The translations under genes were made by a program, and so were the position numbers. From Aureimonas populi (GTDB lineage: Bacteria; Pseudomonadota; Alphaproteobacteria; Rhizobiales; Rhizobiaceae): a stretch of 64,000 bases of DNA. Positions within the stretch are counted from its first letter, which is position 1. Each line of letters opens with the position of its first letter. The DNA lies in the NCBI RefSeq assembly GCF_017815515.1, contig NZ_CP072611.1:1736001-1800000 (forward strand). Reading direction: 5' to 3'. This document shows positions 1-64,000 of the stretch, piece after piece. The notes under the pieces were generated by a model. It was given only the letters and a program-made list of their open reading frames with translations. It was not told the DNA's origin and ran no database searches.

Positions 1-1443
1 AAGGGGGCGGGCAAGGGCGAGGCGGAGGCGCTCGCCGAGGCCGAGCGGCGGACGGCGATCGCATCGGGCCGCTGGACGTGGGAGACGTTGGCCGAGCGGT
101 ATGTGGAATACCTGTCGAAGCCCCGGACGACCTCCCGGGGCGTCATCAAGCTGCCGTCGCTGTCCACGGCGGCGGAGGCCCGACGATACCTGACGATGGA
201 GGCGACCGCGCCGCTTCGCGGCCGACTGGTCTCCGATCTTCGAACGGGCGACCTGGAGGAGGTTCGCGACGCCGCCGAGAAGGCGGGTGCGAAGGCGGCG
301 AGCCGTCAGTTCGTCGCCTACTCCAAGGCGGCCCTCTCATTCGCCCGGCGCAAGCATTCGCGGGTGTCAGGCCTCGAAGGTGTATCCCGCTGGTGGCTTG
401 AGGTCGAAAAGCTGGATTCCACGATCCCGGCTCCGCGTGCCCGTCACCCCTCCGTCGCCGAACTGGCGCATGTTCTATGGGTGGCCGAGACGACGCGGAC
501 AATGCCGGGGCGAGAAACGAAGCGACGCACGTCGGACGGCATCCTTTGTTCCCTCTGGTGGCTCGCCCTGACAGCGCAGCGCGCCGGGGCCGGGCTCTCG
601 CTCCGAAAGGCGCACGTCCTCCCATGGCCAGGCGGCCCGGAGGGCTGGCGGGTGGCCTACTTTCCCGGGGAAGTCATGAAGGCGGGACGACCCCACGCGA
701 TCCCCCTTCCACCCCGTGCCGTTCTCTTGGTTGAACGCGCGATAGCCGCAGCCGCCCGGAAGGATTCGGCGTTCGTCTTCCCGACCGTTCGCACGACCGG
801 GGACGTTGCTGACACGCCCATGACAAAATCTTCGCCGGGCCTGCTCCTGTCGCGGCTGCGCGGGCGCCCCGCCGACACAGCCCTCTGTGAGGAGGGAGAG
901 ACCGACGACAATGCGCGAGGCCCCGACCTCCTCGACGGCATCGAGCACTTCTCGCCGCATGATCTCCGCCGGACGTTCGCGACCACCTGCGGCGACCTCG
1001 CCGTTCGTGGCGATGCCGTGTCGGCGGTCCTCGACCATACGCAGGAGGTCGATACCGGCGGCCGGTTCGCACCTGCGGCCACGACGGCCGACATTACCCG
1101 GCTCGCCTACGATTACAGTCAGCGCCTTGAACTCAAGCGAGTGGCTGTCGAGGCGTGGACCGGCGCGCTCTTCGGGGCGTGCGACGCCGAGTGGGCCTCG
1201 CACCGGCCGAAGGGGCCCCGGATTGCATTGGGACCGGGCACCCCGATACCCGAATGGTTCCCGTGGTATCGGCGGATGGCAATCGAAGCCGAGCGGCGGG
1301 CGGCGGCGGAGGTTGAACGGGTCCGCCGCGAGCGCGAGGCGCGTGGACCGCTGCGTCTCGCCGCGCTGGGGAACGTCCGGCCTGACGACGAGCCCGACCC
1401 GGAATGGGTCGCGAGAGGAGAACGCAATGATTCGAGCAGGTAG
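1..1443 (+). CDS. Tyrosine recombinase / integrase (5' end outside window)
   Basis: Site-specific recombinase expected to integrate and excise the element that fills the first 11.6 kb. The frame is open from base 1, so the true start lies to the left; a TTG at 88 is only an internal candidate. The catalytic set of the family is visible: the first Arg in TAQRAGAGLSL, the beta-strand Lys in MKAGRPHAIPL, the box HDLRRT, the second His in LDHTQ, and a C-terminal Tyr in RLAYDY. No frameshift is seen, so the catalytic half looks intact. The N-terminal part should hold the SAM-like core-binding domain. The gene points into the element, with its 5' side towards the unseen left boundary. The family call is firm. 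Pairing with the tRNA-Arg site about 10 kb away is inference. Confidence 0.9.
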   Translation, partial: KGAGKGEAEALAEAERRTAIASGRWTWETLAERYVEYLSKPRTTSRGVIKLPSLSTAAEARRYLTMEATAPLRGRLVSDLRTGDLEEVRDAAEKAGAKAASRQFVAYSKAALSFARRKHSRVSGLEGVSRWWLEVEKLDSTIPAPRARHPSVAELAHVLWVAETTRTMPGRETKRRTSDGILCSLWWLALTAQRAGAGLSLRKAHVLPWPGGPEGWRVAYFPGEVMKAGRPHAIPLPPRAVLLVERAIAAAARKDSAFVFPTVRTTGDVADTPMTKSSPGLLLSRLRGRPADTALCEEGETDDNARGPDLLDGIEHFSPHDLRRTFATTCGDLAVRGDAVSAVLDHTQEVDTGGRFAPAATTADITRLAYDYSQRLELKRVAVEAWTGALFGACDAEWASHRPKGPRIALGPGTPIPEWFPWYRRMAIEAERRAAAEVERVRREREARGPLRLAALGNVRPDDEPDPEWVARGERNDSSR

Positions 1444-1794
1444 TTGGGTAGGAATTGGACGGCGAAGGGACGGGAATCGCCCTTTATGGGAGGGCGCAGG
1501 ACGGCACGAAGATCGAGGGCGGGTATCTTTCCATCCCGATGAATTGTTGTGACGTGAGGGCATCGCACGACCGTTCTAGTCGGGCTTCAACGGTGGTTTG
1601 ACTGCTCGTTGGAATGGAAACAATTCGAAACCGCTTTGAAGCGGACATACTGCGAGATGCTCAGCGCGGCGCTACCGGGAATTAAACACGCATCTTGGTG
1701 GCTTTTTCTATGCCATGTCTTCGACAGCGGGTCCGAACGTGTGATAACCATCGGACTTGAACCTATCAAATGACCGTGGCGTAAGGAGCAACGC
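1444..1794. other. Intergenic gap between integrase and DUF3825 gene
   Basis: About 350 bp without a convincing gene. Base composition drops from the G+C-rich integrase to much more A+T. A short hairpin sits at 1631-1644 (CCGCTT, 2-base loop, AAGCGG). The end of the gap holds the ribosome binding site AAGGAGC for the next gene. A promoter for that gene is expected here, but I see no clear -35/-10 pair. Confidence 0.5.
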
Positions 1795-2694
1795 ATGGCA
1801 ACTAGAATCTTCGACTTCGCACGGGTCGCGGATTGGGACGATCGTCTCGCTACCTTGGCTAGTATGGCAGAACCCGAAAGATGGAAAAACCTTCACCTTC
1901 TGGCCAAGAACCAGCATCCCGTTCTTGATCGATATCTTACTCACACGTTCATCAGAGCGTATGACCAGCAGAAGATTGTTATCGCGGATCAGGTCGCCTG
2001 TTTCAACACCGGCCTCCTTACACCTGGTCAGGAAGAAATCTTTGGCGTTTTCACCGTTTCCGATACCTATGATCGCGCTCAACCGATCTCGCCTGCGAAC
2101 AAGAAGTGGTGGCTGAAGAGTTGGGCGAGATCCGGGGATAGGGTTCTGACGGACTTTATGGAATTGCCAAACCTGACCGAGTACTGGAACGATCCCAAAG
2201 ACTTGATATTTGATCCGAAGTTGCAGGTCCAACTCAATCTTGATCATATCATCCGCGACAACCTGAACCGGTTTCCTGAGGAACTGGGGGGAAAGGTAGG
2301 AAAGGATGGAAAGCCGACCGACCTCGCTGAAGATGCTGCGGGCGACGATGATGATGACAACAACGTTGAAGATAATGGTCAGCAACGCCAAATTCCGGTG
2401 GCGGCTAGGAATGCGCTAGAAGGTGCCGTCAAGCAGAGCATTCGGCTCGCTCAGAGAAGCTATCGTTTGGCAGTTCCTCAGTTCTACAGAGGCAAGATCC
2501 AGCTCCTGCTGCCTCTCTACCTCCGGGACTCATCACAGCCTGATCTGGCCCTCACCCTCGAACGTCACGGAGGTTGGTATAGGGCCGCGACTATTCTCTA
2601 CACGGACTGGGCCTACAGCCATGCTCGGCTGCTGGCACGGCCAAATAGCGAGTGGTTGGGTGGTTTCCGAACGGGTGTTCGGGACGTCGATTGA
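1795..2694 (+). CDS. DUF3825 domain protein (cargo gene)
   Basis: A 299-residue cytoplasmic protein resembling the DUF3825 family of unknown function. Supporting segments are FDFARVADWDDRLATLAS at the N-terminus, the LDRYLTHTFIRAYDQQKI stretch, FNTGLLTPGQEEIFGVF, and the late tail with RAATILYTDWAYSHARLLA. An acidic linker (AGDDDDDNNVEDN, near residue 185) separates two halves. No signal peptide or membrane segment is seen. The start ATG follows AAGGAGC by a good distance. G+C and codon choice are clearly lower than in all neighbours, so the gene was probably acquired separately as cargo. Its position behind the integrase is typical of accessory or defence genes, but nothing in the sequence shows a defence function. 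Confidence 0.7.
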   Translation: MATRIFDFARVADWDDRLATLASMAEPERWKNLHLLAKNQHPVLDRYLTHTFIRAYDQQKIVIADQVACFNTGLLTPGQEEIFGVFTVSDTYDRAQPISPANKKWWLKSWARSGDRVLTDFMELPNLTEYWNDPKDLIFDPKLQVQLNLDHIIRDNLNRFPEELGGKVGKDGKPTDLAEDAAGDDDDDNNVEDNGQQRQIPVAARNALEGAVKQSIRLAQRSYRLAVPQFYRGKIQLLLPLYLRDSSQPDLALTLERHGGWYRAATILYTDWAYSHARLLARPNSEWLGGFRTGVRDVD

Positions 2695-2716
2695 TGAAGG
2701 GCAACGCACGGCCGTT

Positions 2717-3190
2717 TCAGACGGTCGTCAACGACCGTTTCCCACCCCCTCGCGCGGCGAACTTCGCGGCGAGGGTTCCGCCGTCGATCATGGACGCGCC
2801 GTCAATGGCGGAGAGGAGGCGGCGGCCCCGGGAGCGCCAGTCCGCGAGGCAGCGCGCCGGCTGGCGGTCGGCCTCTAGCCAGAGAGTTCGCCAAGCCCCG
2901 GGGTCGTCCTCATCGAGGGTCGCGAAGAGCGCCTGCAGGTCGTCGTCGCAGGCGATAGTGAGGTCCCGCCCGAGGGTGCCGCACCACGGTTCCGACTCTT
3001 GGCGAACACGCCGCCACGGGCGGCCCGATGACGTGGCCGCCGCCTCGCCGTCAGCGACCACCCACGCGCCGAGAGCGGTGTCGTAGGTGGACCACTCCGG
3101 AGCGCCGCGGCCTGCCGCGCGTCGGCGGACATAGCGGCGGAGCGAGGTCGCCTCACGGCAGGATTCGAGGGCCGCGGTCGCGGTCGTCAC
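2717..3190 (-). CDS. Hypothetical protein of the mobilisation operon
   Basis: A 157-residue protein I do not recognise. It is Arg-rich at the N-terminus (SLRRYVRRRAAGRG), has a central acidic stretch (CDDDLQALFATLDEDDPGAW) and no membrane segment. The ATG overlaps the relaxase stop by 4 bp, which implies translational coupling in a three-gene minus-strand operon (5007-5297, relaxase, this gene). Codon use matches the relaxase. Its position behind the relaxase suggests an auxiliary mobilisation or accessory role; this is inference only. Confidence 0.6.
   Translation of the reverse strand: MTTATAALESCREATSLRRYVRRRAAGRGAPEWSTYDTALGAWVVADGEAAATSSGRPWRRVRQESEPWCGTLGRDLTIACDDDLQALFATLDEDDPGAWRTLWLEADRQPARCLADWRSRGRRLLSAIDGASMIDGGTLAAKFAARGGGKRSLTTV
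2721..2738 (+). terminator. Short hairpin after DUF3825 gene
   Basis: A 7-bp perfect stem (ACGGTCG / CGACCGT) with loop TCAA, followed by TTT, lies 26 bp after the DUF3825 stop codon. It overlaps the last codons of the convergent gene. It could end transcription of the cargo gene; the T-run is short. Confidence 0.4.
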
Positions 3191-5010
3191 GAGGGCCGCC
3201 TCTCGTGGACGTTGGTCAAGGCCTGCGGCTCGGGGTGCGTGACGACGGTCGCGGCCCGCGGGTCCCGCTCCAGTTCGGCCGCCCCGAACTTACGGAAGGC
3301 GGACAGGCTGGCCGTGATCTCCTCACGGCCAGCTCGGGCAAGGTCGCGCCGTTGCTCGTCATCGAGGTGACCAGACACGAACGCGCGTAGGTTGGGATCG
3401 AGGTTCCGCAGCGCGACGACATCGCCCGAGGCCGCCGACAGGAGGAGATCCGCTTCCCGGGTTTCGCTGCGCACCGCGCGCAGGCGAGTGTCGGCCTCGG
3501 CGGCGGTGCCCGTCTCAACCGCCCAGGCGGCGGCGAGCGCTGGCGACGGCTCGTAGCCGTCGAGGCTCACGCCTTGTCGCTGACACTCCAGCCAGAGCCG
3601 GGCCTGCGACTCTGGCGGCCACGGGCCGTCGAGAGCGAGGTGCCCCGACCAGTCCTCGGCCGCCTTCGCCGCGAGGGCGCGCAGGGCCTCGTCGGATACG
3701 GGGCCGTGGAGGTCCACGTGGTCGCCGGAGTCGAGGAGCCGGCTACGCCCGCCGAGGCCGACGCGGACACCAGCGGGGGACTCCGTGACATCGGCGAAGC
3801 CGCGCCGCCGCCAACGGTCGGCGAGGCTGACGGCCTCGGCCTCCGGGATGGCCTTGCGGCGGGATCGGCCGGGCCTCTTAGTCGCCGCGGTGCGCGGCAG
3901 CCGATCTACGCCGTAGCCCGCCGACTCGGCGATGGCCTCGGCGAGCGCGGCGGCCTGCGGCGAGCGAGGCCCCCAGAGAGAGACGGTGCCGGACTCGTCA
4001 TCCACCTCCACCCAAGCGCCGTCGCGGAGCATCGTGCGGGTGCGGCGCGAATCCCTCGCGTCCACGAGGTAGAGGGCATCCCGGAACGGGGTGAAGTCGC
4101 CGTCAGGGAAGCGGTCGGCGAGGATCGACAGCTTGTAATCCTGCTGGTGAGGCTCTCGCTTCCTGGCGGGGGCGCGGGCGAATCCTCGGGCGGTCAGGGC
4201 CATTTCAATCTCCGTTTCGGTGAGGGCGTTGTCGATTTTCCGTGACTCACGAATCTTTGCCACATGGGTGGTGCGACGGTCGTTCTGCCGTCGCCTGACG
4301 ACGGAGGCCTTTCGGCGCTCGCCGATCAGGGGCTCCGGGGTCCGTGGGTCCCCGCGAGCCTGATACGAACGGTGGTCGGCGCGCCGTTTCGAGCCGACCG
4401 CTCGAAGGTGAGCGTTGAGCACGCCTGCGACACGCTCGCGCTCGCGGATGAGGGCATCGCCCTTCTTGCCTCCCGCCCGCCCGCCGCTCTCGAAGATCGC
4501 GAGGAGGTCCGCGTTCCGGGTTCCGGCAAATCCCGTATCGGTCGATGGGTCCAGGCGGCGCATGGTCATCAGGAGATGGCCGTGCGGCTGGCGTTCGCGG
4601 TCGGCCGCTGGCGGACAGTGGATCGCGACATCCACTACGGCACCGGCGGCGACATAGGGAGCCGCGACATCGCGCAGGAAGTCGGCCCATCGGTCGTCGG
4701 GAAGGTCGCGGGGGATCGAGACCTCCACCTCGCGCGCCGTGACCGAATCCTTACGCCGCTCGGCGAGCTCGGCGCGGCTCCATAGGGCCTCGCGATCATG
4801 CACCCAAGCGGGTGTGTCCGGCGAGGCCATAACGAACGAATCCGTTACGTGCTTCTTGCGTGAGTAGTCCCATGTCGAACCGGTGCGGGCATCGGTCAGG
4901 CGCGTTCCGGAACGATACGCCGCAGCGGCGACGGCCGACCGCCCCTTGCTCCGCTGAACGACTTTCGCGGAGACGTGGCACAGGGCCTCGTGGGCCGGGA
5001 GCGATGTCAC
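3187..5010 (-). CDS. MobA/MobL-family (MobQ) relaxase
   Basis: DNA-nicking relaxase that should cut the element at oriT and carry the strand during conjugative mobilisation; 607 residues. The N-terminus matches MobA/MobL: HVSAKVVQRSKGRSAVAAAAYRSG with the catalytic Tyr in AAYRSG, then LWSRAELAERRKDSVTAREVE, and the metal-binding HUH-type motif in QPHGHLLMTMRRL. A long C-terminal region follows. It has segments such as FPDGDFTPFRDALYLVDARD and a stretch ending in QGVSLDGYEPS that resembles the LPD7-type domain of large mobilisation proteins. No helicase or primase motifs are obvious. It overlaps its upstream neighbour by 4 bp (ATGA). The predicted oriT lies just upstream of the operon, the usual arrangement. 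Confidence 0.9.
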   Translation of the reverse strand: MTSLPAHEALCHVSAKVVQRSKGRSAVAAAAYRSGTRLTDARTGSTWDYSRKKHVTDSFVMASPDTPAWVHDREALWSRAELAERRKDSVTAREVEVSIPRDLPDDRWADFLRDVAAPYVAAGAVVDVAIHCPPAADRERQPHGHLLMTMRRLDPSTDTGFAGTRNADLLAIFESGGRAGGKKGDALIRERERVAGVLNAHLRAVGSKRRADHRSYQARGDPRTPEPLIGERRKASVVRRRQNDRRTTHVAKIRESRKIDNALTETEIEMALTARGFARAPARKREPHQQDYKLSILADRFPDGDFTPFRDALYLVDARDSRRTRTMLRDGAWVEVDDESGTVSLWGPRSPQAAALAEAIAESAGYGVDRLPRTAATKRPGRSRRKAIPEAEAVSLADRWRRRGFADVTESPAGVRVGLGGRSRLLDSGDHVDLHGPVSDEALRALAAKAAEDWSGHLALDGPWPPESQARLWLECQRQGVSLDGYEPSPALAAAWAVETGTAAEADTRLRAVRSETREADLLLSAASGDVVALRNLDPNLRAFVSGHLDDEQRRDLARAGREEITASLSAFRKFGAAELERDPRAATVVTHPEPQALTNVHERRPS

Positions 5011-5297
5011 GCGGAGTCCTCGGGCGGAGCGTATGTCTGCATGTCGAAGTCCGGATCGTAGGAGTCCAGCGTGGCGAAGGGGTCGCCGATATCGAACACG
5101 TCGCGGCGGCGGTCGTCATCACGCCGGGCCCGGTGATCCGCGCGGAGCCAGCGGTCGCGGGCCTCGTCGTGGTGGTCGGCGAGCGCGTCGAGGTCGGCTC
5201 GGGCCGCGCCCGCCCGCCTCGCGGCGAGGAGGATGCGCTGCGCGTGGTCCCAGGCGGTGCGTTCGGCCTCGGCGATCTGGCGGTGTGCTGACGACAT
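5007..5297 (-). CDS. Small charged protein upstream of relaxase
   Basis: A 96-residue protein with an Ala/Arg/Asp-rich, probably helical first half (AHRQIAEAERTAWDHAQRIL, then ARADLDALADHHDEARDRWL) and an acidic tail (DSYDPDFDMQTYAPPEDSA). It is the first gene of the relaxase operon, and its stop overlaps the relaxase start. Small helical proteins in this position often help relaxosome assembly, but I see no family motif. Confidence 0.55.
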   Translation of the reverse strand: MSSAHRQIAEAERTAWDHAQRILLAARRAGAARADLDALADHHDEARDRWLRADHRARRDDDRRRDVFDIGDPFATLDSYDPDFDMQTYAPPEDSA

Positions 5298-5342
5298 TCG
5301 TCCTCCCTCGTCGGCGACGGGGGCCAGCGCCGCAGGCCGTGC

Positions 5343-5380
5343 GCGTCATCCCCGCAGGGGATGACGCTTAAGCGCGCCCT
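5343..5380 (+). other. oriT: Predicted origin of transfer (oriT), Q-type
   Basis: A perfect inverted repeat has arms GCGTCATCCCC (5343-5353) and GGGGATGACGC (5357-5367) with a 3-base loop. It is followed at once by TTAAGCGCGCCCTT (5368-5381). The core TAAGCGCGCCCT closely resembles the nic region of Q-type oriTs such as RSF1010 and pSC101 (TAA-x-TGCGCCCT type), which also have an inverted repeat directly 5' of nic. It lies in the 300-bp gap upstream of the relaxase operon. The repeat is seen directly; the oriT role follows from the family, and the exact nick position is not shown. Confidence 0.75.
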
Positions 5381-5527
5381 TCGGGTTGGATGGCTTCCCC
5401 CGACCGATTGTGAGGGCGCCGATTTGCTCGGCGCAAGGCGACGCCGGACCATGGGAGTCGGCGCCCCGCGACGGGGCGCCCGAGGCCGCATGAGACCTAC
5501 AAAAATAGGCGGCGGCCTCGCTCCGGA

Positions 5528-5544
5528 TCGGAAATCATTTCCGA
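5528..5544. promoter_or_regulatory. Palindrome in the divergent mobilisation promoter region
   Basis: TCGGAAATCATTTCCGA is a perfect 17-base palindrome (8-bp arms, one central base). It sits 60 bp before the GTG of the small mobilisation gene and next to an A-rich stretch (ACAAAAATAGG, near 5500). It looks like a dimeric repressor site controlling mobilisation genes. No candidate regulator is identified in the window. Confidence 0.4.
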
Positions 5545-5603
5545 CGTGGAGGTGGATTCCGCCGGCGGCGATGGGGCCTCCGGCTCGGACGGGAGGCGAC
5601 GGC

Positions 5604-5867
5604 GTGACACTCGATCTCAAGAAGCTCGCGCAGCGGCGGGCAGCGCTGGAAAGCAAGCTGGCGCAGACGACTACGGCGCTTCGGGAGGCCCGGCGAAGGG
5701 ACGACACCAGGCGGAAGGTTGTCGTCGGGGGCGCGCTCCTCGCCGCCGTCAGGGATGGCGTGCTCCCTATCCATATCCTGACCGCGCTCGTCGGCCGGAT
5801 GACAGATCGCGACGCCGCACTCTTCGCGAGCGACACCGCTCCCGTCATGGCCGAACCCGGGGAGTAG
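5604..5867 (+). CDS. Small mobilisation protein, TraD/MobC-like
   Basis: An 87-residue protein starting at GTG 5604 with a GGGAGG ribosome binding site 5-10 bases upstream. The N-terminus is a charged helix (LDLKKLAQRRAALESKLAQT and on). It is followed by the turn and helix RDDTRRKVVVGGALLAAVRDG, a pattern shared with small TraD/TraC/MobC-type proteins encoded beside MobQ relaxases. An upstream frame extension exists, but it crosses oriT and lacks coding character. The gene is read divergently from the relaxase, and only 5 bases separate its stop from the next start. It is probably an auxiliary relaxosome protein. Confidence 0.55.
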   Translation: MTLDLKKLAQRRAALESKLAQTTTALREARRRDDTRRKVVVGGALLAAVRDGVLPIHILTALVGRMTDRDAALFASDTAPVMAEPGE

Positions 5868-5872
5868 ATGCG

Positions 5873-7972
5873 ATGGCGCTCCCGTTCCCCGACCTCCTGT
5901 CGAACCCGCCGGATACGGACATCGCGTGGTCGGTCGTCACCGCCATCATTCCGATGTCGGGAGAGGCAACCGCCTTCTCGGTCGGCATCGGCGTCCTCGC
6001 CTCCGCACTGACGTTCCTCGCGGTCTGCTGGCTGGCATGGTTCTGGCTCTCGGGCCTGACGCAGGCCGCCTACTCCGGGAGACCCTTCGGCGACGGCATC
6101 CACGGCTTCTGGGGGCCGCTACGCGTGGTGCTGGCCTTCGGGATGCTGGTGCCGCTCTCGGGCGGCCTGCCTGCCGTTTCCTACGTCCTGCGAGACTTGG
6201 TGGCGCGTCCTGCCATCAACACGGCCAACGCGGTGGCGCAGTCCTCCACCGCCTACGTCGTGCGAGACGGGAACACGCTGTCACCCCTCTCTATCGGCGG
6301 GGCCTCGCTCGTGCGCGAGGTGTTCGAGTCCGAGGTCTGCGCGGCGGCGATCCTCGCGGGCCGTGCGAACCTCGCCGATACGTCGGCCGCGGCGGCGAGC
6401 CTGCCGAATCCTGCCGGGTCGCCCGTTGTGCGTCCGGCGAGGGAATCGTTCTGGCCATGGGGCGAGTCCACGCCCGCCGCGACGACTGGCTACTCGTGGT
6501 CATGGGGGCCAGCGTGCGGAAGCCTTTCGGTATCCGCCGCCAGCGAGTTCGGCGACGGGACATTCGGTGAGGCCCGGCGGCGGGCCATCGGAGAGATCGT
6601 GGCGGGCGTGAGGGCGCAGGAGTTCGTCCAGCGGCTCGCAGAGGCTGTGCGAGGGGTTGGTGTAGACCCGGCCCCGCCCTCCGAGGACATGATCGAGGCG
6701 GCCAAGGCCCACGGCCAGCTCCCCGCCGATCTCGCAACGACCATCGCGCGCGCGGGCGCCGATCTCGATCGCACGCTCTCCGTGGCGGCGACGGAGGTCG
6801 CCCGCAGGTCTGGAGCCGCGTCGACCATGCGCGGGGAGGTGCTGCGGGACGTGCAGGAGCGCGGGTTCATGGCCCTCGCCAGCTACTACCGGGTGCTGGC
6901 CCATGTCAGCCTGTCAACGGCCGAGGCAGCAGGCGAACGCCCTGTCCGCGTCAAGCCGGACCCCGCAGCGTTCGGGGTCTACGACGGCGAGGCCTCGCGG
7001 GCGCTCGCCTACGTCGGTACGCAGTTCCGGCGCGAGGCCGCCGCGAAGGTGCTGGCGGACGGCGAGATCGGAGAGGCGACCGCAGAGGCGTCGGGCGTAT
7101 TCGCCGACCTTGTGTCGACTGTCACGGACCCGATCCGGGATCACCTACTGTCATACGACGGGCCTCGTGCGGACCCGATCGCCGACATGATGGACATGGG
7201 GTCTCGCCTCATCGTCGGAGCAAAGGCGGGCTACGCCGTCGCCCTTGCCGCCTACGGCACGTCGGCGCTCTTCATGGGGGCCGGGCAAGGGGCGCTGGAT
7301 GCCATCATGGTGCCGGGCTGGCCGATCCTCGGCGTCTTCTTCCTCGTCGGGCTGGTGTTGACCTACGTCCTGCCGCTCGTTCCCTACGTCCTGATGTGGT
7401 TCGCGTTCGGGGCCTTCGTGCTGGAATTCGCGGTCGCGTCCATCGCCGTTCTCGTATGGGCGTTCGTCCACGTCCGGCCTGACGGGCAGACCTTCGTCAG
7501 CGAGGCCCAGCGACACGGCTACGGGCAACTTCTGATCGGCATCTTCTTCCGCCTTCCCGCAACCGTCCTGGCGTTCATCGCGGCCCACATGCTCGTCGTC
7601 GTCCTGCTGAACGCCTTCCTCGCCTCCTACAACCTCTCGGTTCAGGGAGCGAACATCGGGCGCGCAACCGGGCTGGCGGGGATCGTCGTGGCCTTCGCCG
7701 TCATGGTCTACATGCAGTGGCAGTTCGTCGTCTGGACCTTCCGGCTGATCCTGTCGGTGCCGGAGAAGCTGGGCGCATGGTTCGGCGTGTCGGTCGCCTC
7801 ATGGGGCGAGGGCGAGGCCGGGTCCACTGTCGTCGGTGGCGTGTGGTCCAGCCAGCGGAACATCCCGGGAGCTCCCAAGCCCGGCGGAAGCAAGGGCAGC
7901 GCCCCCGGCGAAAGCGTGAGGGCGAAAGGCGGTCGCCCCCTCGGCGCCAAACCGGGCCCGAAGGAGGGGTAA
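5873..7972 (+). CDS. DotA/TraY-like polytopic membrane protein
   Basis: A 699-residue integral membrane protein resembling DotA/TraY of type IVB secretion and IncI-type conjugation systems. Start ATG 5873 lies 5 bases after the previous stop. The N-terminal hydrophobic segment (ASALTFLAVCWLAWFWLSGL) is followed by a DotA-like block FWGPLRVVLAFGMLVPLSGG. A long, probably periplasmic, middle domain follows (about residues 110-400). A C-terminal cluster of membrane helices (LVLTYVLPLVPYVLMWFAFG; HGYGQLLIGIFFRLPATVLA; GLAGIVVAFAVMVYMQWQF) then leads to a Gly/Pro/Lys-rich tail. No other Dot/Icm or Tra genes are nearby. The likely role is a mating-channel or coupling component supplied in trans to a helper system. 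Confidence 0.7.
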   Translation: MALPFPDLLSNPPDTDIAWSVVTAIIPMSGEATAFSVGIGVLASALTFLAVCWLAWFWLSGLTQAAYSGRPFGDGIHGFWGPLRVVLAFGMLVPLSGGLPAVSYVLRDLVARPAINTANAVAQSSTAYVVRDGNTLSPLSIGGASLVREVFESEVCAAAILAGRANLADTSAAAASLPNPAGSPVVRPARESFWPWGESTPAATTGYSWSWGPACGSLSVSAASEFGDGTFGEARRRAIGEIVAGVRAQEFVQRLAEAVRGVGVDPAPPSEDMIEAAKAHGQLPADLATTIARAGADLDRTLSVAATEVARRSGAASTMRGEVLRDVQERGFMALASYYRVLAHVSLSTAEAAGERPVRVKPDPAAFGVYDGEASRALAYVGTQFRREAAAKVLADGEIGEATAEASGVFADLVSTVTDPIRDHLLSYDGPRADPIADMMDMGSRLIVGAKAGYAVALAAYGTSALFMGAGQGALDAIMVPGWPILGVFFLVGLVLTYVLPLVPYVLMWFAFGAFVLEFAVASIAVLVWAFVHVRPDGQTFVSEAQRHGYGQLLIGIFFRLPATVLAFIAAHMLVVVLLNAFLASYNLSVQGANIGRATGLAGIVVAFAVMVYMQWQFVVWTFRLILSVPEKLGAWFGVSVASWGEGEAGSTVVGGVWSSQRNIPGAPKPGGSKGSAPGESVRAKGGRPLGAKPGPKEG

Positions 7973-7976
7973 ACGA

Positions 7977-8006
7977 GAACGGACGGCCCGCCAGAGCCGC
8001 CCGTTC
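7977..8006. terminator. Bidirectional hairpin terminator
   Basis: Arms GAACGGACGGC (7977-7987) and GCCGCCCGTTC (7996-8006) pair over 11 bp with one G:T, with an 8-base loop. It lies between the convergent DotA/TraY-like gene and a small minus-strand gene. No strong T-run follows. Confidence 0.6.
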
Positions 8007-8020
8007 GTCATCGGGTGGGA

Positions 8021-8170
8021 TCACCGCCCGATTGTGTAGGCCAGCGCCAGCAGGGCGAAGAAGGCCAGCGCGCCAAGGACGGGCAAGGCCACGATCGCCA
8101 TGGCCGCGATGGCGCGGAGGGCCGGGTTCCGGATGCCTGCCACCTGCGAGTAGTCGTAGCGTCGTGCCAT
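8021..8170 (-). CDS. 49-residue single-pass membrane protein
   Basis: The frame reads MARRYDYSQVAGIRNPALRA and then one long hydrophobic stretch (AIAAMAIVALPVLGALAFFA) with a short tail ending in YTIGR. The ATG at 8170 has a strong AAGGAGA ribosome binding site, and the stop lies 15 bp from a bidirectional hairpin; these two signs make it a credible gene despite its size. Topology would be N-in with one transmembrane helix. Function unknown; it may assist the DotA-like protein, which it faces convergently. Confidence 0.6.
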   Translation of the reverse strand: MARRYDYSQVAGIRNPALRAIAAMAIVALPVLGALAFFALLALAYTIGR

Positions 8171-8332
8171 GTCCGGTCTCCTTCGTTGCTGGCCGCTCTT
8201 CAGCCGTTCCGACCTCGACCACGCCGGGCCTCGTCGGGGTATCTGCCTCGCCCGTAGGGCGACGCCCCGCGCTTGGGCATCAGCGCACCAGCGAGGCCCG
8301 GCGTAGAGGTTCGAAGGAACGGCGTTAGCGGC

Positions 8333-8524
8333 CTAGCGGGGACGATAGACGTAGAGCCAGATGATGCGGACCGCCAACGCGATCAGGATCATCGTCATGG
8401 CGAGGAAGGTGCCATCACCCTTCACCCAAGCCCTCATCGCCGTCCACGGGATCGAGAAGGCGAAGAAAACGCCGACGGCTACCGCGTCACGCCAGTTGTA
8501 TTCGATTCGATATGGTGGGGTCAT
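8333..8524 (-). CDS. 63-residue membrane protein
   Basis: Small hydrophobic protein with two likely membrane segments: AVAVGVFFAFSIPWTAM, and AMTMILIALAVRIIWLYVY. It ends in basic residues (RPR). Weak ribosome binding site (GAGGCT). Similar in style to the 49-residue gene just downstream on the same strand, so the pair may form a small membrane-protein operon in the element. Family unknown. Confidence 0.45.
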   Translation of the reverse strand: MTPPYRIEYNWRDAVAVGVFFAFSIPWTAMRAWVKGDGTFLAMTMILIALAVRIIWLYVYRPR

Positions 8525-8588
8525 CGGCGGAGCCTCGTGCTGGAGTGTCTCTCAAGCTTGGGGCCCCGGTGTGCCGACGTCCAGGCCG

Positions 8589-9002
8589 TCAGTCGGCGGC
8601 GAGGCGACGGTCGGTCAGGAGCATGCAGTAGGCGGCGTTATCAGCCCCGGCCAGCGCCTCAGCGCAGGTGTCATACCAACCCTCCACGAGGGGAGCGCGG
8701 AACCCGCGCTTGTCGAGGAGGCGCGCGCTCCAGGCCCCGCGCACGTCGCGCTCCGGCGAGACGAGGAGCGTCATGCGGGCCGCGTCGTCGTCTTCGTCAT
8801 CGCGAACGGTCGCGCCGATGACGTGACACCACCACTCGGTGCCACCGCAGGGTGCGCACTCGTGCGCCCACGGCGACAGCCGCACGTCGGCGCGCGGCTT
8901 CACCCCCATGACGGCCGCGACCGCCTCCTGCGGCTCGCGCACGTAACCTACGCTCGCCGTCAGCCAGAGCCCCAGCGCCTCGTCGGCCGATCCCATGTCC
9001 AT
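8589..9002 (-). CDS. Hypothetical protein of the mobile element
   Basis: A 137-residue soluble protein I do not recognise. The cluster HECAPCGGTEWWCHV (near residue 47) has a CxxC pair plus a third Cys and His, which could bind zinc. The rest is Ala/Glu-rich with no membrane segment. ATG 9002 or the second Met two codons later may be the start. It lies between the small membrane genes and rep on the same strand and shares their codon use. Confidence 0.5.
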   Translation of the reverse strand: MDMGSADEALGLWLTASVGYVREPQEAVAAVMGVKPRADVRLSPWAHECAPCGGTEWWCHVIGATVRDDEDDDAARMTLLVSPERDVRGAWSARLLDKRGFRAPLVEGWYDTCAEALAGADNAAYCMLLTDRRLAAD

Positions 9003-9109
9003 GTGTCGTCACCCGTTGTGGTCGGCTCCCCTAGCCGTCGCGCCTCTCGTCCCGGATAACGCGCCGGGCGTCAATGGGGAGGAATTTGACGCGCTCGCGG
9101 CCTCGCGGA

Positions 9110-10768
9110 TCAGGCCGCGAGATGCGCGGGGCGTCGGGCCTGCGCGGCCGACAGGATGTCGGCGGGGGTCGGGCGCGGCAGATCGGGGCAGGCCGCCGCC
9201 ACGTCGTCGCAGGCACGGGCGAGACGGTCGCGGGTGTCCGCGCCGCCACGCGTGAGGTCGCCGAGGCGGTCGAGGGCGCGCGAGATGGCAAGGTCCAGCC
9301 GGGCTCGGGCCTCGCGGGCGGCGGCGGCATCGCGGGCGCGCTCGGCTTTCACGCGACGGGCCTCGGCGAGGTCGGCGATGCGCTGGGCGCGCTCCTCTGC
9401 CTCGGCCGACGTGGTGGCGAGGAGCGAGGCGAAGACGGGCGCGTCGATGGCCTCGGCCTCCTCGATCCGGCCGAGGAAGGTCCCGGCGAGGCCCGTCCGC
9501 AGAATGACCTTCCAGGTCGGCGCGGGGACGGTGCCAACGAGCGCCACGTCGTCGGTAAGGTCGAACTTCCCGCCCGCCTCGTCATCCTCATCGGCCTCAA
9601 GCCCGAGGGCGGCGGCGAGGCCCGGGGTAACGACGCACGAGCGCGTGCCCGGCATCACGGCGGCGAACTCTCGCCAGAGGCCATAGCTGCCACGGTCGTC
9701 GGGGTTGGCGATCGCGGCCTCGGCGATGTCCCACGGGGTGCGTCCGGCCGTCCGGCTCTTGTGGCCGGACGCGCCCGCCGCCAGTTCCCATGAGGTGCCC
9801 TTGGCGATGTATTCGCCTGCGGCCTCGGGCGAGGCGGCGATCTCCACGCCTTGGCCTTTCCGGAGGGCCTTGCCGCCGCGCTTCTCTACGGCGCGCATGA
9901 ACCGCGCGATCAGGGCCTCGCCCGCCGCGCGCGCGGCCACGGTGTCGGCGAGGCACGGCATGCCGAAATGGACATGGAAATGCCAGCCGCTCTCGCCGTG
10001 CGTGACCTCGGGCGCAACCAGCACGCCCGCGATGCCGCCGCGCTTGCGCAGGCGGTCCCACGGCGCTCCTCGGCGGGCGGCGGCGAAGGATTCGGTGACG
10101 AGCTTCTTCAGGTCCGTGAGGCGGTCGGTCGGGCCGTGCGAGACGGTCACGAGGCCCATGACGAACGTCCCGCCCCGGTCGGTCGTCGCCTCTACGACGC
10201 GCTGGACTCGTGCCTGCCGGAGCGTGGCGACCGCGGGCGCGCAGGTCGGGCAGAGCCAGCCGGAGCCGCATCGGTAGACCCCCGAGACGAAGGCGCGGGT
10301 GGGGCGGTCGGCGCTCGCGGGGCGCCGGTGGACTCCAATCTCCTCGATGGCGTGACCGGGGCGACCGCACCCGCAGACGGAAGGGCCGCGCTCGTCGGCG
10401 GCAAGACCGACGCGGAGCATGCGGGAGATGCCCGCGAGGAGGTCCCACCGGCGGCGCGTCGTGGGACGTGGGGCGGAAGTCCGCTCGTCCCTCTGCGGCT
10501 CGGCGGCGGGGGTCGCCGTGGTCCTCTGCGCCTCCCCGGCTAGGGGGGTGAATGTAGCTCCTCCTGTGGCAAGGCGGGGCCTCGCGGCCCCGCTGACGGA
10601 AGCTCCCGATGCGGCGACGGCGGAGCCGGCGTGCGAGGTCGCCGAGGCGGGGAAGGACTCGAAGAGGGAAAGGGCGGGAGCCGAAGCCGCGCCGTCGACC
10701 GGCTCGCGCGAGCGGCGGGCGAGGCGCTGGGCGGCGCCCGACTCCGGGGCCGGGCCTCGGTCGATCAT
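9110..10768 (-). CDS. Rolling-circle-type replication initiator (HUH Rep)
   Basis: A 552-residue protein (ATG 10768) that should nick a double-strand origin and start rolling-circle replication. The N-terminal 110 residues are low complexity (Ala/Pro/Arg). The Rep domain follows, with a zinc-binding region (CGCGRPGHAIEE and CGSGWLCPTCAP), the HUH metal motif in WHFHVHFG and the catalytic Tyr in GEYIAKGTSWEL. The C-terminal third is Ala/Arg/Glu-rich and probably coiled coil. An in-frame extension to 10969 lacks a ribosome binding site and enters a hairpin, so I chose 10768; GTG/TTG starts inside are also possible. A Rep in an integrated element suggests replication after excision or a plasmid ancestor. 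Confidence 0.8.
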   Translation of the reverse strand: MIDRGPAPESGAAQRLARRSREPVDGAASAPALSLFESFPASATSHAGSAVAASGASVSGAARPRLATGGATFTPLAGEAQRTTATPAAEPQRDERTSAPRPTTRRRWDLLAGISRMLRVGLAADERGPSVCGCGRPGHAIEEIGVHRRPASADRPTRAFVSGVYRCGSGWLCPTCAPAVATLRQARVQRVVEATTDRGGTFVMGLVTVSHGPTDRLTDLKKLVTESFAAARRGAPWDRLRKRGGIAGVLVAPEVTHGESGWHFHVHFGMPCLADTVAARAAGEALIARFMRAVEKRGGKALRKGQGVEIAASPEAAGEYIAKGTSWELAAGASGHKSRTAGRTPWDIAEAAIANPDDRGSYGLWREFAAVMPGTRSCVVTPGLAAALGLEADEDDEAGGKFDLTDDVALVGTVPAPTWKVILRTGLAGTFLGRIEEAEAIDAPVFASLLATTSAEAEERAQRIADLAEARRVKAERARDAAAAREARARLDLAISRALDRLGDLTRGGADTRDRLARACDDVAAACPDLPRPTPADILSAAQARRPAHLAA

Positions 10769-10947
10769 CGCGGCGTGGAGGCGCGCGGCGATCCCGCCCT
10801 CGGTGGGGCGGTGGGGAGGCAAAATTTGTTGACGCGTTTGGGCTGGGGAGGCTGTCGGCTGGCTGGGAGTATGTCCCAGCCGGGGGGTCACTCGCTGTCG
10901 CCGTTGACGGCGTACGTGCCGATTGTCATCATTGCCCCGCCTACCAG

Positions 10948-10988
10948 AGACCCCCGGGAGCGCCTGCAAGCGCGGTGATCGGGGGTCT
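10948..10988. repeat. Long-looped hairpin upstream of rep
   Basis: Arms AGACCCCCG (10948-10956) and CGGGGGTCT (10980-10988) pair perfectly. The loop holds an inner GCGC...GCGC stem, so the whole can form a branched hairpin. It lies about 180 bp before the chosen rep start. Possible roles are the Rep double-strand origin, leader-mRNA control or a terminator (TTTC follows on the plus strand). Confidence 0.45.
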
Positions 10989-11428
10989 TTCTGTGTCTAG
11001 CGTTCGGTGGATCGGGGCGGGCGTCAAACCGGCGGCGGATTTTAACCGGATAGACGTTAATAAACCTGACCGCGCGCGGCGCGTGGCGGCGCAGCCGACG
11101 CGGGCCGGGCGGAGCGAGGGCGCCCCGTCGAGGCGGCCGGAGGCCGGAGCCCTCCGATGGCATCGGTGGTCGCAAGCTCGACGGCAGGCCATCCCGCGTT
11201 GTCCAGCCCCGGAACGGGGCCGTAGCAGGGCGGAGGCGCGCCGCGCCCCCAAAGCGCCGTAGGTGCGCCGGAGCCCTGTGGTCAAGGCGGGGTGGGCGGA
11301 TCGGTGAGGCGGTGTCTCCTTCCCCCACCCGGACCATAGGTCCGCTCCACCCCTCCCCCAGGGGAGGGGTTCACGCCCCTCGCGGGGCGACGTGGGTGCG
11401 GCCGGATCGCGACGGCTGCGTCGTCACT
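10989..11428. other. Non-coding end region of the element
   Basis: About 440 bp without a supported gene between the rep hairpin and the terminal palindrome. A short A+T-rich patch at roughly 11039-11068 (includes GACGTTAATAAACC) stands out in very G+C-rich DNA and could be an unwinding or single-strand initiation region. The rest is G+C-rich without ribosome binding sites or a family match. Confidence 0.4.
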
Positions 11429-11474
11429 CACCGCCCGCCAAGGACTCGTAGGCGCGAGTCCTTGGCGGGCGGTG
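11429..11474. repeat. Perfect 20-bp inverted repeat near element end
   Basis: Arm CACCGCCCGCCAAGGACTCG at 11429-11448 is repeated exactly as its reverse complement at 11455-11474, with the 6-base loop TAGGCG. There is no T-run, and no gene ends here on either strand, so it is not an ordinary terminator. It lies 110 bp inside the tRNA-Arg 3' end. It may be an origin structure or a recombination-related site. Confidence 0.7.
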
Positions 11475-11486
11475 CTGTCAACAATG

Positions 11487-11507
11487 TTGGTCTAAACTTG
11501 GTCTAAA
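11487..11507. repeat. Direct repeat TTGGTCTAAA x2 next to the tRNA junction
   Basis: TTGGTCTAAA occurs at 11487-11496 and again at 11498-11507, an 11-bp period (one helical turn). Such helically phased direct repeats near an att core are typical arm-type binding sites for integrase or excisionase; that role is inference. Confidence 0.55.
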
Positions 11508-11582
11508 GCGCCGTGGAGATCTAACGCGACCTCGCAGCCGCCTTCGCGACTTCGAAAATCTCCAGCGATTTCAGCGTGTTGA

Positions 11583-11610
11583 TGGCGCGCCCGAAAGGAT
11601 TCGAACCTCT
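11583..11610. other. Predicted attachment site at tRNA-Arg 3' end
   Basis: Integrases of this class usually recombine within the T-arm/acceptor 3' segment of a tRNA and recreate it. This tRNA is intact, its 3' end faces the element, and phased repeats lie just inside. The second copy of the core should be left of the window and is not visible, so the exact limits are unknown. Confidence 0.45.
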
Positions 11611-11659
11611 GACCCCCAGATTCGTAGTCTGGTGCTCTATCCAGCTGAGCTACGGGCGC
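11583..11659 (-). tRNA. tRNA-Arg (anticodon ACG)
   Basis: A 77-nt cloverleaf read on the minus strand. Acceptor GCGCCCG pairs with CGGGCGC, discriminator is G, and CCA is encoded (TGG at 11583-11585). The anticodon loop CTACGAA gives ACG, decoding CGN arginine codons after A-to-I editing. The 3' end faces the mobile element. Confidence 0.97.
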
Positions 11660-11776
11660 CGCCTGAAGGGCTGCGCTTTGGGGCGCTCGCTCTTCGTGGG
11701 CGCTTCCTAGCGGCTCGGTTCGGTGATTGCAAGCCCGTCTTCGCCTCCGTTTTGCACAAAGTGGCCGTTGCGGGGT

Positions 11777-13270
11777 TCAGGGCGCCGGGGCGGCCTCGTC
11801 GTCGCGCGGCGGCAGCTCGATCTCGAACCGGGCGCCGGGGCCCGCGCGCTCGGCATAGCGGATCGTGCCGCCATGCGCCTTGACGATCTCGGCCGCGATC
11901 GCAAGGCCGAGCCCCGTGCCCCCGGCGCGGGTCGAGCCCCGGAAGGCCTGGAAAAGCGTGTTGCGCGCGGGCTCCGAAAGGCCCGGCCCCGTATCCTCGA
12001 CCGCGATCGTGCACCCCCCGTCCGGCTCCTCCCGCGCCTCGACCTGCACGCGCCGCACCACGGCGGCGCTCTCCACGGCGGCCAGCGCGTCGACGGCGTT
12101 CTTCACGAGGTTGGAGAGGGCTCGGTGGAACTGGTCGGGGTCGACATCGACCTCCAGGTCGCGGGGAACGCCGTTGACAAGCTCGGTGCCCGAATCGCCG
12201 GCCGTCGCGGGCGCCTCCAGGATCTCGTCCACCAGGAAGGCCAGCCGCACGCGGCGTTTCACCGGCCGTTCCTCCACCGCCCGGCCATAGGCGAGCACCG
12301 AGCGCGTGTAGCTGAGGGCGCGGTCGAGGCTGCGGATGAGCGTGGGCGCGAATCGCTGCACCTGCGGGTCCTCAATGTCGGAGAGGCGGTCGGACACGAG
12401 CTGTGCGGAGGCGAGCGTGTTGCGCAGGTCATGGTTGATCTTGGCGACGGCAAGCCCGAGATCGGCCAGGTGGCGCTGCTCGCGCAGCGTGCGCGCCAGC
12501 CGGCTCTGCATCTGCGACAGCTCGCGCTCCGCGACGCCGATCTCGTCGTTGCGCGGGGAGGGCTCGATGATCCGGGCCGGGTTCTCCGGGTCCTCCCCGA
12601 AGCGCACCATGGATTCGGTCAGCCGCCGGATCGGCCCGACCAGCGCGCGGTGGATCGCCAGATTGACCAGAAGCCCCGCGAAGAGCGCGATCAGCAGCGA
12701 CACCAGCACGATGTTGATGGAGAAGGCGACCATGGCGCTCTTCAGCGGCCGCTCGGAGATCACCGCCTCGGCCACCATCGAGCCGTCGCCGATGGGGCCG
12801 AGAACGCGCAGCGTGCGTGTGCGGCCCAGAGCCAGCGTCTCCATGGCGCCGGTGATCGAGCCGATGGTCGATTCGCGCGCCAGGTCGATTTCCAGATCCA
12901 CCGTCGGCACGTCCGCCGAGCGGGCCAGCAGCCGCGAGACCCCGTCCGATTCGACCGCGATGAGGTCGGCTTCCAGCGCGCGCAGAAGCTCGGCCTCCCG
13001 CGCCGGGCTGGGCATGGGGCCGCCGTCCTGGCTGCCGGAGGCGAAGCTCGCCACCGCCACCGCTTCCAGCTTGGCGCGCAGCCACTCCTTGCGGAAATGG
13101 GCGACGGAGGGCACGAAGATCACCGCTTCCGCGATGAGGATGGCGATCATCGTCACGCGGACGAGACGCGCGGCCAGATGGTGCGGCAGAGGCGCGCGCG
13201 CCTTGCGCCGCCGCTCTCCGTTCCGATGGCCCCCGCCTCGGGCAACCGCCCGGTCCCGCATCTTCGCCAC
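11777..13270 (-). CDS. Membrane sensor histidine kinase with HAMP domain
   Basis: A 497-residue two-component sensor kinase. TM1 is at about residues 36-56, a periplasmic sensor loop spans about 60-178, and TM2 is at about 179-203. A HAMP linker leads to the phospho-acceptor box KINHDLRNTLASAQ (His near 280). The HATPase domain has NLVKNAVDAL (N box), DTGPGLSEPARNTLF (G1) and GGTGLGLAIA (G2). No receiver domain or partner response regulator lies beside it. The DLRN form of the H box resembles the HPK4/NtrB-like group rather than the HELRTP group. It is the first chromosomal gene next to the tRNA and likely not part of the element. Signal unknown. Confidence 0.85.
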   Translation of the reverse strand: MAKMRDRAVARGGGHRNGERRRKARAPLPHHLAARLVRVTMIAILIAEAVIFVPSVAHFRKEWLRAKLEAVAVASFASGSQDGGPMPSPAREAELLRALEADLIAVESDGVSRLLARSADVPTVDLEIDLARESTIGSITGAMETLALGRTRTLRVLGPIGDGSMVAEAVISERPLKSAMVAFSINIVLVSLLIALFAGLLVNLAIHRALVGPIRRLTESMVRFGEDPENPARIIEPSPRNDEIGVAERELSQMQSRLARTLREQRHLADLGLAVAKINHDLRNTLASAQLVSDRLSDIEDPQVQRFAPTLIRSLDRALSYTRSVLAYGRAVEERPVKRRVRLAFLVDEILEAPATAGDSGTELVNGVPRDLEVDVDPDQFHRALSNLVKNAVDALAAVESAAVVRRVQVEAREEPDGGCTIAVEDTGPGLSEPARNTLFQAFRGSTRAGGTGLGLAIAAEIVKAHGGTIRYAERAGPGARFEIELPPRDDEAAPAP

Positions 13271-13362
13271 GCGCCCTCCATCCGTCCGCTCGACATCCTG
13301 GAACGTGCGAGCGCCTGCGGTGGATGCATAGAGCGGCCCGCCGCGCGATGCGAGGGCGGCAA

Positions 13363-13392
13363 TTGACTTTGCCGCCCTCCTTTCCCTATAAG
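13363..13392 (+). promoter_or_regulatory. Sigma-70-type promoter for rpmH
   Basis: TTGACT (13363-13368) and TATAAG (13387-13392) are separated by 18 bp, in the 240-bp gap upstream of rpmH. This matches a strong housekeeping promoter, as expected for a ribosomal protein gene; transcription probably continues through rnpA and yidC. Confidence 0.7.
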
Positions 13393-13514
13393 CGCCCGAT
13401 CGAGCGAGAGTGCCTTCCGCTAGCGGCTTTGCCGTGCCCGGCGCGCCGCTTCCAAGTCACACGAAGGTTTCACCCGGTTCCAGGGGTCCGCGGTTCGACC
13501 GTGGAGTTTGCATC

Positions 13515-13649
13515 ATGAAGCGCACTTATCAGCCCTCCAAGCTCGTCCGCAAACGCCGTCACGGCTTCCGCGCGCGCATGGCCACCACCGGCGGCCGCCG
13601 CGTCCTGTCGGCCCGCCGCGCCAAGGGCCGCAAGCGCCTTTCGGCCTGA
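13515..13649 (+). CDS. rpmH: 50S ribosomal protein L34
   Basis: A 44-residue basic protein with the canonical L34 pattern: [20 protein letters not shown], then [22 protein letters not shown] structural protein of the large ribosomal subunit. Heads the conserved rpmH-rnpA-yidC-engB order and follows a clear promoter. Full length and no irregularity. Confidence 0.98.
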
Positions 13650-13673
13650 GCCGGGCAGGGAAGGGGAGCGGAG

Positions 13674-14057
13674 CTGGCATCGCCTGTCCCGCGCCTGAGG
13701 GCGCGCCCTCAATTCCTTGCCGCACGAAGGGGCCGTCGCTTGAACGGCCCCTATTTCTTCGTGGAGGCACTCGATCGCGGCGATGGCGCGCCGGCCCGCT
13801 ACGGGCTGACCGTTACGCGCAAGGTCGGCAACGCAGTGGTGCGCAACCGCATCCGGCGGCGGCTCCGCGAAGCGATCCGCGTCGTTTCGCGGGCTGACAT
13901 GGCCGAGGGCTTCGATTATGTGATCGTCGCCCGCCACGAGCTTCTGGACGCGCCTTTCGAGTCCATCGGTCTCGAGCTTTCGCGGCGGTTTCGGAAAGCC
14001 GCCGACGCACGGGGTGCTCCGCAAGGGCGCCGCTCGCCCACCGGGAACGAGAAGTGA
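13674..14057 (+). CDS. rnpA: Ribonuclease P protein component (CTG start)
   Basis: Protein subunit of RNase P, which processes tRNA 5' ends with the RNA subunit. The family signature is clear: RLRARPQFLAARRGRRLNGP, then YGLTVTRKVGNAVVRNRIRR. The RNR-type basic helix binds RNA. Between the in-frame rpmH stop (13647) and the TTG at 13740 there is no ATG, GTG or TTG, yet the conserved N-terminal motif is encoded upstream of that TTG. The best start is CTG 13674, about 6 bases after AAGGGGAG, giving 127 residues beginning (M)ASPVPRLRARPQF. The TTG at 13740 would remove conserved residues. The stop overlaps the yidC start (TGATG). Confidence 0.9.
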   Translation: MASPVPRLRARPQFLAARRGRRLNGPYFFVEALDRGDGAPARYGLTVTRKVGNAVVRNRIRRRLREAIRVVSRADMAEGFDYVIVARHELLDAPFESIGLELSRRFRKAADARGAPQGRRSPTGNEK

Positions 14058-15859
14058 TGGAAAACAACCGCAATTTCCTCCTGGCGATGGCGCTGTCCAT
14101 CGCGGTGCTGGTGGGCTGGCAGTTCTTCGTCGTCAGCCCCCGCATGGAGGTCGAGCAGTCGAGCGGCGTGACGGCCGAGCCCGGCTCGCTCCAGGCGCCC
14201 ACCGTGCCGGCCGGCGAGCCGCAGGAGCGCGCGTTCATTCCCTCCGGCCCCGAAAGCGTGCCGCTGGAAGGGGAGGCGCCCCAGCCCGCCGCCGCGCCGC
14301 AGGCCGCCGCCGAGGCGCCGCGCGTGGCGATCGACACGCCGCAGCTTGCCGGCACGATCAACCTGCGCGGCGCGCGAATCGACGATCTGCGCCTGAAGAG
14401 CTACCGCGAGACGGTGGACGAGGATTCGCCCAATATCGTCCTCCTGGCGCCCGAGACCGACGCCAACGGCTATTTCGCCGAGTTCGGCTACAGCGGGCAG
14501 AATGTCGGCGAGCTGCCGGGCCCCGCGACCCTGTGGGAGAGTGCCGGCGAGCAGACGCTGACGCCCGCGACGCCGGTCGTGCTCACCTTCACCAACCCGC
14601 AGGGGCTTACCTTTACACGCGAGATTTCCGTCGACGCGAACTATCTGTTCACCGTGACCGACACCGTGCTCAACGAGGGCGGGCAGGCGGTCACGCTGTC
14701 GCCCTACGGCCGCGTCGTGCGCTTCTCCAAGCCCGAGGTCGCCGCCGCCTTCGTGGTGTTCGAAGGGCTGATCGGCGTTCTGGGCGAGGACGGCCTCAAC
14801 GAGATCACCTATTCCTCCATCGAGGACGAGGGCCGCATCTCGCCCCCGCAATCGGGCTTCGGCTGGCTCGGCATCACCGACAAGTACTGGGCGACGGCGC
14901 TGGTGCCGGGCGCCTCCGGCGACGCGGTCTTCCAGCCCAACTTTCGCTATTCGGGCGAGGGCCGCGCCTTCTACCAGTCCGACTATCTGGCGCAGAGCGT
15001 GACGCTGGAGCCCGGCGCGTCGAGCGAGCTGACCAACCGTCTTTTCGCCGGGGCAAAGGTGGTGGGCCTCGTCAAGGCTTATGAGGAGGAGCTGGGCATC
15101 GCCCGCTTCACCCAGCTCATCGACTGGGGCTGGTTCCATTTCATCACCCGGCCGATGTTCACCGCCATCGACTGGATCTACAACTTCACCGGCAATTTCG
15201 GCGTGGCGATCCTTCTCGTCACCGTCTTCATCAAGCTCCTGTTCTTCCCGCTCGCCAACAAGTCGTACAAGTCGATGGCGCAGATGAAGAAGGTGCAGCC
15301 GAGGCTGATGGAGCTGCGCGAGAAATACGGCGACGACCGTGTGAAGCAGCAGCAGGAGATGATGAAGATCTACAAGGAGGAGAAGATCAATCCGGCGGCC
15401 GGCTGCTGGCCGGTGCTGGTGCAGATCCCGGTCTTCTTCGCGCTCTACAAGGTGCTCTACGTCACCATCGAGATGCGCCACGCGCCCTTCTTCGGCTGGA
15501 TTCAGGATCTGGCGGCGCCCGACCCGACCTCGATCTTCAATCTCTTCGGCCTGATCCCGATCTCGCTGCCGCTCTTCCTGATGATCGGCGTCTGGCCGAT
15601 CCTGATGGGCATCACGATGTTCATCCAGATGAAGCTGAACCCGCTGCCGCCGGACCCCACGCAGCAGCTCATCTTCACCTGGATGCCGATCGTCTTCACC
15701 TTCATGCTGGCCACCTTCCCGGCGGGTCTGGTCATCTACTGGACGTGGAACAACTTCCTGTCGATCATCCAGCAGTCCGTCATCATGAAGCGCAACGGCG
15801 CGAAGATCGAGCTGTGGGACAATCTGCGGGCCACCTTCCGAAGAAAGAAGGACGCCTGA
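14057..15859 (+). CDS. yidC: Membrane protein insertase YidC
   Basis: A 600-residue Oxa1/Alb3-family insertase of the inner membrane that inserts proteins alone or with SecYEG. An N-terminal anchor ([20 protein letters not shown]) is followed by a linker rich in Pro/Ala/Glu, then a periplasmic beta domain (about residues 90-340). The conserved C-terminal core has [60 protein letters not shown] and late helices through [20 protein letters not shown]. The hydrophilic-groove region and the length are normal for Gram-negative YidC. The ATG overlaps the rnpA stop by one base, so the two are likely coupled. A terminator follows. Confidence 0.97.
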
Positions 15860-15869
15860 GACCGGGCAG

Positions 15870-15891
15870 GGCGGGCCGCAAGGCCCGCTTT
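15870..15891 (+). terminator. Rho-independent terminator after yidC
   Basis: Stem GCGGGCC (15870-15876), loop GCAA, stem GGCCCGC (15881-15887), followed by TTTT. Ends the rpmH-rnpA-yidC unit; engB starts 30 bp later, and read-through is possible. Confidence 0.8.
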
Positions 15892-15921
15892 TGCGTTTCG
15901 GGCCCGTGCGAAGGAGGAATC

Positions 15922-16614
15922 ATGGCCAGCCAAGAAGACAGGGACACCGCGATGGCGGCCGAGGCGTCGACCGCGGAGCGCGAGCAGACGCGGCTCTTCT
16001 TCGTTCGCCCCTGGGTGTTCATTCGCGGCGTGCCGGCGTTGAAGTTCCTGCCGCCCGAGGGGCCGCCGGAAATCGCCTTCGCCGGCCGCTCCAATGTCGG
16101 CAAGTCCTCGCTCATCAACGCGCTTCTCTCGCAGAAGGGCCTTGCGCGCACGTCGAACACGCCCGGCCGCACGCAGGAGCTGAACTACTTCGTGCCGGAC
16201 GGCTATTCGGGCGAGGCGGGGGATCTGCCGCCGCTGGCGGTGGTCGACATGCCCGGCTACGGCTACGCCAAGGCGCCCAAGGAGCAGGTGGACGCCTGGA
16301 CCAAGCTGGTCTTCGACTATCTGCGCGGCCGCTCCACGCTCAAGCGCGTCTTCGTTCTGGTCGATTCGCGCCACGGGCTGAAGACGAACGACACCGAGGT
16401 GCTGGCGCTTCTCGACAAGGCGGCCGTCTCCTACCAGATCGTGCTGACCAAGGCCGACAAGATCTCCGCGCTCGCCATGCCCAAGCTGATGGACGCCACG
16501 ATCGAGGCGATCCGCAAGCGGCCGGCGGCCTATCCGCAGGTGCTCTCCACCTCGTCCGAAAAAGGTGCGGGGCTGGACGATCTACGCGCCGCGATCGCCG
16601 CTCTGGCCGCCTGA
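15922..16614 (+). CDS. engB: Ribosome biogenesis GTP-binding protein EngB/YihA
   Basis: A 230-residue cytoplasmic GTPase needed for 50S assembly and coupled to division. All G motifs are present: G1 [15 protein letters not shown]2 within [15 protein letters not shown]3 [12 protein letters not shown]4 TKADK and G5 near STSSEKG. The start ATG follows AAGGAGGAA at ideal distance. The 40-residue charged N-terminal extension is common in alphaproteobacteria. The 3' end overlaps the convergent phosphatase gene by 33 bp. Confidence 0.97.
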
Positions 16615-17064
16615 GGCGGCGCGCTCGCGCAATTCGGTCAGCTTGGCCTCGATCCGCCGGTAGAGGTCGCGATAGGCGTCGAGAATCTGCTGCCGCGAGC
16701 CGGTGACGACGGAAGGGTCGGGCATCGGCCAGAACTCTACCGCCACCGCCTCCGCGCCCGAACGGTCGAGCGCGACATGGTGCGCCTCGGGCGACATGGT
16801 GACGACGAGGTCGAAATAGCCGTCCGCGAGGTCCTCCAGCGCCCGGGGCTGGAAATTCTGCAGCGCCAGCCCGTGCTCGGCCAGGATCACGTCCACGAAG
16901 GGGTCGCGCTCGCCGCATTTCACGCCCGCCGACGCCACATAGACCGAGGGCGGCAGGACCGAATGGGCGATGGCCTCGGCCATGGGCGAGCGGATGGCGT
17001 TCATCCCGCAGACGAACAGGATGGAGGAGGGCAGGCTCGCGCCCTCTTGCGCGCCGCGGCTCAA
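16582..17064 (-). CDS. Low-molecular-weight protein-tyrosine-phosphatase-like protein
   Basis: A 160-residue cytoplasmic protein of the LMW phosphatase / arsenate-reductase superfamily. The active loop C-x5-R-S appears as [13 protein letters not shown], and the general-acid Asp region is PMPDPS. It lacks the extra redox cysteines of thioredoxin-coupled ArsC, so a phosphatase is more likely than an arsenate reductase; substrate unknown. It is the last gene of the DUF2948-hisD-UPF0262 group and lies 43 bp after UPF0262, an order conserved in many alphaproteobacteria. The 3' end overlaps engB. Confidence 0.85.
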
Positions 17065-17107
17065 GGGCGCTGCATCCCGGCGGGGTGGGGAAGGGCGCGC
17101 CGCATCG

Positions 17108-17578
17108 TCAATTGCGCCAGTGAAGCACGCAGATCAGCGTGAACAGCCGCCGCGCCGTGTCGTCGTCGATCGAGATCTTGCCCGCCAGCCTCTCGCGCAG
17201 GAGCTGCGATCCGTCATTGTGGACGCCGCGCCGGCCCATGTCGATCGCCTCGATCTGCGAGGGCGTGGCCGAGCGGATGGCGGCGTAATAGCTGTCGCAG
17301 ATCAGGAAATAATCGCGGATGATGCGCCGGAAGGGCGTGAGCGACAGGATGTGGGTGGCCAGCGGCGCGCCGGCCTCGTCCTCGATCTCGAAGACGAGGC
17401 GCTTGTCGGCCACGCGCAGCTTCAGCCGGTAGCGCCCGCCCTCGGCCCCGACCGGCTCGAAGCAATTGTCCTCGATCAGGTCGAAGATGGCGACGGCCCG
17501 CTCATGCTCCACGTCGGGCGTGGCGCGCCCGATGGTCTCGTCGAGATCGATGGAGACGAGGCGGCCGTGCGCACTCAT
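17108..17578 (-). CDS. UPF0262 family protein
   Basis: A 156-residue cytoplasmic protein matching UPF0262, a family essentially restricted to alphaproteobacteria and of unknown function. Typical segments are [40 protein letters not shown] and [17 protein letters not shown]. The start overlaps the hisD stop by 4 bp (ATGA), so it is translated with hisD. The constant linkage suggests a housekeeping link to hisD or to the phosphatase, but no activity can be assigned. Confidence 0.9.
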
Positions 17579-18882
17579 GCGCCGGGCCCCGCATTCATGC
17601 GGATGGAGACCGAGCGCGCGTGCGCGTCCAGCCCCTCGGCCGTGGCCAGCTCCACGGCGGACGGGCCGAGCGCCCGCAGCGCCTCGGCCGAAAGTTTCAG
17701 CACCGAGGTGCGCTTGACGAAGTCGAGCACCGAAAGGCCGGAGGAGAAGCGCGCCGAGCGCGCCGTGGGCAGCACGTGGTTGGAGCCGCCCACATAGTCG
17801 CCGATCACCTCGGGCGTGTGGCGGCCGAGGAAAACGGCGCCCGCGTCGCGAATGCGCGCGAATAGCGCCTCCGGGTCGGCGGTGGCGATCTCCAGATGCT
17901 CGGCGGCGATGCGGTCGGCCAGCGCCGGGGCGTCCGCCGTCAGGTCGCGCACGAGGATCACTGCGCCGAAGTCGCGCCAGCTCGCGCGCGCCGTCTCCTC
18001 GCGCGGCAGGCGCGCGAGCTGGCGCTCCACCGCCGCCTCCACGGCGCTGGCGAAGGCCGCGTCGTCGGTCACGAGGATCGACTGCGCCGCCGCGTCGTGC
18101 TCGGCCTGCGCCAGAAGGTCGGCCGCGATCCAGTCGGGATCGTTCTCGCCGTCGGCGATCACCAGCACTTCCGAGGGGCCGGCGATCATGTCGATGCCGA
18201 CCGTGCCGAAGACCTGCCGCTTGGCGCTGGCCACATAGGCGTTGCCGGGCCCCACGATCTTGGCCACGGGCGCGATGGACTGGGTGCCGTAGGCGAAGGC
18301 CGCGATGGCCTGCGCCCCGCCCACGCGCCAGATCTCGTCCACGCCCGCGATCCGCGCGGCCGCCAGCACCAGGGGGTTCAGCTCGCCGTTGCGCGCCGGC
18401 ACCGCCATGGCGATGCGCTCGACGCCCGCCACCTTGGCCGGCACCGCGTTCATCAGGACGGAGGAGGGGTAGCTCGCGGCGCCGCCCGGAACGTAGAGGC
18501 CCACCGAGCCGATGGCCGTCCAGCGATGGCCGAGCTCGGCGCCAGCGGCGTCCACATAGCGCTCGTCGCTCGGGCGCTGGCGCTCGTGGTGGCTGCGGAT
18601 GCGCTCATGGGCGAAGTGCAGCGCCTCGCGTGTGGCGGCGGGCGCGCTCTCATAGGCGGCCTCGATGGCGCCGGCCTCCACGCGCAGCGTCTGCGGCGTC
18701 AGCTCCAGGGCGTCGAATTTCAAGGTGTAGTCGATCAGCGCGGCATCGCCCCGCGCGCGCGTATCGGACACGATCTCGCGCACGCGCGCTTCCACGTCCT
18801 GCGAGGCCTCTCGCTTGGCCCCCAGAAGCGCACGGAAATCGCTCTCGAAACCCGGATCGGAAATGTTCAGCCTGAGAGGCAA
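17575..18882 (-). CDS. hisD: Histidinol dehydrogenase
   Basis: Catalyses the last two steps of histidine synthesis (L-histidinol to L-histidine, NAD- and Zn-dependent). The 435-residue frame begins at TTG 18882, giving [20 protein letters not shown], preceded by GGGGGAAGAG; a longer in-frame version to 18939 adds a basic stretch unlike the family. Hallmarks: [82 protein letters not shown] and the C-terminal [20 protein letters not shown]. Full length. Lies between DUF2948 (25 bp upstream) and UPF0262 (overlapping). Confidence 0.97.
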
Positions 18883-18907
18883 GCTCTTCCCCCGTTTGCC
18901 GCCCGCC

Positions 18908-19378
18908 TCACCCCGGAAGCTCGAAATCCTCCCGCGCATGGTCGGGGCGGTTCTGCGTGCTCCAGGCGGCCCCGAGGTCGGCGAGCTGCGCCTCGATGCA
19001 CTCCACCTCGAGCCTTATCGCGGAGCCGCCGGCGAACACAAGCTCGACGAGGCCCGAGGGCGCCTCGCCGGGCGTGAAGCGCAGCGCCAGCAGCGCCAGC
19101 ACCTGGTCGGGATCACCCACGAGCACGCCGGTCTGGCTGACGCGGCGCACGCGGTCGAAATGCAGCACGGCGCGCCGCCGCTCATAGGGGCGCCGGCGGG
19201 CGAGGAAGCCCCGCCGGGCCGCCGCCTCTTCCCAGACGAAGCGGTTCATCGGCACCAGGAAGCGCCCGGCGGCCCGTTCGAAGGAGAGGTCGGCCGCGCG
19301 CACCACCGCGTCCTGGCAGTGGGCAGAGAGGATGGCGAGGTCGTCCTCGTCCAGGGCGAGAAGCTTCAGTTCGGTCAT
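18908..19378 (-). CDS. DUF2948 family protein
   Basis: A 156-residue soluble protein matching DUF2948, a small alphaproteobacterial family usually upstream of hisD. Recognisable parts are LKLLALDEDDLAILSAHCQD at the start, VPMNRFVWEEA in the centre, and RLEVECIEAQLADLGAAWST near the end. Function unknown. First gene of the hisD operon here; no membrane segment. Confidence 0.88.
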   Translation of the reverse strand: MTELKLLALDEDDLAILSAHCQDAVVRAADLSFERAAGRFLVPMNRFVWEEAAARRGFLARRRPYERRRAVLHFDRVRRVSQTGVLVGDPDQVLALLALRFTPGEAPSGLVELVFAGGSAIRLEVECIEAQLADLGAAWSTQNRPDHAREDFELPG

Positions 19379-19454
19379 GCTGGCGTTCCGTTGCGGGAAA
19401 CCGGGAGATAGGGCCGCGCGGGCCCCGTGCCAATGCGCCGGGCCGCGCCCGGCC

Positions 19455-20744
19455 TCAGTTCGGCAGGGGGCGGTGGCGCGCCAGCAGGCGCAGGCCCGCC
19501 ACCGAAAACCACATCATCACCCAGAACGGGTTGGCCCGGTCGAACAGGAAGGTTTCGAGGAAGGAGTTCATCAGCGCGAAGGAGAGGATCATCAGGAAGA
19601 GATCGGCCAACCGGCGCGAGGCCGCGTCCTGCGGCGTGCGCACGAAATCCCTGAAGGGCAGGACGATCAGCGTCCCGACGACGAGGGCGAGCCCCGGCCA
19701 GCCGGCCGCGATGGCGATGTCGAGATAGCCGTTATGGGCGTTCGGCGTGAAGCGCGGGTCCCAGGAAAGCTCGCGGCTGGCTTCCATCGCCAGCATGGCG
19801 GGTGTGCGCCAGAAGCTTTCGAAGCCGAACCCCGTCCACTGCCGGGGTGCGAGCTGCTCGAAGGAGAAGCGCCAGATATCGGTGCGCCCGGTGAAGGTCG
19901 TCCCCGGCAGCACCCATTGCACCAGCGCGTCCATGGCGGGGATGAGCACGCTGCCGAGCGTCGCCAGCGCAAGGCCCGCAAGCGCCGCGGACAGCACCAG
20001 AACCGGCAGGTGCCGACTGCCCGTCAGGCGCGGCGAAAGGACGAGGGCCGCCACGAGCGGCAGCAGCGCTGCCGCCGTCTTCGAGCCGGCCTGCAGCACG
20101 AAGAGCCCGGAAAGCACCATGATCGCCGCTCCGGAGAGGCGGTTTCCCGCCCGCAGGAGGTAGAGGCCGCAGAAGAACAGCGTCGCCATGATCGCGCCGG
20201 CGGTGTTCTTGTGGCTGTAAATGCCGCGCCACAGCCCCGCGTGCTGGGACTCCAGATCGGCGGCCGAATGGACCGCGACCTCGGGAATGAGGACGACGCC
20301 GGCATAGGAGAGGCCGAGGACCGCCAGCGAGGCGGCGGCGAGCGCGAAGCGGAAGGCGCGCGCATGGGGCGGCAGGCACAGCGCGCCCGTTGCCGCCAGC
20401 ATGGCGAACAGCGTGAAGGCAAGCGCCCGCAGCGCGTTCGGCGGATAGAGCGACTGCACGGCGGCGAAGAGGAGCCATAGGACCGTGACGATCCAGAACG
20501 GGCGCAGCAGCGAGAGCGCCACGCGCCGCTCCGTGAAGAAGAGGTGCCCCGCCAGCGCCAGCGCGCCCAGCGCCGAATAGCCGAGCTGGTTGACGAGGTT
20601 GCCGCTGTCGAGATCGCCCTGGAACTGCGTCTGGAAGGGCGTGAAGGTGACGAGCAGAAGCGTGAGCAGCGCCGCGCCCAGAAGCGTGCGTAGCGCGTCG
20701 GTCAGTTGCGCCTCAATGGGCTTCGGGGCGGCGATATTGCTCAT
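19455..20744 (-). CDS. O-antigen ligase / exopolysaccharide polymerase family protein (Wzy_C, ExoQ-like)
   Basis: A 429-residue inner-membrane protein with about ten hydrophobic segments. It carries the family's periplasmic loop: GIYSHKNTAGAIMATLFF, FTGRTDIWRFSFEQL and the conserved NAHNGYLDIAIAAGWPG. These proteins either polymerise lipid-linked repeat units or ligate polymers. ExoQ-type polymerase is favoured by the neighbouring flippase and chain-length genes, but the two cannot be separated from sequence alone. Its start overlaps the upstream GT2 gene by 32 bp, so the two are probably co-translated. Confidence 0.88.
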   Translation of the reverse strand: MSNIAAPKPIEAQLTDALRTLLGAALLTLLLVTFTPFQTQFQGDLDSGNLVNQLGYSALGALALAGHLFFTERRVALSLLRPFWIVTVLWLLFAAVQSLYPPNALRALAFTLFAMLAATGALCLPPHARAFRFALAAASLAVLGLSYAGVVLIPEVAVHSAADLESQHAGLWRGIYSHKNTAGAIMATLFFCGLYLLRAGNRLSGAAIMVLSGLFVLQAGSKTAAALLPLVAALVLSPRLTGSRHLPVLVLSAALAGLALATLGSVLIPAMDALVQWVLPGTTFTGRTDIWRFSFEQLAPRQWTGFGFESFWRTPAMLAMEASRELSWDPRFTPNAHNGYLDIAIAAGWPGLALVVGTLIVLPFRDFVRTPQDAASRRLADLFLMILSFALMNSFLETFLFDRANPFWVMMWFSVAGLRLLARHRPLPN

Positions 20745-21675
20745 GAACCAGTCCGAACTCGCCCTGCCAGCGCCCGAGTGCCACCTGTATCGGATAAAGG
20801 CCGATGGCGGCCGATCCGGTTTGCAGGCCGAGCCTGGCCGCGCGCAAGGGGCAGGCTGCCAGGAGGGCTGCGCTTCGCGCCAGCGACACGGCCCGGCCCT
20901 TTCGCCGCCGCTCTATGATGGCCGAAAGCGCGCCGTTGCGTAAGCCCCTCGCGTGGACCCACGAGAATTCCGTGCGCCGCGCGGGGGTGGTCTCGTAAAG
21001 CGCGCCCTCCTGGCACCAGGCGAAGGAGAAGCCCCGCAGCTTGCAGCGCGAGAAGAAGTCCGCGTCGCCCCCGCCGATGAAGTTGAAGGCGGGGTCGAGA
21101 TAGGGGCGCGGCATGGTTTCCAGAACCTGCCGCGCGATCGCCAGGTTGCCCGATCCGTAGAGGATCGGCACCGGGCCGCTCGCCCGGTAGGGCGGGGAGA
21201 ACACCGGGTGCCGCCGCCAGCGCTCGCCCCGCTCGTCCTCGAACACGGGCAGGACCGGCGCGCCGACGATATCGGCGGCGAAGGCGTCGGCCGCTCCCGC
21301 TAGGCGCTCGGCCCATTGCGGCCCGGCGATCTCGTCGTCGTCGATGACGAGCAGGTGCTCCAGGGCGCCGAACTCGGCCAGCGCCGTTTCCCAGCCGGCA
21401 TTGTAGGCCGAGCAGTTGCCGCGCTCATGCGCGATGAGCACGAGGCCCTGAAGGCGCCCGTCCTCGAAGAAGGGCCGGGCGGCGGCCAGCCCCTCGCGGC
21501 GCTCGGCATCGTTTTCCATCACGATCACCGGCACCGGCCGGGTCTGCGCCGCCAGCGAGGCCAGGGTGCGCGCCAGATGCTCCGGCCGGCGGAAGGTCGG
21601 CAGCGTGGCAACGAGCCGGTGCTCGCCTTCGCCAAGGCGGGGCGAGCGTGTCTCGATGGTGATAGGCTGGGTCAT
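20713..21675 (-). CDS. Glycosyltransferase family 2 protein
   Basis: A 320-residue GT-A-fold glycosyltransferase. The N-terminal nucleotide-binding region is LVATLPTFRRPEHLARTLAS, and the metal-binding DxD-type motif is VIDDDEIAGPQW. The conserved acceptor region FNFIGGGDADFFSRCKLRGF carries the GGxDxDF pattern, followed by EGALYETTPARRTEF. It should add one sugar to the growing repeat unit at the cytoplasmic face. Donor sugar unknown. First gene of a two-gene minus-strand unit with the polymerase; reads divergently from the GT4-GT26 gene across a 220-bp gap. Confidence 0.88.
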   Translation of the reverse strand: MTQPITIETRSPRLGEGEHRLVATLPTFRRPEHLARTLASLAAQTRPVPVIVMENDAERREGLAAARPFFEDGRLQGLVLIAHERGNCSAYNAGWETALAEFGALEHLLVIDDDEIAGPQWAERLAGAADAFAADIVGAPVLPVFEDERGERWRRHPVFSPPYRASGPVPILYGSGNLAIARQVLETMPRPYLDPAFNFIGGGDADFFSRCKLRGFSFAWCQEGALYETTPARRTEFSWVHARGLRNGALSAIIERRRKGRAVSLARSAALLAACPLRAARLGLQTGSAAIGLYPIQVALGRWQGEFGLVHEQYRRPEAH

Positions 21676-21898
21676 TCCGGCGTTCCGCTAAGACATTTTA
21701 GGTAAAGGGAGAGCCGTTTCCTGTCCGGAAATGCAAGAAGACGAAGAGATGAGCCGTTCCGGTGAATTGAATCGTCCCGGCACGCTCCATATGGGCGACC
21801 CTAGCCCGAAACTCTTAATGGAAAGGCTTTGCCGTATTATCCGGATCGTAAGAAGCGCCGGCCACACTCCGGCCCGCGCCATCATCCCCCAGGGCTCC

Positions 21899-23797
21899 AT
21901 GCACTGCCTCTTCGTCACCTCCCTGCTGCCCGAGCCGGTTCCCGAGACGGGCTTCGAGATCGCCAACGCCTCCATCCTCTCGGCCTTTCGCGCGGCTGGC
22001 GCGCGGCTGACGCTGGCGGGCTTCCGGCGGCCCGGAAGCACCGCGGGGCAGGGGGAGGACGAGATCCTGCTCGGCGAAATGGCGATCGAGAATGCCCGCG
22101 TGGGGGCGGCGGCGAAGGGCAGATGGGCCAGCCGCGCGCTCGCCAAGGGGCTGCCGGTGGGCGCGGCCAAGCTCGCCGTCCTGCCCGGCCAGGCGCTTCT
22201 GGAGCGCCTGGCCGCACGCGGGCCCTACGACGCCGTCATCCTCAATTCGGTGCAGATGCCCGCCGCCTACCCCGCCCTCGAGACCATCGCGCCGACGATC
22301 TACGTGGCGCACAATGTCGAGTTTCTCTCCGCCCGCCAGAACGCCAGGACGGCGCGCGGCCCGCTCGCCCGCCGGCTCTATGCGCGAGAGGCGCGGCTTC
22401 TGGAGCGCTGTGAGACGCGCCTGTGCGCACAGGCGGGCGCGGTCCTTACGCTCTCGGCGCAGGACCTCGCGCCGCTTGGCCTTTCCGGCGACCTGCGCGC
22501 CCACGTGCTGCCCCTTGTCCTGGGGCGCCCCGCGCCCCGCGACGAGGGGCTTCGCCGCCGCGATATCGGCCTGATCGGTACCTGGAGCTGGGCGCCGAAT
22601 CGCGCCGGGCTGGACTGGTTCCTGGCCGAGGTGGCTCCCCGCCTCGACCCCGGCCTGTCGGTGGAGATCGCCGGAAGCCTGCCGGCGCCAAGGCCGGATA
22701 CGCCCCCCCATATCCGCCTTCTCGGCCGGGTGCCGGACGCGCAGGCCTTCGTGCGCGAAAGCCGCGTCATGGCGCTCGCCACCACCAGCGGTACGGGCAT
22801 CCAGCTCAAGACGCTGGAATGTCTGGAGGAGGGAATGCCGGCGGTGGCGACGCCCGCCGCCCTGCGCGGCGTCGAGGTGCCCCTGCCGGCCAATTTCACG
22901 GTCGCCGAAAACGCGCCGGCCTTCGCCGAGGCGCTGGGGCGCATGGTGGCGGCCGAGCGCGAAGGCACGCTGGCGCGCCTCGACGGCCGGGCCTTCGCCG
23001 GGCAGCAGGGCCGGGCAGCCGCCGATGTCGCGCGCCGCGCGCTCGATCTGGCCGGCACGCGCCTGCCTTCGCTGCGGATCGGCAAGGTTCGCGTCGCGGC
23101 CCTGTCGCTTCCGGCCGCGCTCGAACTGTGCCGGCGCGCTCTGGAGGGCGGCGGCCTGACGAAGATCGCCTTCGCCAATGCCCATTGCGTCAACGTGGCG
23201 CGCGGGGACGCGGCCTATGCGGGCGCTCTCTCCGGTTTCACCGTCCTGCCGGACGGGATCGGCGTCGATCTCGCCGCCCGCCTTCTCTACGGCTGCCCCT
23301 TTCCCGCCAATCTGAACGGCACGGACTTCGTGCCCCAGCTCCTGCGCGAGGCGGGGCGGCCGCTGAGGGTGGGGCTTCTGGGCGGGGCCGAAGGCGTCGC
23401 GCGCGAGGCGGCTGCGGCCTTCTCGGGCCTTGCGCCCGGCCACCGCTACGAGGTTCTCGGCGACGGCTTCTTCGATGCGCCGGCGCGCGAGGCGATCCTC
23501 CGGCGGCTGGAGGAGGAGCCCGTCGATCTCCTGCTTGTCGCCATGGGCGTGCCGGCGCAGGAACGCTTTATCGCCGAGCATGTCACGCGAAGCCATGCGC
23601 GGCTGGCGCTGGGCGTCGGCGCCCTGTTCGACTTCATGGCGCAGCGCGTGCCGCGCGCGCCCGAGCGCCTGCGCCGCCTGCGTCTGGAATGGGCCTATCG
23701 CCTCGCGCGCGAGCCGAGGCGCCTCTTCGCCCGCTACGTGCTGGGCAACCCGTCCTTCCTCTGGGCCGCCTTGCGCCAGAAAGCGGGGCGCTCGTGA
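21899..23797 (+). CDS. Bifunctional GT4 - GT26 (WecG/TagA) glycosyltransferase
   Basis: A 632-residue fusion. The start is ATG 21899 (HCLFVTSLLPEPVPETGFEI), where homology of a GT-B enzyme begins; upstream in-frame codons look non-coding. Residues about 1-400 form a GT4 domain (YVAHNVEFLSARQNARTARG; GTWSWAPNRAGLDWFLAEVA; TTSGTGIQLKTLECLEEGMP). Residues about 410-630 form a WecG/TagA/CpsF (GT26) domain (FANAHCVNVARGD; LPDGIGVDLAARL; LNGTDFVP; LLLVAMGVPAQERFI; GVGALFDFMAQRVPRAPERL). One chain may therefore add two successive sugars. The stop overlaps the next start (GTGA). Both domains look complete. Confidence 0.9.
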   Translation: MHCLFVTSLLPEPVPETGFEIANASILSAFRAAGARLTLAGFRRPGSTAGQGEDEILLGEMAIENARVGAAAKGRWASRALAKGLPVGAAKLAVLPGQALLERLAARGPYDAVILNSVQMPAAYPALETIAPTIYVAHNVEFLSARQNARTARGPLARRLYAREARLLERCETRLCAQAGAVLTLSAQDLAPLGLSGDLRAHVLPLVLGRPAPRDEGLRRRDIGLIGTWSWAPNRAGLDWFLAEVAPRLDPGLSVEIAGSLPAPRPDTPPHIRLLGRVPDAQAFVRESRVMALATTSGTGIQLKTLECLEEGMPAVATPAALRGVEVPLPANFTVAENAPAFAEALGRMVAAEREGTLARLDGRAFAGQQGRAAADVARRALDLAGTRLPSLRIGKVRVAALSLPAALELCRRALEGGGLTKIAFANAHCVNVARGDAAYAGALSGFTVLPDGIGVDLAARLLYGCPFPANLNGTDFVPQLLREAGRPLRVGLLGGAEGVAREAAAAFSGLAPGHRYEVLGDGFFDAPAREAILRRLEEEPVDLLLVAMGVPAQERFIAEHVTRSHARLALGVGALFDFMAQRVPRAPERLRRLRLEWAYRLAREPRRLFARYVLGNPSFLWAALRQKAGRS

Positions 23798-24678
23798 CGC
23801 ATCCGGCCACCGCCATCGTCACCGCCAGCTATCGCGGCGACCTGGAACGCTGCCGCCTCCTGTGCGACAGCATCGACCGCCATGTGAGCGGCCACGCGCG
23901 ACACTACCTTCTGGTGGAGGGCGCCGATGCCGCCCTGTTCCGTCCGTTCGAGGGGCCGCGCCGCACGGTGGTCAGCGAGCGCGACCTCCTGCCCTTCTGG
24001 CTGCGCGCGGTTCCCGACCCCCTCAATCCGCGCCGGCGCCTCTGGCTCTCGCCCTTCGGGCCGCCGCTGCGGGGCTGGCACGTGCAGCAGCTTCGCCGCA
24101 TCGCCTTCGCCCGCCTCATGGACGAGGCGGCGATGATCTCCTGCGATTCCGACGTCGTGTTCGTGCGCCCCTTCGACATGGCCGGGCTGTGGCGCGAGGG
24201 CGCGCTGCGCTTCTACCGCGTGCCGGACGGGTTCGCCCTCCTGGTGCCCGAGGCGGAGGAGGAGCATACGCGCTGGTCGCGGAAGGCCGCCGCGCTTCTG
24301 GGCATCGCCGCGGGCCGCAGCAACACGGCCGACCACATCAACACCGTCATCGGCTGGCGCGCGGACACGGCGCGCGAGATGGCCGCGCGCATCGAGGCCG
24401 TCACCGGCCGGCCGGCCCTGCGCGCGCTGGCGGCCACGCGCTCGCTGTCCGAATGCACCATCTACGGGCGCTTCGTGGACGAGGTGGAAGAGCGGCCGGA
24501 GCGGCACTGGCCCAGCGCCGAGGCGCTGTGCCGCGTCTACTGGGCCGGCGCGGCGATGGACGAGGGGACGCTCAGCGCCTTCCTGGGGGACATGGCCCCG
24601 CACGAGGTGGCGCTGGGCATCCAGTCCTTCACCGGCACGAACACCGCGCTCATCCGCTCGCTGGTCGGGCTGGCCTGA
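23794..24678 (+). CDS. DUF6492 family putative glycosyltransferase
   Basis: A 294-residue protein starting at GTG 23794, overlapping the previous stop by 4 bp. It resembles DUF6492, with a GT-A-like N-terminus (AIVTASYRGDLERCRLLCDS) and an acidic DxD-like motif in MISCDSDVVFVRPFDM. It also has conserved parts HVQQLRRIAFARL and NTVIGWRADTAREM. Most likely a sugar transferase of the same polymer pathway. The 3' end overlaps the convergent flippase gene by 29 bp. Confidence 0.7.
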   Translation: MTHPATAIVTASYRGDLERCRLLCDSIDRHVSGHARHYLLVEGADAALFRPFEGPRRTVVSERDLLPFWLRAVPDPLNPRRRLWLSPFGPPLRGWHVQQLRRIAFARLMDEAAMISCDSDVVFVRPFDMAGLWREGALRFYRVPDGFALLVPEAEEEHTRWSRKAAALLGIAAGRSNTADHINTVIGWRADTAREMAARIEAVTGRPALRALAATRSLSECTIYGRFVDEVEERPERHWPSAEALCRVYWAGAAMDEGTLSAFLGDMAPHEVALGIQSFTGTNTALIRSLVGLA

Positions 24679-25942
24679 AGGGCCGGTCGAGCCGCGCCAG
24701 TGCACCGTAGCTGGCCAGCGTGGAGGCCAGCCACAGCGCGGCGAACACGGCGTTGAGGCCGAGGATCTGCGCCTGCGCGTCTTCCTGCGTGGCCAGGAGC
24801 AGCCAGAGGAGCCCCGCCTTCAGCGCGCCGACCATAAGAAGGATCGCCACGCGAAGGCCCGTCAGGCCGCGCGCATAGAGCATCTCGCCCTGATACTCCA
24901 CGAGGTTGCGGAAGGCCGGCACCAGCAGCGCCAGGAGCACGAAGGGCGCCGCGTCCGCGACATTGCGGCCGAGGGCGGCCGGCTGGACATGCAGCACGAG
25001 GCCGAGCGCGCCGAGACCCGCCACCGAGGCGGCGGCGATGGCCGCTTCTATGCCGATGCGCCGCCGCCACGAGGCGAGCCAGCGCGGCGCGCGCATCAGC
25101 TTCTGCACCACCAGCGTGTTGAAGGCGCGCACGGGCAGGGCGGTCAGGTCGATCAGCCGCATCAGAATGGCGTAGAGCCCCGCCGCCTGCGGCCCGCCCA
25201 CCGCCAGGACGAGCAGCTTGTCCAGCTCGGACTGGACGTAGAAGGCGATTTCGGAGGCCATCACCGCAAGGCTGTCGCGCCAGCGGGCGAAGGCGTGGCC
25301 GCGCGAGAAGCGCAGGCGCCGTCGCGGATACCAGAGGGCGATGGACAGAAGCGCGGCCAGCGCGTTCGCGCCGAGATAGGCGAGCGACCAGGACAGGAGC
25401 GAGCCGTCCGAGGCGCTTGCGAAGGCGATGGCCGCCAGCGCGCGAAGCGCCGTGCCGAGGATCACGATCGCCGCCCCGCGCCCGAAGCGGCCGAGCCCGT
25501 TATTGACGATGCACACCACCTCCAGCGCCCGCCAGCAGGCCACTTCCGCCACGATCACCGCCGCGAAGGCGAGGGCCGCCATCTGCCCGGCGAAGAACAG
25601 CGCGAAGAACAGCGCCGAGAGCGCCGCGACCACGGGTGCGGAAAGGAGAAAGGCCACGAGGAGGGTGCCCGTATAGGCGCCGACCAGCCGGGGCTTGCCC
25701 GTGGCGATGCGGTAGAGCGGCGAGACGAAGCCGAATCCGGCCACGCGCGACAGCACGATGCCGATGGCCGAGGCGGTGGCGAAGAGGCCGAAATCGGCGA
25801 CCGAAAGCGTGTTGGCCAGCGAGACGAAATAGGCGAGCGAGATCACCAGCCGCCCGGCGGCGCCCCCCGCCAGCTTGGCGAAATGTCCGAGCGTGCGTAT
25901 CTCGCCCTTAAATCTTTCGCGCCAGACTGCCGCTCGCCCCAT
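24650..25942 (-). CDS. Polysaccharide flippase (Wzx/MurJ-MATE type)
   Basis: A 430-residue polytopic membrane protein with about 12-14 hydrophobic segments. The N-terminal pattern HFAKLAGGAAGRLVISLAYF with NTLSVADFGLFATASAIG is typical of lipopolysaccharide translocases, which move lipid-linked repeat units across the inner membrane. I prefer ATG 25942 (MGRAAVWRERFKGE), which follows GCGGGAAGACG. An alternative ATG at 25975 overlaps the start codon of the divergent GH10 gene. Charged intramembrane residues (e.g. QSELDKLLVLAVGG) fit the family. Confidence 0.82.
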   Translation of the reverse strand: MGRAAVWRERFKGEIRTLGHFAKLAGGAAGRLVISLAYFVSLANTLSVADFGLFATASAIGIVLSRVAGFGFVSPLYRIATGKPRLVGAYTGTLLVAFLLSAPVVAALSALFFALFFAGQMAALAFAAVIVAEVACWRALEVVCIVNNGLGRFGRGAAIVILGTALRALAAIAFASASDGSLLSWSLAYLGANALAALLSIALWYPRRRLRFSRGHAFARWRDSLAVMASEIAFYVQSELDKLLVLAVGGPQAAGLYAILMRLIDLTALPVRAFNTLVVQKLMRAPRWLASWRRRIGIEAAIAAASVAGLGALGLVLHVQPAALGRNVADAAPFVLLALLVPAFRNLVEYQGEMLYARGLTGLRVAILLMVGALKAGLLWLLLATQEDAQAQILGLNAVFAALWLASTLASYGALARLDRPFRPARPASG

Positions 25943-25973
25943 CGTCTTCCCGCTGCCAAAGGTTCGCCCCGCC

Positions 25974-27062
25974 ATGACGACACCGCAAGCCCATCCTGCC
26001 ACCGGCGGTTTAACGCGCCGTTCGTTTCTGGCGGCCGGCGCGGGGCTCGTGGCCGGGGCCTGCCTGGCGCGGCCCGCCCGCGCGGCGGGCGGCGTGCCCT
26101 TCGGCGCCGCGATCCAGTCGGACTATTTCGACACCGATCCGTCTTACGTTCAGGCCTTCGTCGATCATTGCGACATCGTGATGCCGATGAACGAGCTGAA
26201 ATTCGGCCTCCTGCGCCCGGCGCGGGACGAGTTCAACTTCACCCATGCCGACCGCCTCGTCGATTTCGCGCTGGCGAACGGCAAGGCCTCGCGCGGGCAC
26301 GCCTTCGTCTGGTGGTCCACCAACCCGCCCTGGCTGGAGGCGATCGAGGACGAAAGCGAGGCCGAGACCGCGCTGATCGAGCATATCGAGCGCGTGGCCG
26401 ACCATTATCGCGGGCGCCTGACGGACTGGGACGTGGTCAACGAGGTGATCGCCCATGATCCGCGCGGCGGGCCGGACGGCCCCTTGCGCGACACTTTCTG
26501 GCTGCGGCGCCTCGGCCCCCGCCACGTGCCGCTGGCCTTCGAGACGGCCGCGCGCGCCGACCCGGGCGCCGGCCTCGTCATCAACGACTACGATCTCGAA
26601 TTCGCCGGCGACCGCTACGACGCGCGCCGCGCCGCCATGCTGGACATCGTGCGCCAGCTTCAGGACCGCAACATCCGCGTGGATGCCGTGGGGCTCCAGG
26701 CCCATCTCTATTCGCATCTGGCCGTCGACGTTCCGGGCTTTGCCCGCTTCGGCGAGGCGCTGGAGGCGCTGGGCGTGCGCCTCATCGTCACCGAGCTCGA
26801 CGTGATCGACTTCCAGGTGCGCGGCGGGGTGGAGGAGCAGGACGCGGCGGCGACGCGCGTCGTCTCCGACCTTCTGGACGCGGTGGAGGGCACGCCGCCG
26901 CTCGCCCTCGTCACCTGGGGGCTGACGGATCGCTACTCCTGGGTGCCGGATGCCATGCCGCGCCAGGACGGCAAGCCTTCCCGCCCGCTGCCCTTCGATG
27001 CGCGGATGCGGCCCAAGCCCTGGTACGACATGCTGCGCGCCCGGCTCGCGGCGATGGGCTGA
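25974..27062 (+). CDS. Tat-exported GH10 endo-xylanase-like glycanase
   Basis: A 362-residue secreted glycoside hydrolase. The N-terminus carries a twin-arginine signal (LTRRSFLAAGAGLVAGACLA, then ARPARAAGG as cleavage region). The GH10 barrel shows MPMNELKFGLL, acid/base Glu157 in WDVVNEVI, and nucleophile Glu274 in IVTELDVIDF. QAHLYSH and TWGLTDRYSWV also match the family. GH10 enzymes cut beta-1,4-xylan and related glycans. Located between flippase and chain-length genes, it more likely trims or releases the self-made polymer than degrades plant xylan, but both are possible. It diverges from the flippase with nearly touching starts. Confidence 0.88.
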   Translation: MTTPQAHPATGGLTRRSFLAAGAGLVAGACLARPARAAGGVPFGAAIQSDYFDTDPSYVQAFVDHCDIVMPMNELKFGLLRPARDEFNFTHADRLVDFALANGKASRGHAFVWWSTNPPWLEAIEDESEAETALIEHIERVADHYRGRLTDWDVVNEVIAHDPRGGPDGPLRDTFWLRRLGPRHVPLAFETAARADPGAGLVINDYDLEFAGDRYDARRAAMLDIVRQLQDRNIRVDAVGLQAHLYSHLAVDVPGFARFGEALEALGVRLIVTELDVIDFQVRGGVEEQDAAATRVVSDLLDAVEGTPPLALVTWGLTDRYSWVPDAMPRQDGKPSRPLPFDARMRPKPWYDMLRARLAAMG

Positions 27063-27156
27063 ACAGCGTTGAATCGACGTTTAACCCTTTGTTTGCCATG
27101 ATGGGGTGACAATCGGTCCAGACCCTTCGCCTTCACACTCCGGATAGCTGCCCGCG

Positions 27157-29163
27157 ATGTTCACTTCCGACGAGACCAAGGCGTCCCCAGCGGCGTCCTC
27201 GGCCAGCCTTGCGCCGCGTGCAGCCCCGTCCTCGCTCGTCGATCCGGTGTTCGTGGCGCGCCGCGTCTGGCGCGCCAGGTTCGCCATTCTGGGGCTCGGG
27301 CTCGTGGGCGGGGCGCTCGCGGCCTTCATCGCCCTTTCGATGCCGAAGGTCTACCACGCCTCGACGCAGATGATCCTCGACCCGCGCGGGCTCAACCTCG
27401 TCCAGAACGAGGTGACGCAGACGCCGCTCGGTCTGGCCTCGGACGCCGCGCTGGCGCTGGTGCAGAGCCAGATCGCCGTCATCACCTCGCAAAGCGTGCT
27501 GGCGCAGGTGGTGGACCGCGCCGGGCTGACGCAGGACCCCGAGTTCAACGGCACGGCCGAGGGGCCGTTCGACCGGTGGCTGCCCTCCATCACCCTTCTG
27601 CCCGGCGCCGAGCCGGAAGCCGAGATCACCGACCGGCGGCAACTGACCATCGTCAATCTCGGCCGGCAGGTGACGGCCGCCCGCAACGCCAACTCCTTCG
27701 TCATCGAGGTGACGGTGGAGAGCCTGGAGCCGGCCAAGGCGGCGGATCTGGCCAATCTCGTGGCGCAGATCTTCGTGGAGGAGCAGGCGCGCGTGCAGTC
27801 CGATACGGCGCGCCGGGCAACGGACGCCATCACGGCGCGCCTGGCCGAACTGCGCGAGAGGGTGCGCGGGGCCGAGGATGCGGTGGAGGCCTACAGGGCG
27901 CAGAACCAGCTCGTGGGCGTGGGCGGCCGGCTCATCGACGACGAGTTCATCCTGCGCATCAACAACCAGCTCGCCGAGGCGCGCGCCACCATCACCGGGC
28001 TTCGCGTGCGCGCCGATTCCATGCGCCAGGCGAGCGTGGACGACGTGGTGGACGGCGCCTTCCCGGAGGAGCTGAACTCGGCCGCGCTCCTGCGGCTGCG
28101 CCAGTCCTATGCCGATCTGGCGCAGGAGAACGCCGTTCTCGCCTCGCGCCTGGGGCCGCGCCACCCCCAGCGCGCCGCCAGCGAGGACGCGCTCGGCACC
28201 GCGCGGCGGGCCATCGCCACCGAACTCTCGCGCATCGTGGCCTCGGCGCAGACCGAGCTGGCACGCGCCGAGGAGACCGAACGCGCCCTGAGCGCGCAGA
28301 TCGCGACGCTGCGCGACCGGCAGATCGAGACCAGCGGCTCCTTCGTGGAACTGCGCCAACTGGAGCGCGAGGTCGAGGCCTCGCGCGCGGTCTACGAGGC
28401 CTATCTCCTGCGCGCGCGCGAGCTCGGCGAACAGGAAAGCCTGAACACGGCCAATGTGCGCACCATCTCCGAGGCCATGCCGCCCTTCGAGCCGACCGGC
28501 CCCTCGCGCAAGCTCATCGTGCTGGCGGGCCTGATCCTCGGCCTCGGGCTGGGCCTCGGCATCGCGATCCTCGCCGCGCTCTGGCGGCTGGTGCGCGAGC
28601 ATCTGGCCGCCAGCGAAGCGGTGCGCACCGCGCCCAACGCCGATGGCGGCTATCCCGTCTTCACCGCCCTGCCCGTGCCCGTCACCTATTCCACCGCCCG
28701 CCCATCGAGACCGCAACCGCCCGCCGCGAGCCGGCCGGACGTTCGCCCGTCGGTGAGCGACGCGCCGCCCGTTGAGCCCGAGCCTGAGCCCGCCAGGCCC
28801 GAAACGGAAGCTGCGATGGAGCAGGACGAGCCGCGCGCCCGGGAGGCCGAGCGGGAGCCGGCGCCGCAGGCACCGACGCGGCCCGAGGAGCCGCAGGCTT
28901 CGCGCGCCGAAGAGCCGGCCGTTCGCGGGGAAGCGCCACCGGCCGCCGAGCCGAGCGAGCCTTCGGGCGAGATGGACCCCGCACCCGCGACCGATGCACA
29001 GCGGCGCGCGAATCTGCGCCAGCGGCTGCGCGACATCGGCACGGCGCGCGCCGCGCAGGACGAACCCCCGATCCGCTCCGCCCGTCCGAAGCCCGCCAAG
29101 GACGGCGAGCGCCTGACGGTGGCCGAAATCCGCCGCCGGCGGCTTGCCGAGCCGAAGGGCTGA
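27157..29163 (+). CDS. Wzz/GumC-type polysaccharide chain-length protein without kinase
   Basis: A 668-residue inner-membrane protein of the polysaccharide co-polymerase family. TM1 (about 45-65, ILGLGLVGGALAAFIALSM) precedes the Wzz motif VYHASTQMILDPRGLN. A long periplasmic coiled-coil region runs to about residue 430. The second TM follows the Pro-rich motif (SEAMPPFEPTGPSRKLIVLA, then GLILGLGLGLGIAILAA). After TM2 there is no BY-kinase Walker domain. Instead there is a disordered Pro/Glu/Ala/Arg tail of about 160 residues ending in a basic helix (QRRANLRQRLRDIGTARAAQ). It controls polymer length and links synthesis to export. No Wza-type outer-membrane gene is in the window. Confidence 0.85.
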   Translation: MFTSDETKASPAASSASLAPRAAPSSLVDPVFVARRVWRARFAILGLGLVGGALAAFIALSMPKVYHASTQMILDPRGLNLVQNEVTQTPLGLASDAALALVQSQIAVITSQSVLAQVVDRAGLTQDPEFNGTAEGPFDRWLPSITLLPGAEPEAEITDRRQLTIVNLGRQVTAARNANSFVIEVTVESLEPAKAADLANLVAQIFVEEQARVQSDTARRATDAITARLAELRERVRGAEDAVEAYRAQNQLVGVGGRLIDDEFILRINNQLAEARATITGLRVRADSMRQASVDDVVDGAFPEELNSAALLRLRQSYADLAQENAVLASRLGPRHPQRAASEDALGTARRAIATELSRIVASAQTELARAEETERALSAQIATLRDRQIETSGSFVELRQLEREVEASRAVYEAYLLRARELGEQESLNTANVRTISEAMPPFEPTGPSRKLIVLAGLILGLGLGLGIAILAALWRLVREHLAASEAVRTAPNADGGYPVFTALPVPVTYSTARPSRPQPPAASRPDVRPSVSDAPPVEPEPEPARPETEAAMEQDEPRAREAEREPAPQAPTRPEEPQASRAEEPAVRGEAPPAAEPSEPSGEMDPAPATDAQRRANLRQRLRDIGTARAAQDEPPIRSARPKPAKDGERLTVAEIRRRRLAEPKG

Positions 29164-29326
29164 GAGGGCGTTCGAGACTTCGGGCCGGTCGGTCCTGCGG
29201 GTCTTTGCCGCCGCCGCCGCGTCCCCGAGCCTCGCCGATGCCGCCGGCATCGACTGGCTCCGTGCGGACGACGAAAAATCCCTCGCAAGCCCTCCGCCGC
29301 CGAATCGTCAAACGGTTTCCGAATTC

Positions 29327-31144
29327 CTAGAAGACGCTCGCGCCCAGATCCGCCGGTCCGACCGCATTGCGGAAGACGGCGAAGAGCTCGCGCCCCAGCC
29401 CATGCTCGTTGCGCGACAGGTCGGCCTGCGCCACGGGGCGGGCCATCAGCTCTTCCTCGGAGACGAGGATGGACAATTCGCCGCTCTCGCCGTCGAGACG
29501 GATCATGTCGCCGTCGCGGATGCGCCCGATGGCCCCGCCCTCCTTGGCCTCGGGCGTGACGTGGATGGCGGCCGGCACCTTGCCGGACGCGCCCGACATG
29601 CGCCCGTCGGTGACGAGCGCCACCTTCTGCCCCCGGTCCAGGAGGACGCCGAGCGTGGGGGTCAGCTTGTGCAGTTCGGGCATGCCGTTGGAGCGTGGGC
29701 CCTGGAAGCGGACGACGGCCACGAAATCGCCGGTCAGCTCGCCGGCCTTGAAGGCGCTCTGGAGGTCGTCCTGGTCCTCGAAGACCCGCGCCGGCGCCTC
29801 CACGATCCGCCGCTCGGGCTTGACGGCCGAGACCTTGATGACGGCCTTGCCCATGTTGCCCTTCAGCATCTTCAGCCCGCCATTGGCCGAAAAGGGCTTG
29901 TCCGCCGTGGTCAGCACCTTCTCGTCACCGCTGACGGCCGGGGCGGGGGAGCGCACGACGCCGTGCCCGTCCGGCGAAAGCTTCGCCTCCACCGTATAGG
30001 CGGAGAGGCCGTGGCCGAAGGCGGTGCGCACATCCTCGTGCAGGAGGCCGGCGGACAGGAGCTCGCGGATCAGGAAGCCCATGCCGCCCGCCGCCTCGAA
30101 ATGGTTCACGTCCGCCAGCCCGTTCGGATAGACGCGGGCGAGAAGCGGCGTCACGTCCGACAGGTCGGAGATGTCGGCCCAGGTCAGCTTGATGCCCGCC
30201 GCGGCCGCGATCGCCACCAGATGCATGACGTGGTTCGTGGAGCCGCCGGTGGCGTGGAGCCCGACGACGCCGTTCACCACCGCCTTCTCGTCCACCACAT
30301 GGCCGATGGGCGTGAACTCGTTGCCGAGCGCGGTGATGGACAAGGCGCGCTTCGTCGCCTCTCGCGTCAGCGCGTCGCGCAGGGGCGTGTTCGGGTTGAC
30401 GAAGGAGGCGCCCGGCATGTGCAGGCCCATGATCTCCATCAGCATCTGGTTGGAATTGGCCGTGCCGTAGAAGGTGCAGGTGCCCGGGCCGTGATAGCTC
30501 TTCGATTCCGCCTCCAGAAGGGCCTCGCGCCCGACCTTGCCCTCGGCATAGAGCTGGCGGATGCGCGCCTTCTCGTCGTTGGGCAGGCCGGAGGTCATCG
30601 GCCCGGCGGGGACGAAGATCGCGGGCAGGTGGCCGAAGGTCAGCGCCGCGATGGCAAGGCCCGGCACGATCTTGTCGCAGATGCCGAGATAGACGGCCGC
30701 GTCGTACATGTCGTGCGAAAGGCCCACGGCCGCCGCCATGGCGATCACGTCGCGCGAGAACAGCGAAAGCTCCATGCCGCCTTGCCCCTGCGTGACGCCG
30801 TCGCACATGGCCGGCACGCCGGAGGCGACCTGCGCCGTGGCGCCCACCTCGCGCGCGGCCTGCCGGATCAGCTCGGGGTAGCGCTCATAGGGCTGATGGG
30901 CCGAAAGCATGTCGTTATAGGCGGTGATGATGCCCAGATTGGGCGTCACGTCGCCCGCCAGCCGCGCCTTGTCGCTCGGCCCGCAGGCCGCGAAGCCGTG
31001 GGCGAGGTTGCCGCAATTGAGCCGGCTGCGCTTGGGGCCTTCGGCGCCCTTGGCCTCGATGCGCTCCAGATAGGCCTCGCGTGTGGGGGCGGAGCGCTCG
31101 GCGATGCGCCTCGTGATGGCTTCGATGCGGCTGTCTGCGGCCAT
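29327..31144 (-). CDS. edd: 6-phosphogluconate dehydratase
   Basis: First committed enzyme of the Entner-Doudoroff pathway (6-phosphogluconate to 2-keto-3-deoxy-6-phosphogluconate), an Fe-S dehydratase of the IlvD/Edd family; 605 residues. Hallmarks: [74 protein letters not shown] and the C-terminal [18 protein letters not shown]. The conserved Cys residues for the cluster are in CDG, CDK and GTCTFYG. ATG 31144 has GGAGG six bases upstream; the Met four codons earlier is possible but lacks a binding site. Third gene of zwf-pgl-edd; the eda aldolase is not in the window. Confidence 0.97.
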
Positions 31145-31174
31145 GATGGCCTCCATATGAGGGCGCGGCCCGTC

Positions 31175-31888
31175 TCAGGGCGCCCAGAATATCTCGATCG
31201 GATGGGCGCGAGGGCTGCGCAGGACGGCGCGCACGGGAAGCGCCTCCCAAGGCCCCGGCGCTTGCGCCTGCGCCAGCACGCGGCGCTTCTCCTCCCCCTC
31301 GATATGGAGCGCCAGGAAGCGTGCCTCCACGATGGGCGGCAAGGTCAGGGTCACGCGCGGCTCGCCCGCGCCCGGCGCCTCCACGGCCTCGAAGAGCCGG
31401 GGCGTGGCGGGGTCGAGCGCCTCCGCGAGGCGGTCCGCGCCGGGGAAGAAGGAGGCGGTGTGCCCGTCCGCGCCCATGCCGAGCACGAGCGCGTCGATGG
31501 GCCGGGCGAGATGGCCGAAGAGCTGCGACAGGCGCGCGGCCCCCTCGGGCGCGCCCAGCCCCTCCGTGTAATAGGGCTCGAAGCGGGCGGCGGCGGCCGG
31601 CCCTTGCAGGAGGTGGCGGTGCACCAGCGTGGCATTGGCCCGCTCGTGCCCGGCGGGCACCCAGCGTTCGTCCACCAGAAGCACCGTCACGGCCTGCCAG
31701 TCGATCTCCGCCCGCGCCAGCGTCTCGAAGAAGAGCCTGGGCGTGGAGCCGCCCGAGACGGCGAGGATGGCCGAGCCGCGCGTGGCGAGCCCGCCCGCCA
31801 GCACCGCGCCGACCCCCGCCGCCAGGGCCTCGGCCAGCGCCTCGCGATCCGCGTATTCGTGAAGCTTGTGCCGGTCCGCGCCCATCAT
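31175..31888 (-). CDS. pgl: 6-phosphogluconolactonase
   Basis: Hydrolyses 6-phosphoglucono-lactone made by Zwf; 237 residues, SugarP isomerase/NagB fold. Family motifs are LAVSGGSTPRLFFETLA, VLLVDERWVPAGHERANATL and VLGMGADGHTASFFPGAD, with LTLPPIVEAR later. The start overlaps the zwf stop by 4 bp, and 30 bp separate it from edd, so all three are co-transcribed. Confidence 0.96.
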   Translation of the reverse strand: MMGADRHKLHEYADREALAEALAAGVGAVLAGGLATRGSAILAVSGGSTPRLFFETLARAEIDWQAVTVLLVDERWVPAGHERANATLVHRHLLQGPAAAARFEPYYTEGLGAPEGAARLSQLFGHLARPIDALVLGMGADGHTASFFPGADRLAEALDPATPRLFEAVEAPGAGEPRVTLTLPPIVEARFLALHIEGEEKRRVLAQAQAPGPWEALPVRAVLRSPRAHPIEIFWAP

Positions 31889-33363
31889 TCGGGCTCGTGC
31901 CAGGTGCGCCCGTCACGCTCGATCAGGGCGATGGAGCCCGAGGGCCCCCATGTGCCGGCCGTGTAGGTCTGCGGCTTCATGTTCTTGGTCTCCCAGGCGG
32001 TCAGGATCGGGTCGATCCACTCCCAGGCGGCCTCCACCTCGTCCTTGCGCATGAACAGGGTCTGGTTGCCCCGGATCACGTCCATCAGCAGGCGCTCATA
32101 GGCGTCCGGATTGCGCATTCCGAACGATTCGGCAAAGCTCATGTCCAGCGGCACGTGGCGCAGGCGCATTCCGCCGGGGCCGGGGTCCTTGATCATCAGC
32201 CACTGCTTCACGCCTTCGTCGGGTTGCAGGCGCAGGACGAGCTGGTTCTGCGCCACCGTGCCCACGCTCTCCTCGAAGATGGAATGGGGAATCTTGCGGA
32301 AGGTGACGACGATCTCGCTCATGCGCTGCGACAGGCGCTTGCCGGTGCGCAGGTAGAAGGGCACGCCGGCCCAGCGCCAGTTGTCGATCTCCGCCTTGAT
32401 GGCCACGAAGGTCTCGGTGTCGCTGGAAGGGGCGCCGAGATCCTCCAGATAGGATTTCGCCGGTCCGCCGTTGGAGGCCCCGGCCTTGTACTGGCCCCGC
32501 ACCGTCATCTGCTCGACATTGACGGCGGTGATGGGCTTGAGCGAGCGCAGGACCTTCAGCTTCTCGTCGCGCAGCGCATCCGCGTCCAGCGCGAAGGGCG
32601 GCTCCAGCGCCACCAGGCACAGGAGCTGGACGATGTGGTTCTGCACCATGTCGCGCAGCGCGCCGGCCTTGTCGTAATAGCCCGCGCGGCCCTCCAGCCC
32701 CACGCCCTCGGCCACCGTGATCTGCACATGGTCCACATAGGCCGAGTTCCACACCGGCTCGTAGAGCATGTTGGCAAAGCGCAGCGCCATCAGGTTCTGC
32801 ACCGTCTCCTTGCCGAGATAGTGATCGATGCGGAAGACCTGGTCCTCGGTGAAATGCTTGCCGATCACCGCGTTCAGCGCCTTGGCGGAGGCGAGGTCGC
32901 GCCCCACCGGCTTCTCCACCACGAGGCGCGTGTTGTGGTGGGCGAGGCCCTTCTCGCGGATGCGGCAGGCGAGGTCTCCGAACAGGGCCGGGCCGACGGC
33001 GAGGTAGAAGGCGCGCACGCGCTCGTCGCCCGCCTCGTCGAGAAACGCCTTCAGCTCGTCCCAGCCCTCGTCCTCGCGCGCATCGACCTTCCGGTAGAAG
33101 AGGCGCGAGAGGAAGCGCTCCAGCGCCTCGTCGTCGCGCTCGGCCTTGCCGACATGCGCCTCGACGGCGGCCCTGGCGAAGGTCCTGTACTCCTCGTCGG
33201 AAAGCTCGGAGCGCGAGGCGCCGATGATTCGCGCCCCCTCGGGGAGCTGGCCGTCGAGATCGCGATGATAAAGCGCCGGCAGGAGCTTGCGCTCGGCAAG
33301 GTCGCCATTGCCGCCGAAAACGACGTAGTCGAAGAGATCGACCGGGATAATCTGACTGGACAC
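31885..33363 (-). CDS. zwf: Glucose-6-phosphate 1-dehydrogenase
   Basis: Oxidises glucose-6-phosphate to the lactone with NADP/NAD, feeding the Entner-Doudoroff and pentose phosphate routes; 492 residues. The nucleotide-binding motif VVFGGNGDLAERKLLPALY replaces the usual GxSGDLA with GGNGDLA, a common variant in this lineage. The active site is seen in RIDHYLGKETVQNLMALRFA. Other family blocks are VVEKPVGRDLASAKALN and GVPFYLRTGKRL. First gene of the operon; the upstream gap holds an A+T-rich promoter-like stretch and a palindrome. Confidence 0.97.
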   Translation of the reverse strand: MSSQIIPVDLFDYVVFGGNGDLAERKLLPALYHRDLDGQLPEGARIIGASRSELSDEEYRTFARAAVEAHVGKAERDDEALERFLSRLFYRKVDAREDEGWDELKAFLDEAGDERVRAFYLAVGPALFGDLACRIREKGLAHHNTRLVVEKPVGRDLASAKALNAVIGKHFTEDQVFRIDHYLGKETVQNLMALRFANMLYEPVWNSAYVDHVQITVAEGVGLEGRAGYYDKAGALRDMVQNHIVQLLCLVALEPPFALDADALRDEKLKVLRSLKPITAVNVEQMTVRGQYKAGASNGGPAKSYLEDLGAPSSDTETFVAIKAEIDNWRWAGVPFYLRTGKRLSQRMSEIVVTFRKIPHSIFEESVGTVAQNQLVLRLQPDEGVKQWLMIKDPGPGGMRLRHVPLDMSFAESFGMRNPDAYERLLMDVIRGNQTLFMRKDEVEAAWEWIDPILTAWETKNMKPQTYTAGTWGPSGSIALIERDGRTWHEPE

Positions 33364-33413
33364 GCGCCTTCCTTCAGCCTCCTCGCGCTCGGAATGCCGC
33401 CAGACATATAGTC

Positions 33414-33423
33414 TAATCGATTA
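33414..33423. promoter_or_regulatory. Palindrome TAATCGATTA in the zwf promoter region
   Basis: A 10-bp perfect palindrome in a short A+T-rich patch (TATAGTCTAATCGATTAAGA) of the 80-bp gap between bphP and zwf. Read on the minus strand, TATATG next to it could be a -10 box for zwf. It may be an operator for a carbon-metabolism regulator, but it does not match a consensus I can name. Confidence 0.4.
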
Positions 33424-33443
33424 AGAGCGCAACGCCGACGCGC

Positions 33444-36026
33444 CTATCCGCCACGCCCCACGGCCTTCGAAAGCGCGGCCAGAAGCTCTTCGCTGGCGAA
33501 GGGCTTCTTGATCGCGCGAACCTCGCCCGCCTCGGCGGGATAGTCGATCTGCTCTCCATAGCCCGTGACGAAGACGAAGGGTACGCGGCGCTCGTCGAGA
33601 TCGGCAACCAGCGGGAAGCTCGTCTCGCTGCCGAGATTGACGTCGAGAAGCGCCACGTCCACGGCCTGCGCGTCGATGATCTTGCGCGCCTCCGCCACGC
33701 TGGCCGCGGTGAAGACCGCGCCCATGCCGTTGTCGAGCATGAGCTGCTCGGCATCGAGGGCGATGATCATGTTGTCCTCCACGATCAGGCCGCGAAGCCC
33801 GTCGAGCGCGCCGGGCAGGAACGAAGCGCCGGGCGCGTCGCCCTTCCCGTGCTCCGGCTTGCCGGAAGCCGCCGGGCGTGCGTCCGGCCGCAGCACCGTG
33901 GCGGGCAGGAGGAAGCTCGCCTCCAGCCCCGCCAGGCGGTAGTCCACCTGCGCCTCGCCACCGATATCGTGCGGGATGGAGCGCTCGATGATGGTGGAGC
34001 CGAAGCCCCGGCGCATGGGCGGCGTCACCGGCGGCCCGCCGCTCTCGCGCCAGAGGATGCGGCAGTTCCCGCTCGGCTCTATGGTCCAGTCCACCTTGAC
34101 GCTGCCGGAGGAATCGGAAAGCGCCCCGTATTTGGCAGAGTTCGTCACCAGCTCGTGGAAGACGAGAGCAAGGGTGGCGAAGGCGTTGGCCTCGATCAGG
34201 ATATCGGGTCCGGAGAGGTGGAAGCGCGCAGCCTTGTGCCCGATATAGGCGGAAATCTCCGTCTGGAGGATGTCGCGCAGCGAGACGGTGGAGAAGCTCT
34301 CGTTCGTCACCTGGTCGTGCGCGCGCGCCAGCGCCTGGATGCGCCCGCCGATGATGGCGGCGAACTCGTCGACGCTCTCCGCGCCCGGCTTGGACTGCGC
34401 CACCAGCGCGCGGATGAGGCTCAGCACGTTGCGCACGCGGTGGTTCAGCTCGGCGATCAGAAGCTCCTGGCGCTGCGAGGCGAGGGCCTGCTGCCGCTCG
34501 GTCTCCTCGTTGAAGCGCAGGAGCACTTCCAGGATCGAGATGCGCAGCGCCTCGGCGGCGCGAAGATCGGCGTCCGACCATGGCAGCGAGCGGCCGTGAA
34601 CGGTTTCCTTCCACGTCTCGAAGCTCTTGCGCGGCGTCAGCCGCGCCCCGTGGGGGCCGATGCCGCGCTCCTTGGTGTAGGGATCGCCAGCCCAGGTCAC
34701 GCTCTGGACGATCTCCTTGCGGAAGAAGAGGATGTAGTCGCGCGGCGAGCGGGAAACGGGAATGGCGAGCACGCCGGCCGCGCGATCCACGAAATCCTGC
34801 GCCGGCGGGTGCACGTCGGACAGGCCGTCGCTGGCATAGACGCGGCTCGCGCCCGCCCGGTTGAGGAAGCGGGCAAGCGCGCCGATCTCCTCGCCCGTCG
34901 GGCATTGCCCCATCGTCTGCGCCCGGCCCTTGGCGTAGAGGGCGAAGCCGTCGCAGTCGATGATCTCGCACAATTCCTCGGAGAAATCGGCGATCGCCTC
35001 GATGGAGGGCGTGGCGGCCACGATCTTGGCCACGAAGCGGTCGTGCAGCGTGCGGGCCTTCTCCTCGGCCGAGCGCTGCTCCTTGTAGAGCCGGCCCTCG
35101 ATGATGAGCGAGATCATCTGGCCGAAAAGCTCGACGGTGGAGCGCAGCTCCATCGGCAGATGGCGCGGGCCGTAGTGGTGCAGCGCGAAGAGCCCCCAGA
35201 GCTTGCCGTCGATGACGATGGAGATCGACATGGAGGCGCCCACCCCCATGTTCTTCAGATACTCGAGATGGATCGGCGAGACCGAGCGCAGCACCGAGAG
35301 CGACAGGTCGAGCGGTTGGCCGTGCGGGTCCAGCGAGGGCTGGATGCGAACCGGCTCGGCATCCACGTCGCAGATGATGCGGATCTGGTTGCGCACGTAG
35401 AGGGCGCGGGCCTGAACCGGAATGTCGCTGGCCGGATAGTTCAGCCCCAGGAAGGAGCCGATGCCGCCGCGCGCCGATTCGGCCACCACCGCGCCCGCGC
35501 CCGTGGGGGCGAACTTGTAAAGCATCACCCGGTCGAACCCCGTCACGCCCCGAAGCTGGCGCACGGCCTCCCGATAGAGGGTCGCGAGGTCCGGCGTCTT
35601 CTGGATGCGCGTCACCATCGTCTTGACGAGGGTGTTGGGATTCATGCCCGTGTCGAGCGCCGGCTCGGCCTCGATCACGATGGACTTGCCCGAAAGGTGG
35701 ATCGCCACGTCGAAGCGCTGGCCGGTGCCGATCAGGTCCACCCCGAACAGGCGCTCCGTCCCGTCGTTGGATGCCAGGGTCTGGAGGCGGCCGCGAATGG
35801 AATGGACCGCGTTCTGGCTCAGCACGCCCGTGATCGGCTCGCCGAGAAGCGCATCGGCCTCGCGGCCGAGAAAGGCGGCGATGTTCTCCGAGGCACGCTC
35901 GATCAGCCAGTCGGTCGAGACGGCGATCAGGAAGCCGAAGCCCTGGATGCCCCCGAGGAGATGGATCGGCTCCCGGTCGCAATTGGTCAGGTCGACCTTG
36001 AAGTCGGCTGGATCGGTGATCGTCAC
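33444..36026 (-). CDS. bphP: Bacteriophytochrome hybrid HWE histidine kinase
   Basis: Red/far-red light sensor of 860 residues starting at GTG 36026. Order: PAS (about 20-120, with chromophore Cys16 in DLTNCDREPIHL), GAF (about 140-300, with PASDIPVQARALYVRNQIR and His in SPIHLEYLKNMGV), and PHY (about 320-500, tongue motif LTPRKSFETWKETVHGRS). An HWE/HisKA_2 kinase follows (LNHRVRNVLSLIRALVAQS; WRESGGPPVTPPMRRGFGS). The C-terminal receiver has GLIVEDNMIIALDAEQ, the phospho-acceptor in VALLDVNLGS, and the Lys in KKPF. All biliverdin-attachment elements are present, so it should be photoactive. The start overlaps the haem oxygenase stop (GTGA), which ties pigment supply to the sensor. Confidence 0.95.
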   Translation of the reverse strand: MTITDPADFKVDLTNCDREPIHLLGGIQGFGFLIAVSTDWLIERASENIAAFLGREADALLGEPITGVLSQNAVHSIRGRLQTLASNDGTERLFGVDLIGTGQRFDVAIHLSGKSIVIEAEPALDTGMNPNTLVKTMVTRIQKTPDLATLYREAVRQLRGVTGFDRVMLYKFAPTGAGAVVAESARGGIGSFLGLNYPASDIPVQARALYVRNQIRIICDVDAEPVRIQPSLDPHGQPLDLSLSVLRSVSPIHLEYLKNMGVGASMSISIVIDGKLWGLFALHHYGPRHLPMELRSTVELFGQMISLIIEGRLYKEQRSAEEKARTLHDRFVAKIVAATPSIEAIADFSEELCEIIDCDGFALYAKGRAQTMGQCPTGEEIGALARFLNRAGASRVYASDGLSDVHPPAQDFVDRAAGVLAIPVSRSPRDYILFFRKEIVQSVTWAGDPYTKERGIGPHGARLTPRKSFETWKETVHGRSLPWSDADLRAAEALRISILEVLLRFNEETERQQALASQRQELLIAELNHRVRNVLSLIRALVAQSKPGAESVDEFAAIIGGRIQALARAHDQVTNESFSTVSLRDILQTEISAYIGHKAARFHLSGPDILIEANAFATLALVFHELVTNSAKYGALSDSSGSVKVDWTIEPSGNCRILWRESGGPPVTPPMRRGFGSTIIERSIPHDIGGEAQVDYRLAGLEASFLLPATVLRPDARPAASGKPEHGKGDAPGASFLPGALDGLRGLIVEDNMIIALDAEQLMLDNGMGAVFTAASVAEARKIIDAQAVDVALLDVNLGSETSFPLVADLDERRVPFVFVTGYGEQIDYPAEAGEVRAIKKPFASEELLAALSKAVGRGG

Positions 36027-36637
36027 GAAATGGCGGCTCTCGGCTCTGGTTCCGCCCCGGCCGCGCGCGCGGCGGCGAGGAAACAATCGAATGCCGCGTT
36101 GGCGGCGGCGAGGCATCGGGCAAAGCGAGCCTCTTGCCAGTCGAGGCCGGACGCTGCCTTCAGGAAGCGGTTGAAGCGCTCGGCCCCTTCAGAGGAAGCG
36201 AGATAGTGCGCGCTGGGCCGGGATGACAGGGCGCCGGCCTCCAATTTATGGAGACGGCGCAGCAAAATCATGCCGCCCAGGCGCGAGCCCTCCAGCACGT
36301 AGCCGATGCCCACGGCCGCTACGGTATCGGGCGTGCCGAAGGCCGGCGCGGGCAGCGGCGCGAGCGCCATCTCGGCCATGTCGCGCCGGAGCTGCGGCAG
36401 GCGCGATCCTTCGGCCCAGTCCGGCAGGAGGGAGGCGAGCGGCGCGGCGATCAGCGGCTCCAGCGCCTCGTGGCAGGCGTGGTTCATGCGGATGAAGCGG
36501 TGGTAGGGCGCGAGGTCGCCGGTGCGGAACATCGGGTCGAACAGCGCGTCGAGCCGCTCGTGCCGCTCTCGCGTGCCCTCGCGCAGGCGCGCGCGCAGTC
36601 GATGGTCCGGCCTGTGGGGGCGGGGTGCGTCGGGCAA
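36023..36637 (-). CDS. bphO: Haem oxygenase (biliverdin supply for the phytochrome)
   Basis: A 204-residue haem-oxygenase-fold protein that should open haem to biliverdin, the bacteriophytochrome chromophore. Evidence: LRARLREGTRERHERLDALF, where the His in RERHERLD is the expected proximal ligand, and the distal-helix motif GYVLEGSRLGGMILLRRL. I chose TTG 36637; there is no in-frame ATG near, and the 5' part of a longer frame overlaps puuB and has the wrong character. The ribosome binding site is weak, so the start is uncertain. Coupled by overlap to bphP downstream. Confidence 0.85.
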   Translation of the reverse strand: MPDAPRPHRPDHRLRARLREGTRERHERLDALFDPMFRTGDLAPYHRFIRMNHACHEALEPLIAAPLASLLPDWAEGSRLPQLRRDMAEMALAPLPAPAFGTPDTVAAVGIGYVLEGSRLGGMILLRRLHKLEAGALSSRPSAHYLASSEGAERFNRFLKAASGLDWQEARFARCLAAANAAFDCFLAAARAAGAEPEPRAAIS

Positions 36638-36654
36638 GGAATATCCGAAAGGGC

Positions 36655-37944
36655 TCAGAAGCGATCGCGAAGGGAGAACCACGTCATGGCGAGGAAAAGC
36701 AGGGGCGTGCGCAGGCGCCGCCCGCCCGGAAAGGCTGGAATGCGCAGAGCGGCCAGCGGTTCCAGCCGGTCGGGGCCCCCGGCCACGCGCTCGGCATAGA
36801 GCCGGCCGCAGAAATTCGACAGCATCACCCCGTGGCCCGACCAGCCGGCGAGCGTCGTGATGCCCGGCTCGACCTCGGCCACATAGGGCATGCGCGTCAT
36901 CGTCACGGCCACCGAGCCGCCCCAGGCATGGCTGATGGGCACGCCCTTGAGATGCGGCCATGTCGCCTCGATCTGCCGGCGGATCTGCGGCTCGATGGCG
37001 CTGGAGGCGGAGGAATAGGCCTCCCGCCCCCCGAAGAGCAGGCGGTTGTCGGCGCTCTTGCGGAAATAGCGAACGACGAAGCGCGAATCATCGACCGATT
37101 CGCCGCCCGGAATGACCCGCTCGGGCTCGGCCAGCGGTTCTGTCGCGGCGATGAAGGAGCGGATCGGCAGGACATGGGCGGCGGTGCGCGCGTTCAGCGT
37201 TCCGCCATGCGCGTTGGTGGCGATGAGGGCGCGCGCGGCGGTGACGGTGCCGAACGGGGTGCGCGCCTCGATCCTCCCGCCCCGGCGCTCCAGCGAGAGG
37301 ACGGGCGTCTCCTCATGGAGCGCCGCGCCCGCCTCGGCCGCCACGCGCGCGGTGCCCAGAAGCAGTTTCAGCGGATGGATATGGCCGGTGCCGGTATCGC
37401 TTATCCCGCCGAAATAGACGCTCGAGCCCAGCCGCTCGGCGGCTTCGCCACGCTCCATGAAGCGGGCATGGGCATAGCCGTAGCGCTCGGCGACCACCTG
37501 CGCCGCCTTACGGTACTCCTCGACATAGCCCTTCTTGTGGGCGAGCGAGAGCTGGCCGGGCCGGTAGTCGATCTCGATGTCGTTCTCGCGCGAGAAGGCG
37601 AGGAGATGGGCCTTGGCCTCCTCGGCCACGTCGAACAGGGTGCGGGAGCGCTCCAGGCCGATATGCTTTTCCAGCTCCACCGGCCAGAGCCGGTGGCCGG
37701 TGCCCATCTGCCCGCCATTGCGCCCGGACGCGCCGTCGCCGAGGCGATGGGCCTCCAGGAGCGCGACCGAGATCCCGGCCCGCGCCAGATGCGCGGCGGC
37801 CGACAGGCCCGTGAAGCCGCCGCCGACCACGACCACGTCCACCGTGCGCGAGCCGTCGAGCCGGGGATGGCGCGGCCGCGGCCCCACGCTGTCCTCGTAC
37901 CAGGAGCGGCCGGGGGAGATGGGCGAGCGGTAGGGGTCAGACAT
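36655..37944 (-). CDS. puuB: FAD-dependent gamma-glutamylputrescine oxidase-like protein
   Basis: A 429-residue DAO-family flavoenzyme. The dinucleotide-binding motif is VDVVVVGGGFTGLSAAAHLA, followed by SVALLEAHRLGDGASGRNGG, the typical PuuB/OrdL form. The C-terminal FAD contact is GITTLAGWSGHGVMLSNFCG. In the Puu pathway it oxidises gamma-glutamylputrescine; other gamma-glutamyl-amines are possible. ATG 37944 lies inside the last codons of the upstream puuA-like gene (8-bp overlap), so the two are coupled. Followed after 17 bp by bphO. Confidence 0.85.
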   Translation of the reverse strand: MSDPYRSPISPGRSWYEDSVGPRPRHPRLDGSRTVDVVVVGGGFTGLSAAAHLARAGISVALLEAHRLGDGASGRNGGQMGTGHRLWPVELEKHIGLERSRTLFDVAEEAKAHLLAFSRENDIEIDYRPGQLSLAHKKGYVEEYRKAAQVVAERYGYAHARFMERGEAAERLGSSVYFGGISDTGTGHIHPLKLLLGTARVAAEAGAALHEETPVLSLERRGGRIEARTPFGTVTAARALIATNAHGGTLNARTAAHVLPIRSFIAATEPLAEPERVIPGGESVDDSRFVVRYFRKSADNRLLFGGREAYSSASSAIEPQIRRQIEATWPHLKGVPISHAWGGSVAVTMTRMPYVAEVEPGITTLAGWSGHGVMLSNFCGRLYAERVAGGPDRLEPLAALRIPAFPGGRRLRTPLLFLAMTWFSLRDRF

Positions 37945-39472
37945 TGAGCAGCAGGAACTCGCGCTCCCAGGGGCTGATGACCTGCATGAAGGTCTCGTGC
38001 TCGCCGCGCTTGATGCCCGAGAAGGTGCCGACGAACTCGCGCGAGAAGACATCGTGGAAGCACGCCTCGCCCTCGAAGGCGGCCACGGCCTCCAGGAGCC
38101 CGCGCGGCAGCGAGATCACGCCGTCCTCGTTCACCGTGCGGTCCGTCGGCTGGTCGGGCTCCAGCCCGTTCGCCATGCCAAGCCAGCCGGAGGCCAGAGA
38201 GCCGGCGAGCGCCAGATAGGGATTGGCGTCGGAGGAGGGCAGGCGGTTCTCCACCCGCCGCCCGGCCGCGTCGGAAGTGGGCACGCGGAAGGCGGTCGTG
38301 CGGTTGTCGAAGCCCCAGGCATTGTTGGTGGGCGCGCTCATGCCGTGCGTCAGCCGGCGGTAGGAGTTCACATAGGGCGCCATCATGATGAGGGCGGCGG
38401 GCACGTAGCGCTGCATCCCGCCGATGAAGTGGCGGAAGAGGGCGGACGGGCTGCCGTCCTCGTTGGAAAAGACGTTGCGCCCGCTTTGCACATCCACCAC
38501 CGACTGGTGGATATGCATGGCCGAGCCCGGCTGGCCCTGGATGGGCTTGGCCATGAAGGTGGCGTAGATGCCGTGCTTGAGCGCGGCCTCGCGGATGGTG
38601 CGCTTGAAGAGGAAGACCTGGTCGGCCAGCTCGATCGGGTCGCCGTGCCGCAGATTGATCTCGAGCTGCGCCGCGCCCTCCTCGTGGATCAGGGTGTCGA
38701 TCTCCAGCCCCTGCCGGTCGGAGAAGTCGTAGATGTCGTCGATCAGCTCGTCGAACTCGTTGACCCCGCCAATGGAATAGGCCTGCCCGCCCTGGATCTG
38801 CCGCCCCGAACGGCCGATGGGCGGCGTCAGCGGATAGTCCGGGTCGATGTTCTTGGAGACGAGGTAGAACTCGATCTCGGGCGCCACCACCGCGCGCCAG
38901 CCGCGCTCCTCGTACAGCGCCAGCACGCGCTTCAAGACGTTGCGCGGCGTGTAGGGCACCGCGTTGCCGGCCGTGTCCACCACGTCGCAGATGATCTGCG
39001 CGGTCGGGTCGCTCTCCCAGGGCACCTCGCACAGCGTGGCAAGGTCGGGCATCAGCTTCAGGTCGCCGTCGTTCGGCGAATAGCGGAACTCGCCCGTCTC
39101 CTCCGGGTAGTCGCCGGAGATCGTGTGCATGAAGAGCGCGGAGGGCAGCGCTAGCGAGGTGTTGGCGGTGAATTTCTTGGTGGGCATCATCTTGCCGCGC
39201 GCCACGCCGGCAAGATCCGGCGTGATGCACTCGACATCGTCGATGCCGCGCCAGCGCAGCCATTGCGCGGCCTCCTCCATCGTCTTCACGCCGCGCTTGC
39301 GCTCCAGCACGGTGGGCGTGGCGGCCTCTATGTCGAGGAAGCGGCCCGCCTCCGGCGGCGCCTCTCGCTCGGAGCGCGAGGCGCGGCGCTCCTGGCCGTG
39401 GCCGTCGGCGCGGCGCTGGAAGGTGGAGGGGGCGTTCGCCTCCGATTTCGGAATCTTCGGGCGGTCGACCAT
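37937..39472 (-). CDS. puuA: Glutamine synthetase family protein (gamma-glutamylpolyamine synthetase, PuuA-like)
   Basis: A 511-residue type-III-like GS homologue that likely ligates glutamate to putrescine or another amine with ATP. Catalytic blocks: VVAPEIEFYLVSKN (first Glu), HEEGAAQLEINLRHGDPIEL, GSAMHIHQSVVDV (His and Glu/Gln site), NAWGFDNRTTAFRVP and RVENRLPSSDANPYLALAGS. ATG 39472 gives a 60-residue charged, probably disordered N-terminal extension before the GS beta-grasp part (TMEEAAQWLRWRGIDDVECI); a start nearer that Met is possible. Paired with the PuuB-like oxidase. The polyamine ABC transporter 4 kb away may feed this pathway. Confidence 0.88.
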   Translation of the reverse strand: MVDRPKIPKSEANAPSTFQRRADGHGQERRASRSEREAPPEAGRFLDIEAATPTVLERKRGVKTMEEAAQWLRWRGIDDVECITPDLAGVARGKMMPTKKFTANTSLALPSALFMHTISGDYPEETGEFRYSPNDGDLKLMPDLATLCEVPWESDPTAQIICDVVDTAGNAVPYTPRNVLKRVLALYEERGWRAVVAPEIEFYLVSKNIDPDYPLTPPIGRSGRQIQGGQAYSIGGVNEFDELIDDIYDFSDRQGLEIDTLIHEEGAAQLEINLRHGDPIELADQVFLFKRTIREAALKHGIYATFMAKPIQGQPGSAMHIHQSVVDVQSGRNVFSNEDGSPSALFRHFIGGMQRYVPAALIMMAPYVNSYRRLTHGMSAPTNNAWGFDNRTTAFRVPTSDAAGRRVENRLPSSDANPYLALAGSLASGWLGMANGLEPDQPTDRTVNEDGVISLPRGLLEAVAAFEGEACFHDVFSREFVGTFSGIKRGEHETFMQVISPWEREFLLLNV

Positions 39473-39493
39473 GGAATCCTTCGATGACGCGGA

Positions 39494-39521
39494 AACGCGC
39501 GGCCGATGATAGCCGCGCGTT
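39494..39521 (-). terminator. Hairpin terminator downstream of the aceA unit
   Basis: Arms AACGCGCGGC (39494-39503) and GCCGCGCGTT (39512-39521) with an 8-base loop lie 30 bp after the small gene behind aceA and 22 bp before the puuA start. TTTCC follows on the minus strand. It should separate the two units. Confidence 0.55.
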
Positions 39522-39550
39522 CCCCCTTTGGGCAAACCGCCTTTCGCGCC

Positions 39551-39808
39551 TCAGCCTTCCTTGCGCAGGATGACCGGAATCATGAGGTCGCCCCAGCAGC
39601 CGTTTCCGGAGTGGTGGCGGGCGGAGCGGACCAGCTCCACCGAGACGCCGCTTTCGACCGCCTTCATGACCGACTGGTTCAGCCGGTGCAGGTCGTTGGC
39701 CAGGCTGCGGATCGCCGCCTGCTGCGTCTCGTCCATGCTGGTGGACTGCTCCTCGGCGCGCTCGCGGACGCGGGTGCGGGGGCGCTCCAGTTCGGTGATG
39801 GCACTCAT
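39551..39808 (-). CDS. Small conserved-looking protein downstream of aceA
   Basis: An 85-residue soluble protein. The N-terminal half is charged (ELERPRTRVRERAEEQSTSM), the centre is helical (DETQQAAIRSLANDLHRLNQ) and the tail is HHSGNGCWGDLMIPVILRKE. Start ATG 39808 has a strong GGGAGAAG site. It lies 31 bp after aceA on the same strand, so it is co-transcribed with isocitrate lyase. I do not recognise a named family; a regulatory or stabilising role for AceA is only a guess. Confidence 0.65.
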   Translation of the reverse strand: MSAITELERPRTRVRERAEEQSTSMDETQQAAIRSLANDLHRLNQSVMKAVESGVSVELVRSARHHSGNGCWGDLMIPVILRKEG

Positions 39809-39839
39809 CTGTCTTCTCCCTTTTGGTGGCCTGTCCGGC

Positions 39840-41144
39840 TCATTCCGCCGCGATGTGGAGGGGGTTTTCCGGCTTGAACTGCGCGGCCTCGGTGGATTCA
39901 CCCATGGCCACGGTGGAGGATTCGCCGCCCGCGATGGCGGTGGCCACCGCGTCGAAATAGCCTGTGCCGACCTCGCGCTGGTGCTTGGTGGCGGTGTAGC
40001 CGTCGGCCTCGGCCGCGAACTCGGCCTCCTGGAGCTCGCAATAGGCGGCCATCTGCCGGTCCCTGTAGCCGCGCGCCAGCTCGAACATGCCGTAATTGAG
40101 CTGGTGGAAGCCCGCGAGCGTGATGAACTGGAACTTGTATCCCATGGCCCCCAGCTCGCGCTGGAACCGGGCGATGGTGGCCTCGTCGAGATTCTTCTTC
40201 CAGTTGAAGGAGGGCGAGCAATTATAGGCCAGCATCTGGCCGGGATGCTCGCGATGCACCCCCTCGGCGAACCTCCTGGCCTGCTCCAGGTCGGGCTTGG
40301 AGGTCTCGCACCAGATGAGATCGGCATAGGGCGCATAGGCGATGGCGCGCGCGATGCAGGGCTCCAGCCCGTTCTTCACGCGGTAGAAGCCCTCCGGCGT
40401 GCGCCCGGCCTCGTAGTCCACGAAGGGCCGGTCGCGCTCGTCGATGTCGGAGGTGAGGAGCTTGGCGGCCTCCGCATCGGTGCGCGCGATGACGAGGGTG
40501 GGCGTGCCCATCACGTCGGCGGCGAGCCGCGCGGCGTTGAGGTTGCGGATATGGGCCTGCGTGGGGATCAGCACCTTGCCGCCCAGATGCCCGCACTTCT
40601 TCTCCGAGGCGAGCTGGTCCTCGTAATGGACGCCCGCCGCGCCAGCCTCGATGAAGGCCTTCATGATCTCGAAGGCGTTGAGCGGCCCGCCGAAGCCGGC
40701 CTCCGCGTCGGCCACGATGGGCGCGAACCAGGTCTCGACCGAGCGCTTGCCCTCGGCGTGCTCGATCTGGTCGGCGCGCTGGAGCGTGCGGTTGATGCGT
40801 CGGCAAAGCTCCGGCGCGGCATTGGCCGGATAGAGCGACTGGTCGGGATACATCGCCGAGGCGGTGTTGGAATCGGCCGCGACCTGCCAGCCGGAAAGGT
40901 AGATGGCCTTCAGGCCCGCGCGCACCTGCTGCATGGCCTGGTTGCCTGTCATGGCGCCGAGCGAATTGACGAAATCCTCCTCGTGCAGAAGCGTCCAGAG
41001 GCGGTTCGCGCCTTCCTCGGCCAGTGTGTAGCGGATGCGCACCGACCCGCGCAGGCGCTCGGCGTCCGCTGCCGTATGGTTGCGCGCGACGCCCTCGAAA
41101 CGGCCCTGGGGCGCGGAGGGAACGAGCTTGTAAAAATCGGTCAT
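39840..41144 (-). CDS. aceA: Isocitrate lyase
   Basis: Cleaves isocitrate to glyoxylate and succinate, the first step of the glyoxylate shunt used on acetate and fatty acids; 434 residues (ATG 41144). The catalytic loop KKCGHLGGK is present (Cys near 184). Other blocks: [60 protein letters not shown], and [20 protein letters not shown]. Full length and canonical. It diverges from the ScfR-type regulator across a 220-bp region with repeated TTTACAAG sites. Malate synthase is not in the window. Confidence 0.98.
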
Positions 41145-41213
41145 GGCGTTACGATTCTCCCGGTATCGAAACTTGGGCGGATGGGCCGCTCGCCCTTCCG
41201 CTCTGATACGGGA

Positions 41214-41354
41214 TTTACAAGGTCGGGCGCGGCTTTCCGGAAAAACCGGGGTTTGGGCGGGGTGGAATGGGGTCGTCTTGTCTCGGTCTTTACAAGATCG
41301 CCTTGTAAAGATGTAAATGTCGAAAGGCCCGCGAGGCGGGCGGCATTTGTAAAG
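41214..41354. promoter_or_regulatory. Operator array between aceA and its ScfR-type regulator
   Basis: The central site CTTTACAAG-ATCGC-CTTGTAAAG (41288-41310) is a perfect 9-bp inverted repeat with a 5-bp spacer. Half-sites TTTACAAG at 41214-41221 and TTGTAAAG at 41347-41354 lie on either side, and a weaker ATGTAAATG is at 41311-41319. The array occupies the divergent promoter region. Regulators of the RamB/ScfR type bind such TTTGCAAA-like motifs near glyoxylate genes, so joint control of aceA and autoregulation are likely. Confidence 0.7.
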
Positions 41355-41364
41355 ATCGGTGAAG

Positions 41365-42786
41365 ATGGCCGAGAACAAGATCTTCGCGGGTCCCCGAGTG
41401 CGCCGCCTGCGCAACGGAATCGGGCTGACGCAGGCGGCCATGGCCAAGTCGCTCGGCATCTCGCCCTCCTATCTCAATCTCATCGAGCGCAACCAGCGCC
41501 CGCTCACCGTGCAGCTCATCCTCAAGCTCTCGGAGGTGCACCGGATCGATCCGGCCGGCCTGCACGGGTCGTCCGAGAAGGCCGTCTCGCTCGCCGAGCT
41601 GAAGGCCGTCTTCGCCGACCCGCTGCTGGCGGGCGAATTGCCGGGCGACCAGGAGCTGGTGGAGATCGCCGAGGCCGCGCCCAACGCGGCGGCGGGGCTG
41701 GTGAAGCTGCACGGCGCCTACAGGGAGCTGGAGGCGCGCCTCTCCGACCTCTCCGGCTTGCTGGCGCATGAGGGCAAGGCCGCGCCGCAGCCGGCCGCGC
41801 GCCTGCCGATGGACGAGGTGCAGGAGGTGCTGGAGAGCCGGCCGAACTTCTACCCCGCCCTCGACAGCGCCGCGGAGGCCTTCCATGCCGCGCTGGCGCC
41901 GGGCGACGATCCGGCCGGCGCCCTCAGGCGCTGGCTGCGTGAGGAGCACGACGTTTCGGTGCGCGTCCTGCCGGCCGAGACCATGCCGAACTGGCGACGG
42001 CGCTTCGACCGCCATTCGCGCCGCCTCTTCGTCTCCGAGCGCCTTTCGGCGCCCGACCGGCTGCGCGAGATTGCGGGGGAATGCGTGTCCCTGAGGCTTG
42101 GCGAGCTGGTGGAAGAGGAGGTGCGCTCCTTCTCCTTCCAGTCGCCCGAGGCGCGGCGGCTGGCGCGCGTGGAGCTGACGCGCTATGCGGCCCATGCGCT
42201 GATCATGCCCTATGGCGCCTTCCACGCGGCGGCCGAGCGCACCGCCTACGACGTGGAGGTGCTGTGCGCCCGCTTCCAGGTCTCCTTCGAGCAGGCGGCC
42301 AGCCGGCTGACCAGCCTCCAGCGCGCGGGCGCGCCGGGCGTGCCCTTCTTCCTCATGGAGATGGACCATGCCGGCCACCGGCTGCGCCGCGCCGGGGCGC
42401 GGGGCTTTCCGGCGCAGCGTTTCGGCGGCGGCTGCGTCAAGCTGCCGGTGCACGACGCCTTCGCGCAGGCCGGTCGCGTCCTGGTGGAGGCGGGCGAAAC
42501 CCCGGCCGGCGACGCTTTCCTGCTGGTGGCCCGCACGGTGGAGGGGCCGCGCGCGGGGGCGGGGGAGCGCCCGCGCCGCAGCGCCGTGCTTCTGGGCTGC
42601 GACCTCGCTTACAAGGACCGCCTCGTCTATGGCCGGCTGCTGCGGGAGGGCGCGGCCCTGAAGATCGGCCCCGCCTGCCGGCTGTGCGAGCGCGTCGGGT
42701 GCCTGGCCCGCGCCGAACCGCCCTTGACGCGCCCCCTCGGCCTCGACGAATGGACGAGCGGGCTGACCCCCTTCGACTTCCAGTAG
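41365..42786 (+). CDS. ScfR/RamB-family transcriptional regulator (XRE HTH + DUF2083)
   Basis: A 473-residue DNA-binding regulator of the short-chain fatty acyl-responsive family. The N-terminal HTH is [20 protein letters not shown], then [21 protein letters not shown] degenerate IrrE/ImmA-like middle (about 200-290) lacks a clear HEXXH. The C-terminal DUF2083 domain carries the Cys cluster [19 protein letters not shown] 41365 is chosen over a GTG two codons earlier. It diverges from aceA and has its own operator-like repeats, so it most likely controls glyoxylate-shunt expression in response to acyl-CoA status. GNAT follows after 8 bases. Confidence 0.9.
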
Positions 42787-42794
42787 AGGCTGTC

Positions 42795-43280
42795 ATGACA
42801 TTCGAATGGCGCGCCATGCGCGAGGCGGACCTGCCGGCGGTTCTCGCGCTTTCCGTGCGGGTCCATCCCGGCTTCCCGGAAGGGGAGGCGATGTTCCGCA
42901 ACCGCCTGTCGCTGTTTCCCGCCGGCTGCCTCGTCCTGTGCGGGGGCGGCGAGATCGGCGGCTACGCCGTCTCCCATCCGATCCGCCGCTACGCCCCGCC
43001 GCCGCTCGACGCGATCCTGCCCGGCCTGCCGGAGGCGGCGGACGACTACTACCTGCACGATGTGGCGCTGGCGCCCGAACGGCGCGGTCGCGGCCATGCG
43101 GCGAGCGGCATCGGCCGACTTCTCGACCTCGCGGCGCGGTTCGAGACGGCCTCGCTCGTCTCGGTCTACGGCACGGGCCCGTTCTGGGCCCGCTTCGGCT
43201 TTCGGCCGGCCGAAAAAGACATGCGCGCCAAGCTGGCCCCCTATGGCGAGGGCGCCATCTATATGCTGCGCCGCAATTGA
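42795..43280 (+). CDS. GNAT-family N-acetyltransferase
   Basis: A 161-residue acetyltransferase. The fold is shown by MREADLPAVLALSVRVHPGF, the strand YYLHDVALAP and the acetyl-CoA loop ERRGRGHAASGIGRLL (R/Q-x-x-G-x-G/A type), then FWARFGFRPAEKD. Substrate unknown. The ATG is 8 bases after the regulator's stop, so it is co-transcribed with it; this makes metabolite or polyamine acetylation a reasonable but untested idea. Confidence 0.85.
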   Translation: MTFEWRAMREADLPAVLALSVRVHPGFPEGEAMFRNRLSLFPAGCLVLCGGGEIGGYAVSHPIRRYAPPPLDAILPGLPEAADDYYLHDVALAPERRGRGHAASGIGRLLDLAARFETASLVSVYGTGPFWARFGFRPAEKDMRAKLAPYGEGAIYMLRRN

Positions 43281-43386
43281 AAGCGCGGCGACGGGCTTTT
43301 CATTCCCCTGCCGCTCGGAAATAGTAGGCCGCCATCCGGGGACGATCCCGATTCCCGCCTGCCTCGAACGCTCAAGGGTTGCCGCC

Positions 43387-44472
43387 ATGACAGCCAGGTT
43401 CGCCGCGCTCGCCGCGCTTCTCGCCACCGCAACGCCCGCGCTCGCGCAGGACAATGTCGTCAACGTCTTCAACTGGTCGGACTATATCGACGAGAGCGTC
43501 CTTCAGGAGTTCACGGCCGAGACCGGCATCCGCGTGGTCTACGACGTGTACGATTCCAACGAGATCCTGGAGACGCGGCTACTGGCCGGCTCCTCGGGCT
43601 ACGATGTGGTGGTGCCCTCGGCCGAATATATGGGCCGGCAGATCGAGGCCGGCATCTTCCAGCCGCTCGACCGCTCCAAGCTGACGAACCTGGGGAACAT
43701 GTGGCCATTGATCGAGGAGCGCACGGCGCTCTACGACCCGGACAACGCCCATTCTGTCAACTACATGTGGGGCACCACCGGCATCGGCTACAACACGCGG
43801 CGCGTCGCCGAGCTGCTGCCCGACGCGCCGCTCGATTCCTGGGCGCTGGTCTTCGACCCGGCCAATGCCGAGGTGCTCAGCCAGTGCGGCATCGACCTCC
43901 TGGATTCGCCGGGCGAGATCTATCCGCCCGCGCTCGCCTATCTCGGCCTCGATCCCGATTCCCGCGATCCCGAGGATCTGGAGCGGGCGCAGGAGCTGCT
44001 GGCCTCGATCCGCCCCTTCATCCGCCGCTTCCACTCCTCCGAATACATCAACGCGCTGGCCAATGGCGACATCTGCGTGGCCGTGGGCTTCTCCGGCGAT
44101 GTCTTCCAGGCGCGCGACCGCGCCGAGGAGGCCGGCAACGGCGTCGAGATCGGCTATTCGATCCCCAAGGAGGGCGCCCTGATGTGGTTCGACCAGATGG
44201 CGATCCCGGCCGACGCGCCGCATGTGGACGCCGCCCACCAGTTCATCGACTTCATGATGCGGCCCGACATCATCGCCCGCTCCACGGACTATGTGGTCTA
44301 TGCCAACGGCAACCTCGCCTCGCAGGAGCTGATCGACCCCGAGATCCTGAGCGACCCGGCCGTCTACCCGGACGAGGCGACGCTGGAGACCCTGTTCATC
44401 AAGCTGCCCTACGACGCGCGCACCCAGCGCCTCGTGACGCGGAACTTCCAGAGCCTGAAGACCGGCCGCTGA
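43387..44472 (+). CDS. potF: Polyamine ABC transporter substrate-binding protein
   Basis: A 361-residue periplasmic protein with a Sec signal (FAALAALLATATPALAQ) and cleavage before DNVVNVFNWSDYIDESVL, the classic PotD/PotF N-terminus. Polyamine-site aromatic/acidic residues appear in NWSDYID and in YMWGTTGIGYNTRR. The C-terminus LPYDARTQRLVTRNFQSLKT fits PotF-type binders. Should deliver putrescine or spermidine to the adjacent permease. First of four adjacent genes; promoter expected in the 106-bp gap before it. Confidence 0.92.
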   Translation: MTARFAALAALLATATPALAQDNVVNVFNWSDYIDESVLQEFTAETGIRVVYDVYDSNEILETRLLAGSSGYDVVVPSAEYMGRQIEAGIFQPLDRSKLTNLGNMWPLIEERTALYDPDNAHSVNYMWGTTGIGYNTRRVAELLPDAPLDSWALVFDPANAEVLSQCGIDLLDSPGEIYPPALAYLGLDPDSRDPEDLERAQELLASIRPFIRRFHSSEYINALANGDICVAVGFSGDVFQARDRAEEAGNGVEIGYSIPKEGALMWFDQMAIPADAPHVDAAHQFIDFMMRPDIIARSTDYVVYANGNLASQELIDPEILSDPAVYPDEATLETLFIKLPYDARTQRLVTRNFQSLKTGR

Positions 44473-44485
44473 GCGGGGCGCCGGC

Positions 44486-45637
44486 ATGACCGCCCCGCAG
44501 AAGTCGCTCGGCAATATCCGGCGCAATTTCGAGCCCTGGAACGATCCGGCGCAAGCCCCGCTGATCGAGTTCGACCGCGTGACCAAGCGCTTCGGCGAGG
44601 CGGTGGCGGTGGACGACCTGTCGCTGCGCGTCTTCACGCGCGAGTTCTTCGCGCTGCTCGGGCCTTCCGGCTGCGGCAAGTCCACGCTCCTGCGCATGCT
44701 GGCGGGCTTCGAGGAGCCGACGAGCGGCGATATCCGCCTGTCCGGCCAGAGCTTGAAAGGCGTGCCGCCGCACCGGCGCCCGCTCAACATGATGTTCCAG
44801 TCCTACGCGCTGTTCCCGCATATGAGCGTGGAGAAGAACGTCGCCTTCGGGCTGCGGCAGGACGGCATGGGGCGGGCCGAGATCGAGGCGCGGGTGGCCG
44901 AGATGCTCAAGCTGGTGAAGCTGGAGCGCTACGCCAGGCGCAAGCCCCAGCAGCTCTCCGGTGGCCAGCAGCAGCGCGTGGCGCTGGCGCGCTCGCTCGC
45001 CAAGAGGCCCAAGGTGCTGCTTCTGGACGAGCCGCTGGGTGCGCTCGACAAGAAGCTGCGCGAGGAGACGCAGTTCGAGCTGATGGACCTCCAGCAGGAG
45101 CTGGGCCTCACCTTCGTGGTCGTCACGCACGACCAGGAGGAGGCGATGACCATGTCCGACCGCATCGCGGTGATGCGCGAGGGACGCGTGGCGCAGGTCG
45201 CCACGCCCGCCGTGCTCTACGAGGCGCCCGGCAGCCGCTACGTGGCCGATTTCGTCGGCACGGTCTCGATCCTCGAAGGCACCGTTACCGCCGCGGGGGA
45301 GGGGCGCGTACGGCTGGAGGCGGACGGTGCGGTGCTGGAGACGCTGAGCGAACATGCCCTGGCGCCCGGCGACAAGGCCGCCTTCGCCATCCGGCCGGAA
45401 AAGGTTCGCCTCTCCAAGCAGGCCCCGGCGAACACGGCCGTCAACGCGCTTCGCGGGCAGGTCTGGGACATCGCCTATCTCGGCGACGTGACCCTTTTCA
45501 ACGTCCGGCTCGCCAGCGGCGCCATCCTGCGCGCCACGGTCATCAACGCCGCGCGCGTGGCGCAGGAGCAGATCGCCTGGGAGGACGAGGTCTGGCTCAC
45601 CTTCTCGCCCGACGCGGGCGTCATCCTGAAGGACTGA
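44486..45637 (+). CDS. potG: Polyamine ABC transporter ATP-binding protein
   Basis: A 383-residue ATPase. Walker A GPSGCGKSTLLRMLAG, Q-loop QSYALFPHMSVEKNVAFG, signature LSGGQQQRVALARSLAKRPK, Walker B VLLLDEPLGALDKKLR and H-loop VVTHDQEEAMTMSDRIAVMR are all intact. A TOBE domain follows (GDKAAFAIRPEKVRLSK). The N-terminal NIRRNFEPWNDPAQAPLIEF is typical of PotG. It powers uptake through the two permeases encoded downstream; 13 bp after the binding-protein gene. Confidence 0.95.
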   Translation: MTAPQKSLGNIRRNFEPWNDPAQAPLIEFDRVTKRFGEAVAVDDLSLRVFTREFFALLGPSGCGKSTLLRMLAGFEEPTSGDIRLSGQSLKGVPPHRRPLNMMFQSYALFPHMSVEKNVAFGLRQDGMGRAEIEARVAEMLKLVKLERYARRKPQQLSGGQQQRVALARSLAKRPKVLLLDEPLGALDKKLREETQFELMDLQQELGLTFVVVTHDQEEAMTMSDRIAVMREGRVAQVATPAVLYEAPGSRYVADFVGTVSILEGTVTAAGEGRVRLEADGAVLETLSEHALAPGDKAAFAIRPEKVRLSKQAPANTAVNALRGQVWDIAYLGDVTLFNVRLASGAILRATVINAARVAQEQIAWEDEVWLTFSPDAGVILKD

Positions 45638-45642
45638 CGAAA

Positions 45643-46560
45643 ATGGCGGAAGACGGCGGGGCGGGCGGCAGGATCGGGCGGGCGGTGTCGCGCCGGCTGG
45701 CGATCGCGATCCCCTATCTCTGGCTTCTCGGCCTCTTCCTCGTGCCGTTCCTGTTCGTCTTCAAGATATCGCTGTCGGAGACGAGCTACGGCCAGCCCCC
45801 CTACGCGCCGGTCTTCGCTCTCGACAGCCTGGCGGGCCTGTGGGCCGATATCCGCCAGCTCTCCTTCGACAATTACGCCTGGCTGTTCTCGGACCGGCTC
45901 TATCTCGACGCCTATCTGTCGAGCCTTCGCATCGCGGCCATCTCGACCGTTCTGGCGCTGATGATCGGCTATCCGCTGGCCTATGCCATGGCCCGGTCAC
46001 CCGCCGGCTGGCGGCCCATCCTCGTCATGCTGGTGATCCTGCCCTTCTGGACGAGCTTCCTCATCCGCGTCTATGCCTGGATCGGCATCCTGCGCCCGGA
46101 GGGCTACCTCAACCAGTTCCTTCTCTGGACGGGCCTCATCTCCTCGCCGCTGTCGATCCTCAATACGGAGACGGCGGTCTATATCGGCATCGTCTACTCC
46201 TACCTGCCCTTCATGGTGCTGCCGATCTATGCCAGCCTGGAGCGGATGGACGGGCGGCTGATCGAGGCGGCGGGCGATCTGGGATGCCCGCCCTGGCGCG
46301 CCTTCTGGGCCATCACCCTGCCCCTGTCGGTGCCCGGCATCATCGCGGGCGCCTTCCTCGTCTTCATCCCGGCCGTGGGGGAGTTCGTCATTCCCGACCT
46401 GCTCGGCGGTTCGCAGACCCTCATGGTCGGCAAGGTGCTGTGGGACGAGTTCTTCGCCAATCGCGACTGGCCGGTCGCCTCGGCGGTGGCGATCCTGCTT
46501 CTGATCCTCCTGGTCGCGCCCATGGTGGCGCTCCAGCGCTACAGGGACCGGGCGGTATGA
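45643..46560 (+). CDS. potH: Polyamine ABC transporter permease (PotH type)
   Basis: A 305-residue inner-membrane permease with six predicted helices beginning at YLWLLGLFLVPFLFVFKISL. The EAA loop that docks the ATPase reads LIEAAGDLGCPPWRAFWAIT, then LPLSVPGIIAGAFLVFIPAV. Forms the channel with PotI. Starts 5 bases after potG and overlaps potI by 4 bp. Confidence 0.94.
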   Translation: MAEDGGAGGRIGRAVSRRLAIAIPYLWLLGLFLVPFLFVFKISLSETSYGQPPYAPVFALDSLAGLWADIRQLSFDNYAWLFSDRLYLDAYLSSLRIAAISTVLALMIGYPLAYAMARSPAGWRPILVMLVILPFWTSFLIRVYAWIGILRPEGYLNQFLLWTGLISSPLSILNTETAVYIGIVYSYLPFMVLPIYASLERMDGRLIEAAGDLGCPPWRAFWAITLPLSVPGIIAGAFLVFIPAVGEFVIPDLLGGSQTLMVGKVLWDEFFANRDWPVASAVAILLLILLVAPMVALQRYRDRAV

Positions 46561-47378
46561 ACAGGCTTTCGCCCTTCAATGTGGTCTCTCTGGTGGTGGG
46601 CTTCGCCTTCCTCTACGTGCCGATCCTGCTTCTGGTCGTCTATTCCTTCAACGCCTCGCGCCTCGTCACGGTCTGGGGCGGGTTCTCGACGCAATGGTAC
46701 TCGGCGCTCTGGCGCAACCAGCAGTTCCTGGACGCGGCCTTCGTGACGCTGCGCGTGGCGCTACTTTCGGCGAGCGTGGCCACGGTGCTGGGCACGCTGG
46801 CGGCGCTGGCGCTGGTGCGGCACGCCGATTTCAGGGGCAAGCTCCTGTTCTCGGGCATGATCTTCGCGCCGCTCGTCATGCCGGAGGTCATCACCGGCCT
46901 GTCGCTGCTCCTGCTCTTCGTCTCGATCGGTTTCGACCGGGGCTTCTGGACGGTGACGCTCGCCCACATCACCTTTTCCATGTGTTTCGTGGCCGTGGTC
47001 GTGCAGTCGCGTCTCATCTCCTTCGACCGCAGCCTGGAGGAGGCCGCGCAGGATCTCGGCTGCCCGCCGTGGAAGGCGTTCCTGGTCATCACCCTGCCGG
47101 TGATCTGGCCGGCGGTTGCGGCCGGCTGGATGCTGGCCTTCACCCTCTCGCTCGACGATCTGGTGATCGCCAGCTTCACCTCGGGGCCGGGCGCCACCAC
47201 GCTGCCCATGCGCATCTACAGCCAGGTGCGGCTCGGCGTGACGCCGGAGATCAACGCCATCTCCACCATCCTCATCGCCATCGTGGCAAGCGGGGTCATC
47301 GCCGCCACCATCGTCACCAAGCGCGCCGAAGTGCGCCGCCTGCGGGATGAAAGGCTGGCGGCGGCCGAGAATTCCTAG
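46557..47378 (+). CDS. potI: Polyamine ABC transporter permease (PotI type)
   Basis: A 273-residue permease. The N-terminal segment FNVVSLVVGFAFLYVPILLL is followed by YSFNASRLVTVWGGFSTQWY, typical of PotI/PotC. The EAA loop is SLEEAAQDLGCPPWKAFLVI, and the selectivity segment is FTLSLDDLVIASFTSGPGAT. The start overlaps the potH stop (ATGA). The end overlaps by 4 bp the stop of a convergent gene. Confidence 0.94.
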   Translation: MNRLSPFNVVSLVVGFAFLYVPILLLVVYSFNASRLVTVWGGFSTQWYSALWRNQQFLDAAFVTLRVALLSASVATVLGTLAALALVRHADFRGKLLFSGMIFAPLVMPEVITGLSLLLLFVSIGFDRGFWTVTLAHITFSMCFVAVVVQSRLISFDRSLEEAAQDLGCPPWKAFLVITLPVIWPAVAAGWMLAFTLSLDDLVIASFTSGPGATTLPMRIYSQVRLGVTPEINAISTILIAIVASGVIAATIVTKRAEVRRLRDERLAAAENS

Positions 47379-48469
47379 CCCGAACAGCCGCAGGCTTCGC
47401 CATGGGCCGCTTCGATGGCGTCTATGGTGCCGTGCAGCGCGGCGCTGAGAGGGTCGGCGGCGCCCTTCTCGGCAGCCATGAGGTAGTCCAGCGCCTCGAG
47501 GTCCGACAAGGCCTGCATCGTGGCCGGACCCACCCGCGCATCCTGAATGCCGCTCTGGTCGAAACGCGCCTTCAGATGGGACAGGCGGGTCAGCACGGGC
47601 CGTGAATGAAGCGACGGGTTCCCCAGCACACCGCGCCGGGCCGGTGCGAGGAAGCCGGCGCGCTCGGCGCTGGCCACCAAAACGTTGATCGCCCCGAGGG
47701 TCTCGCGCTCGTCGGCCAGCCGGAAGGGCGGCGTCTCGGCCAGGGCCGGCAGGTCGGGATCGCCCTGGCCCTCGGAGACCTGCGTGTTGCCGGCATCGCG
47801 CGCGGCAAGCCGCACCGGCTCCTCGGCCTTCGGCGGCTCGCGCAGGCCGGTATCCAGCGCCAGGCGCAAGCCCGCGATGGCCGGCTCGCCGGGCCGGTCC
47901 GCCGGCGCGAAGCGCGGCAGGGGCGCGGGCGCCATGGCGCCAAGGGCGGCCGCAAGGCTCCGCGCGGCCACGAGCCTCTGGTCCCGGACGTCCTCGGCCA
48001 GCCGGACGGGCGAGGGCGCGCCGCGCGCCGCATATTCGCGCAACGTGCCAAGATAGTTCGCCACGCCCGCGCAAAGGAACGGGGTTTCCCCTTGGCCCAG
48101 ATAGTCGCCCAGATCCTCGCGGATGCGCCCGGCGATCCAGCGCGTGTCGGCGTTGGTGGCAAAGCTCGTGCGGCCCTGCCGCCGGGCGAGGGCCTCGGCG
48201 GCGCGGCGCGTGCGCTGCGCGCCGGGCTCCGCGCCCTGCCGGGGGGCGGTGAAGATCATCCGGCCGGGCAGGCCGGGGTCGGTTTCGCCGATGGCGTTGC
48301 CCGCCGCCTTCAGGGCCGCGAACTCGCCCGTCTCGATGGCGCGCAGCCTGGAATGGTAGTCTTTCGTGCAGCTCGCCTCCTGCGCGAGGGCCGGCGAGGC
48401 GCCCGCCGTCAGGAGGAGCGCCAGAAGAAGCGGGCGAAGCGCGCGGGACCGCAGGGGCGAGGACATCAT
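47375..48469 (-). CDS. Secreted hypothetical protein
   Basis: A 364-residue protein with a clear Sec signal (RPLLLALLLTAGASPALAQE). The mature part starts at ASCTKDYHSRLRAIETGEFA. It is Ala/Arg-rich with no family I recognise. Cys occurs near the mature N-terminus, in FLCAGVANYL, and as a C-terminal pair (GEACGCSG), so disulphides are possible. It sits downstream of the AsmA-family gene on the same strand (37 bp gap), which suggests co-transcription and an envelope role. Confidence 0.65.
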   Translation of the reverse strand: MMSSPLRSRALRPLLLALLLTAGASPALAQEASCTKDYHSRLRAIETGEFAALKAAGNAIGETDPGLPGRMIFTAPRQGAEPGAQRTRRAAEALARRQGRTSFATNADTRWIAGRIREDLGDYLGQGETPFLCAGVANYLGTLREYAARGAPSPVRLAEDVRDQRLVAARSLAAALGAMAPAPLPRFAPADRPGEPAIAGLRLALDTGLREPPKAEEPVRLAARDAGNTQVSEGQGDPDLPALAETPPFRLADERETLGAINVLVASAERAGFLAPARRGVLGNPSLHSRPVLTRLSHLKARFDQSGIQDARVGPATMQALSDLEALDYLMAAEKGAADPLSAALHGTIDAIEAAHGEACGCSG

Positions 48470-48506
48470 GGTCGGGCTGCCTTGGCATGGCGGCCGGGGC
48501 CGCCGC

Positions 48507-50387
48507 TCAGATCGGCCGTTCGCCGTCCGCGACGATAACGGTGGGGTTCGGCCATTCCCCCTGCATCCTGAACCCGATCTCTTGCGATGGGGTGAATCCC
48601 GCCTCGCTCTCTCCCTCCTCCTGCGGCCGGAACGTGCCGGTCACGAAAAGCTGATCGTCGAGAACGGAGAAGAAGCCGGTGGCCTCGATGCGGCCGGCGG
48701 CGTTCTCGACCGAAAGGCCCTCGAGGTTGACGTAAGGCCCGCGAGAGCGCAGGCGCGCCTCGATGGAGGAGAAGGGCACGGGGGCGGCGTCCGTCTCGAG
48801 GCGCAGCGTGCTCTGCCCGGCTTCCGCGAGGCGAGGGGAGAACCCGGCGATCTGCCCCTGGGAGACCGAAAGGCGCGAGGCCACCTCGCCCTCCCGCAGG
48901 ATGTTCGTCCAGTTGGTGATCGGGGCCGCCACGTCGGCCGTCAGGCTGGCGCGGCCGGAAAGGCCGAGCGTGCCCAGATCGAGCAGCCCCGCGAGCCCCG
49001 CCGCATCGACCCCGGCCAGCTCGATGCGCCCGCGCCCGAACGGCCGCGCGCCCGTCAGGTCGAGGGAGAGGCGCGCCTGGGCCCGCCCGCCCAGAAGCTC
49101 GGCATCGCCGATGTCGAGAAGCCCCTGGCCGCGCGCGAATTTCAGCGTGGCCGCAAACTGCTGCAACGGCAGGCCGCTGAAGCCGCCCTCCGTCGCCGAC
49201 AGGCGCAGGTCGAGATCGAAATCGCCGATGAAGGCGACGGGTATGGGGCGCTGGTAATCGAGCGCGTGGCGTGGATAGGGCGCCACCGCCTGCGCGAAAC
49301 GGTCGAAGTCGAGGCGCGGGAAGGCGAGCGTGCCAGAGAGCGTGGGCCGCCCCTCCTTGTCGAAGGACATCTCCAGCGCGCCCTGTCCCCGTTGCTCGCC
49401 GAGGCCCACCTGCGCCGATGGCAGCGTCATTTCCGACCCCTCCAGCCGGATGCGCGTGTCGAGCGACATCGGGCCGATATCGGGCAGGCGCGAGGTCTCC
49501 CGGCCGAGCCAGGTGGCCGCGCGGGTGGGAGAGGGCACGGACAGCGACAACTGGCCGTCGAGGCCGAGGCGTTCGCCCCCGGTGCCGGTGCCCGCGAAGC
49601 TTGCCCGCAGGGGCGGGGCGGAGAGGCTGAGCGACAGCTCGCTCGCGCCGCCCTCCAGGAAAGCGGCGGGCGTCCTGGCGCGGAACGCTATTTCGGTCGG
49701 CTCGCCTCGCCACACGAAGCTGCCCGCCAGCTCCGCCGGCGCGTCGCGGGCCGGCCAGTCGAGGCGCAGCGCCACATTGGTGATGCCCAGCGAGCCGTCC
49801 TTCGGCCGGAAAGTGCCCTCGCGCAGCTCGACGGAGCGGATGCCCTCGAAACGGCCGAGGAGGTCTCGCGCGAAGTCGAGCGCCGGATTGCCGGGCCCCG
49901 CCTCGCCCGCGCCATCGGCCTCGGCGCTGGCGGGGGGGCTCGCCGCCGTGGCCGCGCCCGGGCTCGTGCCGGCCTGTTCCGGCGCAGCCTCGGGATAGGC
50001 CAGCGAGGGACGCAAGAGGATCAGCCGCCCGATATCGGTTCGCCCCAGCAGTGCGTCCAGAAGGTCGAATTCGGCCTGCACTCCCTCGATGCGCAGGATC
50101 GGCCCGCCATCGTCGGCCCCGATGCGCACGCTGGAAAGGGTCAGCAGCGGGGAGGGAAGCAGGCTGAACTGGGCGGTGCCGTCCACGATCACCGGCTCGC
50201 CCGTCAGCTCCGAAAGGCGGGCCTCGAGATCGGCCTGCGCGCCCGCCGCGTTCAGCGAGAAGGACGATGCGCCCGCAATCCACGCGGCGGCGATGACGGC
50301 CAGGACGAGCGCCGGGATGAGGGCCAGGAGCGCGATGCGCCCGCGCCTCGTCGCGTGTCGTTCACCGGTCGGCATGTCTTCGGCCAT
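48507..50387 (-). CDS. AsmA family protein
   Basis: A 626-residue envelope protein anchored by one N-terminal helix (IALLALIPALVLAVIAAAWI). The following AsmA domain begins ADLEARLSELTGEPVIVDGT, then FSLLPSPLLTLSSVRIGADD and FDLLDALLGRTDIGRLILLR. The long beta-rich periplasmic region fits the bridge-like lipid-transfer architecture proposed for AsmA-like proteins. The C-terminal AsmA_2-like part includes ELAGVDAAGLAGLLDLGTLG. ATG 50387 or the Met four codons later may be the start. Role: outer-membrane biogenesis or lipid homeostasis (by family). Confidence 0.82.
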   Translation of the reverse strand: MAEDMPTGERHATRRGRIALLALIPALVLAVIAAAWIAGASSFSLNAAGAQADLEARLSELTGEPVIVDGTAQFSLLPSPLLTLSSVRIGADDGGPILRIEGVQAEFDLLDALLGRTDIGRLILLRPSLAYPEAAPEQAGTSPGAATAASPPASAEADGAGEAGPGNPALDFARDLLGRFEGIRSVELREGTFRPKDGSLGITNVALRLDWPARDAPAELAGSFVWRGEPTEIAFRARTPAAFLEGGASELSLSLSAPPLRASFAGTGTGGERLGLDGQLSLSVPSPTRAATWLGRETSRLPDIGPMSLDTRIRLEGSEMTLPSAQVGLGEQRGQGALEMSFDKEGRPTLSGTLAFPRLDFDRFAQAVAPYPRHALDYQRPIPVAFIGDFDLDLRLSATEGGFSGLPLQQFAATLKFARGQGLLDIGDAELLGGRAQARLSLDLTGARPFGRGRIELAGVDAAGLAGLLDLGTLGLSGRASLTADVAAPITNWTNILREGEVASRLSVSQGQIAGFSPRLAEAGQSTLRLETDAAPVPFSSIEARLRSRGPYVNLEGLSVENAAGRIEATGFFSVLDDQLFVTGTFRPQEEGESEAGFTPSQEIGFRMQGEWPNPTVIVADGERPI

Positions 50388-50565
50388 CGGGGGATGCGGG
50401 CTCCTGGCTTGGGAGTTGGCGGCCGGACACGCGAAGCGCGGGCGGCGGGAGCGCCAAGGTAACGGGAGAGGGCGGCGCTGGAAAGCGAGCCCAGGCCTTG
50501 GAGGGGAAGCGCGATGATGAACACGCCCGATGGCGCCATCAAGGCGAGGCGCGCCGGCCGATGGC

Positions 50566-53403
50566 TCAGTGCGCCAGAACGCGCTGGGCCGGGAAGGTGA
50601 TCTCGATCAGCGTCCCTTCCCCCGGGGTGGAGGCGATGCGGAACTGGGCGCGGTTGGCCTCCACCATCGCCTTGGTCAGGGGCAGGCCGAGCCCGGTGCC
50701 GTCGCCGCGCTCCTTGCTGGCGCTGTTGACCTGCTGGAAGGGCGTGAGCGCGATCTCGATCTCCCGGTCCGTCATGCCGATGCCGCTGTCGCGGAAGCGC
50801 AGAGCCACCTCGCCATCCTGCCCGTAGCTGGTGGAGGCGACGATCTGCCCGCCGGAGGGCGTGAAGCGGATCGCGTTGGACAGGAGGTTGAGCGCGATCT
50901 GGCGCAGCGAACGCCGGTCGGCCACAACGGCGGGAATGTCGGCCGGCAGGTTGGAGCGCACGATGACGCGCTCGCGATTGGCCTGCGGCTGCATCAGCGA
51001 GACGACCTCGCTGACCACTTCGTTCAGCGACACGGCCTCGAAGGCCATCTCCACCTTGCCCGCCTCGATCTTGGAGATGTCGAGCAGGTCGTTCACGAGG
51101 TCGAGCACGTGATGGCCCGAGCGCTTGATGTCGCCCAGATACTCCATGTAGCGCTCATGGCCGAGCGGCCCGTAGGTCTCCGAGACCATCACGTCGGCGA
51201 AGCCGATGATGGCGTTGAGCGGCGTGCGAAGCTCGTGGCTGATATTGGCGAGGAAGCGGCTCTTGTGCAGGCTCGCATCCTCGGCCTGCCGGCGCGCCGC
51301 CACCAGCTCCGCCTCCACCTGCTTCCAATGCGCCATGTCGCGCAGCACCACGCACCAGCCGCGCTCGCCCGACAGGCGCCCCACCGTGACGAAGAGCGGA
51401 ATGGTGCCGCGCCCGGCCACCTCCGCCGTCACCTCGCGCCCGTCGTTGAGGATGCCGGCCAGCCCCTCCTCGCGCATCGCGTCGAGATAGTCGCGCGCGC
51501 TGCGCCGGCTTTCGGGCGCGAGGAGATCGGCGAAATGCGCGCCTTCCAGATTGCCCTCCGAAGCGCCGAACATGGCCTCGGCCGAGCCGTTCATGGAGCG
51601 GATATGCCCCTCCGGGTCGAGCAGGAGAACGCCGTCCGTCGCGGTGTCGAGAACGGCGCGAAGCTCCTCCACCTCCTCGCGCAGATGCTCCGCATCGCCC
51701 TCGCCAGGCTCCGGCGTCGCCGGCTGGAAGGTGAAGATCAGGCAGGAGCGCGCGGAAAGGGTGAGGCGGCGCATCTGCACGCGTGCGCGGACCTGCGAGC
51801 CATCGGCGCGGCGAAGGCCGAGATCGGGCGCATCCTCGCCCTCGCTCCCCTCCACGAACAGCGCGTCGATGCCGCCGGCCGCGCGCAGCGCCTCGACATT
51901 GCCGTAGAGGGTGAAGTCGAGAAATTCCTCGCTGGCGAAGACGATTTCCCCCCGCAGCTCCACCAGCACGGGAAGGGGAATGGCGCTAAGGAGCGCCAGC
52001 GCGTCGGCCGGCAGGCCCGGCGCGGCCTCGCGCGGGGCGGGCGCGGGCGCCTCCGCACCCGGCGCAAGCTCCTGCCCGATGGCGTGGAAGGCGTCCCGCT
52101 CGGCCGGCGAAAGGAGGTCGCGCGCCCGGCGGCGCTCGTCCATGCGCTTGCGGGCGGGCGCTTCCTCCTCGCCGGGCGGCTCGCTGCGGCGGCCGAAGGG
52201 CAGCTCCGGCACCATCGGCTCCTGCGCCTCTCGCGCAAAAGCCTCGAGCAGCGCTTCGGTCTCCTCCGGCGAGTCCGCCTCCTCCCACAGGCCGCTGGAC
52301 AGCATTTGCCCGATGCCCTCGGGATCGGCCACGCTTTCGGCCGGCCGTACCACGCCGAAGCCGCGAAACCCCTCGAACACGCGCTCGCGGCCGTAGACGG
52401 GCAGGGCGGCCAGCTCCACCGGCACCTTCCGGTCCGTGCCCTGCACGGGCCACAGGACGGTGCGCCCCGCAAAGGTCTCGCGCCGCTCCAGAAGGCGGCC
52501 GATCTCGCCGGTCTGGTCGAACCCGTAGGCGCGCGCCACCTCGGCGAAGGGAACCCCCTCGACATCGGATGCGAGCGGGCCGACCACGGCGGCAAGCTCG
52601 GCCGGCAGGGCGCGGAAGCATCCCGAAGCGTCGATCTGCCAGACGAAGCGCACCGGCTCGCCGTCCAGCGGCGAGGGCGCGAAGTCGGGCTCCTCGTCGC
52701 TTCCGGGCTCGCTCGCCTGATTTTCCGCCTCCTGCCGGTCGCGCCAGCGCGTCAGCAGGCTGGCGACGGGCGTGGCAGCCGCCGGTTCGGCTTCGGCCGG
52801 CGCCGCGCTTGCGGAAAGCCGCGCGAAGGCGAGTCCCGCGCCCACGCGCCAGAATTCCAGGCCCGATTCGGCCTCCCGTTCATGCGTCGCATCCGACTGG
52901 AGAAAGCGGGCAAGGGCTTCTGCGATGTCCGGTCCCGGCTCCTCCGGCCATTCCTCGGCGGCGGCCAGCGTTCCCTCGGCCGAAAGGACCGCGACGGCCG
53001 CGCCGGGCTCGCGCCGCGCCTCGGCCAGGAGGCGGGCGGCCAGCTCGACGGGTTTCTCGGGCCGGTGCATGGGAACGGGCGCGGTGAGGAGGGCGACGGG
53101 CGAAGCCGGCCCGATCACGTCCATCAGGAGATGGGCGGTCGTCCACACCTCCAGTCCCTCGGCCCCGCCCTTCAGGCGCAGCATGGCCTCGCCGTCCGCC
53201 TCGAGAATCGGCGCCACGGCGCGGATCCGCCGCCCTGCGCCCATGGCCGGCAGCGGGGTGGGCGTCTGCGCGTCGCCATGACCCTCCAGGCCCAGCAGCA
53301 CCGCGCCCATCGAGTTGGCGAAGAGGACGCCCTCCAGATCCGGCGTCAGCACCACCACGGCACGCGCGGCCTCGTTGGCGGCGCGAACCTCCTGGGAAGC
53401 CAT
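50566..53403 (-). CDS. Cytoplasmic PAS sensor histidine kinase, PdhS-like
   Basis: A 945-residue soluble kinase resembling the PleC/DivJ/PdhS cell-cycle group of alphaproteobacteria. No membrane segment is seen. The sensory part has several PAS-like modules, e.g. LSAIPLPVLVELRGEIVFAS and LDTATDGVLLLDPEGHIRSM. The kinase core has the H box FLANISHELRTPLNAIIGFA, then YGPLGHERYMEYLGDIKRSG and DLLDISKIEAGKVEMAFE, and HATPase boxes NLLSNAIRFTPSGG, FRDSGIGMTDREI and GDGTGLGLPLTK. The tail ITFPAQRVL is typical of PdhS. I chose ATG 53403; upstream TTG codons in frame near 53436 could extend it. It probably feeds the DivK/CtrA network. Confidence 0.82.
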   Translation of the reverse strand: MASQEVRAANEAARAVVVLTPDLEGVLFANSMGAVLLGLEGHGDAQTPTPLPAMGAGRRIRAVAPILEADGEAMLRLKGGAEGLEVWTTAHLLMDVIGPASPVALLTAPVPMHRPEKPVELAARLLAEARREPGAAVAVLSAEGTLAAAEEWPEEPGPDIAEALARFLQSDATHEREAESGLEFWRVGAGLAFARLSASAAPAEAEPAAATPVASLLTRWRDRQEAENQASEPGSDEEPDFAPSPLDGEPVRFVWQIDASGCFRALPAELAAVVGPLASDVEGVPFAEVARAYGFDQTGEIGRLLERRETFAGRTVLWPVQGTDRKVPVELAALPVYGRERVFEGFRGFGVVRPAESVADPEGIGQMLSSGLWEEADSPEETEALLEAFAREAQEPMVPELPFGRRSEPPGEEEAPARKRMDERRRARDLLSPAERDAFHAIGQELAPGAEAPAPAPREAAPGLPADALALLSAIPLPVLVELRGEIVFASEEFLDFTLYGNVEALRAAGGIDALFVEGSEGEDAPDLGLRRADGSQVRARVQMRRLTLSARSCLIFTFQPATPEPGEGDAEHLREEVEELRAVLDTATDGVLLLDPEGHIRSMNGSAEAMFGASEGNLEGAHFADLLAPESRRSARDYLDAMREEGLAGILNDGREVTAEVAGRGTIPLFVTVGRLSGERGWCVVLRDMAHWKQVEAELVAARRQAEDASLHKSRFLANISHELRTPLNAIIGFADVMVSETYGPLGHERYMEYLGDIKRSGHHVLDLVNDLLDISKIEAGKVEMAFEAVSLNEVVSEVVSLMQPQANRERVIVRSNLPADIPAVVADRRSLRQIALNLLSNAIRFTPSGGQIVASTSYGQDGEVALRFRDSGIGMTDREIEIALTPFQQVNSASKERGDGTGLGLPLTKAMVEANRAQFRIASTPGEGTLIEITFPAQRVLAH

Positions 53404-53637
53404 GATGTCGAGCGTGGTGAGGGCCAACGCGCTCAAATCCTCTGTGCGGCCGGGCCCCGCGCCATGCGCCGGGCCGTTGGTTGATGAAACGTTAATAGGC
53501 CGTAGAGGCGAACAAATCCAGAATGATGCGGGGGCCGCGGCGGCAAACACGGCAAAAGGGTTAACGCGGCGCTCCCCGACTTGCCGGCCGTCCGGTTCCG
53601 GCTCACATTCCCGGCGGGAAACGGTGAGGAGACAGTC

Positions 53638-54162
53638 ATGGCCGAGGAAAAGAACAGGGGCAAGCCGCAGGATGCGTTGCGCGATGCGGCCGAGCAGGCC
53701 GCGCGGGCCTTCCGCGATGCGACGGACCCCGAGCGCGTGGCCCAGGCGCAGGCCGCCATGGGGCTCGATCCGGCCAGGATGCAGGAAACGCTGCGCATGA
53801 TGGCGGAGCGCGCGCAGGAGCAGTCCAGGGACGCGTATGACCGGGTGAAAGCCGCGGCGGAGGAAGCCGGCAAGGCGATGGAGACGACGGTGGAGAGCGC
53901 CCATGGCGGCTCGCTGACGCTTTCCAGGAAGGCGATCGAGGCCATGCGCACCAATGCGGAGATGGGCTTTACGCATCTGGAGAAGCTCGCGGCCGTCAAG
54001 TCGCTCTCCGAACTGATCGAACTGCAGACGAGCTATGTCCGCCGCCAGATCGAGACGGCGGCCGAGCAGGCGCGGGAGATGCAGGCGCTGTCGAGGTCCG
54101 TGGCGCAGGACATGCTGCGCCCCGCGCGCGAGGCGGCCGACAAGATGCGCGAGCGCGACTGA
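53638..54162 (+). CDS. Phasin family protein
   Basis: A 174-residue amphipathic helical protein of the Phasin_2 type that coats polyhydroxyalkanoate granules or acts as a small structural chaperone. The segments SAHGGSLTLSRKAIEAMRTN, AVKSLSELIELQTSYVRRQI and QARELQ-like QAREMQALSRSVAQDM match the family. Start ATG 53638 follows GAGGAGA. A monocistronic unit: own promoter gap of about 230 bp upstream and a strong hairpin downstream. No PHA synthase gene is in the window. Confidence 0.9.
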   Translation: MAEEKNRGKPQDALRDAAEQAARAFRDATDPERVAQAQAAMGLDPARMQETLRMMAERAQEQSRDAYDRVKAAAEEAGKAMETTVESAHGGSLTLSRKAIEAMRTNAEMGFTHLEKLAAVKSLSELIELQTSYVRRQIETAAEQAREMQALSRSVAQDMLRPAREAADKMRERD

Positions 54163-54164
54163 CA

Positions 54165-54209
54165 CGCGTCCGGGCGCAAGCTCCCTCTTGCGGCTTGCGC
54201 CCGGACGCG
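54165..54209 (+). terminator. 16-bp perfect hairpin after the phasin gene
   Basis: Arms CGCGTCCGGGCGCAAG (54165-54180) and CTTGCGCCCGGACGCG (54194-54209) with a 13-base loop begin two bases after the stop codon. Followed by AAAGAATTTAT. Very stable; ends the phasin transcript before tRNA-His. Confidence 0.75.
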
Positions 54210-54262
54210 AAAGAATTTATCTGGACCCTCGTGGCGGCGCGGTTCGCGCCTTCGCAAGGCTT

Positions 54263-54339
<77 letters not shown>

Positions 54340-54342
54340 TTC

Positions 54343-55914
54343 CTATTTCCTGAAAAGATCGTCCTGCCCCGCCGGGGCCGGCTGGCGACGGCGTTGTGTG
54401 GGCTTTGCGGCGGAAGGCTTGCCAGCCGCGATGGCGGAGCGGCGGCGGCGGCCGGCGAACTCCACCTCGAAGGCCATTCCGGGCTGCAATTCGTCCGGGT
54501 TCGTGACGGGCCTGTCGTCCTCGCCCCGGATGATGGCATAGCCTCGCTCCAGCACGCGGCGCGGGTCGAGGCTGCCGGCCATCCGCCACGCCGTGTCGAC
54601 GCGCTCGGTGCGCCGGGCGAGCGCGCGCTCCGTGGTCTGGATGAGCCGCGCTTCCAGAAACTGGAGATGGCGGCGGGCCTCCTGCGAGCGGGATGCCACG
54701 ATTCGCGGGTTCAGCACCCCGTCCAGCCGCGACAGCGCCTGCCGGCGGCGCCAGAGGATTTGCGTCAGCCCATGCAGGGCGCCCGATTCCGCGTGCCGCA
54801 GCGCGCCGCGCCGGTCGCGCAGGAGCGCCTCGAGTCGGTCGAGCTGGAGGCGCGCGGCCGATTCGGCGAACCGGTGGCGGCGCCCGGTCTGGACCTCGCG
54901 CAGGGCGCGGTCGAGGCCGGCCGCCGCCTCGTCCAGCCGGCGGCGGGGCAGCCCCAGCAGCATGTCGGGCGAGGGAAGCGCCCGGCCGAGCGCGAGCAGC
55001 GTGCGGCGCTGCTCGACGAGCGAGCGCGAGAGCGCCGCGTCGTGGCGCGCGTGGCAGGCGGCCAGCGAGGCCAGAAGCTCGGAGCGCACGGGCACCGCCA
55101 TCTCGGCCGCGCCCGTGGGGGTGGGCGCGCGGCGGTCGGCCGCGTGGTCGATCAGCGTCCAGTCCGTCTCGTGGCCGACGGCGGAGATGAGCGGGATGGC
55201 CGATGCGGCGGCCGCGCGCACCACGGCCTCGTCGTTGAATCCCCAGAGGTCTTCCAGGCTGCCGCCGCCCCGCGCCACGATGAGGAGGTCCGGGCGCGGA
55301 ACGGGCCCGCGGGCCTCCAGCGCGTTGAATCCCTCGATGGCGGCCGCGACCTCGGCGCCCGAACTCTCCCCCTGCACCCGAACCGGCCAGACGAGGACGC
55401 GCACGGGAAACCGGTCCGCGATGCGGTGGCAGATGTCCCGGATCACCGCGCCGGTCGGGGAGGTCACCACCCCGATGACGCGCGGCAGGAAGGGCAGGGG
55501 GCGCTTGCGCTCGCGCGCAAACAGCCCCTCGGCCTCCAGCTTGAGCCGGCGCTCGTTGAGAAGCGCCATCAGCGCGCCCGCGCCGGCCGGCTTCAAATCC
55601 TCGATGACGATCTGGTACTTCGACGAGCCCGGATAGGTCGTCAGCCTGCCGGTGGCGATGACCTCAAGCCCCTCCTCCGGCTTGAAGGCCAGCTTCTGGA
55701 AGGAGGTGCGCCAGACGACCGCCTCCAGCCGCGCGCGCTCGTCCTTCAGCGCGAAATAGGCGTGGCCCGAGGCGTGCGGGCCGCGATAGCCGGAAATCTC
55801 CCCGCGCACGCGAACATGGCCGAAATTGTCCTCGACCGTGCGCTTCAGCGCGCCGGAGAGTTCGGAAACCGAATATTCGGTGGCGTTCGTCGCTGGGGTC
55901 TCGGCAAGGCTCAT
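54343..55914 (-). CDS. xseA: Exodeoxyribonuclease VII large subunit
   Basis: A 523-residue catalytic subunit of ExoVII, which degrades single-stranded DNA from both ends with XseB. The N-terminal OB fold is YSVSELSGALKRTVEDNFGH, then VRVRGEISGYRGPHASGHAY. Catalytic region motifs: IGVVTSPTGAVIRDICHRIA, RPDLLIVARGGGSLEDLWGF, and ISAVGHETDWTLIDHAADRR, then APTPTGAAEMAVP. A central coiled coil follows. The C-terminal RVLERGYAIIRGEDDRPVTN is canonical, with a basic tail. The stop lies three bases from the convergent tRNA-His. Confidence 0.96.
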   Translation of the reverse strand: MSLAETPATNATEYSVSELSGALKRTVEDNFGHVRVRGEISGYRGPHASGHAYFALKDERARLEAVVWRTSFQKLAFKPEEGLEVIATGRLTTYPGSSKYQIVIEDLKPAGAGALMALLNERRLKLEAEGLFARERKRPLPFLPRVIGVVTSPTGAVIRDICHRIADRFPVRVLVWPVRVQGESSGAEVAAAIEGFNALEARGPVPRPDLLIVARGGGSLEDLWGFNDEAVVRAAAASAIPLISAVGHETDWTLIDHAADRRAPTPTGAAEMAVPVRSELLASLAACHARHDAALSRSLVEQRRTLLALGRALPSPDMLLGLPRRRLDEAAAGLDRALREVQTGRRHRFAESAARLQLDRLEALLRDRRGALRHAESGALHGLTQILWRRRQALSRLDGVLNPRIVASRSQEARRHLQFLEARLIQTTERALARRTERVDTAWRMAGSLDPRRVLERGYAIIRGEDDRPVTNPDELQPGMAFEVEFAGRRRRSAIAAGKPSAAKPTQRRRQPAPAGQDDLFRK

Positions 55915-55957
55915 GCCGCTATTTGGGGAAGGGCGGGCGCGGCGGTCAAGCCGGGCC

Positions 55958-56923
55958 TCACCACGCGCCGGCCGCCACTGCCGCCGGGCGGGTTCGCGCC
56001 GGGCGCACGCAGCGCGTCTCCGGCACGTCGCCCTCGCCCTCCACCCGGGCGGGCGGCACGAGGTTCTGCAGGCTCTCGCGGATATGGTCCACCAGGGCGC
56101 CGACGACCGGCGTATCGCTGTTCTTGCCGCGCATCACCGCGATCTCGGCATCGGGCAGGCGCGGGAATCCCTCCGCCTCGCCCAGAACCCTCATGCCGGG
56201 CCGCAGCGCGCATTCGGGCAGAACGCTGACGGCCAGTCCGGCCAGCACGGCCGACGTCACGATCTGCGCCGACCAGCTGGTGAACAGGATGCGGTGCTCG
56301 CGCCCCGCCGCGTTCAGCGCGTCGATGCCCTGCCGGCGCCAGTTGCAGTCCGCCCGCCCGATGGCCAGCGGCAGGACCCTCTCCTCATGGGTGGAGTGCG
56401 AGGCGGATGTGACGAAGTGCAGCGGCTCGCGCCGCACGATCTCGGACCAGGCATGGGTCTTGGACGGGCAGACGAGGGCGACGTCCAGATGCCCCTTCTC
56501 CACATGCTCCACGAGGCTCGATGTCGTCTCGCAGGCGATCTGCAGTTCGACGCGCGGATTGGTGCGCACGAAGCGCGCCATGATCTCGGGCAGGAAGCGC
56601 TCGGCATAGTCGTCGGGCAGGCCGATGCGCACATGCCCGGCGATATGGGTCTCATCGAAGGCCGTCAGCGTTTCCTGGCTCAGCGCCAGCATCCGCCGGG
56701 CATAGGTCAGGAGGCGCGCACCAGCCTCGGTCAGGCGCACCGCGCGCCCGCCGCGCTCGAACAGCTCGGTGCCCAGCCGCTCTTCCAGCCGCCGCACCTG
56801 CATGGAGACGGCCGACTGCGTCTTGAACACCTCGTCGGCCGCGCGCGTGAAGCTGCCCGAATCCACCACGGCGGCGAAGGTGCGAAGCTGGTCGAGATCG
56901 AGCGGCGCGGCCATGGCTGCCAT
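55958..56923 (-). CDS. LysR family transcriptional regulator
   Basis: A 321-residue LTTR. The winged HTH is LDLDQLRTFAAVVDSGSFTR, then AADEVFKTQSAVSMQVRRLE and ERLGTELFERGGRAVRLTEA. The effector domain starts at GHVRIGLPDDYAERFLPEIM. I chose ATG 56923; a Met three codons later is equally possible. The C-terminal 25 residues are Pro/Arg-rich. Divergent from a DUF1127 gene across 165 bp that includes A+T-rich DNA (TTAGATTATGAACATTCG near 56944), a likely LTTR control region. Target unknown. Confidence 0.9.
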   Translation of the reverse strand: MAAMAAPLDLDQLRTFAAVVDSGSFTRAADEVFKTQSAVSMQVRRLEERLGTELFERGGRAVRLTEAGARLLTYARRMLALSQETLTAFDETHIAGHVRIGLPDDYAERFLPEIMARFVRTNPRVELQIACETTSSLVEHVEKGHLDVALVCPSKTHAWSEIVRREPLHFVTSASHSTHEERVLPLAIGRADCNWRRQGIDALNAAGREHRILFTSWSAQIVTSAVLAGLAVSVLPECALRPGMRVLGEAEGFPRLPDAEIAVMRGKNSDTPVVGALVDHIRESLQNLVPPARVEGEGDVPETRCVRPARTRPAAVAAGAW

Positions 56924-57088
56924 CCATCGGTTTCGTTGATGGCTTAGATTATGAACATTCGTTGGTCTGATCAAGCGGTGCGGCGTATCTCCTTGTTCGT
57001 CAGGACGACGGACAGGCGCTTCGAGCCTCGCGGGGACCCATCTCGCGCGGCAACGCCCCTCCCTTGTCCATCGCGAAGGAGACGAACG

Positions 57089-57352
57089 ATGAGTGTGATA
57101 TCCAGGGAAGGCGCCTGCGACGGCGAGATCGGCTGGGCCGGGCGGTTGAGCATCGCCTATGCGGGGCTGCTGGCGCGTGTGAAGGCCCTGCGCAACCGGC
57201 GGGCCGCCTATTACATGGCCGACCTGCCCGACCATCTGCTGGCCGATATCGGGCTGAAGCGCGACGATGTGCACGCCGCCCTGAAGGCCGATTGGCGCGA
57301 GGACCCGACCTATGTGCTGGCCCGCACCGCCTGCCGACGGAGGAGCAACTGA
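57089..57352 (+). CDS. DUF1127 domain protein
   Basis: An 87-residue small protein with the DUF1127 core RNRRAAYYMADLPDHLLADI, then GLKRDDVHAALKAD. Many DUF1127 proteins are small, Arg-rich and linked to phosphate, polysaccharide or RNA-level regulation in Rhizobiales; the specific role here is unknown. ATG 57089 follows AAGGAGA. Monocistronic with a strong terminator, and possibly controlled by the divergent LysR protein. Confidence 0.85.
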   Translation: MSVISREGACDGEIGWAGRLSIAYAGLLARVKALRNRRAAYYMADLPDHLLADIGLKRDDVHAALKADWREDPTYVLARTACRRRSN

Positions 57353-57401
57353 AGCCCCCGCTCACGGCCGCCGCGCCGATGAAGCGACCCCGCCGAAGCT
57401 G

Positions 57402-57433
57402 AACCGCCGCAAGTCCTGCTTGCGGCGGTTTTT
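57402..57433 (+). terminator. Rho-independent terminator after the DUF1127 gene
   Basis: Stem AACCGCCGCAAG (57402-57413), loop TCCTG, stem CTTGCGGCGGTT (57419-57430), then TTT C. Twelve perfect pairs and a T-run. It also ends the convergent CNNM/CBS gene, which stops three bases beyond. Confidence 0.9.
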
Positions 57434-57435
57434 CG

Positions 57436-58743
57436 TTATTCGCCCTGCGTCTCGGCCGCGTCCCCGATGCGGGTCGCCAGGATCTTGTCGACGCGCCGCC
57501 CGTCGAGATCCACCACCTCGAAGCGCCACAGGCCGTAGTCGATGGATTCGCCCACCTCCGGGATGTGGCCGAAGCGGTCGAGGATGAAGCCGGCGAAGGT
57601 CTCGTAATCGCGCTCCTTGGGGAAGGATGCGCCCGCGAGCATCCGGTCCACCTCGTCGATCGGCATCCCGGCATCCACCAGATAGGAGCCGTCCGCGCGC
57701 TGGATGGCCGAATAGTCCTCGTCCAGCCCCTCGGGCAGGGCGCCCGCGATCGCCGCCAGAATGTCGGTGGGCGTGACGATGCCCTCGAAGGAGCCGTACT
57801 CGTCCAGCACGATCGCCACGTGGATGTTGGCCGACTGGAAGCGGTCGAGCAGCTTCAGCGCCGGCATGGATTCGTTGACGTAGAGCGGCTCGCGCAGCGC
57901 CTGGCGCAGGTCGATGCCGCCGGTGCGGCGGAACTGGTCCAGAAGCTCCTTGGCCTGGACGACGCCGATGATGTCGTCCTGCTCCTCGCCGCTGACGGGA
58001 AAGCGCGAGTGGCCGCTGCCGATGATCTCGTCGAGAATCTCCTCCGGGTCGTCGTCGATGGAGATCCAGGACACGTCGGGGCGGGGCACCATGAGCGAGC
58101 GCGCTGTCTTGTCGGCGATGCGCAGGACGCCCTCGATCATCTCGCGCTCCTTCTGCTCGAAGACGCCGCTCTGCGTGCCCTCGGCGATCATCGCCTTGAC
58201 CTCTTCCTCCGTCACCGAGCTTTCGGTGGCGCCCCCACCCCCCAGAAGCTTGGCCACGGTCTCGGTGGAGAAGCGCAGGAACCAGACCACCGGGGCGCCG
58301 ACCCGGGCGATCAAAAGCATGATGGGGGCGACGAAGACGGCGATGCGCTCGGAATTGGCCAGCGCGAAGCGCTTGGGCACCAGCTCGCCGAGGATCAGCG
58401 AGAGATAGGTGATGACGATGACGACGAGGGCGAAGGCGGTGCCCTGCGCGTAGGCGCCCACCACCGGAAGCGGGTCGAGGATCTCGGCCAGCGGCCCGGC
58501 GAAGGCCGAGCCGCCAAAGGCGCCGGCGAAGATGCCCACGAGCGTGATGCCGATCTGCACCGTGGAAAGGAAGCTCGTCGGGTCGTCCACCAGCTTCAGG
58601 GCATTGCGCGCGCCCCGGGAGCCCTCGTCGGCCATCTGCTGGAGCCGGGCCCGGCGGGAGGAGACCACCGCGAGCTCCGACATCGCGAAGAATCCATTGA
58701 GAAGAATGAGGGCGAAGACGATCAGTGCGTTGGTTAAAAGCAT
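57436..58743 (-). CDS. CNNM/DUF21-CBS-CorC_HlyC membrane protein (hemolysin family)
   Basis: A 435-residue inner-membrane protein. The DUF21/CNNM domain (about residues 1-180) starts NALIVFALILLNGFFAMSEL and contains VQIGITLVGIFAGAFGG and ILGELVPKRFALANSERIAV. Two CBS motifs follow (VPRPDVSWISIDDDPEEILD and GIVTPTDILAAIAG), then a C-terminal transporter-associated CorC_HlyC domain. Family members are implicated in Mg/Co or Na efflux; the old hemolysin name is not evidence of toxin activity. Single gene between terminator-bounded regions. Confidence 0.92.
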   Translation of the reverse strand: MLLTNALIVFALILLNGFFAMSELAVVSSRRARLQQMADEGSRGARNALKLVDDPTSFLSTVQIGITLVGIFAGAFGGSAFAGPLAEILDPLPVVGAYAQGTAFALVVIVITYLSLILGELVPKRFALANSERIAVFVAPIMLLIARVGAPVVWFLRFSTETVAKLLGGGGATESSVTEEEVKAMIAEGTQSGVFEQKEREMIEGVLRIADKTARSLMVPRPDVSWISIDDDPEEILDEIIGSGHSRFPVSGEEQDDIIGVVQAKELLDQFRRTGGIDLRQALREPLYVNESMPALKLLDRFQSANIHVAIVLDEYGSFEGIVTPTDILAAIAGALPEGLDEDYSAIQRADGSYLVDAGMPIDEVDRMLAGASFPKERDYETFAGFILDRFGHIPEVGESIDYGLWRFEVVDLDGRRVDKILATRIGDAAETQGE

Positions 58744-58856
58744 CTCGGCTCCATCGGGCGGATTCTGCCGCTCGATATCAGGCCTCCGTTAAAGCGCCCG
58801 GCATAAGGAAAAACCCGCCGGCCGGGCAGGACGGACGGGGATGGGGAATCGTGTCG

Positions 58857-59633
58857 TCAGCCGGCCTTCGGCGCATGGCGCTCGAACAGGGTCAGCATCT
58901 GGCGCATATAGGCTTCCTGGAATGCGCGCCCGGCATCTGCCGCGCCGCCCGGCGGCGTGTCCTTCCCGCGCGCGTCGGCGCTCGGCGCGGGCCGGGCGTT
59001 GCGTGCGGGGGATGTCTCGGGAAAGGGGCCTGTCATCTCGACGAAAGGATTGAGGGAGCCGAATGGCAAGAACCCCATATTCGCCGTCATCGCATCGCCG
59101 CGCAAGTCCCCAAGCCAGGGGAAGCCGCCTTTCAGCGCATCGGCGAAGAGCTGCTCGAGATAGTTCGCCTCCTGTGGCCGGTCCCGGCGTTCGCCCGTCG
59201 CCTCGCCCGGCTGGCGCCCCGTGGCGTCCCGCCAGCCGGACATGCGCATCACGGTTTCCACGGTCATGGCCGCAAGGGCGGGCATCATCCGGCGGATCGT
59301 GTCGGGGGCGACGCCGGAGAAGAGGGAAGCGTGGCGGGCCACCGCATCGCTCAACGCGCTGGTGCCGAAGAGGGCGGCCAGCATGGTAGCGCTTGCGGCC
59401 TGCGACGAGGCCCCGATGGCGCCTGCGCCGGGCGAAGGGGCGGTGAGGCCCCCGGCCAGCGCGCCCCAGGCCGAAGGGTCGGCGGCGGTGCGCCGCAGGG
59501 CAAGCAGGAAGGCGGGCGCCAGCGCGTCGGTAGTCCGGCGCATCTCCTCCTGGCTCAGGCGGAACTCGCCGCGCAGGCGGTCGGTGGCAAGGCCCCAGTC
59601 GCCGGCCGCCAGCCAGTCGAAGAAATCGGTCAT
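58857..59633 (-). CDS. DUF937 domain protein
   Basis: A 258-residue soluble protein starting at ATG 59633 (MTDFFDWLAAGDWGLATDRL) with GGGAG upstream. The DUF937-like part is LRGEFRLSQEEMRRTTDALA, FLLALRRTAADPSAWGALAG, and MLAALFGTSALSDAVARHAS, then IRRMMPALAAMTVETVMRMS. The C-terminal third is Pro/Gly-rich and ends in a helix (FQEAYMRQMLTLFERHAPKA). Function unknown. It lies downstream of gshA on the same strand with a 126-bp gap. Confidence 0.75.
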   Translation of the reverse strand: MTDFFDWLAAGDWGLATDRLRGEFRLSQEEMRRTTDALAPAFLLALRRTAADPSAWGALAGGLTAPSPGAGAIGASSQAASATMLAALFGTSALSDAVARHASLFSGVAPDTIRRMMPALAAMTVETVMRMSGWRDATGRQPGEATGERRDRPQEANYLEQLFADALKGGFPWLGDLRGDAMTANMGFLPFGSLNPFVEMTGPFPETSPARNARPAPSADARGKDTPPGGAADAGRAFQEAYMRQMLTLFERHAPKAG

Positions 59634-59759
59634 CTCCCGCTCCCAGGGCGCACGGCGCCGACGCGCCGGCCCCTCGCGGGCCGGAACAGGGAAGAATGGG
59701 GCGGCGGGGCCGTCCTGCCAAGTCGCCGTCAATGCGGCGGGCGGCGCGGCCGCCCGGCG

Positions 59760-61133
59760 TCAATAGATGAGATGGTCGAAGACGCGCGCCATGGAGCGGT
59801 CCCAGCGCTCCTCGTAAAGCCGGACCAGTTCCTCGGCCGACGTGGTGCCGCGCGCCACCACCTCCTCCAGAGGGGCGAGGAACACGCTTTCGTCGTGGCC
59901 CTCCTCGTTCAGCCGGGCGCGGGCGACGAGGCCGGCGCGGGCGATGTCGAGGCTGGCGCGGGCGATGTCGAGCACCGTCCCGCCGCGGAACGGGGTGCGC
60001 AGGCCCGAGCGCGGCACCTCGGCGCGCAGCGCCGAGACTTCCTCGAAGCTCCAGTCCCTGGTCAGCGCCTCGGCCCCGTCCAGCGCCCCGTCGTCGTAGA
60101 GAAGGCCCACCCAGTAGGCGGGCAGGGCGCAGATGCGCCGCCAGGGGCCGCCATCGGCGCCGCGCATCTCCAGGAAGCGCTTCAGCCGCACATCGGGAAA
60201 GAGGGTGGAGAGATGGTTGGTCCAGTCTCCCATGGTCGGCTCGGGCGAGGCGATCCGGCCCTTGAGCGCGCCGTCCAGGAACTGCCGGAAGGTGACGTCG
60301 GTCGCCTGCGTGTAGCGGCCTTCGCGCATGACGAAGTACATCGGCACGTCCAGCGCCCATTCCACATAGTCGCGGTAGGAGAAGCCGGGCTCGAAGGCGA
60401 AGGGCAGGAGGCCCGAGCGCGCATTGTCCACATCCGCCCAGACGGCCGAGCGCCAGGAGACGAGGCCGTTCGGCCGCCCCTCCGTGAAGGGCGAATTGGC
60501 GAAGAGCGCAGAGGCGACCGGCTGGAGAGCCATGCCGATGCGCATCTTGCGCGCCATGTCGGCCTGCGAGGAGAAGTCGAGATTGACCTGGATGGTGGCG
60601 GTGCGGAACATCATGTCGAGCCCCCGCGTGCCCACCTGCGGCATGTAGCGCGCCATGATGTCGTAGCGCGACTTGGGCATTCGCGGCGTCTCGTCCAGCG
60701 TCCAGAGCGGGCTGGAGCCGATGCCGAGGAACTGGATGCCCAGCTCCGCCGCCACGCGCCGCACATCGGCCAGATGCGCGTTCGATTCGCGGCAGGTCTC
60801 ATGGATGCTGCGCAGCGGCGCGCCCGAAAGCTCGAACTGCCCCCCGGGCTCGAGCGAGATGGCGCCCCCGCCATCGGCCCCTGCAAGGCCGATGATGCGT
60901 CCCTCGTCGAGAATCGCTTCCCAGCCCGACAGCGCCTGAAGCCCTTCCAGAAGCGCGCGGATGCCGCGTTCGCCCTCATAGGGAACGGGCGAGAGATCCT
61001 CGGCGTAGAAGCCGAATTTCTCGTGCTCGGTGCCGATGCGGAAAGCCTCTGCCGGCTTCTCGCCGGCCGCGATGTCGGCGACGAGATCGTCGATCGAGCC
61101 GATGGAGGTGAGGTCGGTTGTGTCGCGCGCCAT
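59760..61133 (-). CDS. gshA: Glutamate-cysteine ligase (plant/alphaproteobacterial type)
   Basis: Makes gamma-glutamylcysteine, the first step of glutathione synthesis; 457 residues, of the GCS2-like class shared by alphaproteobacteria and plants. Signature parts: FRIGTEHEKFGFYAEDLSPV, ISLEPGGQFELSGAPLRSIH, GIGSSPLWTLDETPRMPKSR, YDIMARYMPQVGTRGLDMMF, TATIQVNLDFSSQADMARKM and FLEMRGADGGPWRRICALPA. Full length. RsmE is encoded 128 bp upstream on the same strand, a pairing common in Rhizobiales. Confidence 0.96.
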   Translation of the reverse strand: MARDTTDLTSIGSIDDLVADIAAGEKPAEAFRIGTEHEKFGFYAEDLSPVPYEGERGIRALLEGLQALSGWEAILDEGRIIGLAGADGGGAISLEPGGQFELSGAPLRSIHETCRESNAHLADVRRVAAELGIQFLGIGSSPLWTLDETPRMPKSRYDIMARYMPQVGTRGLDMMFRTATIQVNLDFSSQADMARKMRIGMALQPVASALFANSPFTEGRPNGLVSWRSAVWADVDNARSGLLPFAFEPGFSYRDYVEWALDVPMYFVMREGRYTQATDVTFRQFLDGALKGRIASPEPTMGDWTNHLSTLFPDVRLKRFLEMRGADGGPWRRICALPAYWVGLLYDDGALDGAEALTRDWSFEEVSALRAEVPRSGLRTPFRGGTVLDIARASLDIARAGLVARARLNEEGHDESVFLAPLEEVVARGTTSAEELVRLYEERWDRSMARVFDHLIY

Positions 61134-61261
61134 CTGTAAAGTCCGGTCGGGTGGCCTTGGTTTTTACCGCTCGGCCGAGAAGGGGCAAGGTCGCGCGTCT
61201 CTCGCCGCCTTCGGCGCGCATTGCAAGCGCTTTCGCACCATGGGCGGCGAAGACGCCGCGT

Positions 61262-62002
61262 TCACCGGGCGTCGCCCGCGATCGCCTGGATCAGCGCCAG
61301 CGCCGCCACGGCGGCGGTGTCGGCCCTGAGAATGCGCGGTCCGAGCGAGATCGGCGTCACGAAGTCGCATGAGCGCAGAAGCGCCCGCTCCTCGCCGGAA
61401 AATCCGCCCTCCGGGCCGACGAGAAGGGCGAGCGGCGCGCCGGCGAAGGGCGCGAGAAGGGCGGCGGGGCTCGCGCAATCCTCGCGCTCGTCGCAGAAGA
61501 AGAGGCGCCGGCTCCCGTCCCATTCCTCGAGGACGGGGCCGAGCTTCGCCAGCGGCCGGCATTGCGGCACGCTGAGGATGCCGCATTGTTCGGCGGCCTC
61601 CACGGCATTGGCGCGCATCCGCTCCACGTTCAGGCGCGGGTTCTGCGTGTGCTGTGTCATCACCGGCTCCAGCACGCCCGCCCCCATCTCCACCGCCTTC
61701 TGGACCATGTAGTCGAGGCGCGCGGCCTTGAGCGGGGCGAACAGATAGCGCAGGTCCGGGGGCGGCGTCTGCTCGCGCACCCGCTCCACGGGCACGAGGT
61801 CCACGCGCTTCTTCGACGGCCGCTCCACGCGCGCCAGCCACTCCCCGTCGCGGCCGTTGAACAGGAGAAGCCCGGCCCCGTCGGAAAGCCGCAGCACGTT
61901 GCCGAGATAGTTCGCCTGCTCGGGCGAGGCGGGCAGGACGCTCCCCGCGCGAAGATCTGCCTCGACGAAGAGCCGCTGCGCCTTGAAGTCGTAATCGGGC
62001 AT
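61262..62002 (-). CDS. rsmE: 16S rRNA (uracil-1498-N3)-methyltransferase
   Basis: A 246-residue SPOUT-class methyltransferase that methylates U1498 of 16S rRNA. The PUA-like N-terminus has [20 protein letters not shown]. The knotted C-terminus has [20 protein letters not shown] and [20 protein letters not shown]. The linking helix [20 protein letters not shown] is standard. Upstream of gshA; diverges from the SDR gene with a 105-bp gap. Confidence 0.95.
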
Positions 62003-62107
62003 CGCCTGGCCTTTCCCGCATTCGCCGCCCGAAACCTATGGCGGCACCCTTCGTTGTCACGGCGGACAACGAGCGGCGCTTCTCGCCGCTCTTCCGGAGA
62101 AGCAGAC

Positions 62108-62902
62108 ATGGATTTGGGCATCAAGGGGCGCGTGGCCATCATCACCGGCGCCAGCGACGGCATGGGCTGGGCCACGGCGCAGCTTCTGGCACAGGAGGGC
62201 GTCCGGCTGGTGCTGTCCGACCTGAAGACGGACCAGCTCGAAAAGGAGTGCGAGACGCTCGGCGCCGACGCGCTCTGCGTGAAGGCGGACGTGACCGACC
62301 AGGCGCAGGTGGACGCGCTGGTGGCCCGGGCCGTGGAACGCTTCGGCACAGTGGACATCGTCATCCACACGGCCGGCGTCACCGGGGCGAAAGGCCACCC
62401 GCTGGAGGTGGGGGACGAGGATTACGAAGACGCCTGGAGGATCGATTTCCTCTCCGCGGTGCATGTGGCGCGCGCGAGCTTTCCCGTCATGCGCAAGGGC
62501 GGCTGGGGCCGCTTCGTGTGCATCACCTCCGAGAATGCGGTGCAGCCCTATTGGAATGAGGCGACCTATAATGCCGCCAAGGCGGCCCTCGCCGCCTTCG
62601 TGAAGAACCTGTCCTACAAGGAGGCCGGGAACGGCATCCTGTGCAACACGGTTTCCCCCGCCTTCATCGAGACCCCGATGACGGACGGCATGATGGAGAA
62701 ACGGGCGAAGGAGAAAGGCGTCTCCTTCGAGGAGGCTGTGGAAAGCTTCCTGGAGGAGGAGCGCCCCGGCATCGCCCTGAAGCGGCGGGGCCGCGCGGAG
62801 GAGGTGGCGGCGGTGATCGCGCTCGTCGTCTCCGAGCGCGGTTCCTTCATGAACGGCGGCAATGTGCGCGTCGATGGCTCCGTGCAGTCCGTGCAGAACT
62901 GA
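62108..62902 (+). CDS. Short-chain dehydrogenase/reductase
   Basis: A 264-residue NAD(P)-dependent classical SDR. The cofactor motif TGASDGMG is at 13-20 and the Asp after strand beta-2 (LVLSDLK) favours NAD. HTAGV stands for NNAG. The catalytic triad is Ser141, Tyr154 and Lys158 (YNAAK). The C-terminus MNGGNVRVDGSVQSVQN is usual. Substrate cannot be deduced; the insertion ETPMTDGMMEKRAKEKGVSF may shape the substrate lid. Start ATG 62108. Monocistronic with a terminator. Confidence 0.9.
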   Translation: MDLGIKGRVAIITGASDGMGWATAQLLAQEGVRLVLSDLKTDQLEKECETLGADALCVKADVTDQAQVDALVARAVERFGTVDIVIHTAGVTGAKGHPLEVGDEDYEDAWRIDFLSAVHVARASFPVMRKGGWGRFVCITSENAVQPYWNEATYNAAKAALAAFVKNLSYKEAGNGILCNTVSPAFIETPMTDGMMEKRAKEKGVSFEEAVESFLEEERPGIALKRRGRAEEVAAVIALVVSERGSFMNGGNVRVDGSVQSVQN

Positions 62903-62914
62903 CCCCTCGAAAGA

Positions 62915-62948
62915 GAAAGCCGCCGGCCCTCGTGCGTCGGCGGCTTTC
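62915..62948. terminator. Bidirectional terminator after the SDR gene
   Basis: Arms GAAAGCCGCCG (62915-62925) and CGGCGGCTTTC (62938-62948), 12-base loop. Serves the SDR gene and the convergent 59-residue gene. Confidence 0.75.
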
Positions 62949-62965
62949 GGTTCGACCGGCTCCGC

Positions 62966-63145
62966 TCAGTTGTTCGGGCCGTCTATATGCTTGGCGGGAA
63001 CCGGGTCCGAGGCGGGAAAGGTATCGTCGAGCGATTCGTCGCGATCCTCTTCCCGGTTCATCGGCCGTTCCTGCGCGCCGGGCTGATCTCGGTTCTCGGG
63101 ATCGGCCTGGTGTTTCGGGTCGTTGCCCTTGGCGATGTCGGACAT
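62966..63145 (-). CDS. 59-residue hydrophilic protein
   Basis: Very hydrophilic, probably disordered protein: MSDIAKGNDPKHQADPENRD at the start, and SLDDTFPASDPVPAKHIDGP at the end. The DDTFPASDP motif recurs in small alphaproteobacterial proteins of unknown role. ATG 63145 follows AAGGAGA. Codon use is normal and the gene ends at a terminator, so it is credible. Confidence 0.7.
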   Translation of the reverse strand: MSDIAKGNDPKHQADPENRDQPGAQERPMNREEDRDESLDDTFPASDPVPAKHIDGPNN

Positions 63146-63205
63146 CGTCGTTCTCCTTGTTTCGCTGCCCGAAACGGGCGGGGGCCCCAAGCGTTCCGGC
63201 GCAGC

Positions 63206-63730
63206 TCACCTGCCTTCGAGCGCCTGCGCGTAAAGGAGGGCATCCTCGCGTGAGAAGCAGCAAAGAAGGATCAGCGAAAAGTCCCCTTCATCGGCCGCCG
63301 CGAACGCCTGGCTGACCGCGATCCTCGCCGCGCGCTCCTTGGGAAAACCGTAGACCCCGGTGGAGATCGCCGGGAAGGCGAGGCTCGAGACGCCGTTCTG
63401 CCGGGCCAGCGCGAAGGAGGCGCGATAGGCGCTGGCGAGAGCCTCGTCCTCGCCGCGCTGGCCGCCGCGCCAGACCGGCCCCACCGTATGGATGACGCGC
63501 CGCGCCGGCAGCTTGTAGCCGAAGGTGATGCGCGCCTCGCCGGTCGGGCACCCGCCGATGGAGCGGCATTCGTCCAGAAGCTCCGGCCCCGCCTTGCGGT
63601 GGATGGCGCCGTCCACGCCGCCGCCGCCGAGCAGGCTCTCATTGGCCGCGTTCACGATGGCGTCGAGCGTCAGCGTGGTGATGTCGGCGGTGATGACCTC
63701 CACCCGGCAGCCATTGCGTTCCACAAGCAT
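63206..63730 (-). CDS. Macrodomain protein (O-acetyl-ADP-ribose deacetylase-like)
   Basis: A 174-residue single macrodomain of the YmdB/MacroD type. The ADP-ribose pocket is shown by [20 protein letters not shown] with IHRKAG, and by [40 protein letters not shown] follows the family. Likely removes acetyl from O-acetyl-ADP-ribose or ADP-ribose from proteins. Stands alone; no ADP-ribosyltransferase is adjacent, so a toxin-antitoxin role is not supported. Confidence 0.92.
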
Positions 63731-63862
63731 CGTCCAGCTCCCTGATGCCCGGGCCGGCGCTCCGCCGTCCCCGTCTGTGGGAGTTGGGGCGCCGCGGCGC
63801 CGGGTTCAATCGCCGGTGGGCGTCGCGGGCAGTGATGGGGGGCGAGAGGCGGGGCGGAAAGC

Positions 63863-63890
63863 AAGAAGGCCGCCCCGCGGCGGCCTTCTT
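63863..63890 (-). terminator. Hairpin terminator of the right-edge gene
   Basis: Arms AAGAAGGCCGCC (63863-63874) and GGCGGCCTTCTT (63879-63890) pair perfectly over 12 bp with a 4-base loop, 22 bp after the stop of the right-edge minus-strand gene. GCTTTCC follows on that strand. Confidence 0.8.
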
Positions 63891-63912
63891 CGGATGCTTT
63901 GGGGAGCTGGCC

Positions 63913-64000
63913 CTACTGGACGCTGGAGCCGAAGAGGCGGGCGAGCGGATTGCGGCTTTCGCCCCCGATGCTCGCCTGGCGCATCACGCCCGTCTCGGCA
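63913..64000 (-). CDS. C-terminal fragment of an unidentified protein
   Basis: Only the last 28 codons are in the window, ending ...SIGGESRNPLARLFGSSVQ and stop TAG (CTA at 63913-63915). The frame is supported by the terminator just downstream and by normal codon use. Too short to identify. Confidence 0.55.
   Translation of the reverse strand, partial: AETGVMRQASIGGESRNPLARLFGSSVQ

What the first reader, a model, noticed from the sequence alone, without database searches (positions are those of the whole stretch)
1..11659. Integrative mobilizable element ending at tRNA-Arg(ACG) with an unusual gene set
Seen: tyrosine recombinase, MobA/MobL relaxase, oriT-like site, DotA/TraY-like protein, HUH Rep, several orphan genes and low-G+C cargo, all next to an intact tRNA whose 3' end faces the block. 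Known: IMEs integrate at tRNA 3' ends and carry relaxase plus oriT but borrow a mating channel. Inference: these genes form one element with this combination, which I do not recognise as a described family.
Basis: partly seen in the sequence, partly recalled or inferred. Interest (0 to 1): 0.72.

Follow-up and report, generated by a model that had tools for sequence, protein, structure and literature searches.

The report
Hitchhiking DNA carrying own channel part
A 12-kb mobile DNA element in an Aureimonas-type bacterium carries its own copy of one key part of another element's DNA-transfer channel, probably so that it can ride that channel into cells that would otherwise shut it out.

Summary
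The element spans 12,179 bp, starting 552 bp left of the window. Its ends are an exact 46-bp repeat of the tRNA-Arg(ACG) 3' part, with paired TTGGTCTAA arm-type repeats inside both ends. It encodes integrase, MOBQ relaxase, RSF1010-like oriT, HUH Rep, cargo and a full-length DotA/TraY protein (190.7 bits), the VirB6-equivalent of type IVB (IncI, Dot/Icm) systems; no other type IVB gene was found.

DotA/TraY beside a relaxase, without other detected type IVB genes, recurs in 17 MOBQ, 2 MOBV-like and 2 MOBP loci (some near-identical). In a 347-genome order survey 8 of 13 DotA/TraY genes over cut-off lie so. TraY is under purifying selection in 4 informative pairs. Five elements have tRNA repeats.

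Most likely an integrative mobilizable element that puts its own TraY into a helper's type IVB channel, favouring its own transfer and evading TraY-targeted entry exclusion, as SGI1 does with TraG. The exchange is inferred. New variant of a known kind; my searches found no description for type IVB.

The parts
1..1443 (+). C-terminal part of the tyrosine integrase; the full gene is L009:8666-10444 / L010:665-2443 (592 aa) and starts 336 bp left of the window
   Evidence: Phage_integrase E 7e-5, below the Pfam cut-off; PHROG integrase E 1.3e-20; HDLRRT motif; homologues next to the far att copy in L031, L032 and L030
1795..2694 (+). Low-G+C cargo gene, DUF3825, 299 aa
   Evidence: PF12873 E 7.5e-66; G+C 0.52; no PADLOC hit
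2717..3190 (-). orf157, conserved partner gene downstream of mobQ, function unknown
   Evidence: found in 11 of 11 other Aureimonas/Aurantimonas loci
3187..5010 (-). MOBQ relaxase, 607 aa
5007..5297 (-). orf96, small gene between mobQ and oriT
   Evidence: 5 of 11 other loci by BLAST
5342..5390 (+). oriT: inverted repeat followed by a TTAAGCGCGCCCTT nic-like core; the stem sequence varies between elements while a palindrome is kept
   Evidence: TAA.CGCGCC core in 8 of 8 aligned loci, the first C being T in one; stems printed for 5 loci; likeness to the RSF1010 nic site is recalled
5604..5867 (+). orf87 (within reading frame 5361-5867), small relaxosome-type protein just upstream of traY
   Evidence: frame conserved in 11 of 11 other loci; no Pfam hit; resemblance to TraD-like proteins is recalled
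5873..7972 (+). traY: DotA/TraY-family polytopic membrane protein, 699 aa, VirB6-equivalent of type IVB systems
   Evidence: TIGR04346 190.7 bits; profile match to DotA 9ngy E 1.2e-29; profile alignment to type IVB plasmid TraY, probability 99.85 over 618 columns
8021..8170 (-). orf49, one predicted transmembrane helix
   Evidence: 3 of 11 other loci; hydropathy
8333..8524 (-). orf63, small predicted membrane protein
   Evidence: no homologue in the compared loci
8589..9002 (-). orf137, orphan
   Evidence: no family hit
9110..10969 (-). Rolling-circle-type Rep (HUH motif HFHVH)
   Evidence: relatives with PF01446; homologues in L032, L050 and L097; motif
11487..11506 (+). Right arm-type repeat pair, TTGGTCTAA twice, 11 bp apart; the left pair lies outside the window at L010:638-657
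   Evidence: these four are the only exact copies in 14 kb; role as integrase arm sites is inferred
11582..11627 (.). att core copy inside the tRNA (46 bp); the partner copy lies outside the window at C1:1735449-1735494
11583..11659 (-). tRNA-Arg(ACG), intact, target gene

Best explanation
It is an integrative mobilizable element that modifies its helper's channel. Shown by sequence: the integrase, att repeats and arm-type repeats define a 12.2-kb element at tRNA-Arg; it carries its own MOBQ relaxase, oriT and Rep; and it carries one complete type IVB channel subunit, DotA/TraY, with no other channel gene found. Inferred: after excision (and probably Rep-driven copying) the relaxase nicks oriT and hands the strand to the channel of a co-resident type IVB (IncI-like) conjugative plasmid. 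The element's TraY takes the place of the helper's TraY in the pentameric VirB6-type stalk. TraY is the donor protein that IncI exclusion factors recognise, so the exchange would let the element enter cells that already carry the helper. Likelihood: mobile element 0.97; TraY acts in a helper channel about 0.7; evasion of exclusion as the selected benefit about 0.5.
For: Ends. TraY matches over its length and has N- and C-terminal membrane clusters like R64 TraY and Aureimonas type IVB TraY. No other type IVB gene in 13 of 13 MOBQ loci searched by phmmer with 25 R64, Aureimonas and DotB-type proteins, against many in 4 of 4 type IVB loci run alongside (some queries come from that same Aureimonas group); likewise none in 4 further MOBQ, 2 MOBV-like and 2 MOBP loci. 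Same pairing with other relaxases: MOBV-like (L030, L096) and MOBP with NikA/MobC (L036, L101). TraY dN/dS 0.11-0.33 in the four divergent pairs. Candidate helpers exist: four type IVB loci in the genus with a MOBQ-related TraA and an oriT of the same build, inverted repeat then TAANTGCGC. R64 has excA next to traY. Published: IncI ExcA recognises TraY (passages of PMC12365149 and PMC11493245); SGI1 TraG replaces IncC TraG and is needed to get past exclusion (abstract of PMC5389848); VirB6 = TraY(R64) = DotA, pentameric stalk (table passage of PMC12624023).
Against: The element's TraY is only about 22% identical to TraY of the candidate helpers in the genus and lies on the other side of a deep split; SGI1 TraG is about 40% identical to its counterpart (passage of PMC5704250). 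Its own genome holds no type IVB system: the element's TraY is the only TIGR04346 hit; the one VirB4-type hit is 24.5 bits, just over that family's cut-off. Co-occurrence in the genus is only suggestive (3 of 4 type IVB genomes carry such an element, 3 of 17 others; p 0.053, not corrected for relatedness). Two of the six dN/dS pairs are too similar to inform (one gives 1.02 on dN 0.007, the other has dS 0). The AlphaFold model is poor (pLDDT 64.2, pTM 0.43) and found no structural match. No transfer or excision data.
Confidence: 0.57

Rival explanations
1. Interference: the element's TraY enters the helper channel as a poison subunit, or sits in the recipient, and lowers transfer of type IVB plasmids, protecting the host or the element from competition. 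It is not needed for the element's own transfer.
For: TraY is strongly diverged from helper TraY; some related loci carry defence-type genes nearby, such as type I RM, a C5 methylase and PDC-S06.
Against: TraY sits beside the relaxase or divergently across oriT from it, in the mobilization module. A match over its whole length and purifying selection fit an active subunit. A poison would harm the element's own vehicle.
Confidence: 0.17
2. Remnant: these are decayed type IVB integrative conjugative elements that happen to keep traY.
For: Both kinds use MOBQ-type relaxases with oriTs of related build.
Against: The same single channel gene is kept in 17 of 17 MOBQ loci and with two other relaxase types; no stop codon interrupts the TraY frames used; dN/dS is 0.11-0.33 in divergent pairs; the tree separates MOBQ- and MOBV-linked TraY from plasmid TraY.
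Confidence: 0.08
3. Ordinary mobilizable island; TraY has another membrane role, for example coupling the relaxosome to a VirB/Trb (type IVA) channel.
For: The host genome has one VirB4-type hit and no type IVB system.
Against: The family match is full length and specific to DotA/TraY; type IVA channels already have a VirB6 (recalled).
Confidence: 0.15

Closest known systems
Salmonella genomic island 1 (SGI1) family
   Same: Integrated, helper-dependent island that encodes a VirB6-class subunit of the helper's channel; SGI1's TraG replaces the helper's and gets past entry exclusion (abstract of PMC5389848)
   Different: SGI1 subunits belong to an IncC channel and include TraH and TraN; no canonical relaxase according to the 2017 review passage, though a 2021 abstract start (PMC9299015, listing) names own mobilization proteins MpsA and MpsB; here a type IVB subunit alone, MOBQ relaxase, tRNA target, 12 kb
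IncP island of Burkholderia glumae and relatives (PMC5704250, section 3.3)
   Same: Own relaxase plus a VirB6-class subunit (TrbL); proposed to subvert helper channel and exclusion
   Different: MOBP relaxase, IncP-type TrbJ/TrbL and a putative exclusion gene; here DotA/TraY, and no exclusion-type gene was recognised beside traY
GIsul2
   Same: Encodes a VirB6-class TrbL (passage of PMC5704250)
   Different: No own relaxase; IncP-type subunits
IncI plasmid R64 / type IVB conjugative plasmids
   Same: TraY of the same family (about 22% identity)
   Different: Complete channel, MOBP relaxase in R64, excA next to traY

Membership tests
Integrative mobilizable element | Site-specific integrase with att repeats at a defined target | tested here: met
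   46-bp exact repeat, integrase, arm-type repeats
Integrative mobilizable element | Own relaxase and oriT | tested here: met
   oriT by conservation, not by function
Integrative mobilizable element | No complete mating channel or coupling protein | tested here: met
   no type IVB gene other than TraY in L010 by phmmer; no channel or coupling-protein family among the 10 ORFs scanned besides TraY
Integrative mobilizable element | Excises and is mobilized by a helper | not testable with these tools
   needs circle-junction PCR and matings
SGI1-type channel-remodelling island | Encodes a homologue of a helper channel subunit of the VirB6 class | tested here: met
   VirB6 equivalence from PMC12624023
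SGI1-type channel-remodelling island | SGI1 backbone (traN/H/G, trmE target) | tested here: not met
   gene content; tRNA-Arg target; trmE target from an abstract start
SGI1-type channel-remodelling island | Subunit replaces helper subunit and evades exclusion | not testable with these tools
   needs mating assays
DotA/TraY protein family | Match above the curated cut-off over most of the model, N- and C-terminal membrane clusters | tested here: met
   190.7 vs 100 bits, model positions 21-656 of 656
Type IVB conjugative element | Complete set of type IVB tra genes | tested here: not met
   only TraY found

The most novel reading that the evidence does not exclude
A broad, so far unnamed class of alphaproteobacterial mobile elements pairs the type IVB VirB6-equivalent TraY with three unrelated relaxase types (MOBQ, MOBV-like, MOBP) to remodel IncI-like channels and defeat TraY-targeted exclusion. 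VirB6 capture would then be a general, convergent rule for satellites of conjugative systems, and in the sampled order most DotA/TraY genes would belong to satellites rather than to secretion systems.
Probability: 0.45. Interest if true: 0.82.

Novelty: new variant of a known kind. Interest (0 to 1): 0.7.

Why it matters
The channel-remodelling islands I found in print work on IncC or IncP channels. This would extend the strategy to type IVB systems, the class that includes IncI plasmids and Dot/Icm, with three relaxase types. It makes a concrete question testable: is the VirB6-class stalk the shared target of both exclusion and satellite takeover? It also warns annotators: in the order-level sample, 8 of 13 DotA/TraY genes over the cut-off lie beside a relaxase with no other type IVB gene detected nearby.

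Tried and rejected
Clean orthologous empty site: not found. The left flank differs between species. The stretch next to the left att copy instead recurs directly behind intact tRNA genes elsewhere, which gives only a paralogous uninterrupted junction.

att repeats for the other elements: found for 5 in all (window, G006, AU12, G029, G422). None was found in the stretches fetched for the other MOBQ loci, G359 or the two MOBP loci, so those are called mobilization loci, not proven integrated elements. Only L030, L031, L032 and (weakly, in the neighbouring stretch L171) G355 gave an integrase match.

Structure: one AlphaFold job gave a poor model and the Foldseek search gave nothing below E 2.7; not used. 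Exclusion gene on the element: none recognised; orf49 and orf63 are small membrane proteins of unknown role. TraY divergence is greatest at residues about 251-275 and the C-terminus, suggestive only. Class-level survey (17 of 385 genomes): contexts were inspected for 5 genomes only (G000, G422, G433, G482, G667): 2 relaxase-linked, 1 type IVB, 2 neither, so no proportion is claimed. In the tree the two MOBP-linked TraYs were entered under the label T4B because their relaxase was only recognised later.

In print: searches showed no title or abstract start that describes TraY/DotA on mobilizable elements. Listings were capped in 34, 76 and 102 (76 listed 8 of 2,614), and the library is open-licence PMC only. 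Papers: PMC5389848 abstract; PMC5704250 passages and section 11; PMC12624023, PMC12365149 and PMC11493245 passages; the others seen in search listings only.

Full report
What is there. The window is C1:1736001-1800000 of a complete 3.82-Mb genome whose named relatives at this locus are Aureimonas and Aurantimonas. Searching the genome with the tRNA region returned a second, exact 46-bp copy of the tRNA-Arg(ACG) 3' part at C1:1735449-1735494. The element therefore runs from 552 bp left of the window to window position 11627, 12,179 bp with both copies. Just inside each end lies a pair of TTGGTCTAA repeats, and these four are the only exact copies in the 14 kb examined. By eye, the sequences printed show a TAGGTAC pair at both ends of the G006 element. 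The integrase gene starts 171 bp past the left att copy.

Gene content. From left to right: integrase; DUF3825 cargo of low G+C; orf157, mobQ and orf96 on the minus strand; oriT; orf87 and traY on the plus strand; small genes; Rep on the minus strand. The oriT is an inverted repeat followed by a TAA-N-(C/T)GCGCC core found in 8 of 8 aligned loci. The stem sequence changes between elements while a palindrome is kept (5 printed), as expected for a relaxase recognition site. Rep homologues are rarer: 2 of 21 genus genomes, plus Leaf443 and G271.

TraY. The protein exceeds the DotA/TraY cut-off by 90 bits. A profile of 16 relatives matches DotA in the PDB (9ngy, E 1.2e-29) and aligns over 618 columns with TraY of six type IVB plasmids (probability 99.85). 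Hydropathy shows N-terminal and C-terminal membrane clusters around a large central domain, as in R64 TraY. A 2025 review table equates VirB6, R64 TraY and DotA as the pentameric stalk (PMC12624023, passage seen).

A recurring family. In 61 related genomes there are 16 DotA/TraY matches in 11 genomes. All 16 contexts were read (plus the window): 10 lie beside a relaxase with no other type IVB gene detected, 5 lie in type IVB loci (G001, G007, G010, G016, G036) and 1 has neither (G030). In 347 genomes of the order (the window's own included), 13 matches in 11 genomes exceed the cut-off: 8 relaxase-bearing without other type IVB genes, 2 with type IVB genes (G254, G063), 3 with neither, on contigs of 37, 9 and 7 kb. 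Three matches below the cut-off were not examined. 'No type IVB gene' means none among ORFs of 70 aa or more in the 14-22 kb held, by phmmer at E 1e-3 with 25 proteins.

The relaxase partners are of three types: MOBQ; MOBV-like (Mob_Pre at 25.3 bits, just under the cut-off of 25.5, in L030; its 53%-identical relative in L096 has no Pfam hit of its own); and MOBP (PF03432 at 87-90 bits with NikA/MobC-type partners in L036 and L101). Of the 17 MOBQ loci several are near-copies (L027/L045/L047 over the module, L028/L049, L033/L034), so they are not 17 independent cases.

Defined ends with tRNA repeats: window (Arg, 46 bp), G006 (Arg, 51 bp), AU12 (Thr, 48 bp at 97.9%), G029 (His, 58 bp at 96.6%) and G422 of another order (Ser, 66 bp at 97.0%). 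In G422 the relaxase (74.9 bits to ours) and TraY lie between the repeats; an ORF at one end looks integrase-like by eye but was not matched by the integrase search.

Mobility and selection. A. pseudogalii (G010) and AU12 (G001) share an 18.9-kb segment with the TraY module at 99.3% identity, while blocks of two chromosomal loci compared are 79-87% identical, a short tRNA block at 97% apart. A. ureilytica and A. endophytica share 18.5 kb at 99.94%; their chromosomes were not compared. TraY dN/dS is 0.11-0.33 in four divergent pairs; two further pairs are too similar to inform.

Mechanism. An element with its own relaxase and oriT needs a foreign channel. This one carries the subunit that, in IncI systems, exclusion proteins recognise (passages). 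SGI1's TraG replaces the helper's TraG, and the authors suggest that this disables exclusion (abstract); the IncP island is proposed to act likewise with TrbL. The parsimonious reading is the same strategy on a type IVB channel. The steps from TraY exchange onward are inferred. Against it: low identity (about 22%) to TraY of type IVB plasmids in the genus, a deep tree split, no type IVB system in this host, and only suggestive co-occurrence (p 0.053). The MOBP-linked TraYs fall on the plasmid side of the split, which suggests at least two captures; long branches make this tentative.

Site history. In 19 of 20 other genus genomes the tRNA-Arg and histidine-kinase genes lie together. G006 and G004 carry different inserts there with 51- and 45-bp repeats, so the site is an insertion hot spot. 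The flank beyond the left att copy is seen joined without a break to an intact tRNA-Arg(CCG) in G019 (85% over 195 columns), a paralogous picture of the uninterrupted arrangement.

Noticed in passing
L040:16042-17724: An Aureimonas type IVB plasmid locus encodes a protein with Fic and BID-domain matches (VbhT-like, below the curated cut-offs) near its TraA relaxase.
   Followed up: no
L010:277-481 (left of the window); L184-L189: A 120-195 bp stretch recurs directly behind intact tRNA-Arg(CCG) and tRNA-Ser genes in congeners and elsewhere in this genome; perhaps an old integration scar.
   Followed up: partly
L103 (G004:C1:3934500-3951500): A different element, about 11.8 kb and without a TraY match, occupies the same tRNA-Arg site in a congener, bounded by a 45-bp repeat.
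   Followed up: partly
G698:C3, G517:C6, G617:C16, G599:C14: Clusters of several DotA/TraY genes side by side in small alphaproteobacterial genomes (1.5-2.4 Mb).
   Followed up: no
L139 (Thalassospira plasmid): ORFs of 123 and 323 aa lie directly upstream of TraY, the second overlapping its start; no Pfam hit, possibly an undescribed mobilization pair.
   Followed up: partly
CP070277.1 vs NZ_CP066787.1: A plasmid labelled Dysgonomonadaceae has the same length and TraY identity as one labelled Martelella; one record may be mislabelled.
   Followed up: no
window 1795-2694: DUF3825 cargo gene of unknown function in a 52% G+C stretch; no defence-family hit.
   Followed up: partly
L030, L096, L098, L032, L033: Related TraY loci carry defence-type genes nearby: type I RM subunits, a C5 methylase, PDC-S06, a helicase and a GajA-like protein.
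   Followed up: no
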